Positions 1-41,763 are shown, numbered from the stretch's first letter. The stretch: DNA of 41,763 nt from Treponema sp. (GCA_012519415.1 JAAYQG010000076.1:1-41763), one strand, 5' to 3'. Notes: a model not told the origin generated them from the sequence alone. Numbers and translations are program-made.

Positions 1-85
1 CGCTTTTTTTATCAAAGTCAGTAATCAATTATTGTTATACTGAACTGAAATTAATTTTCTTTTAGAAAGCAAGGATAAGCTAGTC

Positions 86-1438
86 GTGAACGTAACAAAA
101 AAAATTGAGAAAATCGAACATTCTGCAGTTGAATTGACTGTAACTATTCCACAAGCTGATTTATCAAAAGAATACAATCAGCTTTTAGCTAAATATGCAA
201 AGTCAGCCCAGATTCCGGGATTCAGGAAAGGTCATGTTCCTTCGAGTGTGTTGGAACGCAAATTTGGTGAATCTCTAAAAAGCGAAGCTGTTGCAGACGT
301 TATAGAAAAAACATTAGGCGATATTTTCGATGAAGATGATTTTCAAAAACCATTACCATATTCACAGCCTACATTGAAAGAAACTCCGGATTTAACTATT
401 GATAAAGATTTAACATTCACCGTTGTTTATGATATTATGCCGGAAATAAAAGACATAAACATGGAAAATATTGAGATTGAAGTTCCGGTTGTTACTATTA
501 CCGATTCAGAACTCCAAGAAGAGTTAAAAACAATTCAAGAACGCAATGCACTTGTTGTTGATAAAAAAGATAACGATGTAGCAGCCAAAGATGATATTGC
601 TACAATCAATTATTGTGAACTTGACGAAAATAACAATATTGTTTCAGGAAGTGAACGTGAGGATTTTGTATTTACACTTGGTTCTGGACAAAATCTTTTT
701 GAACTTGATAACGACGTAATCGGAATGAAAAAAGGTGAAACAAAAGAAGTTTCCAAAAAATATAAAAAAGATCATCCACATGAAGAACTTGCCGGAACTA
801 CGAAAAAAATCCGTGTAACATTAACTGCATTAAAACTTCGTAATCTTCCGGAACTTGATGATGAACTTGCACAAGATGTTAGTGAAAAATTCAAAACTCT
901 TGATGACTTAAAAGCCGATATTAAGAAAAATCTTGAAAATGCACTTGAAAACCGTCTTAATGAAATTAAAACAACAGCACTAATTGAAAAACTTGTAGAA
1001 AAAAATTCAATTGATTTGCCAGTTTCAATGTGCGATGCTGAACTTAATTCTCGTTGGCGTATGATGGCACGACAGTTTCAAACAACAACAGAACAGCTTG
1101 AAAAAATCATCACTTCATCAGGACAAACTAAAGAAAAAATGCTTGAAGAATGGAAACCTGATGTAGAAAAAGCACTTAAAGGTGGTCTTATTATCGAACA
1201 ACTCTTAAAAGATAAGAACATCAGTGTTACGGACGAAGAAATCGAAGCGGAATTTTCTAAAATTGCTGAAAAAGCAAACGTTTCTGTTGAAGAAGTTAAA
1301 AAACATTATGCAGATAAACAAAGTAAAGAATATCTTGTTGATAACTTAAAAGAACAAAAACTTTATAATGAACTTTTTGAAAAAGTTAAAATCAAAAAAG
1401 GTGAAAAGAAAACCTTTGCTGATTTATTCAAAAAATAA
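86..1438 (+). CDS. tig: Trigger factor, ribosome-associated chaperone with PPIase domain
   Basis: Trigger factor binds nascent chains at the ribosome exit tunnel in the cytoplasm and assists folding. The 450-residue product has the family's length and layout. The N-terminal ribosome-binding domain (about 1-115) contains the signature loop GFRKGHVP near residue 45. An FKBP-type prolyl isomerase domain follows (about 160-250), then a long helical C-terminal chaperone domain rich in Lys and Glu. The start is GTG at 86, about 10 nt after AAGGA (71-75). The gene is followed by a strong terminator and then clpP-clpX, the usual tig-clpP-clpX order linking folding with proteolysis. Nothing is unusual apart from the GTG start. 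Confidence 0.97.
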   Translation: MNVTKKIEKIEHSAVELTVTIPQADLSKEYNQLLAKYAKSAQIPGFRKGHVPSSVLERKFGESLKSEAVADVIEKTLGDIFDEDDFQKPLPYSQPTLKETPDLTIDKDLTFTVVYDIMPEIKDINMENIEIEVPVVTITDSELQEELKTIQERNALVVDKKDNDVAAKDDIATINYCELDENNNIVSGSEREDFVFTLGSGQNLFELDNDVIGMKKGETKEVSKKYKKDHPHEELAGTTKKIRVTLTALKLRNLPELDDELAQDVSEKFKTLDDLKADIKKNLENALENRLNEIKTTALIEKLVEKNSIDLPVSMCDAELNSRWRMMARQFQTTTEQLEKIITSSGQTKEKMLEEWKPDVEKALKGGLIIEQLLKDKNISVTDEEIEAEFSKIAEKANVSVEEVKKHYADKQSKEYLVDNLKEQKLYNELFEKVKIKKGEKKTFADLFKK

Positions 1439-1452
1439 AATAATTTCACCGG

Positions 1453-1487
1453 AACTGTCCAAAAAATAAACTTTGGACAGTTTTCTA
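1453..1487 (+). terminator. Rho-independent terminator after tig
   Basis: A perfect 11-bp inverted repeat (1453-1463 with 1472-1482, 8-nt A-rich loop) lies 15 nt after the tig stop and runs into TTTTC. It is a classic intrinsic terminator. It implies that clpP-clpX also have their own promoter in 1490-1560. Confidence 0.85.
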
Positions 1488-1567
1488 AAATTTATATGCG
1501 ATATTTAAAAATCAACATTTTTTTATATATCGCAAAATATTAGTTAGTTTCAATTACAGGAAGAGCT

Positions 1568-2179
1568 ATGAACGAACAAATGAATAATCTTGTTCCATAC
1601 GTTGTTGAACAAACAGGAAATGGAGAGCGTTCTTATGATATTTTTTCAAGATTGCTCAAAGATCGAATCATCTTTGTAGATGGAGAAATCTCAGATATTT
1701 CAGCTGATTTAATTGTTGCGCAGCTGTTGTTTCTTGAATCTCAAAATCCTGAAAAAGAAATCAGTATGTATATTAACACACCCGGCGGTTCTGTTACAGC
1801 AGGACTTTCGATTTACGATACAATGCAGTACGTTCGTTGTGATATTCAGACAATCTGTTTAGGTCAAGCTGCAAGTATGGGCGCAACAATTCTTGCCGGC
1901 GGAACAAAAGGCAAACGTTTTGCACTGCCCTCTTCACGCGTAATGATTCATCAGCCGTGGGGCGGTGTTAGAGGTCAAGCTGTAGATATTTCCATTCAAG
2001 CTAAAGAATTCAGTCGCTTGAAAAAACTCACTATTGAATATTTTGCAGAACAAACAGGAAAAACAATAGAGCAACTTTCTAAAGATATGGAACGAGATTA
2101 TTTTATGTCTGCCCAAGAGGCACTTGAATATGGTATAATAGATAAAATTATGCCACGGAGAAAACATGGTGAGAATTGA
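1568..2179 (+). CDS. clpP: ATP-dependent Clp protease proteolytic subunit ClpP
   Basis: ClpP is the serine peptidase tetradecamer that degrades proteins unfolded by ClpX (encoded next) or ClpA/C. The 203 residues match the family. The catalytic triad is visible as Ser103 (GQAASMGA), His128 (VMIHQPWGG) and Asp177 (ERDYF). The start ATG at 1568 follows a good ribosome binding site (AGGAAGAG, 1558-1565). The 3' end overlaps clpX by 14 nt, consistent with translational coupling. No truncation or missing residue is seen. Confidence 0.97.
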
Positions 2180-3419
2180 CAGAAATCAAAGTTGCTCGTT
2201 TTGTGGAAAATCTGCAAATCCAAAAAGAAAACTTATTTCCGGCCCAAAAGGTATATTTATCTGCGAGCAATGTGTTGGCGTATGCCAAGCAATTATTGAC
2301 GAAGAAAAAACGGATTTGAAACCTATTCGTCTAGATGAAATTCCAACACCAAAAGAATTTAAGGAATTTCTTGACCAATATGTTATCGGACAGGATCAAG
2401 CTAAAAAAACTCTTGCAGTTGCAGTGTACAACCATTACAAACGAATGTCTTTGCAAAAACAACATCAAACCAAATCGGAAAACGATGTATTAATCGAAAA
2501 GTCGAACATTCTTTTGATTGGTCCTACCGGTTCGGGGAAAACTTTACTTGCAAAAACATTAGCGGAACGACTTCAAGTTCCTTTTGCTATTGCAGATGCC
2601 ACAACACTTACAGAAGCTGGCTATGTAGGTGAAGACGTTGAAAATGTTCTTCTAAAATTGATAAATGCTGCCGACGGCAATATTGCTGCTGCTGAACGAG
2701 GAATTATTTTCATTGATGAAATTGATAAAATTTCGCGAAAATCAGAAAATGTTTCAATTACTCGCGATGTTTCAGGCGAAGGTGTACAGCAAGCACTTCT
2801 AAAAATAATTGAAGGTACAAAAGCAAGTGTTCCTCCTCAAGGCGGAAGAAAACATCCTAATCAGGAAATGCTCGAAATTGATACAACAAATATTTTGTTT
2901 ATATGTGGCGGTGCATTTGTCAACCTTGAAAAAATCATTGAAAGCCGAGTTGCAGCGCACACAATGGGGTTCGGTGCAGAAATCAGCAACAGAACAGAAA
3001 CAGAACGAATGGAACTTTTAAATCAAGTTATTCCAGATGATTTAGTAAAATTCGGTCTTATTCCGGAATTGATTGGTCGTATGCCAATTAATGTTGCTCT
3101 AAATGAATTAACAAAAGATGATTTGAAGCGTATTCTTAATGAACCTAAAAATGCAATTATAAAACAGTTTGTAGCTTCTTTTGCTATTGATGATGTAAAG
3201 ATTGAGTTTACAGATGATGCAATAGATGCAATCGCCGAGATGGCAATTCAGCAAAAAACAGGTGCAAGAGGCTTGCGCTCGATTGTTGAAAAAATGTTGC
3301 TTGATCTTTCTTTTGAAGCACCGTCTATTGAAGGCAAAAAGAAAGTTATTATAACTGCTGATATTGTTAACCAAAAACAAAAAGCATCTATAGAGCTTAT
3401 TTCTGCAAAATCTGCTTAA
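2166..3419 (+). CDS. clpX: ATP-dependent Clp protease ATP-binding subunit ClpX
   Basis: ClpX is the AAA+ unfoldase that selects substrates and threads them into ClpP. The 417-residue protein has all hallmarks: an N-terminal C4 zinc-binding domain (Cys10, 13, 33, 36), Walker A GPTGSGKT (119-126), pore loop GYVG (152-155), Walker B IIFIDE (180-185), the RKH loop (GGRKH), a ClpP-docking IGF-type loop read here as MGFGA, and sensor II GARGLR. It starts inside the end of clpP (14-nt overlap). It is followed by a bidirectional terminator shared with the convergent glycosyltransferase gene. Confidence 0.97.
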
Positions 3420-3429
3420 ACAAACGTTA

Positions 3430-3468
3430 TTTTCAAAAATGCTGCTTATTTTGCAGTATTTTTGAAAA
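3430..3468. terminator. Bidirectional terminator between convergent clpX and glycosyltransferase
   Basis: A 16-bp stem with one G-U pair (3430-3445 with 3453-3468, 7-nt loop) sits in the 50-nt gap between the convergent genes. The outer stem is AAAA/TTTT on both flanks, so U tracts form in both transcripts. Placement and symmetry suggest it ends both transcription units. Confidence 0.8.
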
Positions 3469-3469
3469 T

Positions 3470-4603
3470 TCAACTTGTTTTTTTATTTTCAACAACATTA
3501 TGAAGAACTTCAAGAGTACGCATCGCTGTTTTATCCCATGAAAAACGTTTGACCCATTCTTTGCTTTCTGCCGCTATTTTATCATGATATTCTTTATCGG
3601 ATACTATCTTCTCAATAATTTCTGCAATTTCTTCTATATTATCTGAATTGAAAAACACAGCTGCAGGACCTGCAATTTCTGAAATTCCGCCTGCATTTGA
3701 ACAAATAACAGGAATTCCACATGCCATTGCTTCAAGAACAGGCAAAGCTGCACCTTCAGAAACAGACGGAATAACACAAACGTCTGCACATGAATATAAT
3801 TCCGGCAAACTTTTATGAGGGAAATAACCAGTAAGCACTATATCTGTTACATAAGGAGAATTAAGCACAGTTTTGTGAACAATTTCAGCATTTTGCCCTT
3901 CCGAGCCCGCGATAACAAGCTTATGCGGAAGCCCGGTGCGCTGCTTGAACAAACCGAAAGCTTTAATAAGCTCAATATGCTTTTTTTCAGGATATTGAAC
4001 ACGCGACGGATAAATCAAGTAAGGACGTTTAATTGCAAAAGGTTGAATGAGCACAACCTCATCGTTTTCGATATTATGAGGGAAAAACAATGAATGGTCT
4101 ACACCATTATGAATAATTTCAATTTTTTCAGACGGAACACCAAAAGATAATAATTCTTTTTTTACAAATTGACTTGGAACTATAATTTTTGCTGAACGAA
4201 AAAAAACTCTTTTAAGTCTTAACTTAAAAAAAATACTTTTATTCCTTTTTAAAACTTCACTTAAAAGTTCATTTATAACAAGTACAGCAGGTATTGAAAA
4301 ACTAAACGGCATAACTTGCAAAGTTGCAGGATAAAGCACAACATCATATTTTCGTTTTTTTATAAACCACTTTAGAAAAAAAGAATGCCAAAATTGAACA
4401 GCAAAAACAGAATCGGAAACATTCAATCCAAAAAACGAAAATGAACTTTTTGCAAAATCATAAACAAAACGATCAGTTTCAACACCGAAAAGCTCAATGC
4501 TGTTGTTGTCCGTTTCGGGCAAGCTTTTTATTAAAGAAAACAGATATGAACCGGCACCAGACTGGCGTCGATCACATCCAAAAGTATCTATTCCTATACG
4601 CAT
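3470..4603 (-). CDS. Family 4 glycosyltransferase
   Basis: This is a GT-B fold retaining glycosyltransferase, likely adding a sugar from a nucleotide donor to a cell-envelope acceptor; the acceptor cannot be read from sequence. With the ATG at 4603 it has 377 residues. The N-terminal domain starts with IGIDTFGCDRRQSGAGSY, a glycine-containing loop usual in this family. The C-terminal domain carries the GT4 E-x7-E motif (about Glu283 and Glu291, in SEGAALPVLEAMACGIPVI) followed by NAGGISEI. The TTG six nt upstream (4609) is an unlikely start because it lies almost inside the -10 box. It diverges from a DEAD-box helicase and converges on clpX. No Shine-Dalgarno precedes the ATG. Confidence 0.9.
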   Translation of the reverse strand: MRIGIDTFGCDRRQSGAGSYLFSLIKSLPETDNNSIELFGVETDRFVYDFAKSSFSFFGLNVSDSVFAVQFWHSFFLKWFIKKRKYDVVLYPATLQVMPFSFSIPAVLVINELLSEVLKRNKSIFFKLRLKRVFFRSAKIIVPSQFVKKELLSFGVPSEKIEIIHNGVDHSLFFPHNIENDEVVLIQPFAIKRPYLIYPSRVQYPEKKHIELIKAFGLFKQRTGLPHKLVIAGSEGQNAEIVHKTVLNSPYVTDIVLTGYFPHKSLPELYSCADVCVIPSVSEGAALPVLEAMACGIPVICSNAGGISEIAGPAAVFFNSDNIEEIAEIIEKIVSDKEYHDKIAAESKEWVKRFSWDKTAMRTLEVLHNVVENKKTS

Positions 4604-4611
4604 TTGCAAGC

Positions 4612-4620
4612 ATTATAGCA
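4612..4620 (-). promoter_or_regulatory. Extended -10 promoter for the glycosyltransferase gene
   Basis: Read on the minus strand this is TGCTATAAT, a perfect -10 hexamer (4612-4617) with the TG extension. It ends 8 nt before the ATG at 4603. There is no good -35 at 17 nt and no Shine-Dalgarno, so the mRNA may have almost no leader. Confidence 0.55.
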
Positions 4621-4640
4621 TAATCAAAGTTTTTATGCTA
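4616..4640. promoter_or_regulatory. Perfect 8-bp dyad in the divergent intergenic region
   Basis: TAGCATAA (4616-4623) and TTATGCTA (4633-4640) form a perfect inverted repeat with a 9-nt spacer. It overlaps the -10 of the minus-strand glycosyltransferase and precedes the helicase start. This position is typical of an operator controlling both genes, but no regulator gene is adjacent. Confidence 0.45.
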
Positions 4641-4652
4641 CAGTTGCATATA

Positions 4653-5843
4653 ATGAATACATTTACAGATTTACTGATACGCAAAAGTCTTATAGACACC
4701 TTAACTAAAAAACAAATAACAACACCAACAGCTGTGCAATCTCAAATAATTCCGGAAATAATGAAAGGCAAAAATGTGATTTTTAGTTCCGAAACCGGAA
4801 CGGGTAAAACATATGCATTTCTGTTGCCGCTTATAACAATGATGATTTCTGAAATAGAAACACAAAAAAAAGCAAACAAACAGCCAACACCGCAGCCCGG
4901 TATACTTATTGTAGCTCCAACAAATGAACTAGCTTCACAACTCAAACAAGAAACGGATTTTCTTTTAAAAGAAGAAGATTTTGATGAAAAACAAAAACTA
5001 AAAAGCTTGTTATGTATCGGTGGCACTTCAATTTCAAGACAAATCGAATCTTTAAAAAGCAAACCACAAATTATTTTAGGCGGTCCTGCCCGACTTCTTG
5101 AGCTTATTCGTTTAAAAAAATTGAAAACCCAACATATTTTTGCAGTGGTCTTAGATGAAGTTGATAGATTACTTTCGCCGGAACTTAGAGATATTACAAC
5201 AGAACTTATTAAATCAATAAATTCAAATTTTCAATTAATATCATGTTCTGCGACAATAAAACAAAATCAATTAAAAATTCTTGAAAACATTTTAGGCAAA
5301 TCTTTTGAAAACATAACAATGCCAAAAGAAGACGTGTTAAAACAAAATATTTTGCATTATGCACTTCATGCAGAACAGCGCAATAAGATTGACACTCTAA
5401 GAAGTTTACTCCTTGCAGAAAAACCGGAACGTGCTCTTGTATTTTCAGCCGAAACCGCACAAATTGCAAATATTGTAGAAAAATTAAAATACAAAAAAAT
5501 TAATTGCATAGGACTTCATGCTAAAACAGATAAATTTGAACGCAAAAAAGCTGTTGATGATTTTAGATCTGGAAAATGCCATATACTTGTAACAAGTGAT
5601 CTTGCAGCGCGCGGTCTTGATATTAACGACATAACGCATATTATCCAAATGGATGTTTCTCCCAATGAAGATTTTTTCGTGCATCGAGCAGGCAGAACAG
5701 CAAGAGCCGGAAAAACAGGCATAAACATTGTTATTGGCGATGAATATGAATTGCGACAACTTGCAAAACTTGAAAAAAAACTCGAAATTATAATAACCCC
5801 CAAAATGCTTTATAACGGAAAATTAATTACACCGACGAATTAA
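4653..5843 (+). CDS. DEAD-box ATP-dependent RNA helicase
   Basis: This family remodels RNA duplexes and RNPs in ribosome assembly, mRNA decay or cold adaptation. From ATG 4653 the protein has 396 residues. It shows an upstream aromatic (Phe4) and Q motif (TPTAVQSQIIP, 24-34), motif I SETGTGKT (45-52), Ia APTNELA (88-94), motif II as DEVD (168-171) rather than DEAD, SAT (199-201), motif V VTSDLAARGLDI and motif VI HRAGRTARAG. It stops soon after the helicase core, so it lacks the long C-terminal RNA-binding tail of DeaD-type proteins. An ATG at 4635 is a possible alternative start; longer upstream extensions overlap the divergent gene and are not supported. Its stop overlaps the convergent outer-membrane gene by 4 nt. 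Confidence 0.93.
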   Translation: MNTFTDLLIRKSLIDTLTKKQITTPTAVQSQIIPEIMKGKNVIFSSETGTGKTYAFLLPLITMMISEIETQKKANKQPTPQPGILIVAPTNELASQLKQETDFLLKEEDFDEKQKLKSLLCIGGTSISRQIESLKSKPQIILGGPARLLELIRLKKLKTQHIFAVVLDEVDRLLSPELRDITTELIKSINSNFQLISCSATIKQNQLKILENILGKSFENITMPKEDVLKQNILHYALHAEQRNKIDTLRSLLLAEKPERALVFSAETAQIANIVEKLKYKKINCIGLHAKTDKFERKKAVDDFRSGKCHILVTSDLAARGLDINDITHIIQMDVSPNEDFFVHRAGRTARAGKTGINIVIGDEYELRQLAKLEKKLEIIITPKMLYNGKLITPTN

Positions 5844-7414
5844 AATTTTCCAGCATCATAAGTTAGAGATAATTTCCATATTAAAGACGGACTCCCCTTG
5901 TAACCGTTTACCCTTGTAAATTCGCTGCCGTTTGTACCGAATGTTATTATAGGGCCGGTACTTAATTTAAAATCATTCAAAAATGAATATGAAATTGTTC
6001 CTTGAACTACGCCTGAACCGTCCGTTAAACTCAACATCGTATACAAATTTATATTACAATCTCGCACAAAAGCATCTGTTTTTGAAAGAGAAATAACAGC
6101 AAAATGTTTACCCGCATATGTATAAGAATTTTTAAGTTTCAAAAAATCGATTTCAGACAATGTTTTTGTATCTTTTGAGCCAAATCCATTGAAAAAATAT
6201 TGCCCCATTAATGTTATTTTAGGTTCTTTCCAAGTATAAGAAAAACCAGTCGTCGCCTGAAAGATAGTTTTCATATCTTCATATTTTGGAGTTCCTTTTC
6301 CGTTTTTTGTAAACGGAAACCACTGCTCTTCTGTTCCATAGGCGAAAACAAGCTCGGAAAAAGTCGAAACTTTTCTAATTCCGCCTGTAAGTGTCGCAAC
6401 GGCACGCGGGGTTCGCCCGTATTGGTACCAACCGCCAAGTCCGACTTCAAAATTTTTAACCAGCAACTCATATTTTGCAGCAAATGCCGTATATTTTACG
6501 TCTTTTTTTATGTCGAACGACTCATCTTTATCATTCTTGTTTTCGCCGGTTTTTATATCGGGAAGAACATAAAGCCATAAACAATTTTGAGTTCCCGGAA
6601 ACACAATCTGCGTGCGTAAAGATATAGCACCTTCTCGCTGTTCAGTAGGATTTTCCGGATCAACAGCTGATAAATTTATTACATCCGCAGGACTAAAAAA
6701 ATAGCCCACCCCCCACGTTATTGTATGTTTTCCCAAACGGAAAAAAATTCTTTCTTTTAAATTATAATCAAGAAAATATTCAAACCATGAAATTACATTC
6801 TTTTCATCTGGAAATACATTATCTATTTTATCTGTAAAAGGATAAAAAACAGGCTGAGGAATTTTGAATTTAGCCTTTGCATAAAATCTTAAATTATTTA
6901 CAGGACGAAAATCAAAATAAAAGTCCGATTTAATTTTTGGAACAAGAGAAAAATCTCTAAAACCATTTTTTCTATATGTTGTATTTCTGTTTTCATCTTT
7001 TAGCGGATCATACCATAAAAATGTTCCATCAAGTGTAGCTGAAAAAGAACAACCGAAACGAAACTTATTTTCAGCATAAATATTACTAATATCAAAAGTT
7101 AAAGGCTCTTCACTTTCAATAACGTTGCCTTCATCTATCATTGAATCAGAAAACATATCATCTTCGCTGAAAAAAGAATCATCGGAAGAATTATTATCTG
7201 AAATAATCATATCATCGGAAAAAAACGAATCATCATCATTGATTGCAATAAGCTGTTTTTCAACATCTTCACTCGAAAGTGCATCAGAATATTTAGTTTT
7301 TTCCTGAAAAAGCTCGAGGTTCACATTTTTATCAGTAGTTTCAGAATAAACAGAAAAACCGATTATAAAAAATATAAAATATAAATATATTTTTTTTTCA
7401 CTAAATATTTTCAT
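5840..7414 (-). CDS. Predicted outer-membrane beta-barrel protein of the Lol-like operon
   Basis: A 524-residue protein with a signal peptide (about 1-25, hydrophobic stretch YLYFIFFIIGFSVYS). A low-complexity acidic segment (about 59-99, DDSFFSDD-type repeats) follows, then a long run of alternating hydrophobic/polar strands with many aromatics ending in LSLTYDAGKF, a typical barrel C-terminus with terminal Phe. The stretch around RLGKHTITWGVGYFFSPADVINL resembles large barrels of the DUF1302 type; I cannot confirm that family. It is last in an operon with a LolA-like protein and LolCDE/MacB-like ABC genes, suggesting that it receives the transported lipid or lipoprotein at the outer membrane. 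Its ribosome binding site is GGGG just before the ATG. Confidence 0.8.
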   Translation of the reverse strand: MKIFSEKKIYLYFIFFIIGFSVYSETTDKNVNLELFQEKTKYSDALSSEDVEKQLIAINDDDSFFSDDMIISDNNSSDDSFFSEDDMFSDSMIDEGNVIESEEPLTFDISNIYAENKFRFGCSFSATLDGTFLWYDPLKDENRNTTYRKNGFRDFSLVPKIKSDFYFDFRPVNNLRFYAKAKFKIPQPVFYPFTDKIDNVFPDEKNVISWFEYFLDYNLKERIFFRLGKHTITWGVGYFFSPADVINLSAVDPENPTEQREGAISLRTQIVFPGTQNCLWLYVLPDIKTGENKNDKDESFDIKKDVKYTAFAAKYELLVKNFEVGLGGWYQYGRTPRAVATLTGGIRKVSTFSELVFAYGTEEQWFPFTKNGKGTPKYEDMKTIFQATTGFSYTWKEPKITLMGQYFFNGFGSKDTKTLSEIDFLKLKNSYTYAGKHFAVISLSKTDAFVRDCNINLYTMLSLTDGSGVVQGTISYSFLNDFKLSTGPIITFGTNGSEFTRVNGYKGSPSLIWKLSLTYDAGKF

Positions 7415-7428
7415 TTATTACCCCAAAC

Positions 7429-7543
7429 ATCGACTTTATAAACTCGAACAAATATCCATCCAAAGCAAGCATTAATCTTTTTTTCAATATTTTAATTTTT
7501 ACCAGCTTCGATACAGAATCATTCAAAAATATAGAAAGTCGAT
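7429..7543. repeat. 9-bp inverted repeat flanking the intergenic region before the barrel gene
   Basis: ATCGACTTT (7429-7437) and AAAGTCGAT (7535-7543) are perfect inverted copies 97 nt apart in the 139-nt gap. They could bring the ends of the intergenic RNA together or be two binding half-sites. No other clear signal is seen in this gap. Confidence 0.35.
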
Positions 7544-7553
7544 ATTCAGACTT

Positions 7554-8315
7554 TTAATTGAGCTGTTCCAAATAAGCTTTTGTAAAAACTTTGTCAGGTA
7601 TTGGCGCAAAAGACAAATCGCTTATAACCTGCTGTGTCTGTTCACCTTTATTTAATTCATCTCGAATAAGTGCCTGTGTTGAAACATAACCGGCAGGCAC
7701 TTTTGTATATTTTGGAATAAGAATTGTGCGCATGAGACGACCAGAACCTGAAAAATCTTCTTGTTTTAAAATCAACGGAATATCTTTCCTTATATAAAAT
7801 TTTGTTTTTGCATAAGACGGCGCATTTGTTGTTGCTTCAAGAGTAATTATATTAATTTCATATTTTCCCAAAGTTCCTTCTGAAAACTCCGTTACTTTAT
7901 AATTTTCTCTCCAATGATCGTCCGAGCGATTAACATCATCAATTTTAACATCCGAATCACCGAGTGCTTCTTTTATAGATGTGTGAGTAAATTTACGGCT
8001 TATAGGATCATAAGCCCAAATATTATCTCCATCACGCAAATACCCTGTACCTTTGTCTGCATCCGGAAAAAGCTGAACAATAGTCATAAGTTTTTTTTCC
8101 GTGCGCTCTAAAATCTTGTATTGAAGATTTTCCTTTGGTTTGCCGGGTTTTTCAATAACAAGTGAAATTGTAGCAGAATAATCTCCATGATATGCAAGAA
8201 TATCATCACTTTCTTCCATGATAGAAAAAGCTTTATCTGAATCTTCTTTTGAAACCTGCGCAAAAATATTGACAGCCAAAAACAAAATCAAACAAAAACA
8301 AAAAATTTTTCTCAT
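7554..8315 (-). CDS. LolA-like outer-membrane lipoprotein-sorting protein
   Basis: A 253-residue exported protein with a signal peptide (MRKIFCFCLILFLAVNIFAQ). The rest reads as a single beta-rich domain: ILERTEKKLMTIVQLFPDADKGTGYLRDGDNIWAYDP, then TLEATTNAPSYAKTKFYIRKDIPLILKQEDFSGSGRLMRT, ending with PDKVFTKAYLEQL. This is the pattern of the LolA-like 'outer membrane lipoprotein-sorting protein' family, a half-open barrel holding acyl chains in the periplasm. It lies between an ABC permease pair and a beta-barrel gene, fitting a periplasmic shuttle. It is longer than classical LolA (about 180 residues) and may carry lipids other than lipoproteins. Confidence 0.85.
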   Translation of the reverse strand: MRKIFCFCLILFLAVNIFAQVSKEDSDKAFSIMEESDDILAYHGDYSATISLVIEKPGKPKENLQYKILERTEKKLMTIVQLFPDADKGTGYLRDGDNIWAYDPISRKFTHTSIKEALGDSDVKIDDVNRSDDHWRENYKVTEFSEGTLGKYEINIITLEATTNAPSYAKTKFYIRKDIPLILKQEDFSGSGRLMRTILIPKYTKVPAGYVSTQALIRDELNKGEQTQQVISDLSFAPIPDKVFTKAYLEQLN

Positions 8316-8461
8316 TTATTTTCCCCTAAATTCAAAATTATGCGGCAATTTCTAAAAATTAAAATCATCGCTTAAATATTTGCAACGTTCATACAAAGCT
8401 TATGCAATGCGTAAAACAAAACAGTACAATACTGAATCGAATCGCCCATCGGCAATTTCAT

Positions 8462-9802
8462 TTATTTTATGGTTCTTAATGCTTCAGCCGGATTAAGTTT
8501 TGCAGCTTGTTTTGCACTTCCATGAACAGCAACAATCGTAAATAAAACAAGTAACAAATATTGAAACAATATGATTCCCGGTGTGAGCGAAAAAGTAAAA
8601 CGCCCATTATCCAAAAACAAAGACAAACTTTCTATATTTATAGGAATCATATGAATAACAAACATAACAATCAACGAAAACAAAAAGCCTGCGATAGCAC
8701 CAATCAAACATAGAATTACAGCTTCAAAAGTAAAAACATTGCGAGTACGTTTTCTGCACATACCGATAGCGCGGATTGTTCCAATTTCTCGTATTCTTTC
8801 ATAAAGAACCATTCTATATGTGTTTGAAACACCAACCATTACAATAAACAAAATCACAAGCAAAATTACAGTAGTAATTGTATGAACAATTGACAACACA
8901 GTCTTAATTGCAGGAACTTCATCATATAATGTTTCTACGGCATATTTTGTGCCAGACCAATTATGTTTTTTGGGGTCGACTTGTTTTTCAATACCTTTGC
9001 CGATATTCGTAGGATTCGTTCTCATCGCTTCAAGACGGCTTGTTACATTAACTCCGTCATTTCGGATAAGCTCCTCAATCTTTCTAGCAATTTTCGTCTG
9101 GTGATTTTTGTTAGTGATATGTATGGCAAATGATGAAAAACTTGCTTCAGGAATTCCAATCAATTTATTCAAAGATTTTATATCAGTATAAGTCTGCATT
9201 GAATTCAAAAAGCTGTTAGACTTTATTATGCCTGCAACTGTAAAATCATCAACATTGTTTTGTCCGCGAATAGTTGTACAAGTGAATGTAACAACATCGC
9301 CAACTTGCAAATTCATAGCTTCAGCAGTTTTATCACTTATTACAAGCGGATTGTGCATATTAAAATTTTCAGCACCGCCTGAAACAAACTGCATTGTCCT
9401 TACAAGAGATTCTTCTGTTAAATCTCTGCCGTACATTACAGAAATAGATTTTTTCCCTTCAAAAATCAGCTGACCGTTTACTATTGAATAATATGAAAAA
9501 GATTTATAACCTTTTATATTTTTTTCAACAAGAGTGCGTATGTAATTTTCATCACGGACGACAGCCGCTATAGTGGGAGCTTTGCCTTCCACATCAGACG
9601 GAACTATCTCTAATCCTTGAATTAGAACAGTACCGCCAACCATTTCCGTAATTTGAGCTTCAAGATTATTAACCATTCCTGTAATAAGCCCGTCTACAGT
9701 AGTAACAACAAAAAAACCGAATGCAATAGCTATAGCCAGAACGGCATTTCGTCTTTTTTGTCTTGAAAGATTTTTTAATGCTAAATTAAATGTTACGTTC
9801 AT
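8462..9802 (-). CDS. LolC/E-MacB type ABC transporter permease (second of pair)
   Basis: A 446-residue FtsX/MacB-fold permease: one N-terminal membrane helix (about 18-40), a large periplasmic domain (about 45-290), then three C-terminal helices including IVHTITTVILLVILFIVMVGVSN. After the second helix comes the typical cytoplasmic coupling stretch ERIREIGTIRAIGM, and it ends PAEALRTIK. Such permeases extract lipidated proteins or lipids from, or power substrates across, the inner membrane without moving them through a channel. It lies 9 nt after its partner permease. The pair with one ATPase recalls heterodimeric LolC-LolE. Confidence 0.9.
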   Translation of the reverse strand: MNVTFNLALKNLSRQKRRNAVLAIAIAFGFFVVTTVDGLITGMVNNLEAQITEMVGGTVLIQGLEIVPSDVEGKAPTIAAVVRDENYIRTLVEKNIKGYKSFSYYSIVNGQLIFEGKKSISVMYGRDLTEESLVRTMQFVSGGAENFNMHNPLVISDKTAEAMNLQVGDVVTFTCTTIRGQNNVDDFTVAGIIKSNSFLNSMQTYTDIKSLNKLIGIPEASFSSFAIHITNKNHQTKIARKIEELIRNDGVNVTSRLEAMRTNPTNIGKGIEKQVDPKKHNWSGTKYAVETLYDEVPAIKTVLSIVHTITTVILLVILFIVMVGVSNTYRMVLYERIREIGTIRAIGMCRKRTRNVFTFEAVILCLIGAIAGFLFSLIVMFVIHMIPINIESLSLFLDNGRFTFSLTPGIILFQYLLLVLFTIVAVHGSAKQAAKLNPAEALRTIK

Positions 9803-9811
9803 TTTTCTACC

Positions 9812-11350
9812 TTATTCCCTGCTTAGAGCCTTCAAAGGTGTAATTCTCAAAGCAGAACGCACAGGATAAAGATTGCTTAAAATACTTCCTGCTAAAGCAA
9901 CTGCCAGAGTAAGTGCAATAATCTTAAAAGTCGGACTAAAATGCAAAAGACCGCCGCCAAGAATCATTTTTGCAATACTATTTGTAATTGTAATACCTAA
10001 AGAATTAAAAATTGACATCAAAATAAATGCAAGAATAATTCCTATAACCGAAGAAACAACAGCAAGAAAACAGCTTTCCGTAAAGAAAAGAAGTTTGACA
10101 AAGCTTTTTTTTGCACCAATCGCACGCATTGTGCCGATTTCACTTGTGCGTTCAATAATACTTACTGTCATTGTGTTCATAATTATTATAAAAACAACAA
10201 CCGCAAGAATTATAATCAACAAATTGAATATAATTCCTATACCTTCTACAGTTTGAGAATAAGAATAAGCAGCTTTTTTCCAATTCATTGCATTAACATT
10301 TAGCCCTTCAGCTTCAAATTTCTCATTAAGTGAATTGATAATCTGCTCGGTTTGAAAAGCATGCTTTACTTTTATAATTATAAAATGCCAAGCACCATCA
10401 TCAGTCTTATTTAATTTATCACGCAAAGATGTATCGCCAAGAATTGAATTAAAATCAAGTTCTGTTTCGGCAAGGAACGTATCGTCATCGGGAATATCAT
10501 CGAACAAATCCGCATCAGAAAAACCGAACAGTTCGTCCTCACTTAATTTTGAAAGCGAAAGATCAACATTCTCCGGAAGTTCTTGGCTAAAAGACGAACC
10601 GTATGTAAGTTTTGCAAAAGTTCTTGCAAAAGCTGGATTGCAATAAACAGTCTGAAACATTGCAGAATTTTCGTTAAATGGCTTAAAAAAACCGGAAACT
10701 TTTGCTTCTCTTATAATACCGTTTGCATTAGCCCCAAGAACAAGAATATTATCACCTACGTTCAATGGCGTATCATAAAGTGATTCGAATGCCTTTTTAA
10801 GGCGCATATCAATCATTATTTCGTTTGAATTTGCAGCAGGAAAATCACCTTCTACGAAATTAATTCCGGAAAATGTATCCCAATAAGTTTTATCTTCGCC
10901 TGCCATAAGCTGAGAAATCGGCATATCGTAAAAACCAATATCATCTTTTTCAACCCATGCAGATAAATCAACTTCATCGCCGCCTTTTGCAAGCATAATT
11001 TGCGAAGAAATGAGTTTTGTCTTTTTTTCAAATGAATCGTAACTTTGGATTATTTCCTCAACTTTTTCAAGCTCTGCAATAGCAGGAAGCTGCGGAATTC
11101 CGCCTGCTAAATTTACAGTATTAACACCAAAAATATCGTTGATTTCGCCTTTATTTGGATTTGTTCCAATTACAATATCGCCTGTATAATTTGCACGAAA
11201 ATCTTTTTCAAGCCCTCGGTTTATTGATTCAAGGAACGAATTTCCAAGAATTACAATTGCAACACCAAAAATAAAAAAACATGAAATAATTATTGTTTTT
11301 GTTTTATGTTCTTTTAGATTTCGTAAAGCGAGTCTAAAAATTTGTTCCAT
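9812..11350 (-). CDS. LolC/E-MacB type ABC transporter permease with acidic periplasmic insert (first of pair)
   Basis: A 512-residue FtsX/MacB-fold permease: an N-terminal helix (about 18-40, IIISCFFIFGVAIVILGNSFL), a periplasmic domain to about 365, and three C-terminal helices with the coupling stretch ERTSEIGTMRAIGAKK, ending TPLKALSRE. Residues about 268-300 of the periplasmic domain are an acidic, Phe-punctuated insert (EDELFGFSDADLFDDIPDDD) not expected in LolC/E. A similar segment occurs in the barrel protein of the same operon. It starts 1 nt after the end of the ATPase gene, so the two are tightly coupled. Confidence 0.9.
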   Translation of the reverse strand: MEQIFRLALRNLKEHKTKTIIISCFFIFGVAIVILGNSFLESINRGLEKDFRANYTGDIVIGTNPNKGEINDIFGVNTVNLAGGIPQLPAIAELEKVEEIIQSYDSFEKKTKLISSQIMLAKGGDEVDLSAWVEKDDIGFYDMPISQLMAGEDKTYWDTFSGINFVEGDFPAANSNEIMIDMRLKKAFESLYDTPLNVGDNILVLGANANGIIREAKVSGFFKPFNENSAMFQTVYCNPAFARTFAKLTYGSSFSQELPENVDLSLSKLSEDELFGFSDADLFDDIPDDDTFLAETELDFNSILGDTSLRDKLNKTDDGAWHFIIIKVKHAFQTEQIINSLNEKFEAEGLNVNAMNWKKAAYSYSQTVEGIGIIFNLLIIILAVVVFIIIMNTMTVSIIERTSEIGTMRAIGAKKSFVKLLFFTESCFLAVVSSVIGIILAFILMSIFNSLGITITNSIAKMILGGGLLHFSPTFKIIALTLAVALAGSILSNLYPVRSALRITPLKALSRE

Positions 11351-12199
11351 TTAACGATTCTCCGTTTTATAAATGCCAGAACCTGTTTTATATTCATCAT
11401 TGCTTATTTTGCCGTCAAAAATATGAATAACATGGTTGCACATTTCTACAATTCGAGAATCGTGTGTTGAAAAAATAAATGTTGTTTGAAGCTCCGTATC
11501 ATTGTTCAAGTCTTTCATAAGCGAAAGAATCTGCGCACTATTTGTTGAATCGAGGTTTGCTGTAGGTTCATCAGCAAGAATTACAGGTGCTTTTGTTACA
11601 AGAGCGCGAGCAATTGCAACTCGCTGACGCTGCCCGCCGGAAAGTTCAGCAGGTTTGTGATTTTTCCAGCCGGAAAGACCTGTTTTTTCCATTAAAAATT
11701 GAACCCACTCTTCTTTTTGTTTTTTTGTAAAAGTATCTACGATACAGTCAATCTTGCTATTTTTAGATTTTAAAAGAAGCGGAAATTCTATATTTTCATA
11801 AACATTTAAAACCGGAATAAGATTGAAAGTCTGAAAAATAAATCCAATATGTGAGCGACGCAAAGCTGTAATGCGTTTGTCAATTGAAGATGGAATTGTT
11901 GTTTTAATTTTTTTGTCTTTTTTTTCGCTGTAATTGTTCAGGCGGTTAGATTCAAGATGTGTAAAACCTAAATCAAATCCATCATAAATATCTATACCAT
12001 CAATAATTATTTTGCCGCTAGTCGGAAGGTCAATTAACCCAATCATATTTAAAAGCGTAGACTTTCCTGAACCGGACGGCCCTGAAATTGCGGCAAATTC
12101 ACCCTTTTTTATATCAAAAGAAGCATTTTTTACAGCTTCAACTTTTTGATTTCCAAGCGGATATGTTTTGTATATGTTTTCAAGTTTTACAATTGACAT
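11351..12199 (-). CDS. LolD/MacB-type ABC transporter ATP-binding protein with insertion
   Basis: The ATPase of the two permeases encoded next. The 282 residues include Walker A GPSGSGKST (40-48), Q-loop Gln123, signature LSGGQ (186-190), Walker B VILADEP (206-212) and the H-loop STHD. Compared with LolD (about 230 residues) there is an extra, Lys- and Ser-rich stretch of roughly 38 residues (about 71-108) between Walker A and the Q-loop, and another stretch around 145-168. This is the first gene of the five-gene operon. The ATG at 12199 is preceded by GAGGAATTAA, a good ribosome binding site, and by a leader of about 70 nt. Confidence 0.93.
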   Translation of the reverse strand: MSIVKLENIYKTYPLGNQKVEAVKNASFDIKKGEFAAISGPSGSGKSTLLNMIGLIDLPTSGKIIIDGIDIYDGFDLGFTHLESNRLNNYSEKKDKKIKTTIPSSIDKRITALRRSHIGFIFQTFNLIPVLNVYENIEFPLLLKSKNSKIDCIVDTFTKKQKEEWVQFLMEKTGLSGWKNHKPAELSGGQRQRVAIARALVTKAPVILADEPTANLDSTNSAQILSLMKDLNNDTELQTTFIFSTHDSRIVEMCNHVIHIFDGKISNDEYKTGSGIYKTENR

Positions 12200-12231
12200 T
12201 TAATTCCTCAAAAAATATTTTAAATAAAATT

Positions 12232-12260
12232 AATCATGAAGTTTCAGCAATCTCATGATT
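12232..12260 (-). other. Leader hairpin of the Lol-like operon
   Basis: AATCATGA (12232-12239) and TCATGATT (12253-12260) are perfect inverted copies with a 13-nt loop, within the predicted 5' leader just downstream of the promoter. There is no U tract, so it is not a terminator. It may stabilise the mRNA or be a protein-binding dyad. Confidence 0.45.
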
Positions 12261-12274
12261 ATTTTTACACGCAT

Positions 12275-12303
12275 ACTATACTGATTATAATAATATTGGT
12301 CAA
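12275..12303 (-). promoter_or_regulatory. Sigma-70 promoter of the Lol-like operon
   Basis: On the minus strand TTGACC (12298-12303) and TATAGT (12275-12280) are separated by exactly 17 nt. Transcription would start near 12268 and give a leader of about 70 nt before the ATPase gene. The -35 box is overlapped by inverted AATATTG/CAATATT motifs. Confidence 0.75.
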
Positions 12304-12333
12304 TATTGATTAAAAATGTTTTTAATCAATATT
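12292..12333. promoter_or_regulatory. Perfect long palindrome overlapping the -35 of the Lol-like operon
   Basis: Positions 12302-12316 and 12319-12333 form a perfect 15-bp-arm palindrome around a central TG. A second inverted pair, AATATTG (12292-12298) and CAATATT (12301-12307), overlaps it and the -35 box. No U tract follows on either strand, so an operator is more likely than a terminator. The AT-rich dyad sits where a repressor or activator would act. Confidence 0.65.
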
Positions 12334-12339
12334 TTCATT

Positions 12340-12363
12340 TACAAATATAGATACAAATATAGA
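12340..12363. repeat. 12-bp tandem duplication
   Basis: TACAAATATAGA occurs twice head to tail (12340-12351, 12352-12363) just upstream of the palindrome, between the ABC-2 operon end and the Lol-like promoter. Confidence 0.6.
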
Positions 12364-12400
12364 AAAATTTAATTCATCAACTTTGTGTAGATTTTTTCAC

Positions 12401-13051
12401 TTATGATAAATTAAAGCGGAAACGTCTTGAATTGTATATTTTAGGAATTTGCGCATTTTCAATTCCAATAAAAATTAATAAGGTAATTATTTTCAACACA
12501 AAAAGCTTTGGCTGCAATATTAAAGGTACCATCATTATTGGAATAATCATCATAAATAAATATGATAGAATGTTTGTGTTTTTTGTATAAAAAAGCATTG
12601 AAAACAAAAACGAATTATTTATAAGAAAATCGAAAAACATAAAAAGCAACAAAAAATCAAAGATGTTAAAAATGTTTGAAAATTCCTTTAGTCTAAAAAT
12701 AAGCAAAACAAAAACAACAACAAAAGACACGAGCTTTTTTCCAAATAAATACACACGACATGAACAGCCGCTGTTAATTAGAAAAATTGCACCGCCGGAA
12801 GAAAAATCATTTTTAAGCCCGTCAAACAAACGCTGCGAAATAACAAGAACACACATAGTCATGCTCAATAAGACATATGATTTTGATTTGTTAATTTCTG
12901 GTATGTGCATAAATTGTTTGTCAATAAGCGGCAGAAAAATAACAAAAGTTAATGCAAAAACGCTCAAAAAAAGACTTGCTTTGTTATAAAAAAGCTCGTA
13001 GATTTCTTTTTTTATGCTGCAAAAAATTGAGCTTTTATCAGGCACATTCAA
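12401..13051 (-). CDS. Membrane subunit of ABC-2 type exporter, permease B
   Basis: A 216-residue integral membrane protein with about five or six hydrophobic segments (for example ASLFLSVFALTFVIFLPLI, LVSFVVVFVLLIF, FLLLFMFFDFLI). I recognise no specific family. It overlaps the preceding ATPase gene by 14 nt and is last in a three-gene unit of permease, ATPase and permease, so it is inferred to be one half of the transmembrane channel. No clear terminator follows. Confidence 0.7.
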   Translation of the reverse strand: MNVPDKSSIFCSIKKEIYELFYNKASLFLSVFALTFVIFLPLIDKQFMHIPEINKSKSYVLLSMTMCVLVISQRLFDGLKNDFSSGGAIFLINSGCSCRVYLFGKKLVSFVVVFVLLIFRLKEFSNIFNIFDFLLLFMFFDFLINNSFLFSMLFYTKNTNILSYLFMMIIPIMMVPLILQPKLFVLKIITLLIFIGIENAQIPKIYNSRRFRFNLS

Positions 13052-13679
13052 TGTATTTTTCCTTTAATTTTTCAACTGAAAATTCTTCAATATTCTCGTT
13101 TTGAGAATTCCAAGAAATATTTCCGTTTTTTATAAAATAAATTATATCTGCCGTTTCTGCTGATAAATATAAATCGTGCGAAGTAATTACAATTGTTCTG
13201 CCGTTTTCTGCAACTTTCTGTAAAAGCTTTGACAATTTTTCTGCATGAACAGGGTCTAAAGAGCCAAACGGTTCATCAAGCAACAAAAGCTTTTGACTGC
13301 TTGCAATAGCAAGAATAATTGAAGCCATCATTATTTGACCAGTTGAAAGGTAGCGAACTCTTTCTTTTTCAAAATTTTCAGCTTCAAACAGCTCATAAGC
13401 ATATTTTACAAGCTCATTCTGTTTTAAGTCTTTGCCAAGCATATCAAGATGTTCAGCTAAACTAAAATGCTGAATCAAGCCGCCGCCTGCCGAAACATAC
13501 CAGCCTTCTGGATTTTCAATGCTTGACGGCAAAATGCCAGAAACTAGCTTTAGCAAAGTTGTCTTGCCTGCACCATTATGACCGCAGATAACAGTGATTT
13601 TATTTTCATTTATTTCAAAATTGATATTATTGAAAATGATTTTTCTTTTTTTATATCCAAAAAAAACGTTGAAATTCAT
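13038..13679 (-). CDS. ABC transporter ATP-binding protein of ABC-2 type exporter
   Basis: A compact 213-residue ATPase in the cytoplasm driving the two small permeases on either side. Walker A is GHNGAGKTT (about 34-42), the signature is LSTGQ (a Gly-to-Thr change from LSGGQ), Walker B is LLLLDEP, the D-loop GSLDP and the H-loop ITSHD. The layout resembles CcmA-like ATPases of small drug, peptide or antibiotic exporters. Substrate is unknown. It overlaps the next permease and lies 14 nt after the previous one. Confidence 0.9.
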   Translation of the reverse strand: MNFNVFFGYKKRKIIFNNINFEINENKITVICGHNGAGKTTLLKLVSGILPSSIENPEGWYVSAGGGLIQHFSLAEHLDMLGKDLKQNELVKYAYELFEAENFEKERVRYLSTGQIMMASIILAIASSQKLLLLDEPFGSLDPVHAEKLSKLLQKVAENGRTIVITSHDLYLSAETADIIYFIKNGNISWNSQNENIEEFSVEKLKEKYIECA

Positions 13680-13693
13680 ATTTACCTTCTCTA

Positions 13694-14290
13694 TTAAATT
13701 AGCTTCCGAAAATATAGTGATTTTTGTGCCATATTGACGGCAACATAAAACAAAACATTGATTGCAACACCAAGTAAAACAGTTAAAACAGAAGCCGGAA
13801 GTTTTGTAAGCAGCAAAAACAAAGCACCCATAATTAAATTTGACAAAATTATACCAACTGCTTCATTGCCTTTAGCTAAAATCAGCATAAAATACTCCAC
13901 AGGAACAACCATCATGCTTAAAGAAAACAAAAACAAAACTTGCAAAGCGTTTGAAATTTTAACAATTCTGTGAATTTCTCCTGAAAGCATAAGAATCATA
14001 ATTGCAGCACAAAACAGACATTTTACAAGATAATAATTTAAAAATTTAATCTTTGCATTGCATAAAAAAAGAGTGCCTTTTTCTCTTACATCTGTCAAAA
14101 AAGAATCATATATAAATTGTTGTACAGTAAATGTTATCCACCAAAAATGAAAATAAATATTATAAGCATCATGATTACGCTTAATAATAACTTTTTCACC
14201 TAAAATGACAAAAAAGAATAAAATCCAACATTTTGAGCTGTATACAAAATCTTTTATTTCTTTTTTGAATAAAATATCTAATTTTTTCAT
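13694..14290 (-). CDS. Membrane subunit of ABC-2 type exporter, permease A
   Basis: A 198-residue integral membrane protein, first in the three-gene exporter operon. It has a short cytoplasmic N-terminus (MKKLDILFKKEIKDFVYSSK, a pattern common in ABC-2 permeases) and about five or six hydrophobic segments, for example AAIMILMLSG, VLFLFSLSMMVVPVEYFMLIL and VLTVLLGVAINVLFYVAVN. The ribosome binding site is GGGG 6 nt before the ATG. It is preceded by a leader of about 150 nt with a strong hairpin. What is exported cannot be read from the sequence. Confidence 0.72.
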   Translation of the reverse strand: MKKLDILFKKEIKDFVYSSKCWILFFFVILGEKVIIKRNHDAYNIYFHFWWITFTVQQFIYDSFLTDVREKGTLFLCNAKIKFLNYYLVKCLFCAAIMILMLSGEIHRIVKISNALQVLFLFSLSMMVVPVEYFMLILAKGNEAVGIILSNLIMGALFLLLTKLPASVLTVLLGVAINVLFYVAVNMAQKSLYFRKLI

Positions 14291-14316
14291 TTTAACCCCA
14301 TATAATTATTTCAATG

Positions 14317-14370
14317 ATAAAAAGCTGCCTTATGGAATATATTTTTTATTATAAATTCCATAGGCAGCTT
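14317..14370 (-). terminator. Terminator-like hairpin in the leader of the ABC-2 operon (candidate attenuator)
   Basis: A 16-bp stem with a single bulged base (14322-14338 with 14355-14370) and a 16-nt AT-rich loop. On the minus strand it is followed by TTTTTATC, as in an intrinsic terminator. It lies between the promoter at 14450-14478 and the first gene (start 14290), so it could attenuate the operon. It could alternatively end read-through from the DUF4230 gene. Confidence 0.6.
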
Positions 14371-14437
14371 AAATTAAATTTTAATTACCACAAAGGTGCA
14401 CAGCAAAATATATCTTTTTTATTTCAAGCTTAACAAG

Positions 14438-14478
14438 TTTGATATCATAACAATAATATCAAAAAATTACATTGTCAA
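14438..14478 (-). promoter_or_regulatory. Promoter and operator-like dyad of the ABC-2 exporter operon
   Basis: On the minus strand TTGACA (14473-14478, perfect -35) is followed after 17 nt by TATTGT (14450-14455). A perfect inverted repeat, TTTGATAT (14438-14445) with ATATCAAA (14456-14463), brackets the -10, the position of a repressor site. A leader of about 150 nt follows. Confidence 0.65.
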
Positions 14479-14498
14479 CACTTTTATATAAAATATTA

Positions 14499-15221
14499 TT
14501 AAAAATCTGTTGGAAGTGTTAATTTGTCGGAAGCTGTTTCTATCAAAGTTTCTTTTTTTTCGGTACTTTCTATTTTTGCACTATCTTTTAAGCTGTTAAG
14601 CCATTCAGTTTGGGCAGAAACACTTCTCTTTTCAATTTCAATATCGATATATTTGAAACCCATTGCAGAAAAAATGCGAGTTAAAAGCTGTTTATTATAA
14701 TCGTCTGCTTCTTGCAAAAAACCGCCGCGAACAAGTTCAAGTTCGTGTTTTTTTCGAGCAAGATCTATTTCTGCAAATACTTCTTGTGTTGTAATCAACG
14801 AAAATATATTATTGCTTTCATCAAAAATTTGCTGGCTTGTAATATCATTTGATAAAATAACGCTTGGCGGAATATTCAGTTTTATTGCGGTTCTGTCTTC
14901 TGAAATATCAAACGATGAAGTTGTAATATCTTGTATGCCGGCGCGTATAGTGCCTGAATATTTTATAAGCGAATAACTTTTTGACATACCTAACGCACCT
15001 GTTTTTTTTACAGTGATTATGTCGGTATATACAGATTTTATGCTGACCATTTCGGCACACTGCTTTATTTCTTGAGAAGCAAGAACTGTAAGAGATTCGT
15101 ACTTTTGTTTTTCAAACTTTTCTTTCAGCAAAATAAATCCATAAGCAAATGCACAAGCAAGCAAAATAACAAGAATAAACGAAACAAAAATCCATATAAT
15201 TTTTCTTTTAATAACTCCCAT
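14499..15221 (-). CDS. DUF4230 domain membrane-anchored protein
   Basis: A 240-residue protein with one N-terminal membrane helix (about 9-31, IWIFVSFILVILLACAFAYGFILL). The outer domain is largely beta-stranded: SLIKYSGTIRAGIQDI, then EDRTAIKLNIPPSVILSNDI, then a helical EIDLARKKHELELVRGGFL stretch. This matches DUF4230 as I know it; its function is not established. A ribosome binding site (AGGAG) precedes the ATG. It is last in the CDF transporter, NAD(P)HX repair, DUF4230 gene run, 15 nt after the middle gene. Confidence 0.75.
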   Translation of the reverse strand: MGVIKRKIIWIFVSFILVILLACAFAYGFILLKEKFEKQKYESLTVLASQEIKQCAEMVSIKSVYTDIITVKKTGALGMSKSYSLIKYSGTIRAGIQDITTSSFDISEDRTAIKLNIPPSVILSNDITSQQIFDESNNIFSLITTQEVFAEIDLARKKHELELVRGGFLQEADDYNKQLLTRIFSAMGFKYIDIEIEKRSVSAQTEWLNSLKDSAKIESTEKKETLIETASDKLTLPTDF

Positions 15222-15236
15222 CGTGACTCCTATTAA

Positions 15237-16760
15237 TCAAAATTGTCTAATTTGCTCAAAGTTAATTTCAAGCAGTGAAATTTCATCTATTAATAATTGC
15301 GGTGTAAGTGCATAACTTGAAAACTTTTGGGCTGCTTTTTTTGAAGCAAGTGCGTGTGCTAAAGATGATTGTATTGCAGCTGCTTTTGCATTCCAGTTTT
15401 GCGCCAATAATGCGGCAGCAAGTCCAGAAAGCACATCACCAGAACCGCCTTTTGAAAGATTTGATAATCCGTGCGGATTAAAATAAGATTCAAAACAATT
15501 TGCTTTTTTAGAATGCAAACAAATTATTGAAGTTGAACCTTTTAAAATTAATACAATATTTTTATAAAAATTGCAAAATGTTTTTGCATAATCAAGTCGG
15601 TTTTTTTGTATATCAATAGATGATACATCTGCTAATCCACAATTTTTTAAAAGAACTGCAAATTCTTTTGGATGCGGTGTAATTATAGTTTTTGCATTTA
15701 ATCTGCTTCTCAATGATAAAATTTCAGGCAGGTTTTCATAATAAAAAATATCAGCATCAAGTACAACAGGCAGATTTTCATTTTTTAGTAAATCCAAATA
15801 CGGCTCAAAATCGCAATTTTCTTGACCAAGCCCCATGCCTAAAGCTAACGCAGTTGCATTTTTCGGCAGAAACTCTGAAATCATAAATTCAGACGGAACA
15901 TTAAAACCGCTTTTTTCTTTTGAAAAATCTATTAAACTTACAAGTCCAGCACCAAATCTAAAAGCGGCAGAAGCGGCAATCAACGCAGCTCCTTTTTTGT
16001 TGCCTGCAACAACAGCAGTATGTCCAAAACATCCTTTGTGCACATTCATAAATTTTCTTGACGGCAGTTTTAAATCAGATTCTTCAAGCAAAAAAGCGTC
16101 GCTTGTAAAAGTATCTTCAAAAACAGAATCGCTTATTCCAAGCGAAGCTGTAATAATTTTGCCTGTATAATCTTTTGCATCATCAAGAAAAAGTGAAATT
16201 TTTCTGGCACCCATTGTTACAGTTTCTTCTGCAACAAACGCATTCCCCTCGCCTTTTATTGCACAATCTAATGCGCTAGGCACATCACACGCTAATTTAA
16301 ATCCTTTAAGTAAATTCAAAGAATCAATTAGATTTTTCATATTTTTGTCTAGTTTTCCATGAAACCCCGAACCAAAAAGACAATCGACAACAATATGTGC
16401 GTCAAAAATGTTTTCTACAAATTTTACGCCGATTTTTTCAGCACGTTTTCGCTGCGTTTTACAACCATTACTTTTTGGACTAAGCACTTGAAAAACACAA
16501 GGTTCAATTAGCAAATTATTAAAAACTTTATTTTTAAGTCTTCTTGCAAGAACTAAGCCGTCTGCACCATTATCGCCAGAACCGCAAACAATAAGAACAT
16601 CTACTTTATGTAAATACTTATCATTTAATGAATTGCAAAATATTCTAATGCGCTCTTCCAACGACATTGCAGCATTTTCCATAAGAATATCTTCAGTAAG
16701 ACAAAATTCGTTTTTTATTCGATCGTCTAAAACTCTTGTATCAAAAAACAATGATTTCAT
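15237..16760 (-). CDS. nnr: Bifunctional NAD(P)H-hydrate epimerase / ADP-dependent NAD(P)H-hydrate dehydratase
   Basis: The enzyme repairs NADH and NADPH damaged by hydration: the N-terminal YjeF domain epimerises the R form, and the C-terminal ribokinase-like domain dehydrates the S form using ADP or ATP. The 507 residues contain both domains: GSGDNGADGLVLARRL (about 60-75), DCLFGSGFHGKL and CDVPSALDC in the epimerase half, then HKGCFGHTAVVAGNKKGAALIAASAAFRFGAGLVSL. The dehydratase active site LSKGGSGDVLSG lies near residue 440. It is 6 nt downstream of the CDF transporter gene in the same operon. Confidence 0.93.
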   Translation of the reverse strand: MKSLFFDTRVLDDRIKNEFCLTEDILMENAAMSLEERIRIFCNSLNDKYLHKVDVLIVCGSGDNGADGLVLARRLKNKVFNNLLIEPCVFQVLSPKSNGCKTQRKRAEKIGVKFVENIFDAHIVVDCLFGSGFHGKLDKNMKNLIDSLNLLKGFKLACDVPSALDCAIKGEGNAFVAEETVTMGARKISLFLDDAKDYTGKIITASLGISDSVFEDTFTSDAFLLEESDLKLPSRKFMNVHKGCFGHTAVVAGNKKGAALIAASAAFRFGAGLVSLIDFSKEKSGFNVPSEFMISEFLPKNATALALGMGLGQENCDFEPYLDLLKNENLPVVLDADIFYYENLPEILSLRSRLNAKTIITPHPKEFAVLLKNCGLADVSSIDIQKNRLDYAKTFCNFYKNIVLILKGSTSIICLHSKKANCFESYFNPHGLSNLSKGGSGDVLSGLAAALLAQNWNAKAAAIQSSLAHALASKKAAQKFSSYALTPQLLIDEISLLEINFEQIRQF

Positions 16761-16766
16761 AATATC

Positions 16767-17933
16767 TCACACATAAGGATTATCAACTTTGATTACACAA
16801 TAAACATCAGGAAACTTTTCGTTAATCTTATCTGATATTTTGGCTTTTAACTGTTCAGCTGAAAAACAACAATCATGCGGTCTAACAACATCAAAAATCA
16901 AATTAGTATGCAAAACGCCCGGAACCATGCGCACATCATGGATTTCAACTTCAGGATTAATTTGTTTTGTAATTTTTTCAGCCTCTTCTTTTAATTCTAT
17001 AAATGTTTTATTTTCCGTATCAATCGGGTCAAGATGAATTATTGCTTCACACTGAAATTTTTTTTCAAGCGCGACTTCCGCATCATCTATAGTTTCATGC
17101 AACATAAAAATATCAAGATTTCCAGGAACTTCAGCATGAAGTGAAATCATAAGCCTGCCAGGTCCATAATCATGAATAACAAGATCATGAATCCCGATTA
17201 TATGCTCATGTCGTAATACTTCTGCTTCAATTGATTTTACAAGTTCTTTTGAAGGAGGAAGCCCCAAAAGCGGATTAATTGTTTCTTTTGCTGAATCAAT
17301 TCCCGTATATAAAATGAATAATGACACAAGGATTCCTGCAATTGAGTCTAGCGGAAAATTTACAAAAGGAGATACTACAACCGAAACAAATGCGACGCTA
17401 GTAGCAATCATGTCGCAAAGACTATCTTTTGCGGTTGCTTCCATTGCAGCAGATGAAATCTTTTTTGCAATTGTATGATTATAAATATACATATAGAATT
17501 TTACACATATTGAAGCAATCATTATATAAAGCGCAATTATATTTTGAGATATATTCGATGGATTTTTTATAGATTTAATAGAAGAAGAAAGAAGTTCAAA
17601 TCCCATAAGGATTATTAAAAAAGAAACAATAAGTCCTGTTACGTATTCAATTCTACCATGCCCAAAAGGATGTTCGGAATCCGGTTTTTTAGAAGAAAGT
17701 TTAAACCCAAGCAGTGAAACTAAAGAAGATGCTCCATCAGCGAGATTATTGTATGCGTCTGCTGTTACAGCCATTGATTTTAAAATAAAACCTGCAACCA
17801 GTTTCAAAATAAAAAGCATTATATTTAAAATTATACCGACAACGCTACAAAGGATACCGTAAGCAGTTCTAACATTTGGATTATCGTAAGAAGTATGATT
17901 TTTAATAAAAATCCTAGTAAGCAATTTAATCAT
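16767..17933 (-). CDS. Cation diffusion facilitator metal transporter
   Basis: CDF proteins export divalent metals (Zn, Fe, Mn, Co) across the inner membrane by proton exchange. The 388 residues begin with six membrane helices. Metal-site motifs are visible in helix 2 (TADAYNNLAD, Asn62 and Asp66) and helix 5 (KDSLCDMIAT, Asp-x3-Asp), with HPFGHGRIEYVTGL between helices. A cytoplasmic metallochaperone-like domain follows (about 215-300). A further His- and Cys-containing tail (about 305-388) makes it longer than the usual 300 residues. The Asn-containing site differs from zinc-type HD/HD or DD/HD sites, so iron or manganese is possible. AGAGG precedes the ATG. Confidence 0.9.
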   Translation of the reverse strand: MIKLLTRIFIKNHTSYDNPNVRTAYGILCSVVGIILNIMLFILKLVAGFILKSMAVTADAYNNLADGASSLVSLLGFKLSSKKPDSEHPFGHGRIEYVTGLIVSFLIILMGFELLSSSIKSIKNPSNISQNIIALYIMIASICVKFYMYIYNHTIAKKISSAAMEATAKDSLCDMIATSVAFVSVVVSPFVNFPLDSIAGILVSLFILYTGIDSAKETINPLLGLPPSKELVKSIEAEVLRHEHIIGIHDLVIHDYGPGRLMISLHAEVPGNLDIFMLHETIDDAEVALEKKFQCEAIIHLDPIDTENKTFIELKEEAEKITKQINPEVEIHDVRMVPGVLHTNLIFDVVRPHDCCFSAEQLKAKISDKINEKFPDVYCVIKVDNPYV

Positions 17934-17999
17934 AAAAACCTCTATATGTTTAATACAAAGATAAAATTATGAGCAGCAATCAGTTTAGTTTTTAATTTG

Positions 18000-19337
18000 C
18001 TACATGCCTCTTTCAAGATTTTCAAATCGAGTAAATGACGGCAAGAAAACAACTTCTACATCACCGATTGGACCGTTTCTTTGTTTTGCTACAATAAGTT
18101 TTGTCGGTATTCCCATAATTTCTTTAGGCGCATTTTCTTGATTTTGGTTTTTTTGTCTTTCTCTATGTATAAACATTACAACGTCTGCGTCTTGTTCAAT
18201 AGAGCCGGATTCTCGTAAATCTGCTAATGTCGGTTCTTGTCCTTCTGCATCTCGTCGAACTTGAGATAAAGCAACTACGGGAATATTAAGTTCTCGGGCA
18301 AGACTTTTCAGTGAGCGCGAAATTTCTGCAATTTGTTCATGGCGCGGAACTAATGTATTTTCGCTTTTAATCAATGTAATGTAGTCAATAAAAATAATCT
18401 TTATTCCGCATTGAATCTTCATTCTTCTTGCAAGCGCACGCAAATCAAGCAGTTTCATATTAGGCGTATCTACAATATAAAGCGGTGCATCATATATTAC
18501 ACCGGCAGCATCTTGCATTCGCTGAAGTTCCTGCATTGTTAAAAGACCTGTTCTAATTTTTTGAGATGGAATGCGACCTTGAGCAGCCAAAAGACGTTGC
18601 ATAATTTGTTTGTCTGACATTTCAAGAGAAAAAAGTGCGGCGGGTATTTTTTCTTTTATAGCAATGTTTTGAATCATCGAAAGTGCCATTGCTGTTTTTC
18701 CCATTGACGGACGCGCTCCAATAATTATAAGCTCCGAATCTTGAAAACCGCTTGTCATTGTATCAAGTTCTCTAAGACCTGACGGAATTCCTGTAAAAGC
18801 ATTTTTATTTTTATAAAGTTTTTCAATCATTTCTATGGTTGAAAAAACTATATCTTTTGCTTCTTTATATGTTGAAGTTTGATTTGTATCTGTAAGCTCA
18901 AAAATCATTTTTTGAGCTTCTTCAAGGACAGCACGACTTGATACTGTATCATCGTGAGATTGAGCTATTATTTTGCTTGAAACTTTGATAAGATCGCGCC
19001 TTACAGATTGTTCGAGAACAATTTGTGCATAATATTCTACATTGGCACTTGTTGGAACTGTATCTGTAAGAGCTGTAACATAACCGGGACCACCGGCATT
19101 TTCAAGCTCATTGTCGCTTCTTAATTGTTCCGTTAACGTAATTAAATCTCCACGCTGTCCATTGTTATACAATTTGAGCATGGCATCAAATATTTTTTTA
19201 TTTTGAATTGAGTAGAAGTTATCGGAACGTAAATAATGAATTACAGTTCCGACAGCTTCCCAGTCAAGGAGTAAAGCACCTAATGTAGCTTGTTCTGCCT
19301 CTATATTTGAGGGAGGCACTTTATCCTTGAGTGACAT
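18000..19337 (-). CDS. dnaB: Replicative DNA helicase DnaB
   Basis: Hexameric 5'-3' helicase of the replication fork that loads primase DnaG. The 445 residues show the N-terminal domain (PPSNIEAEQATLGALLLD), a linker, and a RecA-like core with Walker A GARPSMGKT, Walker B IIFIDYITL, and QVRRDAEGQEPTLADLRESGSIEQDADVV, which contains the arginine finger region. Its ATG overlaps the rplI stop as TAATG. It is last in the rpsF-ssb-rpsR-rplI-dnaB operon. Confidence 0.97.
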   Translation of the reverse strand: MSLKDKVPPSNIEAEQATLGALLLDWEAVGTVIHYLRSDNFYSIQNKKIFDAMLKLYNNGQRGDLITLTEQLRSDNELENAGGPGYVTALTDTVPTSANVEYYAQIVLEQSVRRDLIKVSSKIIAQSHDDTVSSRAVLEEAQKMIFELTDTNQTSTYKEAKDIVFSTIEMIEKLYKNKNAFTGIPSGLRELDTMTSGFQDSELIIIGARPSMGKTAMALSMIQNIAIKEKIPAALFSLEMSDKQIMQRLLAAQGRIPSQKIRTGLLTMQELQRMQDAAGVIYDAPLYIVDTPNMKLLDLRALARRMKIQCGIKIIFIDYITLIKSENTLVPRHEQIAEISRSLKSLARELNIPVVALSQVRRDAEGQEPTLADLRESGSIEQDADVVMFIHRERQKNQNQENAPKEIMGIPTKLIVAKQRNGPIGDVEVVFLPSFTRFENLERGM

Positions 19338-19927
19338 TATTCAGCCTTTGTTTCTACCGAGTCAACTGCCAGTTCAGCATCAGCTTCAACAGCAGTTTCT
19401 GTAGCTTTTTTTTCAGTAGCAGGTTCGGCAGTTTTTTTAGCAACTGCTGCTTCTGCTGCTGCAGCTTCTTTTTCGGCTTGTTCTTGACTTTTTACAATAA
19501 TTGTAATTTCTGCTGTGGTAGCTTCATATAAACGAATCACAGCTGAGAATTTGCCTACGGTCTTGATTGTTGAACCGGCAATTTCAATGCGTTTTCGTTC
19601 AACATCGAAACCTTGCTTTTGAAGGTATTCGGCAATAGTTTGATTTGTAACAGCTCCGTAGAGTTTGCCATTATTTCCGGCCGGCATAACGATTGTAACA
19701 ACTTCCGATTGAAGCTTATCTTTAAGCGAAGCAGAATCCTTTCTTTTCTGTTCTTTTTTAGCTTCAATTTCAGCTTTGCGACTTTCAAAATATGCAACTG
19801 TAACCTCATTATAAGGCAATGCTAAATTGCGCGGGAACAAATAGTTGCGGGCATAGCCATTTGCAACATTTTTTACATCACCTTCTTCACCGAGGTGTTT
19901 TACATCTTGATTAAGTATAACTTTCAT
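19337..19927 (-). CDS. rplI: 50S ribosomal protein L9 with C-terminal extension
   Basis: L9 binds 23S rRNA near the L1 stalk. The N-terminal domain begins MKVILNQDVKHLGEEGDV with the signature NGYARNYLFPRNLA, followed by the connecting helix and C-terminal domain. Normal L9 has about 150 residues. This one has 196, the last 45 or so being a low-complexity Ala/Glu/Thr/Lys tail (AEKEAAAAEAAVAKK onward). The extra tail is probably disordered; its role is unknown. The stop overlaps the dnaB start. Confidence 0.96.
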   Translation of the reverse strand: MKVILNQDVKHLGEEGDVKNVANGYARNYLFPRNLALPYNEVTVAYFESRKAEIEAKKEQKRKDSASLKDKLQSEVVTIVMPAGNNGKLYGAVTNQTIAEYLQKQGFDVERKRIEIAGSTIKTVGKFSAVIRLYEATTAEITIIVKSQEQAEKEAAAAEAAVAKKTAEPATEKKATETAVEADAELAVDSVETKAE

Positions 19928-19991
19928 TTCAAGCTCCTAAATATTTTAAGACTTAGCCGGAGTACAGCTTTAGCCTTTTAGTCAAAACTAG

Positions 19992-20058
19992 CACACCTCG
20001 CCATAGTAAACTTGCTCAAATCTTTGCATTTGTTATAAGGCAAGCGGTACGAGGTATG
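19992..20058 (-). other. Long intercistronic hairpin between rpsR and rplI
   Basis: On the minus-strand transcript CATACCTCG (20050-20058) pairs with CGAGGTGTG (19992-20000) with one wobble. An inner CTTGC/GCAAG pair can stack inside. It fills the 137-nt gap between rpsR and rplI and has no U tract. It may be an mRNA processing or protein-binding element. Confidence 0.4.
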
Positions 20059-20064
20059 TTGTTC

Positions 20065-20379
20065 TTATTCACAAACAAACGGAAGCAAACAAATTGCGCG
20101 TGCTCGTTTAATTTCGAGTGCAAGTCGTCTTTGATGTTTTGCACAAGTTCCTGTAATGCGACGTGGTAAAATCTTACCGCGCTCTGTTGTAAAACGGCGC
20201 AATGCATCTGCATCTTTATATGTAATTGGTGTTTTATTTGCACACAAACGGCAAACTTTTTTTCGTAAAAAAGTCTTGTTTTTACCACCACGGGCACCTC
20301 GATCTTCACCATCGCGCCCTGCATCTTGAAGCTGCATTTCTTCTGCTTGATCTAAGTCTTTGTTTTTAATATCTGACAT
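20065..20379 (-). CDS. rpsR: 30S ribosomal protein S18
   Basis: S18 binds the central domain of 16S rRNA together with S6, encoded two genes upstream. The 104 residues contain the conserved core [22 protein letters not shown] (Cys43, Cys46) and [19 protein letters not shown]. An acidic N-terminal extension of about 30 residues ([20 protein letters not shown]) precedes the core. The ribosome binding site AGGAG lies upstream of the ATG at 20379. Confidence 0.97.
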
Positions 20380-20425
20380 AATTGTATCTCCTAGTCAAAA
20401 GTTGTCTGAAAAGTTTTAACTTTTC

Positions 20426-20926
20426 TTAAAAAGGTATCTCTTCGGGAAAATCTGAATCACCGCCATAAGACTGACCAGCATCATATTCACTATATTGCTG
20501 TTGGTTTTGCACATTTGGCGAATGCTGCTGATAAGACTGCTGGCTACGATTCTGGCTGTAACCCCCACCGGTTGATTGCATCATACCAGCACTTCCGCCA
20601 GAATTTCCGCCTAAAAGCTGAACATTTAAAGCAACAATAAAAACTTTGCTTCTGTTCTGACCGTCTTGCTCCCAGCGATCTTGTCTTAATTCACCTTGAA
20701 TTCCGACTTGTTTTCCTTTAATGAGATACTGATTGAGATTTTCAGCAGATTTTCCAAATAAACTGACATCAAAGTAACTTACTTCGTCAACCCACTGTTC
20801 TCCACTCTTACGTCTTCGGTTTACAGCTATTGAAAAATTGCTTATAGCAAGACCACCGGCTGTATATTTCAGCTCTGCATCGCGAGTTAGTCTTCCAATA
20901 ATCATAATTTGATTTAAATCATTCAT
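20426..20926 (-). CDS. ssb: Single-stranded DNA-binding protein
   Basis: SSB coats single-stranded DNA and recruits repair and replication proteins through its acidic tail. The 166 residues have an OB fold (MNDLNQIMIIGRLTRDAELKYT ... VIFGKSAE-like core, VSYFDVSLFGKSAENLNQYLIKGKQV), a Gln/Gly/Ser-rich linker (about 110-155) and the terminal tip DFPEEIPF, the standard protein-interaction motif. It lies between rpsF and rpsR as usual. Confidence 0.97.
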   Translation of the reverse strand: MNDLNQIMIIGRLTRDAELKYTAGGLAISNFSIAVNRRRKSGEQWVDEVSYFDVSLFGKSAENLNQYLIKGKQVGIQGELRQDRWEQDGQNRSKVFIVALNVQLLGGNSGGSAGMMQSTGGGYSQNRSQQSYQQHSPNVQNQQQYSEYDAGQSYGGDSDFPEEIPF

Positions 20927-20966
20927 GCTGCAAACTCCTTTAGCGTAATTAAAATCGTTTAGTTAA

Positions 20967-21248
20967 TTATTCGTCAATACGAACGAACATATATTTCATT
21001 AAGATTGTATCAAGTTTGAATTTGCGGTCAATATCAACGACCTTTGCAGGATTTAGTTTGATGTTAAAAAGATAAAACTTACCACGATTTCTCTTTTTTA
21101 CTTCGTAAGTAAGGTCTCTTTCACCAAAGAATTCTTCTTTTTCGATTTCTGCACCGAACTCACCTAAAATGGCGCGAACGTTTGCAAGTCCTGTTTGGCA
21201 CTGATCTTCCTCAACAGGAAAGATAGTCATTAATTCGTACTTTCTCAT
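20967..21248 (-). CDS. rpsF: 30S ribosomal protein S6
   Basis: S6 forms a heterodimer with S18 on the 30S platform. The 93 residues start MRKYELMTIFPVEEDQ and include FFGERDLTYEVKKRNRGKFYLFN, the family signature. It is first in the rpsF-ssb-rpsR-rplI-dnaB operon, with a perfect AAGGAG ribosome binding site (21254-21259) and a strong promoter upstream. Confidence 0.97.
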   Translation of the reverse strand: MRKYELMTIFPVEEDQCQTGLANVRAILGEFGAEIEKEEFFGERDLTYEVKKRNRGKFYLFNIKLNPAKVVDIDRKFKLDTILMKYMFVRIDE

Positions 21249-21267
21249 GTTTACTCCTTATGGACAT

Positions 21268-21287
21268 TTGGCCCTTTGTTTGGGCAA
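21268..21287 (-). other. Small hairpin in the rpsF leader
   Basis: On the minus strand TTGCCC (21282-21287) pairs with GGGCCAA (21268-21274) with one bulged C and a 7-nt A-rich loop, about 20 nt before the rpsF ATG. S6-S18 autoregulate this operon in many bacteria through a leader hairpin with a CCG motif. I see no CCG here, so the assignment is open. Confidence 0.35.
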
Positions 21288-21299
21288 GGGGTTCAAAGT

Positions 21300-21328
21300 A
21301 ATATAACTTTTTTTCCAAAAATGGTCAA
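21300..21328 (-). promoter_or_regulatory. Sigma-70 promoter of the rpsF operon
   Basis: On the minus strand TTGACC (21323-21328) and TATATT (21300-21305) are 17 nt apart, giving a leader of about 45 nt before rpsF. The -35 is identical to that of the Lol-like operon. The 115 bp between it and rodA is AT-rich with two ATAACGCA copies and no gene. Confidence 0.8.
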
Positions 21329-21445
21329 TAAACTTACAAATTGTCTTTTGCATTATTCATATATAACAGAAAATAACGCACTTATCGCATTATTTGATAA
21401 CGCAAAAGCAGATTTTTATTTTTATTGCAAAATATTCGTCAATTT

Positions 21446-22762
21446 TTAAGAATCGGCAAAATCATTTCGTCTTAAATTTATACTCATCAACAAGCCGATT
21501 CCTGTCATTGCTGTCCATAATGAAGAACCTCCATAAGACAAGAACATCAAAGGAATTCCGGTAATAGGCATAACACCCATAACCATTCCCACATTGATAA
21601 TAAAATGAAAGAAAATCATAAACACAATTCCAATTGAAACATAATATCCATAAACATTTGTTGTGTTTTTTACAATTACTAATCCGCGAATAAAAATCAA
21701 CGCAAATAAAGCAAAAACAAAAAGACAGCCGATAAATCCCCATTCTTCAGACAAAATGCTGAAAATAAAGTCTGTACTTTGTTCCGGCAAAAAACGATAA
21801 TGACTTTGCGTTCCTTTTAGAAATCCTTGTCCAAATAAATTCCCTGAACCGATTGCAATTTTTGATTGAATTATATTCCAGCCGGAACGGAGCGGGTCTA
21901 CTTCCGGTTTTAGAAAAACTATAAGACGCATAACTTGATATGGTTTTAAGACTTTTGCGCAAACGGCTGATGCACCTAACGCAACAGTAAAAATGCTGAA
22001 AACATATGCAATCCAATAAAAATATCTGATTTTAAAAAGTAGAAAACCTGCCACCGCAATCAACGTAATAACAGCAAGACAACTAACAACTAAAAGGCGT
22101 AACGGTAAATTTCTAAAAATCTTAAAAAAAGGTGCTGTTCGCTGATAAATCAAAGATTCCCACACAGGAAGAATTGACATAATAATTGTCAAGGCACCAA
22201 TTCCAAGAATATAAAAAATGTATCTCTTAGGAAGCCCTGCCATATAACACATTACAAGAAAAATTGGAATGTAAACGCTTGCAGAGCCTAAATCTGGCTG
22301 AAGTAGAATAAGCCCCATCGGCAAAAGCATTATAAACATTGCACTTGTAATTCGTTTTAATTCGGAAACTTTTGAAGACATTTCAAGATATCTTGCAAGA
22401 TATAGTATAAAAATAATTTTGCCAAATTCAGAGGGCTGAACACCAAAATCACCAATACCAAGCCAGCTTCTTGCGCCTTTTACATTTTTACCAAACAATA
22501 ATGTGTAAATTAGAAGCAAAAGCAAGCAAACATACAACACAGGCGACCATTGTTTGAATTTTCGGTAATCGATTAAAACCATTACAATAAGTAAAACAAG
22601 TCCTGTAATTGCGAAAAAAATCTGCTTTGTATATTCTTTTGTCTGCATTGTTCCATACTGATCAATTCCGGAAGAATAAATAAATAAAATTCCTATAAAA
22701 ATCAAAATTAGTACAGCAAAAAGCAAAAAATAATCCAAATATCTAAATACACGTAATTTCAT
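21446..22762 (-). CDS. rodA: Rod-shape peptidoglycan glycosyltransferase RodA
   Basis: RodA is the SEDS-family polymerase that makes glycan strands of the side wall with its partner PBP2. The 438 residues have about ten membrane helices and the SEDS hallmarks: ARSWLGIGDFGVQPSEFGKI, LQPDLGSASV, LRSGWNIIQSKIAIGSGNLFGQGFLKGTQ, FLPEQSTDFIFSILSEEWGF and LSYGGSSLW near the end. It overlaps the PBP2 gene by 4 nt (ATGA) and is the last gene of the elongasome operon. Confidence 0.97.
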   Translation of the reverse strand: MKLRVFRYLDYFLLFAVLILIFIGILFIYSSGIDQYGTMQTKEYTKQIFFAITGLVLLIVMVLIDYRKFKQWSPVLYVCLLLLLIYTLLFGKNVKGARSWLGIGDFGVQPSEFGKIIFILYLARYLEMSSKVSELKRITSAMFIMLLPMGLILLQPDLGSASVYIPIFLVMCYMAGLPKRYIFYILGIGALTIIMSILPVWESLIYQRTAPFFKIFRNLPLRLLVVSCLAVITLIAVAGFLLFKIRYFYWIAYVFSIFTVALGASAVCAKVLKPYQVMRLIVFLKPEVDPLRSGWNIIQSKIAIGSGNLFGQGFLKGTQSHYRFLPEQSTDFIFSILSEEWGFIGCLFVFALFALIFIRGLVIVKNTTNVYGYYVSIGIVFMIFFHFIINVGMVMGVMPITGIPLMFLSYGGSSLWTAMTGIGLLMSINLRRNDFADS

Positions 22763-24657
22763 TCTTGTCTTCCTACCGGTTTTTGAATTGCTCCGAATCC
22801 TAATGCTTCTATAGCTTCTTCATATGTTTGTTTTGCAAAAATTCCTTGAAAAATGATATTTGAAGCATAAGGTGCCCACCATTCCCAAGTGTTTGTTGAT
22901 TCTACAGACACACATACAACAACAGTATCTTCAGGAGGCGCATCAAACGGAGCATATGCAACAAACCAAGAATGCCATTGAGATTTTAAACCGACCTCCG
23001 CAGTACCTGTTTTTCCTGCAATTTGTACAACTTTATTTCTTAAAGGCCACTGCGCAGAACCGTTTGTTACAGTATATCGTAAGTCTGTCTGCAATTTTTC
23101 CCATACTGCTTCATCAATATCAGCTTCATGGAGAATTTCAGGTTTGACATCTCTTGTTATTTCTTTTGTAACTGAATCATATGCAAGCTTTAGAATATGC
23201 GGTTTGTAAATTACACCTTTGTTTACAACCATAGCCATCATATTTGCAACATGTAGCGGCGTAACTAGTGTGTAACTTTGACCGATAGAAGCATTCAGAG
23301 TATCGCCGCCAAGCCATTTTTCATGGAAGGTGCGTTCTTTCCATTGCGCAGTAGGCACAAGTCCTCTTGCTTGAGAGGGTAAATCAATCTCGGTTTCTTG
23401 TCCAAAGCCAAACATTCTTGCGTATTTGGAAATACGGTCAATTCCAAGATGATCCCGTCCGAGTGTCCAGAAATAAATGTTGCAAGATTGAGCTAAAGCA
23501 TTTTTCAAATCTAATTTTCCATGACCTGGTGTACCGATATGACATTTGAATGTGCGGTTTCCATAATCAAGCACTCCATTACATTCAACTTTTTGAAGCG
23601 GATCAAATGAATTTTCTTGCAATATTGCAGCTGCCATTATAACTTTAAATGTCGAAGCCGGCGGATATGTGCCTTCAACAGCACGATTAAGCATAGGTTT
23701 TCTAGAATCATTTAATACTCTTGCAGATTCTATACTGCTACCTCCGGAAGTAAACACATTTGCATCATAAAAAGGATAAGATGCCATAGCAAGAATTTCG
23801 CCAGTAGAAGGCTTTAATACAATTGCCGAGCCGAAACGTTCCCCTAACGCTTTTTCTGCAAGTTCTTGAATTGAGCGGTCTATTGTTAAAATGAGATTGT
23901 CGCCCATTTTAGGCGGAATCACGACAGGAGCGGCAGAAACAAAACGTCCTTTTGCATCAACAGTTCTTGATTCTCTACCCGGCTCGCCTTGAAGAAGTCC
24001 ATCATAATGGCTTTCAATGCCGCTTTGACCTATAATACTATTTTCATTATAAATACGTCTATCAGCATTATTTTGTCTATTGTATCTAACTTTCAACTGA
24101 TCACTTGTAATATTTCCAAGATAACCGATTATATGACTGAATGAACCGGATACAAGATAATTTCTAACAGGTTTTGTGCGCCATGAAACACCGGGTAAAT
24201 CCACGATATTTTCTGCAATTTGAGTAACTGTTGCAAACGAAACGTTTGATTTTACTTCAATAGCACGAAACGAATCGTGTCTTACACCTTGTATTTTGTT
24301 GTCTATATAAGATTTTCTCACAGAAAGATAAGATGCAAGTCGAGAAATGACCGTATCAAATTTTTCTTTAGGAATTTCGCCCAAAGTTATATCAACAGCA
24401 AAAGAATCGACATTAACAGCAAGCGCATAATCTGCATTTCTGTCGTAAATTTCGCCACGTTGAGCAGGAATTTCTTTTACAGTGCTGGAAATACGCTTTG
24501 ATTGAGTTCTATAATTCTGACCTTGAATAACTTGCATTGAAAAAAGCTTAAATAGATAAAGACTTAAAACAAGAAAAATAATTATTGCAATTACTGCAAT
24601 TTTTGTATTTTTTGTTTCTGAAATTTCAGGTGCATTTATAAAATCATTCTGACGCAT
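22759..24657 (-). CDS. mrdA: Penicillin-binding protein 2, class B transpeptidase
   Basis: PBP2 cross-links new side-wall peptidoglycan together with RodA. The 632-residue protein has one N-terminal membrane helix (about 19-40), a pedestal domain with QRGEIYDRN, and a transpeptidase domain with all catalytic motifs: Ser335-x-x-Lys338 (STFK), Ser391-Cys-Asn and Lys548-Thr-Gly. The length and context next to rodA identify the elongation-specific rather than the division enzyme. It overlaps mreD by 14 nt and rodA by 4 nt. Confidence 0.96.
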   Translation of the reverse strand: MRQNDFINAPEISETKNTKIAVIAIIIFLVLSLYLFKLFSMQVIQGQNYRTQSKRISSTVKEIPAQRGEIYDRNADYALAVNVDSFAVDITLGEIPKEKFDTVISRLASYLSVRKSYIDNKIQGVRHDSFRAIEVKSNVSFATVTQIAENIVDLPGVSWRTKPVRNYLVSGSFSHIIGYLGNITSDQLKVRYNRQNNADRRIYNENSIIGQSGIESHYDGLLQGEPGRESRTVDAKGRFVSAAPVVIPPKMGDNLILTIDRSIQELAEKALGERFGSAIVLKPSTGEILAMASYPFYDANVFTSGGSSIESARVLNDSRKPMLNRAVEGTYPPASTFKVIMAAAILQENSFDPLQKVECNGVLDYGNRTFKCHIGTPGHGKLDLKNALAQSCNIYFWTLGRDHLGIDRISKYARMFGFGQETEIDLPSQARGLVPTAQWKERTFHEKWLGGDTLNASIGQSYTLVTPLHVANMMAMVVNKGVIYKPHILKLAYDSVTKEITRDVKPEILHEADIDEAVWEKLQTDLRYTVTNGSAQWPLRNKVVQIAGKTGTAEVGLKSQWHSWFVAYAPFDAPPEDTVVVCVSVESTNTWEWWAPYASNIIFQGIFAKQTYEEAIEALGFGAIQKPVGRQE

Positions 24658-25165
24658 AAGCCGAGCTCTTTGGCAAAGGTATCAGCCATGCAGAAAATAT
24701 GCGCAAAAATGCGAACATCAGCGGAGCGAGAATTGTATTCATACAAAGTTCAATCCAGAAAATAGAACTAGAAAAATGATATACAGAAATTTTTCCACCA
24801 AACAAAAATGAAACTAATAATAAAAGTAAAGCTTTCATAAATGTTGCTATTGCAGCAATAATTGATGGAAAAAACACAGCATCAACATTGAGAAAATTTT
24901 TAAAACAACCGGTTAGAAAACCAATTATTGTTCTTATAAGAGAATTTAATCCGAGCGGCGATGCCGAAAGAAAATCAAGCAAAAGCCCTGAAACAAAACC
25001 ATGAACTTCGCCCGCTACAGGACCATTATGAAACGAAACATAAAGAAGTATCAGTAAAATTAAATCTGGCACAACAGGTAAAAAACTAATATTAGAAAGC
25101 AACGCTGTTTCTATAATAAGAAAACTTAAAGAAAAAAGTAAAGCTGAAAAACTTGATTTAATCAT
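24644..25165 (-). CDS. mreD: Rod shape-determining protein MreD
   Basis: A small inner-membrane protein of the MreBCD elongation complex. The 173 residues have about five membrane helices and the conserved stretch GEVHGFVSGLLLDFLSASPLGLNSLIRTIIGFLTGCF. It overlaps mreC by 8 nt and PBP2 by 14 nt, so assignment is strengthened by operon position; MreD sequences are poorly conserved otherwise. Confidence 0.92.
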   Translation of the reverse strand: MIKSSFSALLFSLSFLIIETALLSNISFLPVVPDLILLILLYVSFHNGPVAGEVHGFVSGLLLDFLSASPLGLNSLIRTIIGFLTGCFKNFLNVDAVFFPSIIAAIATFMKALLLLLVSFLFGGKISVYHFSSSIFWIELCMNTILAPLMFAFLRIFSAWLIPLPKSSAYASE

Positions 25166-26012
25166 TTAGTTTCTCCCTATCCATAACAATTACAGATTCA
25201 AGTCTGGAAAAATCAACAACAGGAGTTACTTCTATTTCAAGTGAAGAATCGTAATCAAGAATTTTTATCCTAGAAATAGACCCAATTGGTATATCGCGTT
25301 CGTAATTTCCATTTTCACCGGAAGTAACTATTACATCGCCGATATGTAATTCATCAAGCACTCTTTTGCTAATATATCTTAGAGAAAGATTTTGGCTTTC
25401 AGAACCGTTACCGCTTACAAGACCTAAATCTCTTGTATTTTGAATTCTAGCAGAAACACTACATTGAAAATCATAAATAGGCATTACAAGGCTGGTATAA
25501 TGACCAACTTCAATAACTTTGCCTACAAGACCAACATTGCCACTCTGAAGTGCAATAACCGGCATATTTTTCTTTATTCCTGCCTTGCTACCTTTGCTTA
25601 TTGTAATTGCAGAATATACAGCATTAGGATCTCTTCCTATAATATAAGCAGGATAATTCTGCTTATTTAATGAATCTGAAAGACCGAGCAACTCTCTAAG
25701 ACGTTCATTTTCTCTACGAATTTCTGCATTATTCCGCTGCAAATATTCATAATCTTTGAGCTTTTCTGTGAGTGCCTCATATTCTTTTCTTAAATCAGCA
25801 AGGTCTTTAATAGCTGAAAATGTTCCACCTATTGAATTTGCTACAGTGTGTGCAGAAAGCTGTGCGGTAGAAGTAATTGAAAAGCCGGTTTCTTTAAGAC
25901 TTACTATAAATCCGCCGGTTGATAATGTCAAAAGCACGCCAGAAACAACAACAAAAAAAATCAAAAGAAAAACCGGCAGACTGAACCAAAAATTTTGCTT
26001 TGATTGAGCCAT
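25158..26012 (-). CDS. mreC: Rod shape-determining protein MreC
   Basis: A periplasmic scaffold anchored in the inner membrane that links MreB to PBP2. The 284 residues have an N-terminal membrane helix (about 10-34), a coiled coil (about 70-115, LADLRKEYEALTEKLKDYEYL onward), and the beta-rich MreC domain with YSAITISKGSKAGIKKNMPV, GLVGKVIEVGHYTSLV and LHIGDVIVTSGENG. It lies 5 nt after mreB. Confidence 0.95.
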   Translation of the reverse strand: MAQSKQNFWFSLPVFLLIFFVVVSGVLLTLSTGGFIVSLKETGFSITSTAQLSAHTVANSIGGTFSAIKDLADLRKEYEALTEKLKDYEYLQRNNAEIRRENERLRELLGLSDSLNKQNYPAYIIGRDPNAVYSAITISKGSKAGIKKNMPVIALQSGNVGLVGKVIEVGHYTSLVMPIYDFQCSVSARIQNTRDLGLVSGNGSESQNLSLRYISKRVLDELHIGDVIVTSGENGNYERDIPIGSISRIKILDYDSSLEIEVTPVVDFSRLESVIVMDREKLND

Positions 26013-26017
26013 ATGTT

Positions 26018-27052
26018 TTAGTTATTCAGCATATCATAAATGCTACGGTCAGAAGATAATTCTCTTTCAAGTTCAAATGACTTACCTGCTCCTATTGCAA
26101 CGCAATCAAGAGGAGCTTCTGCCAAGATAACAGGAATGCCTGTTTCTTTTGAGATGAGCTTTGCAAAACCTTTAAGCAGAGAACCGCCACCTGTCATAAC
26201 AATTCCACGTTCAACAATATCAGCAGCTAATTCAGGCGGAGTTGTTGACAATGTGAGTTTTATTTCATCAAGTATTTGTGTAATAGGGTCTTTTAATGCT
26301 TCGCGAACTTCAACAGAGTCAATTTCAAGACGACGAGGAAGACCTGTAATAGCATCTGTTCCCTTTATTTCGCGTTTTTCTATATTTTTATCGGCAACCG
26401 CATTTCCAATTTCGGTTTTTAGCTTTTCGGCTGTTTGCTGTCCGATAACAAGGTTATGAACGCTTCTAACATATTTGATTATAGCTTCGTCAAATTCATC
26501 GCCGCCTAATCTGATTGCTCTTGTTACAACCATACCGCTCAATGAAATAACGGAAATTTCAGTTGTACCACCGCCAATATCACAAACCATATGTCCTGCA
26601 GGTTCATGAATAGGAATTTCCGCACCAATTGCTGCTGCCAATGATTCTTGAATAACATGAACCTCTTTTGCACCAGCACGCATAGCTGCTTCCATAACAG
26701 CACGACGTTCAACTTCTGTAATGCAAGATGGAATGCCGATTTTCATTCGTGTTCGTGTAATTTTATAACGAGGAATTACTTTCTGAATAAAAAACTTTAT
26801 CATTTTTTCAGTTGAATCCATGTCGGCAATAACACCATCTTTGAGGGGGCGTTTTGCAGTAATATTATCAGGAGTTTTCCACAACATTTGTTTTGCAGCC
26901 GAACCTACAGCAACAACTCGTTTTGTTCCACATTCTACAGCAACAACAGAAGGCTCATTAATTACAATGCCTTTGCCGCGTACGTAAACGAGAGTATTGC
27001 ATGTTCCCAAATCAATTCCTATATCTGTTGTGAACTTATCAATTAAGCTCAT
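26018..27052 (-). CDS. mreB: Rod shape-determining actin homologue MreB
   Basis: MreB filaments guide side-wall synthesis under the inner membrane. The 344 residues show the actin-fold phosphate 1 motif [29 protein letters not shown], phosphate 2 [17 protein letters not shown], and the adenosine motif [13 protein letters not shown]. It starts 8 nt after the TPR gene and begins the mreBCD-mrdA-rodA run. Confidence 0.97.
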
Positions 27053-27060
27053 ATTTCCCC

Positions 27061-28023
27061 CTAACTATTATTCAATTTTTGAAGTGCACCAGGATGATTT
27101 ACCTGCACACGAAGTGCTTTGCGCCATTCCGAACGAGCTTTTGTAGAATCACCTTGTTTTTCATATATTATTCCAAGACCATAATAGGCATCGGCATAAT
27201 TTGCATCTTTTGCTAAAATTGCATCAAATTCTCTTTTTGCATCAAAAAGATTATTTTCTTCGAGGTATATCTTACCTAGAATGTTGCGACTTTTCAACAC
27301 CAAAATATCATCATTAGATTCACTTACAACACGAAATAAGTATTGTTTTGATTTTGAAAAATCTAACGATTTATAATATTGCTCACCTATAGCATGAAGC
27401 AGTTTGTCTGATTCTCTTATATTGAGTGCTTCTGTAAAAGCACTTATGCTTTCATCTGTCATATTTAACGCTGCATAAGAAAGCCCTAAATATTCTGGAA
27501 TATCACTTGAATCGTATCCATCTTTTTTTGCCAGTGTAAAATATTTAATTGCAAGGTCTGCATAGCAATTATAAGTTGCAAAAATATTTTTCTGAAAATA
27601 AGCTCTTGCAAGCATATATTGAATCTGTGGTTTTGATTTTGAATAATTTGAAATAAGTGAAAGTCGAAGTGCATTTATTGCATCTTCAATATAAGCGAGT
27701 GCGGCAGATGTATCTGTTTGAGATACAGCAAGATAAAATGCAGAATAACCTCTATAAACAAGAATAGATTGCTGTATGGGTTTTTCTTCAAGCATGCGTT
27801 CTGTTTGGGCATAAACACCTTCGTAATCTTCAAGATTCCACATTTCTTCAAGATGTTCAAATGATAGCTCTTTTGATATTTCTTTACGTTTTGCAAGGAC
27901 TCGTATTGATAACCCTGCAATGAATGCGGCTATCAAAACAATTATAACAACACAAATGAATATGGACTTTTGTTTTTTGCGTCTGTCATAACTATTATAA
28001 TAGTGCATTTGATTAATTTTCAT
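27061..28023 (-). CDS. Membrane-anchored TPR repeat protein upstream of mreB
   Basis: With the ATG at 28023 the protein has 320 residues; the TTG 21 nt further upstream lacks a ribosome binding site. A short basic N-terminus ([10 protein letters not shown]) is followed by a membrane helix (about 24-45, [20 protein letters not shown]) and a series of TPR-like helical repeats to the end, the last being [36 protein letters not shown] arrays bind proteins. Co-transcription with mreB suggests a scaffolding role in the elongation machinery or envelope. Confidence 0.85.
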
Positions 28024-28124
28024 TTCTTTACCAATCCCGCCCAAATTTGGTTATGTCGTAATTTTAAGACAATTTTATGAAAATCATCCCACCGTAACGG
28101 CGAGCATATTATTTCCCAAAATAA

Positions 28125-28507
28125 AAAGCAGAAGAGACAATAAGCCGAGTTCTGTCAATAAGTTATTGATAAACAATAACTTACCATAATCATCTATCTT
28201 GAACAAAACTTACATTTTGTCTCTAGCAGTCTACCAACAGCTGTTTGAGCGCAATGCTCAATATCGGAAATTCAGCTGCTATTTAACCTTGCTCCAAATG
28301 AGGCTTGCAATGCGATTTTTGTTACCAAAAATCCGGTGGGCTCTTACCCCGCCTTTTCACCATTGCCTTTCGGCTGTTTGTTTTCTGTTGCGCTATCTGT
28401 AGCTTTTTCATTACAAAAAAGCCCCCGGTCGTTAACCGGCATTTTTTCCGAAGGAGCCCGGACTTTCCTCTACAAATTAATTGTAGCGATTATATCCCTT
28501 CTGCTAA
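28125..28507 (-). ncRNA. rnpB: RNase P RNA, bacterial type A
   Basis: Catalytic RNA that trims tRNA 5' ends. Read on the minus strand, the P4 half GAGGAAAGTCCGGGCTCC lies near 28468-28451, TGGTGAAAAGGCGGGGTAAGAG carries the conserved CRII and the GGU-containing L15 region (about 28360-28335), GATAGATGATT follows near 28200, and AGAACTCGGCTTAT (28155-28142) is the 3' P4 half. AGCAGAAGGGA at the 5' end pairs with TCTCTTCTGCT at the 3' end as P1, which sets the ends to within a few nt. TTTTTATTTT after P1 would terminate transcription. A perfect stem with a 5-nt loop lies at 28161-28183. It occupies almost the whole gap between the zinc-ribbon and TPR genes; the remaining 100 bp before the TPR gene hold no clear signal. 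Confidence 0.95.
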
Positions 28508-28527
28508 AATTATTAATCATCCACATA

Positions 28528-28545
28528 TCTCTAAAAAATTAGAGA
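28528..28545 (-). other. Short hairpin between zinc-ribbon gene and rnpB
   Basis: TCTCTAA (28528-28534 on the plus strand) and TTAGAGA (28539-28545) form a perfect 7-bp stem with a 4-nt loop, just after the stop of the zinc-ribbon gene. No U tract follows, so termination is uncertain; it may overlap the rnpB promoter. Confidence 0.4.
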
Positions 28546-28551
28546 AACCAT

Positions 28552-29403
28552 TTATTCATCCTTAGAAGAACGGCGGTCATCTTCTTCATATTCGTCGTCT
28601 TCGATTTCTTCTTCTTCATCACTAAAATCATCAAATAAATCAGCAAGACTGCCTGTATCATCAAGGTGGAAATATTCACTTTCACCTGATTCATCTTCTT
28701 CATAATAAAGAATTCGGCTACAATATGGGCAAAATACGATTTTCTCTCCCGTATGCACTTCGTTCGCAAACTGTGCAGGAAGAATCATATGGCATCCATC
28801 GCAAACATTGCCTTTAACAACAACAATTCCTTTACTATGTTTGCTTTTAATAATACGTTCAAACTTAAAAATTATTTCAGGGTCGATGCCGGGAACAATC
28901 TCTTCTTCTTGTTTTTTTAGATTTTCGAGCTTTGTTTTCAAGCTTTCAACTTCTTGAGCTAGATTATCTTTGCCTTGGTTTAATTCTGATTCTTGCTGAG
29001 CTATAAGCTGTTCATCTTGTTTGATATTTTCATCAAGTTCAACAAAAAGTTTTTCTTCTTTTTGCAAATCTTTACGAAGTTGCTGCTCAAGTTCAGTTGC
29101 ATCTTTGATTTCTTTTTCAAGTGCTTCATATTCACGATGAGTTGTTATAGAATCCATGCCTTTTTCACTACGTTCACGTTTTGCTTCTGCATCTGCAAGC
29201 TGTGTTTTTAAGAGTGCAACTTTTGAACGGAGGATTTCATATTCCATATTTCTTTCAATGAATTGCTTTTTCATTCGTTCAAGAAGTTCTTCTTGATTTG
29301 AAAGTCGTTTTGGAGCATCTGCAATAAGTGCTTCAAGTTCATATTTTTCAGAAAGAACTTCCTGTAAAGTTTTTAATTTGTCGAAAACTTCGGTCATTTC
29401 CAT
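28552..29403 (-). CDS. Coiled-coil protein with C4 zinc ribbon
   Basis: A 283-residue protein with a long coiled coil (about 10-170, rich in Glu, Lys and Leu) followed by a zinc ribbon with Cys201, Cys204, Cys225 and Cys228 (VCDGCHMIL ... VFCPYCSRI). It ends in a very acidic tail (about 235-283, EEDESGESEY ... DDEYEEDD). This matches the bacterial 'C4-type zinc ribbon domain' family, of uncertain role in nucleic acid binding or flagellar processes. The ATG at 29403 follows AGAGG; a second ATG lies at 29397. It has its own promoter downstream of rpoD. Confidence 0.88.
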   Translation of the reverse strand: MEMTEVFDKLKTLQEVLSEKYELEALIADAPKRLSNQEELLERMKKQFIERNMEYEILRSKVALLKTQLADAEAKRERSEKGMDSITTHREYEALEKEIKDATELEQQLRKDLQKEEKLFVELDENIKQDEQLIAQQESELNQGKDNLAQEVESLKTKLENLKKQEEEIVPGIDPEIIFKFERIIKSKHSKGIVVVKGNVCDGCHMILPAQFANEVHTGEKIVFCPYCSRILYYEEDESGESEYFHLDDTGSLADLFDDFSDEEEEIEDDEYEEDDRRSSKDE

Positions 29404-29425
29404 AGTACAAACCTCTTCTATGTGG

Positions 29426-29450
29426 AATCTCCAATTTTTGCTTAGAGATT
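29426..29450 (-). other. Leader hairpin before the zinc-ribbon gene
   Basis: AATCTC (29426-29431) and GAGATT (29445-29450) are inverted copies with a 13-nt loop inside the predicted leader, ending about 20 nt before the start codon. There is no U tract. Confidence 0.3.
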
Positions 29451-29471
29451 TTCCTTATAAATTCAACATAC

Positions 29472-29500
29472 ACCATATACTTTATCAAAACAAATGACAA
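29472..29500 (-). promoter_or_regulatory. Promoter of the zinc-ribbon gene
   Basis: On the minus strand TTGTCA (29495-29500) and TATGGT (29472-29477) lie 17 nt apart in the 138-nt gap after rpoD, giving a leader of about 60 nt. Confidence 0.55.
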
Positions 29501-29541
29501 CATAAAGCCAAATTGTTTTCCACTTGAACATTTCTAAAACT

Positions 29542-31332
29542 TTAATTATCAAGATAATCACGTAGCGGACTAGACCTTCTTGGATGTCTAAGTCTGCGCA
29601 AAGCTTTAGCTTCAATTTGGCGTATTCGTTCTCGTGTTACGTTAAAATAAAGCCCAACTTCTTCAAGTGTAAGTGAATAACCATCGTCAAGCCCAAAACG
29701 CATTTTAAGAACTTCCTGCTCACGAGGAGGAAGTGTTGCAAGAACAGTTTGAAGCTGTTCCTGCAAAAGCGTAAACGCAGTTTGTGTTGCCGGATTTTCA
29801 ACTTCTTTATCTTCGATAAAATCCCCAAGAAGAGAATCTTCTTCTTCTCCGATTGGTGTTTCAAGCGAAATAGGTTCTCGTGCAACATTTTTTACTTGTT
29901 TTACACGACTTACAGCCCAACCGAGTTGTTGTGCAATTTCTTCATCAGACGGTTCACGTCCAAGACGCTGCATAAGCTGACGACTTTCACGCACAACTTT
30001 GTTGATTTGCTCAATCATATGTACTGGAACACGAATTGTGCGTGCTTGATCTGAAATTGAGCGTGTAATAGCCTGACGAATCCACCATGTTGCATATGTT
30101 GAAAACTTAAATCCTTTGCTATATTCAAATTTTTCAACCGCCTTAATAAGACCTATATTTCCTTCTTGAATAAGATCAAATAAATGAAGACCTCTGTTTG
30201 TGTATTTTTTAGCAATAGAAACTACAAGACGAAGATTCGCATTAATTAGACGATCTTTTGCTTTTTTCATCATAATGCGTCCGCGTTGAATTTCTCTTGC
30301 CATTGTCAAAATTTCAGAAACATTATTTTCAAATTCATATTCAAGTTTGCGCAATTTGCGGTCTATTTTTTGAATTTGTGTATAAATTTCGCGAATATCG
30401 TCCGCCGGAATGCCAAGTTCTTCTTCAAGTTTTGCACGTTCAGACTTTAGTGCAACTCTTTTTCCAAGTGCTCGAAGTTCTGTATAATCTGAAATTCTAA
30501 GCTCTTTTTCTTTTTTTTCTTGACGATGGCAATATTCTTTAATTTTTTTTGTTGCTTCAATAAAACGGTCTGAAAAACGTTCAATTTCTTCCGACTGAAT
30601 GTTTATATTTTGCAAAACAGGAAGAATCTTATTGCGTAAATTAACAAGATCTTTGTTTTCAAAATTCGAAACACTTTGATCTTTTTCATAAAGTTGCTTT
30701 TTCAAAGAAATATATTGCCGCATTTCCGATAGAACTTGCTTTAAAGCATCGCTATAATTCGCTTTAAGACGACGTTTTTCCGCCATTTCTTCGTTTATTT
30801 CTTTTCTAGGTCGCCCTGATTCATGCGGGTCAATTTTTGAAAAGGCACGTTGAGCAATTGAGTAAAACTCGGGAATAATCATCCCTGAATTTTTGATAAC
30901 CTCTTTAATGATGTTTTCACCGCTTTCCATTTTTTTTGAAAGCTCAACTTCTTGCTCAGCCGTTAGAAGATTTTCTTTGCCGATTTCGCGCAAATAAAGG
31001 CGAATCGGATCGTCGATTGATGAATCTTTATCGTTGTTTACAAGAGATTTGCGCCCGGCAGCTGTTTTTTTTGATTTTCCATAATCATCTTTTGAGTCTG
31101 TTTCATCTGCCTGTTCACTTGAATCTTCGTCGTCTTCATCATCAAGATCTAAGTTTTCTTCTATAACTTTAATTTTGTTCTGTTCAAGAACCATAAGCAC
31201 TGTGTCCATCTTGTCTGAATTTAAAATTTCAGGCGATAGCATATCAGTGATTTCATCATAGTTTAAAACTTTTTTGGTTTTTCCGTATTCAACTAATTTT
31301 ACGATTGCTGGATCTAGCTCTTGATCCGTCAT
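29542..31332 (-). CDS. rpoD: RNA polymerase primary sigma factor (sigma-70)
   Basis: The housekeeping sigma factor directs RNA polymerase to promoters. The 596 residues have region 1.1 with an acidic stretch ([16 protein letters not shown]), region 1.2 ([18 protein letters not shown]), a non-conserved insert (about 165-350), region 2 with [18 protein letters not shown] and [17 protein letters not shown], region 3, and region 4.2 ([20 protein letters not shown]). The standard region 2.4 and 4.2 fit the TTGACA/TATAAT-like promoters seen in this window. Its ATG overlaps the dnaG stop by 4 nt (ATGA). Confidence 0.97.
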
Positions 31333-33164
31333 TCAGTTACATCCTTTACGTTCAATTCGTTATCTATGACCATTTTCTCATACTGCATATTGCGCAACTC
31401 TTGCTGTTCTTCAAGAGTTTTTCCTTTGCAAAGGCGGATTTTATTCATCAGCCGTTCTCGCTTTCTCTCTAAACTGTTTCGACGCACTAAAGCAATACTA
31501 TCTTCAATTGCCTTTTGCGAATTAATAGCAAATTCACTTGAAGAAACAGTTTCGCTTACCATTTTTTGCAAATTTTCGTTTGCGCATTTAGCAAGTATTG
31601 TATCTAAACTTACTACATCTTCTCGAAAACATTCTTCTAAAGCATAAAACAACTCTTTTGCAGCCGGTTCTTCAAAATCATCTGGCGTAAGCATTGAGCG
31701 CATTTTTGTGAAATATTCTGTATTTGACACAACAGCGAGCATCGCCCTTATTTCGGCATTTTTCTTTATGTTTTGGTTGTCTTGTGTTATAGATTCTGAT
31801 GTTTGTTCGTTCGATTTAGTCCTTTTCCGAGCAGCATCTCGGCGATTAAAGTCAGCACGCACTGCTTTCAAAGATAATCCAAAAGCATTGCATAACTGTT
31901 CAAGACATGATTCTTTTTGTATGTCTGACTGTAAAGCGTCTATATATGGAAAAAACTCCAAAGATGCTTGGGTTTTTCCGTCTGGTGTATCAACCGAATA
32001 CTTTTTTGCCAGTTTAGACAATAAATAATCGGCGTCAATAATACTATTCTCTACAATGCTTGTCAAGATTTCTGCACCAAAATTTAGTAAAACATCTGCA
32101 GGATCTTTTGGCTTTTGTTTATCGCCAAAATTGAAATCTTCAATATTAACAATCTTTACAACTGCTCCTGCTTTTCGGCACATAAGAATTGCTCTAAACG
32201 TTGCATTTTGACCGGCTTCATCAGTATCAAAAGAAATCAAAAAAGTATCTGCAAGCGGCTTTAAAATGCGGACTTGCTCTTCTGTTAAAGAAGTTCCAAG
32301 TGGTGCTACCGCAAAATTTAGTCCCGCCTGATGATAAGCAATAACGTCCATATAACCTTCGCAAATTATTACTGTTTTTTGCTTATTTATTTGATTTTTT
32401 GCAAGATGAAAAGCGTATAGTGTTTCGGATTTTTTGTATTGCAACATTTCTCCGGAGTTCAAATATTTTGGTCCATCGCCTTCAAGAAGACGACCGCCAA
32501 AAGCTACTATTTGTCCATTTCTGTTGCAGATTGGAAACATTAATCTATTTGAAAAAAAAGATATATCCGGATAATTTTTTGAAAAAAGCCCTGATTGTGC
32601 AAGAAATTCATTTGAATAATTTTTCTGAATAAGAAATCTTTTGAGCCAACGCCTATCTTCCGGTGCAAACCCAAGTCCAAACCGTTCTGCAATAGCTGGA
32701 GAAATACCGCGCTTCTCAAGATATGCAAGCACCGGCTTTCCCTGCTCCGTTTCATTTAGAAAATAACGAAAAAGAGCGGCTGTTCTTTTATATAAATCAA
32801 TCAAATCTGTTTTAAACTTTTGCGCTTTTTCATATTCTTCGTTTGCTTTTTTAGAAAAGCTCCCTTCATAAACAACTTCAATTGCATGTTTTTTTGCAAG
32901 TTGTTCAACAGCTTCTGCAAACGGAATATTTTCAATATCCATAAAAAACTGAATTACACCGCCACCTTTGCCACAGCCAAAACAATAAAACATTTTCTTT
33001 TCTTGATTTACGGAAAACGAAGGCGTTTTTTCATTATGAAAAGGACAATTTCCCCAATAATTTGCACCTCTTTTTTCAAGATGAACATAATCATTTACAA
33101 GAGAAATTATATCAACATTATTACTTACATCATCAATTGTAGAAGATGAAATATGACGAGCCAT
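31329..33164 (-). CDS. dnaG: DNA primase DnaG
   Basis: DnaG makes RNA primers at the replication fork on contact with DnaB. The 611 residues contain the CHC2 zinc site (Cys40, His43, Cys61, Cys64 in [13 protein letters not shown] ... [10 protein letters not shown]), the catalytic TOPRIM domain with [17 protein letters not shown] and [10 protein letters not shown], and a C-terminal helicase-binding region (about 450-611). It sits in a macromolecular-synthesis type operon mltG-dnaG-rpoD, overlapping both neighbours by 1 and 4 nt. Confidence 0.97.
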
Positions 33165-34237
33165 TATTTTCCAGCAGCCGCCTTTATATTTAATTCACGT
33201 CCGGTTTTGGCATGTTCTTCAAGCGATGTTGAAAAATGATGTTTTCCGCTTGATTCGTCAACAACTCTAAAATAATAATAATTTGTTTTTGGCGGATTTG
33301 ATGCAGCTTTTAATGCAATAGCACCCGGATTTGATATAGGTCCTACCGGAAGACCTGCCCATTTATATGTATTGTACAAACTGTTAATTTTTAAATCTTC
33401 ATAAGTAATTCTTTCAGGATGAGGTCTGCCTTCAATTTCTGTTAAAATATAAAGAATTGTAGCACAAGACTCCAAGCCTATATGATGATTGAGCCTATTT
33501 TGAAAAACACTTGCAATAAGCGGTGCTTCTTCTTCTCTTGAATATTCTCTCTCAACTATAGATGCAAGTATTACGGTTTTATGCAGTTTTTCCATATCTT
33601 CAGCCGAAATTTCAAGAGAATCTATTTTTGCAAAAAAATTATCGACAAGTTTTACAATTACTTCTTTTGGATTCATCGACGGATTAAAATAATACGTATC
33701 GGGGAAAAGATAACCTTCAAAACTTGATGCAGGTATTTTATATTTTTGCAATAATTCAGAATTAGAAACTTCTTTGAGAAAATCTTCCTTTGAAAGAATT
33801 ACATCGGAATCAAAAAGCAGCTTAGCAATTTTAGAAGCAGTAAGTCCTTCAGGAATACTAACGCTTATATGATCTTGTTTTCCGGATTTAAGAAGAGCAA
33901 AAATATCAGACATATTCATTGTAGATTTTATTGAATAACGTCCGGCTTTTATCTCGAGTTTTTCCAAACGAGCTTTTAAATAAAAAATATCAGCCGATCT
34001 AATTAAACCTTTTTCTTCAAGTTCAAAAGCTACTGCTGATATTTCTTTTCCAGCAGGAACTTTGAGTATATAAGGCTTTTCTTCTTGTTTAACAGCAGAT
34101 TGTTCTGCAAGTTCCGTTGCTGCAATTTTATTTGCAGGAATAGGTGTTTGCAAATAAAAATAAATAAATGTTATAGCAATTATTCCTACAACAAGAATTG
34201 AAAGTATAATAATAGAAAGTCTAAAAAATAATTTCAT
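33164..34237 (-). CDS. mltG: Endolytic murein transglycosylase MltG (YceG-like)
   Basis: MltG cleaves nascent glycan strands and so sets their length; it is anchored in the inner membrane. The 357 residues have an N-terminal helix (about 8-30, IIILSILVVGIIAITFIYFYL), a LysM-like subdomain (about 60-130), and the YceG catalytic domain with ILASIVEREYSREEEAPLIASVFQNRL (catalytic Glu in SIVERE), LESCATILYIL and NTYKWAGLPVGPISNPGAIALKAA. The stop overlaps the dnaG start (TAATG). AAGG lies 5 nt before the ATG. Confidence 0.95.
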   Translation of the reverse strand: MKLFFRLSIIILSILVVGIIAITFIYFYLQTPIPANKIAATELAEQSAVKQEEKPYILKVPAGKEISAVAFELEEKGLIRSADIFYLKARLEKLEIKAGRYSIKSTMNMSDIFALLKSGKQDHISVSIPEGLTASKIAKLLFDSDVILSKEDFLKEVSNSELLQKYKIPASSFEGYLFPDTYYFNPSMNPKEVIVKLVDNFFAKIDSLEISAEDMEKLHKTVILASIVEREYSREEEAPLIASVFQNRLNHHIGLESCATILYILTEIEGRPHPERITYEDLKINSLYNTYKWAGLPVGPISNPGAIALKAASNPPKTNYYYFRVVDESSGKHHFSTSLEEHAKTGRELNIKAAAGK

Positions 34238-34429
34238 AAAAACCTTAAACTTTGCATTAGCAACTCAAAAGTAAAACTATTGAGTAAATCTGCAATCGAA
34301 AAGTTAATGTTGTGCAATAAAAACGGAACACAACAAATCAACAAAAAAATGCGTTAATGGATTTTAACACATTCAAGTTTAATTATTAAGAACGTTTCTA
34401 AAAATTAATTCTTAAAAATACTCATAATT
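34238..34429 (-). other. Intergenic region between GT5 gene and mltG
   Basis: A 192-bp AT-rich gap. TTAAGAA (34386-34392) and TTCTTAA (34409-34415) form a weak hairpin that could end the GT5 transcript. The mltG-dnaG-rpoD promoter should lie here, but I see no convincing -35/-10 pair. Confidence 0.35.
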
Positions 34430-35995
34430 TTATATATTGTTACCAAGATACATTGGAAGATACTGCTGTTCAATCACGCGGCTCCACGTATATTCATTTT
34501 CAACATAATTTGCAGCAAATTCAATAATAGAAATAAATTCAGAAGGAAACTTTTGCCGTTTTACAACAAGCTCTAAAAGAATATCTGCAAGATTTTCTTT
34601 TGTGTTATTTTCATATAAGAAACCTGTTTTACCATGAATAATTTTCTTTAAACCGCCGGTAGCATGAGCAACAGGAATAGTTCCAAAAATTTGACCTATA
34701 AAGTCTTCAAGCCCACAAGGTTCAAAAAAACTTGGCAAAACAAGAAAATCTGCCACAGCTACACAAAGTCTTGCAAAAGAGCGTTCATAGCCGCAAATAA
34801 ACACATATCTTCCTTGATATTTTTCCGCAAGTATTTTATGCCTGTCTTCCAGCGAAGAATCGCCTTGTCCAATAACTATAAAACATACGTCTTGATTTTT
34901 TTGAAGAACTATCTCTGCTGCATCAGCCAAAACATCAAGACCTTTTTGCTGAACAATGCGCCCATGATATGAAAAATAAACATTTTTTGGCTTGTGTGTT
35001 ATAAAACCATAATACTCAAGCTCGGGAATATTTAATTTATTTCCAAGATGTTTAATAAACCAACTTCTGCATAAATATTTTCCACGAAGTTTTGCTTCTT
35101 TTGGATTGAACGCATATGGTAAAAGAGATTTTGTTTTATCAAAAGGACTATAACGCTCTAAATCAATTCCATTTGTTATGCCTTTAATTGTAATATGTTT
35201 TTCAACAAAAGCTTGTGCAAGACCTCCTGTATAAGTGTCTTCTGGATTGAGCAATTCTTGCGCATACCAAGGGGAAACTGTAGAAAGAGTTGCATAAACA
35301 GAAGCAACAAGAAAAGGTTCAACATGACCGTTCATCACCCCAGTTTGAAGCATCGGCATAGGAAGTCCCGTTAAAAAATAAGCTTCTAAAAGTGAATTAA
35401 ACTGCTGGCGATAACCTTCTCCGGCATTATGAATTGTTACAAAAAAACGAGTATTTGCGAAAGATTTTGAATGCTGCGGCGAAGCTTTTGCAAACGCCGG
35501 TATAAGTGCCGTATGTGCATCTTGACACTGAACTATATCAGGATATTCGCCAGACAACTGAGCAAAAGCAATAACAGCTTTTTGAAAAACCGTATTCATT
35601 ATATTTGCGTCTTTATGCCCTGCACCTCTTATAAATTCAGGATTTTTCTGTTCGTCTTCTGAAGTATAAACATAAACGCTATTTTTTTCAGTAAAAATTC
35701 TATGCATAACAAAAATTATACGCACGCCGTTAACTTCAGCTTGTCCGTAAGCAACTCTATAAATTGAATCGCCACAAATTATTGCTGCTATTGATGAAGA
35801 CAATTCTGTAATTTTTGAAAGTCGCTTCATCATAGTGCAACCATAAAAAGGAATAAACACTGTGCATTTTGAGCCTTGCTTTACAAAACCTTCTGCCAGT
35901 GAACATGCAACATTTTTAACACCTCCAGCTTCTGCTATACCAGCATATTCTCTTGTAACGTGCCAAATATTTAGAGTCCGCTCATTAAACACCAT
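34430..35995 (-). CDS. Glycogen synthase-like GT5 glycosyltransferase, variant donor site
   Basis: A GT-B, family 5 protein related to glycogen and starch synthase, which extends alpha-1,4-glucan from ADP-glucose. The 521 residues start NIWHVTREYAGIAEAGGVKNV, where the canonical K-x-G-G-L donor motif appears as Glu22-Ala-Gly-Gly-Val. The C-terminal half keeps Arg346 and Lys351 (HGRIVQQKGLDVL), Glu425 (FFEPCGLEDFIG) and TGGLKKII. It is longer than GlgA (about 477). No ADP-glucose pyrophosphorylase or branching gene is nearby. It could be a true GlgA with an altered motif or a relative using another sugar nucleotide. It is 6 nt after a small membrane protein gene. Confidence 0.85.
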   Translation of the reverse strand: MVFNERTLNIWHVTREYAGIAEAGGVKNVACSLAEGFVKQGSKCTVFIPFYGCTMMKRLSKITELSSSIAAIICGDSIYRVAYGQAEVNGVRIIFVMHRIFTEKNSVYVYTSEDEQKNPEFIRGAGHKDANIMNTVFQKAVIAFAQLSGEYPDIVQCQDAHTALIPAFAKASPQHSKSFANTRFFVTIHNAGEGYRQQFNSLLEAYFLTGLPMPMLQTGVMNGHVEPFLVASVYATLSTVSPWYAQELLNPEDTYTGGLAQAFVEKHITIKGITNGIDLERYSPFDKTKSLLPYAFNPKEAKLRGKYLCRSWFIKHLGNKLNIPELEYYGFITHKPKNVYFSYHGRIVQQKGLDVLADAAEIVLQKNQDVCFIVIGQGDSSLEDRHKILAEKYQGRYVFICGYERSFARLCVAVADFLVLPSFFEPCGLEDFIGQIFGTIPVAHATGGLKKIIHGKTGFLYENNTKENLADILLELVVKRQKFPSEFISIIEFAANYVENEYTWSRVIEQQYLPMYLGNNI

Positions 35996-36001
35996 AAAAG
36001 A

Positions 36002-36364
36002 TTAAGCCCCCGTCCCAGATGCAAGAAAATTGATTCCTGCCGAAACAAACAAAAATAAAGATGCAATAACACAGGAAATCAGATTAAAAATAAAACGTCC
36101 AAAATAAACAGACGTTTTTTGATAAACTGCAAAAACAATAGAGAGAACAATAGCGCAAATAGAAAGCAAAATCAATAATATGGAAGTAAATGACATTATC
36201 TGCAAAATCAAAACTTGAGATGTATCAAGAAAATTTTGAAGATTTCCAATTATGTAAACATAAGCAAGGACAAATAAATATAAAAACAGACAGAAATTAA
36301 GTCGCTGTAAAAGTCTTATAAGAATAATTTTTTTTTGTTTTTCTGTACCACCGCTATCTTTCAC
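36002..36364 (-). CDS. Small integral membrane protein upstream of GT5 gene
   Basis: A 120-residue protein with three clear hydrophobic segments (about 24-42 FCLFLYLFVLAYVYIIGNL, 52-76 LILQIMSFTSILLILLSICAIVLSI, 89-112 FIFNLISCVIASLFLFVSAGI) and a basic N-terminus. I recognise no family. It begins with GTG at 36364; there is no in-frame ATG before about residue 53 and no Shine-Dalgarno. A near-perfect promoter ends only 6 nt before the GTG, so the mRNA may be leaderless. It is probably co-transcribed with the GT5 gene. Confidence 0.6.
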   Translation of the reverse strand: MKDSGGTEKQKKIILIRLLQRLNFCLFLYLFVLAYVYIIGNLQNFLDTSQVLILQIMSFTSILLILLSICAIVLSIVFAVYQKTSVYFGRFIFNLISCVIASLFLFVSAGINFLASGTGA

Positions 36365-36370
36365 GGCAAG

Positions 36371-36399
36371 ATTATACTTAACAGAGGGGGAAAAGTCAA
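36371..36399 (-). promoter_or_regulatory. Near-consensus promoter of the small membrane protein - GT5 operon
   Basis: On the minus strand TTGACT (36394-36399) and TATAAT (36371-36376) are 17 nt apart. The usual start point, about 7 nt downstream, falls on the G of the GTG start codon. The repeat array begins right behind the -35 box. Confidence 0.8.
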
Positions 36400-36400
36400 A

Positions 36401-36775
36401 GCGTTTGCGTTTTGCGTTTGGGTTTAATCTAAAATTTGGAGATTAATCTAGCAAAACGCCAAGTTTTTGCGGAGCAAAAACTTGAAGGATTGGGCATTCG
36501 GATGGGGTTAATCTAAAATTCGGGGGTTGTGTTGGCGAAACGCCAAGTTTTTGCGGAACGAAAACTTGAGGACTGGGCATTCGGATGGGATTAATCTAAA
36601 ATTTGGGGGTTGTGTTGGCGAAACGCCAAGTTTGCGTTTTGCGTTTGGGATTGGAGCTACGAATTTGGAGAACAACCGGCAAAACGCCAAGTTTTCGTGA
36701 ACGAAAACTTGAGGATTGGGCGTTTAGGAGGGATTATGCTACAAATTTGGGGGTTATTCTAACCGAAAAAAAAGT
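36401..36775. repeat. Imperfect tandem repeat array with conserved hairpins
   Basis: About four and a half units share AAACGCCAAGTTT, a G-rich stretch (GGATTGGGCATTCGGATGGG) and TTAATCTAAAATTTGGGGGTT. AACGCC begins at 36455, 36539, 36622 and 36683, so units are 84, 83 and 61 bp. Three units carry a stem-loop (36460-36484, 36544-36568, 36688-36711), the first and last perfect with compensating base changes. The third unit and the leading partial unit instead carry GCGTTTTGCGTTTGGG. The array is clearly richer in G than its surroundings. Short open frames across it are not credible genes. Confidence 0.85.
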
Positions 36776-36830
36776 GGTGAACCACGTTAAATCTAACCCA
36801 AAATAGAAGCTGATACTATGGAGACTATGT

Positions 36831-37075
36831 TTATATATAGTACTTTGCTTGTTCGTTATACATAGTTGCATATAATCCGGTCTTTTTTTGAATTAAATCA
36901 CTATGTGTACCAAATTGTAATAATTTTCCTTCAGAAAATACCGCTATTTTATCACACAGTTTACAAATTCCCATTCTGTGAGATACCAAAATTGTTGTTT
37001 TGCCTTTAGTTATATCTGTAAATTTTTGATATAATTTAAATTCTGATATTGGATCAAAGATACTGTACAATAAAG
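36831..37075 (-). pseudogene. Truncated ABC exporter ATPase fragment
   Basis: The minus strand reads the C-terminal quarter of an ABC exporter ATPase: DPISEFKLYQKFTDITKGKTTILVSHRMG (D-loop and H-loop) and CDKIAVFSEGKLLQFGTHSDLIQKK, ending with a normal stop. Walker A, the signature and the Walker B glutamate are absent; homology stops near 37070, just before DPISE. The open frame continues to 37130 with unrelated sequence. It is a degraded remnant of an MsbA- or peptide-exporter-like gene. Confidence 0.8.
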
Positions 37076-37138
37076 TTCGCAATTTGGAGTAGAAAAAAGC
37101 CATTGAAAATTCCACAATGTTGGTGAACAAAACTAACT

Positions 37139-37187
37139 AAAGGAACAAACAATGGCTAAGAAAAACGATACTGCATTTTTCGAATGA
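37139..37187 (+). pseudogene. Orphan gene start with ribosome binding site
   Basis: AAAGGA (37139-37144) lies 7 nt before an ATG (37152) that opens MAKKNDTAFFE and then stops at 37185. The signal and the credible N-terminus look like the front end of a truncated gene, possibly from an insertion that also broke the ABC gene. The source gene is not recognised. Confidence 0.4.
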
Positions 37188-37327
37188 TTCATATTTTTTT
37201 TGACTGCATAGCAATTCCTTGATGCGGCAAGCGCAAACTACAAAGCCTGTTTTACATTGGAATTATACCATAATTTTTTTTTGGGGGGGGTAATTTGGTG
37301 AAGTGGTGAATATTTAAAATGTGGTAA
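37188..37327. other. Non-coding remnant with T9G8 tract
   Basis: 140 bp with no credible gene. It contains nine T (37274-37282) directly followed by eight G (37283-37290), the longest G run in the window, about 40 bp beyond the 3' end of the sensor kinase gene. No terminator for the kinase gene is obvious. Confidence 0.6.
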
Positions 37328-39442
37328 TTACACAGATGGGTTTGGAAGCATTACAGAAACAATTGTACCGCAGGGTACTGATGGTTTTATGGAATATTCG
37401 GCACCAATTTGATGTGCTCGATATTCCATAGAACGCATTCCAAGTCCAACTGATTTTTTTCGAGTTTTTTTTGCAATTTCTTTCGACTGTTCCACACCGA
37501 TTCCATCATCAATTAGCTCAAACAATGTGCCTTTCGATTCTTCTGTAACACGAAGGACTGCTTTTCTAGCTTTTGCATGTTTAGAAACATTATGCAAAGC
37601 CTCTTGAAAAATTCTGTAAATATTCAGTTTTTGAGTTGTATGAAATTTTGTGTCAGAGTTTGATAGCCATTCAAAATCGCAATGTAATCCCATTTGCGAG
37701 CCTGAGCTTTCGCATAACAAAAAGAGTGCTTCTTTTAAACTTACAGAATCAAGTTCTAAAGGGAAAAAATCGTGAGCATAAGCTCTTGTTCTTGTTAAAG
37801 TTTCATCAATAAGAGAAGCTAAATCGGGCAACGCATTTGTAGGAAGTTCTTCCATTTTTAATAGACTTTTGCAGTAAAGTGAAATTCCTGCGAGGCGTTG
37901 ACAAATATCATCATGAAGATCTATTGAAAAACGCAACCGTTCCAACTCGCTTATGCGTAAAACTTCAGCTTCAACTGCGAGACGGCGTTCCGCTTCTTGT
38001 TTTAGTTTTTCATGCACTGCTACAAGAGCTTTAGAGCGTAGCTGAATCTCTTTTTCAAGTAACGCCGAATGTTGTTTTTCAGTTTCAAGGTCGCTTACAC
38101 GGCGAAGTACATTTTCTATAAATGCAAACGCACTGCATATATAAGGCTGAAGTTCAGGGTCAATTTCAAAAAGAACAAATCCTATTTCTTTTTGACCTGC
38201 CCTCAACAAGAAAATAGAACGCACATCACTTGGAAAATCTCTATGGAAAAAATCTTTTAAATTAATATGTTCACTTAAAAAATTATTATAAACTTCGTTG
38301 ATTGCGGTGCGGCTGTAAATTAACTGTGCAGAACCTGTTTCGTACCACATTTGATTATTTTGTTTAGAAAAACTAAAAAGATAAAAAATAGGCACTTCAA
38401 GCATATTTAGAAAACCCGAAAGCGAAGCGCACAAAGCAGGAATTGAATCAATATCAGTTAATTCCTGCGCAAAAGTACTTACGATATTAAGATAATAATC
38501 AGCTTTAAATCTAAATTGATAATTAGGTGCATATTCATTTTTATAATCAAGTGTTTTTTTATCTTTCAAAGGTTCAACTGCACAACCGCATGAATTTCTT
38601 ATGCGCACCTCTGTATCAATATGAAGCCTCATGGGTACAGTTTCTCCTTCCATCAAAGATTTTAATCCTAAAACAGCTGCAGCACCAAGTTTTTGCAAAG
38701 GTTGAGAAACTGTAGTTAAAGCAGGAATTTCCGAAGCAGATTGCGGAATATCATCATAACCTGTTACAGCAACATTTTGCCATGCAGGTTCATGCACAGA
38801 ACGAAGAAATTTCAAAACACCGATTGCCATATTATCATTGGCGGCGACAATAGCATCAGGTGCTTTGTTCGGGTGTCTTGCAAGATAATCTTTCATAAAT
38901 GCAAATGTTTGATGTTCTGACCAGTTACAATGTGCATATTCAGCATGAATATCAGGAAACTTTTCTGCATAACGCTTAATTGTTCGTTTAAACACCGATT
39001 CCCGTACCATGTTATCATTATGATATTTTTCACCACCAATAAACAGAAAAGTTTTATACCCGTGAACTTTTATTAAATGCTCAACAATATTAGTCATTGA
39101 AATTCGATTGCGAATCAAAATAGACGGAATCCCTGAATAATTGTACCCAACCGAAACACAAGGCAAATTATTTATGCAATTTTTTAAACGTTCTGTAGTC
39201 ATATTGCCGTCAAGAAACATTGCAGATGAAAGAAAAATCACACCGTCCGCTTCAAAAAATTTTAGGAATTTACATGCCGAATGTTTATCAAAAGAAAAAG
39301 TATGGTCAATACGCTCACTTTGAACAGCCCAAACAAGCAGTCCTTTATCTTTGGCTGTTTGACTTATGGATTTAAATATTGCCAGTTGGTAAGGATCGCT
39401 CAAAGTACGCAAAAAAAGCACAATATGGCGTATTTTTTTCAT
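37328..39442 (-). CDS. Soluble sensor histidine kinase with LacI-type sugar-binding domain
   Basis: A 704-residue protein without signal peptide or membrane helices. Residues about 1-290 are a LacI/GalR-type periplasmic-binding-protein fold (GVIFLSS, IVEHLIKVHGYKTFLFIGG, DAIVAANDNMAIGVLKFL, VAVTGYDDIPQSASEIPALTTVSQPL) but lack the helix-turn-helix of repressors. A GAF-like region (about 310-450) and coiled coil (455-500) follow. Then come a HisKA_3 dimerisation domain with His510 (IDLHDDICQRLAG) and a HATPase domain (605-700) with EALHNVSKHAKA (N box), DDGIGV and VGLGMRSM. It probably senses a cytoplasmic sugar or derivative and phosphorylates the NarL-type regulator encoded upstream. AAGGAAG precedes the ATG. 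Confidence 0.93.
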   Translation of the reverse strand: MKKIRHIVLFLRTLSDPYQLAIFKSISQTAKDKGLLVWAVQSERIDHTFSFDKHSACKFLKFFEADGVIFLSSAMFLDGNMTTERLKNCINNLPCVSVGYNYSGIPSILIRNRISMTNIVEHLIKVHGYKTFLFIGGEKYHNDNMVRESVFKRTIKRYAEKFPDIHAEYAHCNWSEHQTFAFMKDYLARHPNKAPDAIVAANDNMAIGVLKFLRSVHEPAWQNVAVTGYDDIPQSASEIPALTTVSQPLQKLGAAAVLGLKSLMEGETVPMRLHIDTEVRIRNSCGCAVEPLKDKKTLDYKNEYAPNYQFRFKADYYLNIVSTFAQELTDIDSIPALCASLSGFLNMLEVPIFYLFSFSKQNNQMWYETGSAQLIYSRTAINEVYNNFLSEHINLKDFFHRDFPSDVRSIFLLRAGQKEIGFVLFEIDPELQPYICSAFAFIENVLRRVSDLETEKQHSALLEKEIQLRSKALVAVHEKLKQEAERRLAVEAEVLRISELERLRFSIDLHDDICQRLAGISLYCKSLLKMEELPTNALPDLASLIDETLTRTRAYAHDFFPLELDSVSLKEALFLLCESSGSQMGLHCDFEWLSNSDTKFHTTQKLNIYRIFQEALHNVSKHAKARKAVLRVTEESKGTLFELIDDGIGVEQSKEIAKKTRKKSVGLGMRSMEYRAHQIGAEYSIKPSVPCGTIVSVMLPNPSV

Positions 39443-39477
39443 TTAATGGACTTCCTTGCATCTTTTCTAGCAGTTTG

Positions 39478-40128
39478 CTAGCGGGCATTCCACTGAACAG
39501 CAAGCTGTCGCAATTCTTGAGAATTTGCACAATGAAGTTTTTGCTTTATATGCTCTTTGTGTGCGTCAATAGTCTTTGTACTTAAATCAAGTTTTGCAGC
39601 GATTTCAATCGTGCCAAATCCTTTGCCTATAAGCAGAAAAACTTGCAGTTGTCTATTTGAAAGTTGATTTATAGAAGCAAAACAATCACTTGACGACAAA
39701 TCTTGACCTTCAAGACGTTCATTTAGATAATTTTGCTCTTCAACGCTAAGCCAGATTTTCCCTTGAAGAACAGTTTTCAAAGCATCGACAACAAGAGAAC
39801 TAGCTTCTTCTTTCATTACATAACCGCTTGCACCGGCTTTTAGAGAACGTTCTGCATAATATCGTTCATCATACATTGAAAGCACAAGTATTTTTAGATT
39901 GGCTGCTCTTGATTTCATTGCAGCAATAATTTCAAGACCGTCTTCATCGCCGAGATTCAAGTCTACGACAGCTAAATCCGGCTTTTTTTCTACAAGCATC
40001 GATAAAGCTTCCGAGCCATTACGTGCTTCGCCAACAACAGTAAAACCTTCTTGAGCGTTAATTAAAAGAGCAAGACCTTTGCTAAAAATCGGATGATCTT
40101 CAACTATTAAAACAGATGCTTTATTCAT
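39478..40128 (-). CDS. NarL/LuxR-type response regulator
   Basis: Partner regulator of the adjacent kinase, binding DNA when phosphorylated. From ATG 40128 it has 216 residues. The receiver domain shows Glu10, Asp11, phosphoacceptor Asp56 (VVDLNLGDEDG), Ser/Met in LVLSMYDE, and the conserved Lys in GYVMKE. The LuxR helix-turn-helix is at about 150-205 (LSNRQLQVFLLIGKGFGTIEIAAKLDLSTKTIDAHKEHI). A longer frame from TTG 40164 would begin inside the promoter's -35 and is rejected. No Shine-Dalgarno is visible. The kinase gene begins 35 nt after its stop. Confidence 0.93.
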   Translation of the reverse strand: MNKASVLIVEDHPIFSKGLALLINAQEGFTVVGEARNGSEALSMLVEKKPDLAVVDLNLGDEDGLEIIAAMKSRAANLKILVLSMYDERYYAERSLKAGASGYVMKEEASSLVVDALKTVLQGKIWLSVEEQNYLNERLEGQDLSSSDCFASINQLSNRQLQVFLLIGKGFGTIEIAAKLDLSTKTIDAHKEHIKQKLHCANSQELRQLAVQWNAR

Positions 40129-40135
40129 AAGTCGG

Positions 40136-40164
40136 ATTATACAATATTTATTATCAAGCCTCAA
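40136..40164 (-). promoter_or_regulatory. Promoter of the two-component operon
   Basis: On the minus strand TTGAGG (40159-40164) and TATAAT (40136-40141, perfect) are 17 nt apart. The -10 ends 7 nt before the regulator's ATG (40128), again leaving little or no leader. Confidence 0.7.
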
Positions 40165-40251
40165 GTGAACGCAATAGGGTGAAAGAAAAATTGCAGCTTT
40201 AACTTATATCATCGACTTTTACATTTCTACAAAATTACTAAGCATAACAAT

Positions 40252-41631
40252 TCAATTCTTTAGTCTTGTTTCATAAAAGTTTTCGGCAACTTCAAGCAGT
40301 TTTTCTTTTATGTTCATGCTCGGATCATCAAGAACAGTTTCAAAAAGCTCATTGAGCACAATTCCAATATTTTTCCCAGACGGAATACCGATTTTCATTA
40401 AATCTCTGCCATTGATATCAAGATCTTTTAATGAAAGTGCATTGTCATTCTCAAGCACAGATTCAATTCGTTTCTGAAATTCCAATAATTGATTGGATGG
40501 CGGTACAATTCGGTTCATGCCGAACAAATCGCCACGACGAAGTTCAAACAAATCTTCAAGTACATTTTCATATTCACTGTATTTTATGCGCACAAGAAAA
40601 CGCCGCACAGCTGCATCAGTCCAGTGCGGTTCATAAAAGAACATATGATTTTTGATTAAATGGCACACATATGTGATTGTCTGGCGTGAAAAATGCAAAC
40701 GTTCAAGGATTTTTTGCGTCATTGCAGCGGAAACTGCTTCATGCTGATAAAATGTATAAACGCCGTCGTTTCCCAACGCAGAAACGGAAGGTTTTCCTAC
40801 ATCATGGAATAATGCTGCAAGACGAACATTAATATTGTTATTATCTGTGCCATCACAGCTATAATATAAATGGTCAAGAACATCAAAATTATGAAAACCT
40901 TTTTGCATAACTCCCCTGCATTCACATAATTCAGGAAGAAAAATCTTCATAATTCCTGTTTGTTCCATTAAACGCAGACCAACAGACGGAACCGGACTTT
41001 TTAGCATTTTCAAAAGTTCATCATGAAATCGCTCCACAGCAATTTTTTCAGTTATTTTAAGGCTAGCCGGTATAGCTTCTAAAGTTTTGCTTTCTATGTC
41101 AAATCCAAGCACGGAAGCAAAGCGCAAAGCACGAATAGGTCTAAGTCCATCTTCATTAAATCGCTCAAGCGGATTTCCGACACATCTTATTAATTTTATT
41201 TTAATATCATGTCTACCGTCAAAAGGATCAACAATAGAGCCGTTACGAAGATTTGCAGCTATTGCATTCATCGTAAAATCACGGCGCGAAAGATCTTCTT
41301 CAATAGTGGCTGCATATTCTATATTATCAGGATGCCGACCGTCAGAATAATCTTTTTCCGTTCTAAAAGTTGTTACTTCGATATGTTCACCTTGAAAAAT
41401 TACCGTAACAGTTCCGTGTTCAATGCCTGTCGGAATAACTTTTTTAAAAATCGACATTACTTGATTCGGTTTTGCATTTGTAGCAATATCAAAATCTGAA
41501 ACATCTTTGTTCATAAGCATATCACGAACAGCTCCACCTACAAGATATGCTTCAAAACCAGCACGTTCAAAAAAAACATTTATTTTTTTAAGAATGTAAG
41601 GCAACTGTAAAGATGATCGAATGCGCATCAT
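40252..41631 (-). CDS. cca: CCA-adding tRNA nucleotidyltransferase / poly(A) polymerase family protein with HD domain
   Basis: Adds or repairs the 3' CCA of tRNAs (some relatives only add A or CC). The 459 residues show the nucleotidyltransferase site YLVGGAVRDML with metal ligands Asp46 and Asp48 (SDFDIA), RRDFTMNAIA, ERFNEDGLRPIRALRFAS, and an HD domain (about 250-390) with LAALFHDVGKP (His276, Asp277). The length and HD domain fit class II bacterial CCA enzymes; distinguishing CCA from A-adding activity by eye is not safe. There are two adjacent ATG codons (41631, 41628). It diverges from the last gene in the window. Confidence 0.93.
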   Translation of the reverse strand: MMRIRSSLQLPYILKKINVFFERAGFEAYLVGGAVRDMLMNKDVSDFDIATNAKPNQVMSIFKKVIPTGIEHGTVTVIFQGEHIEVTTFRTEKDYSDGRHPDNIEYAATIEEDLSRRDFTMNAIAANLRNGSIVDPFDGRHDIKIKLIRCVGNPLERFNEDGLRPIRALRFASVLGFDIESKTLEAIPASLKITEKIAVERFHDELLKMLKSPVPSVGLRLMEQTGIMKIFLPELCECRGVMQKGFHNFDVLDHLYYSCDGTDNNNINVRLAALFHDVGKPSVSALGNDGVYTFYQHEAVSAAMTQKILERLHFSRQTITYVCHLIKNHMFFYEPHWTDAAVRRFLVRIKYSEYENVLEDLFELRRGDLFGMNRIVPPSNQLLEFQKRIESVLENDNALSLKDLDINGRDLMKIGIPSGKNIGIVLNELFETVLDDPSMNIKEKLLEVAENFYETRLKN

Positions 41632-41637
41632 ATATTC

Positions 41638-41668
41638 AGTATACTGTTTTTAACGAAATTGGTATACT
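41638..41668. promoter_or_regulatory. Back-to-back -10 boxes between cca and the divergent gene
   Basis: On the minus strand TATACT (41638-41643) ends 6 nt before the first cca ATG; on the plus strand TATACT (41663-41668) ends 8 nt before the divergent ATG at 41677. The whole gap is 45 bp. Neither gene has a Shine-Dalgarno, and -35 boxes are poor, so the two promoters must overlap. Confidence 0.5.
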
Positions 41669-41676
41669 AAGACTAA

Positions 41677-41763
41677 ATGAACAGCATTATTTTTACAGGT
41701 GGAAAATTTCCTTCAAAAGAAAAAACTAAACACTTTTTAACGTCTTTAGAAGACAAGCAAAAA
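41677..41763 (+). CDS. N-terminal part of a gene cut by the window end, possibly thiamine diphosphokinase
   Basis: Twenty-nine codons from ATG 41677 (MNSIIFTGGKFPSKEKTKHF) run open to the window end. The opening IIFTGGKFPS is like the nucleotide-binding start of thiamine diphosphokinases, which make thiamine pyrophosphate, but so little is present that this is only a suggestion. The promoter box lies 8 nt upstream and no Shine-Dalgarno is seen. Confidence 0.4.
   Translation, partial: MNSIIFTGGKFPSKEKTKHFLTSLEDKQK

Follow-up and report, generated by a model that had tools for sequence, protein, structure and literature searches.

What does an operon do that couples a LolD-like ATPase and two permeases of the LolC/E-MacB type to a LolA-like periplasmic protein and an outer membrane β-barrel? 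The locus lies in a stretch of 41,763 nucleotides from Treponema sp., here called the window, and was read in an initial annotation, made from the sequence alone, as one five-gene operon. This reading holds: all five ORFs are found on the minus strand between positions 5840 and 12199, transcribed in the order ATPase, permease 1, permease 2, LolA-like protein and barrel (Table 1), and their linkage is conserved (see below). Permease 1 immediately follows the ATPase gene, and permease 2 starts 9 bp further on. Gaps of 146 bp (8316-8461) and 139 bp (7415-7553) precede the LolA-like and the barrel gene, respectively, both wider than the corresponding gaps of the nearest relatives (L069: about 3-25 bp); no terminator-like sites were found inside the five-gene unit. 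A small second ABC cassette, consisting of an ATPase and two membrane ORFs without Pfam hits (12401-14290), sits between the operon and a DUF4230 gene and is not present at the corresponding place in L069.

Table 1. Features of the operon; positions are counted from the first letter of the window.
Feature	Position	Strand	Evidence
LolD/MacB-type ATP-binding subunit, 282 aa	11351..12199	-	ABC_tran 4e-34 (Pfam)
Permease 1, 512 aa, type VII ABC (MacB/LolCDE fold)	9812..11350	-	FtsX 4e-15; Foldseek MacB 8e-19, LolE 1e-17
Permease 1 disordered periplasmic loop, residues 250-307	10430..10603	-	pLDDT < 50
EDELFG peptide, permease 1 residues 271-276	10523..10540	-	F275 invariant in 66/66 homologues
Permease 2, 446 aa, FtsX/MacB_PCD, without loop peptide	8462..9802	-	Pfam; peptide matrix
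LolA-like periplasmic carrier, 253 aa, signal peptide	7554..8315	-	PF17131 4e-33
Predicted outer membrane β-barrel, 524 aa, 18 strands	5840..7414	-	AlphaFold2 model; AlgE/OprD folds; hhalign 97.3%, E 2e-11 to RND-module barrels
Barrel disordered N-terminal tail, residues 22-105	7100..7351	-	AlphaFold2 model
Acidic-aromatic peptides in barrel tail, residues 60-90: DDDSFFSDD...DDSFFSEDDMFSD	7145..7237	-	F82 invariant, 42 homologues

The identities initially assigned to the ATPase, the two permeases and the LolA-like protein are borne out by Pfam (ABC_tran, FtsX/MacB_PCD and PF17131, respectively). The ATPase carries an insertion of about 40 residues when compared with LolD, and the LolD model aligns with it in two stretches. 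Both permeases carry MacB_PCD and FtsX domains, the MacB_PCD match of permease 1 lying slightly below the cut-off, and the model of permease 1 has the MacB/LolE fold with a single long disordered periplasmic loop. The LolA-like protein has no lipobox at its signal peptide cleavage site, and its family profile matches the solved LolA-fold proteins 3buu (1.5e-28) and 9tp6. The barrel has no Pfam match, and a PDB sequence search with its profile gave no meaningful match; as anticipated by the initial annotation, its AlphaFold2 model (mean pLDDT 75.8) nevertheless predicts a barrel, of 18 strands and preceded by a disordered tail, whose closest solved folds in Foldseek are AlgE, OprD-type and other porins. 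BamA and TamA are absent from the top 50 Foldseek matches, and we therefore rejected an Omp85 identity of the barrel.

Do these five genes belong together? Among the 51 homologous loci that are informative, that is, have at least 5 kb upstream, 47, spread across Spirochaetota, contain all five in the same order; in three of the other four a recognised ATPase is all that is missing, and the fourth is an orphan barrel (T. vincentii, L102). Gene order is also retained in farther members of the phylum, including other classes (L243, L244, L246, L247, L248, L254). L253 and a second subfamily (L235-L242, L252) keep it too, but with no recognised ATPase upstream; in the second subfamily the ATPase gene is often convergent and the barrel more divergent. 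Unlinking of the barrel and LolA-like genes from the ABC genes in relatives, which the initial annotation had named as evidence that would speak against it, is thus not what we find. The first gene of the second subfamily can be Wzz-like (L238, L239; borderline) or an epimerase (L236), hinting at glycan-linked cargo. A single-sequence search detects the barrel in 56 of 145 family genomes and a profile search in 99 of 296 phylum genomes, where weaker matches may represent related barrels of other modules. Scanning of GTDB contigs with a single-sequence pattern of the barrel gave no matches, and an alignment-based profile scan recovered 75 loci, every one of them in a record named spirochaete, treponeme or Sphaerochaeta. 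One genome (G055) contains two copies of the operon (L070/L091 and L071/L107) whose barrels have clearly diverged; the tail of one of these barrels carries six DDDLFG repeats. Orphan barrels without adjoining ABC genes are seen in L081 and L086 as well as in T. vincentii, and in G050, G057 and G064 permease 1 is located elsewhere in the genome.

The initial annotation had suggested that the operon might be the treponemal route for lipoproteins. However, the window genome contains a separate permease-LolD-permease cluster on C77 (L006 7188-10526) and a PF03548 LolA on C163 (L008 1447-2118). With the NCBI LolCE, LolD and LolCE models the C77 genes reach 192, 253 and 214 bits and the window genes 49, 191 and 58 bits, neither set reaching the NCBI cut-offs (362 bits for lolCE, 308 for LolD), and the window carrier, which belongs to PF17131 and not to PF03548, scores 14.8 bits with the lolA model (TIGR00547). 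The C77 cluster and the C163 LolA are stronger candidates than the operon for the sorting of lipoproteins in this bacterium; they largely amount to the separate LolABCDE set whose presence elsewhere in the genome the initial annotation had listed as counter-evidence, and its proposal of a lipoprotein route is weakened. PF03548 LolA is moreover found in all 106 good-quality family genomes, among them a 1.1-Mb genome (G020) in which the barrel is absent and the best match to permease 1 reaches only 1e-12. The same genome retains an RND pump and a LolA-like gene (L164/L213) with no DUF1302-type barrel adjoining. As to LolB, no such lipoprotein is encoded among the five operon genes, the barrel forming the outer membrane end, but because LolB is identifiable only in beta- and gamma-Proteobacteria and absent from nearly all phyla (PMC11784454), its lack is uninformative and calls for no substitute. 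Thus, while the LolCDE-type ATPase and permeases, the LolA-fold carrier and the want of a LolB by name are what one would expect of Lol lipoprotein sorting with a barrel in place of LolB, the far higher Lol scores of genes elsewhere in the genome, the constant presence of LolA, its retention in G020 without barrel or permease 1 orthologue and the general scarcity of LolB make this explanation improbable. A role of the operon as the main lipoprotein route is possible but not favoured.

Which known systems, then, does the operon resemble? It shares with E. coli LolABCDE the ABC fold and a LolA-fold carrier, and by analogy it is plausible that the carrier is recruited specifically by one permease; it differs in having a barrel for LolB and a PF17131 for a PF03548 protein, and in existing beside a separate LolCDE/LolA set. 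Like MacAB-TolC it is ATP-driven and combines MacB_PCD with FtsX domains, but its ATPase and permease are separate genes, its barrel is AlgE/OprD-like, and neither a MacA adaptor nor a TolC trunk is found among the five operon genes. With a barrel at its end and LolB, MacA and TolC all missing from the unit, the operon is, as initially judged, neither a classical Lol nor a MacAB-TolC system.

Closer relatives are found among RND-powered modules. Most of the other treponemal PF17131 proteins that we examined are encoded in a three-gene unit of RND/MMPL pump, LolA-like protein and barrel. In the five-gene operon, the PF17131 gene adjoins the barrel gene in nearly all homologous loci. The barrels of the RND units carry a G[KR][QHM]..WG motif, and one of them passes the DUF1302 cut-off. 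Profile comparison aligns them with the window barrel family over 272 columns (Table 1), and one relative of the window barrel gives a weak DUF1302 match of its own (0.0034), which suggests that the window barrel is a distant relative of DUF1302-type barrels. Given the RND units and the barrel profile match, the operon is best read as an ABC-powered version of the RND-LolA-like-DUF1302 module. Cassettes of the latter kind are described in Proteobacteria, for example AmeABCD (Castellaniella defragrans; apolar monoterpenes) (PMC6394551). As in these RND (HAE3/MMPL) modules, an inner membrane pump, a LolA-superfamily protein and an outer membrane barrel with G[KR][QH]..WG are encoded together; different from them, however, the window pump is a three-gene ATP-driven type VII ABC transporter and not an RND protein, and different from AmeABCD the operon has no AmeC-like second periplasmic protein. 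A looser likeness exists to the Borrelia BBJ23-29 cluster, which also combines a MacB/LolE-type ABC transporter, a LolA-like protein and an outer membrane barrel (PMC13078400) and whose ATPase and permease are homologous to those of the window (1e-45 and 3e-22, respectively). The Borrelia cluster differs in having one permease, an Omp85 barrel (346 aa) and two TPR proteins; the barrel and LolA profiles of the window gave no match in it, including BBJ25, and a shared peptide is not evident. The authors who described this seven-gene cluster detected it in Borrelia only (PMC13078400). The architecture is thus different from the classical systems in its barrel end, as initially claimed, and yet has precedents in the RND-LolA-like-DUF1302 modules and in BBJ23-29.

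How would a soluble carrier find the components at both membranes? The same peptide, [DE]-D-[DE]-[LMF]-F-[GS], recurs in the disordered segments of both permease 1 and the barrel, with one or a few copies on the periplasmic loop of the former and one to several on the N-terminal tail of the latter. The invariant F275 of permease 1 stands in the context S-E-D-[DE]-L-F-[GSA], and the barrel alignment has its own invariant phenylalanine (Table 1). A position-weight matrix trained solely on permease 1 exceeds 8 bits in 73% of barrel tails; the corresponding fractions are 5% for barrel bodies, 1% for permease 2, 0% for LolA-like proteins and 4% for other ORFs. Owing to its small pseudocounts this matrix scores close variants such as DEALFG too low, and it is complemented by a regular expression for the simple core. 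Of 102 tails 87% contain this core, and of 85 loops 94%; after shuffling the figures are 26% and 24%, respectively. The expression also matches the conserved DKVF of LolA-like proteins, for which reason its LolA-like figure is no control. The tails that miss the core mostly contain close variants, for example ENDLF or ESALF. In a codon-level search of 12 whole genomes for [DE]3[LF]FG, 24 of 32 matches fall in permease 1 or the barrel, genes that make up about 0.1% of each genome. The sole match in the 2.45-Mb window genome is the EDELFG of permease 1, and three other genomes have two matches in all, one per gene. Distant operons keep the pairing in variants of their own, such as IDDLFADTS with LDDLFADSQ in L238 and MDSLFAEESDIFVEE with FDSLFSEAEDIIVEE in L237.

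But might the peptide simply mirror the generic composition of disordered envelope segments and have no binding role? Acidic tails are common and eight of the 32 genome-wide matches lie outside the operon, yet composition would not readily account for an invariant F275, for its near absence from permease 2, the LolA-like carriers and the remaining ORFs, for the concentration of genome-wide matches in the two genes, for the module-specific variants, or for the persistence of the peptide across classes. We consider this explanation distinctly unlikely, although in an acidic low-complexity peptide some of the resemblance may stem from convergent composition.

The variants differ between ABC and RND modules. 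In many RND pumps of at least 860 aa a loop around residues 545-625 contains a peptide that recurs in the tail of the pump's own barrel, as in the loop/tail pairs DSFFDDS with DSFFDDE, DFDDWGS with GWDDWGS and AWGDSTD with SWGDDSD, and these peptides differ from the ABC-module peptide within the same cells. RND pumps shorter than about 835 aa mostly have no such loop, and their barrels mostly have no tail. Triads of RND pump, LolA-like protein and barrel with a module-specific shared peptide are seen in L165, L168, L169, L191, L196, L210, L220, L230 and others. Among 22 non-redundant long-pump units there are 16 whose own-loop match beats at least 97.5% of shuffles, the failing units including truncated or mis-delimited tails. 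Automatic delimitation of RND tails is noisy. When ABC and RND partners are swapped within a genome, matched loop-tail pairs score higher than swapped pairs in all 11 genomes that contain both modules, which represent only three genera. In four near-identical close relatives (g15) the ABC tail-loop match is modest (18-22) and the RND pair carries the swap excess; in three of these the ABC tail even matches the RND loop better. That the peptides form an address code, in which pump and barrel of each ABC or RND module share a peptide read by their own LolA-like carrier so that parallel routes are kept separate, is a tentative proposal to which we give somewhat less than even credence.

Gene identities, conserved order, folds and the common peptide with its specificity for each module are all read from sequence or models; a direction of transport, a type of cargo and a reader of the peptide are what we infer. 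On balance we lean towards the view that the operon encodes an ATP-driven shuttle for lipophilic cargo between the two membranes, whose carrier would dock on one and the same peptide at either end. Extraction of the cargo from the inner membrane would be the task of the ATPase and permeases, an analogy drawn from LolCDE and other type VII transporters; the soluble LolA-like carrier would take it over and unload it at the 18-strand outer membrane barrel, recognising the same peptide at loading, on the permease 1 loop, and at unloading, on the barrel tail. Since the carrier must visit both membranes, it is the simplest candidate for the reader, and, with a different one in the RND modules, the peptide could serve as an address that separates parallel routes. 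A raised net charge of the carrier as explanation of peptide binding was rejected, since the mature LolA-like protein of ABC modules, with a mean net charge of -4.8, shows no such increase. The shuttle is not an easy fit for some distant operons (L247) or for some orphan barrels (T. vincentii).

Alternatively, loop and tail may bind each other or a common third partner and so bridge pump and barrel as in a tripartite efflux pump. An identical peptide at both ends, the AlgE/OprD-like open-channel fold of the barrel and the relationship to MacB are in line with such a bridge; the operon however has no adaptor gene, identical acidic peptides would repel, not bind, one another, and the LolA-like protein is the common component of all peptide-bearing modules. 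We regard a bridge as unlikely and prefer the carrier shuttle. As to its cargo, the separate Lol set, the hydrophobic compounds handled by RND analogues, the Wzz-like and epimerase neighbours and the AlgE-like fold together weakly favour a (glyco)lipid over lipoproteins.

The module type as such is already known in its RND form. Its ABC form with a DUF1302-type barrel, the phylum-wide linkage and, most of all, the matching peptides at both ends were not found in the open-licence PMC papers that we searched. The transport of lipids and glycolipids to the outer membrane of spirochaetes has been described as unknown (PMC11784454), and the operon, which is widespread in the phylum, supplies a complete candidate lipid route with an outer membrane end. 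The matching peptide offers a handle on how a soluble carrier recognises both membranes, one that would extend to the large class of modules driven by RND or ABC pumps.
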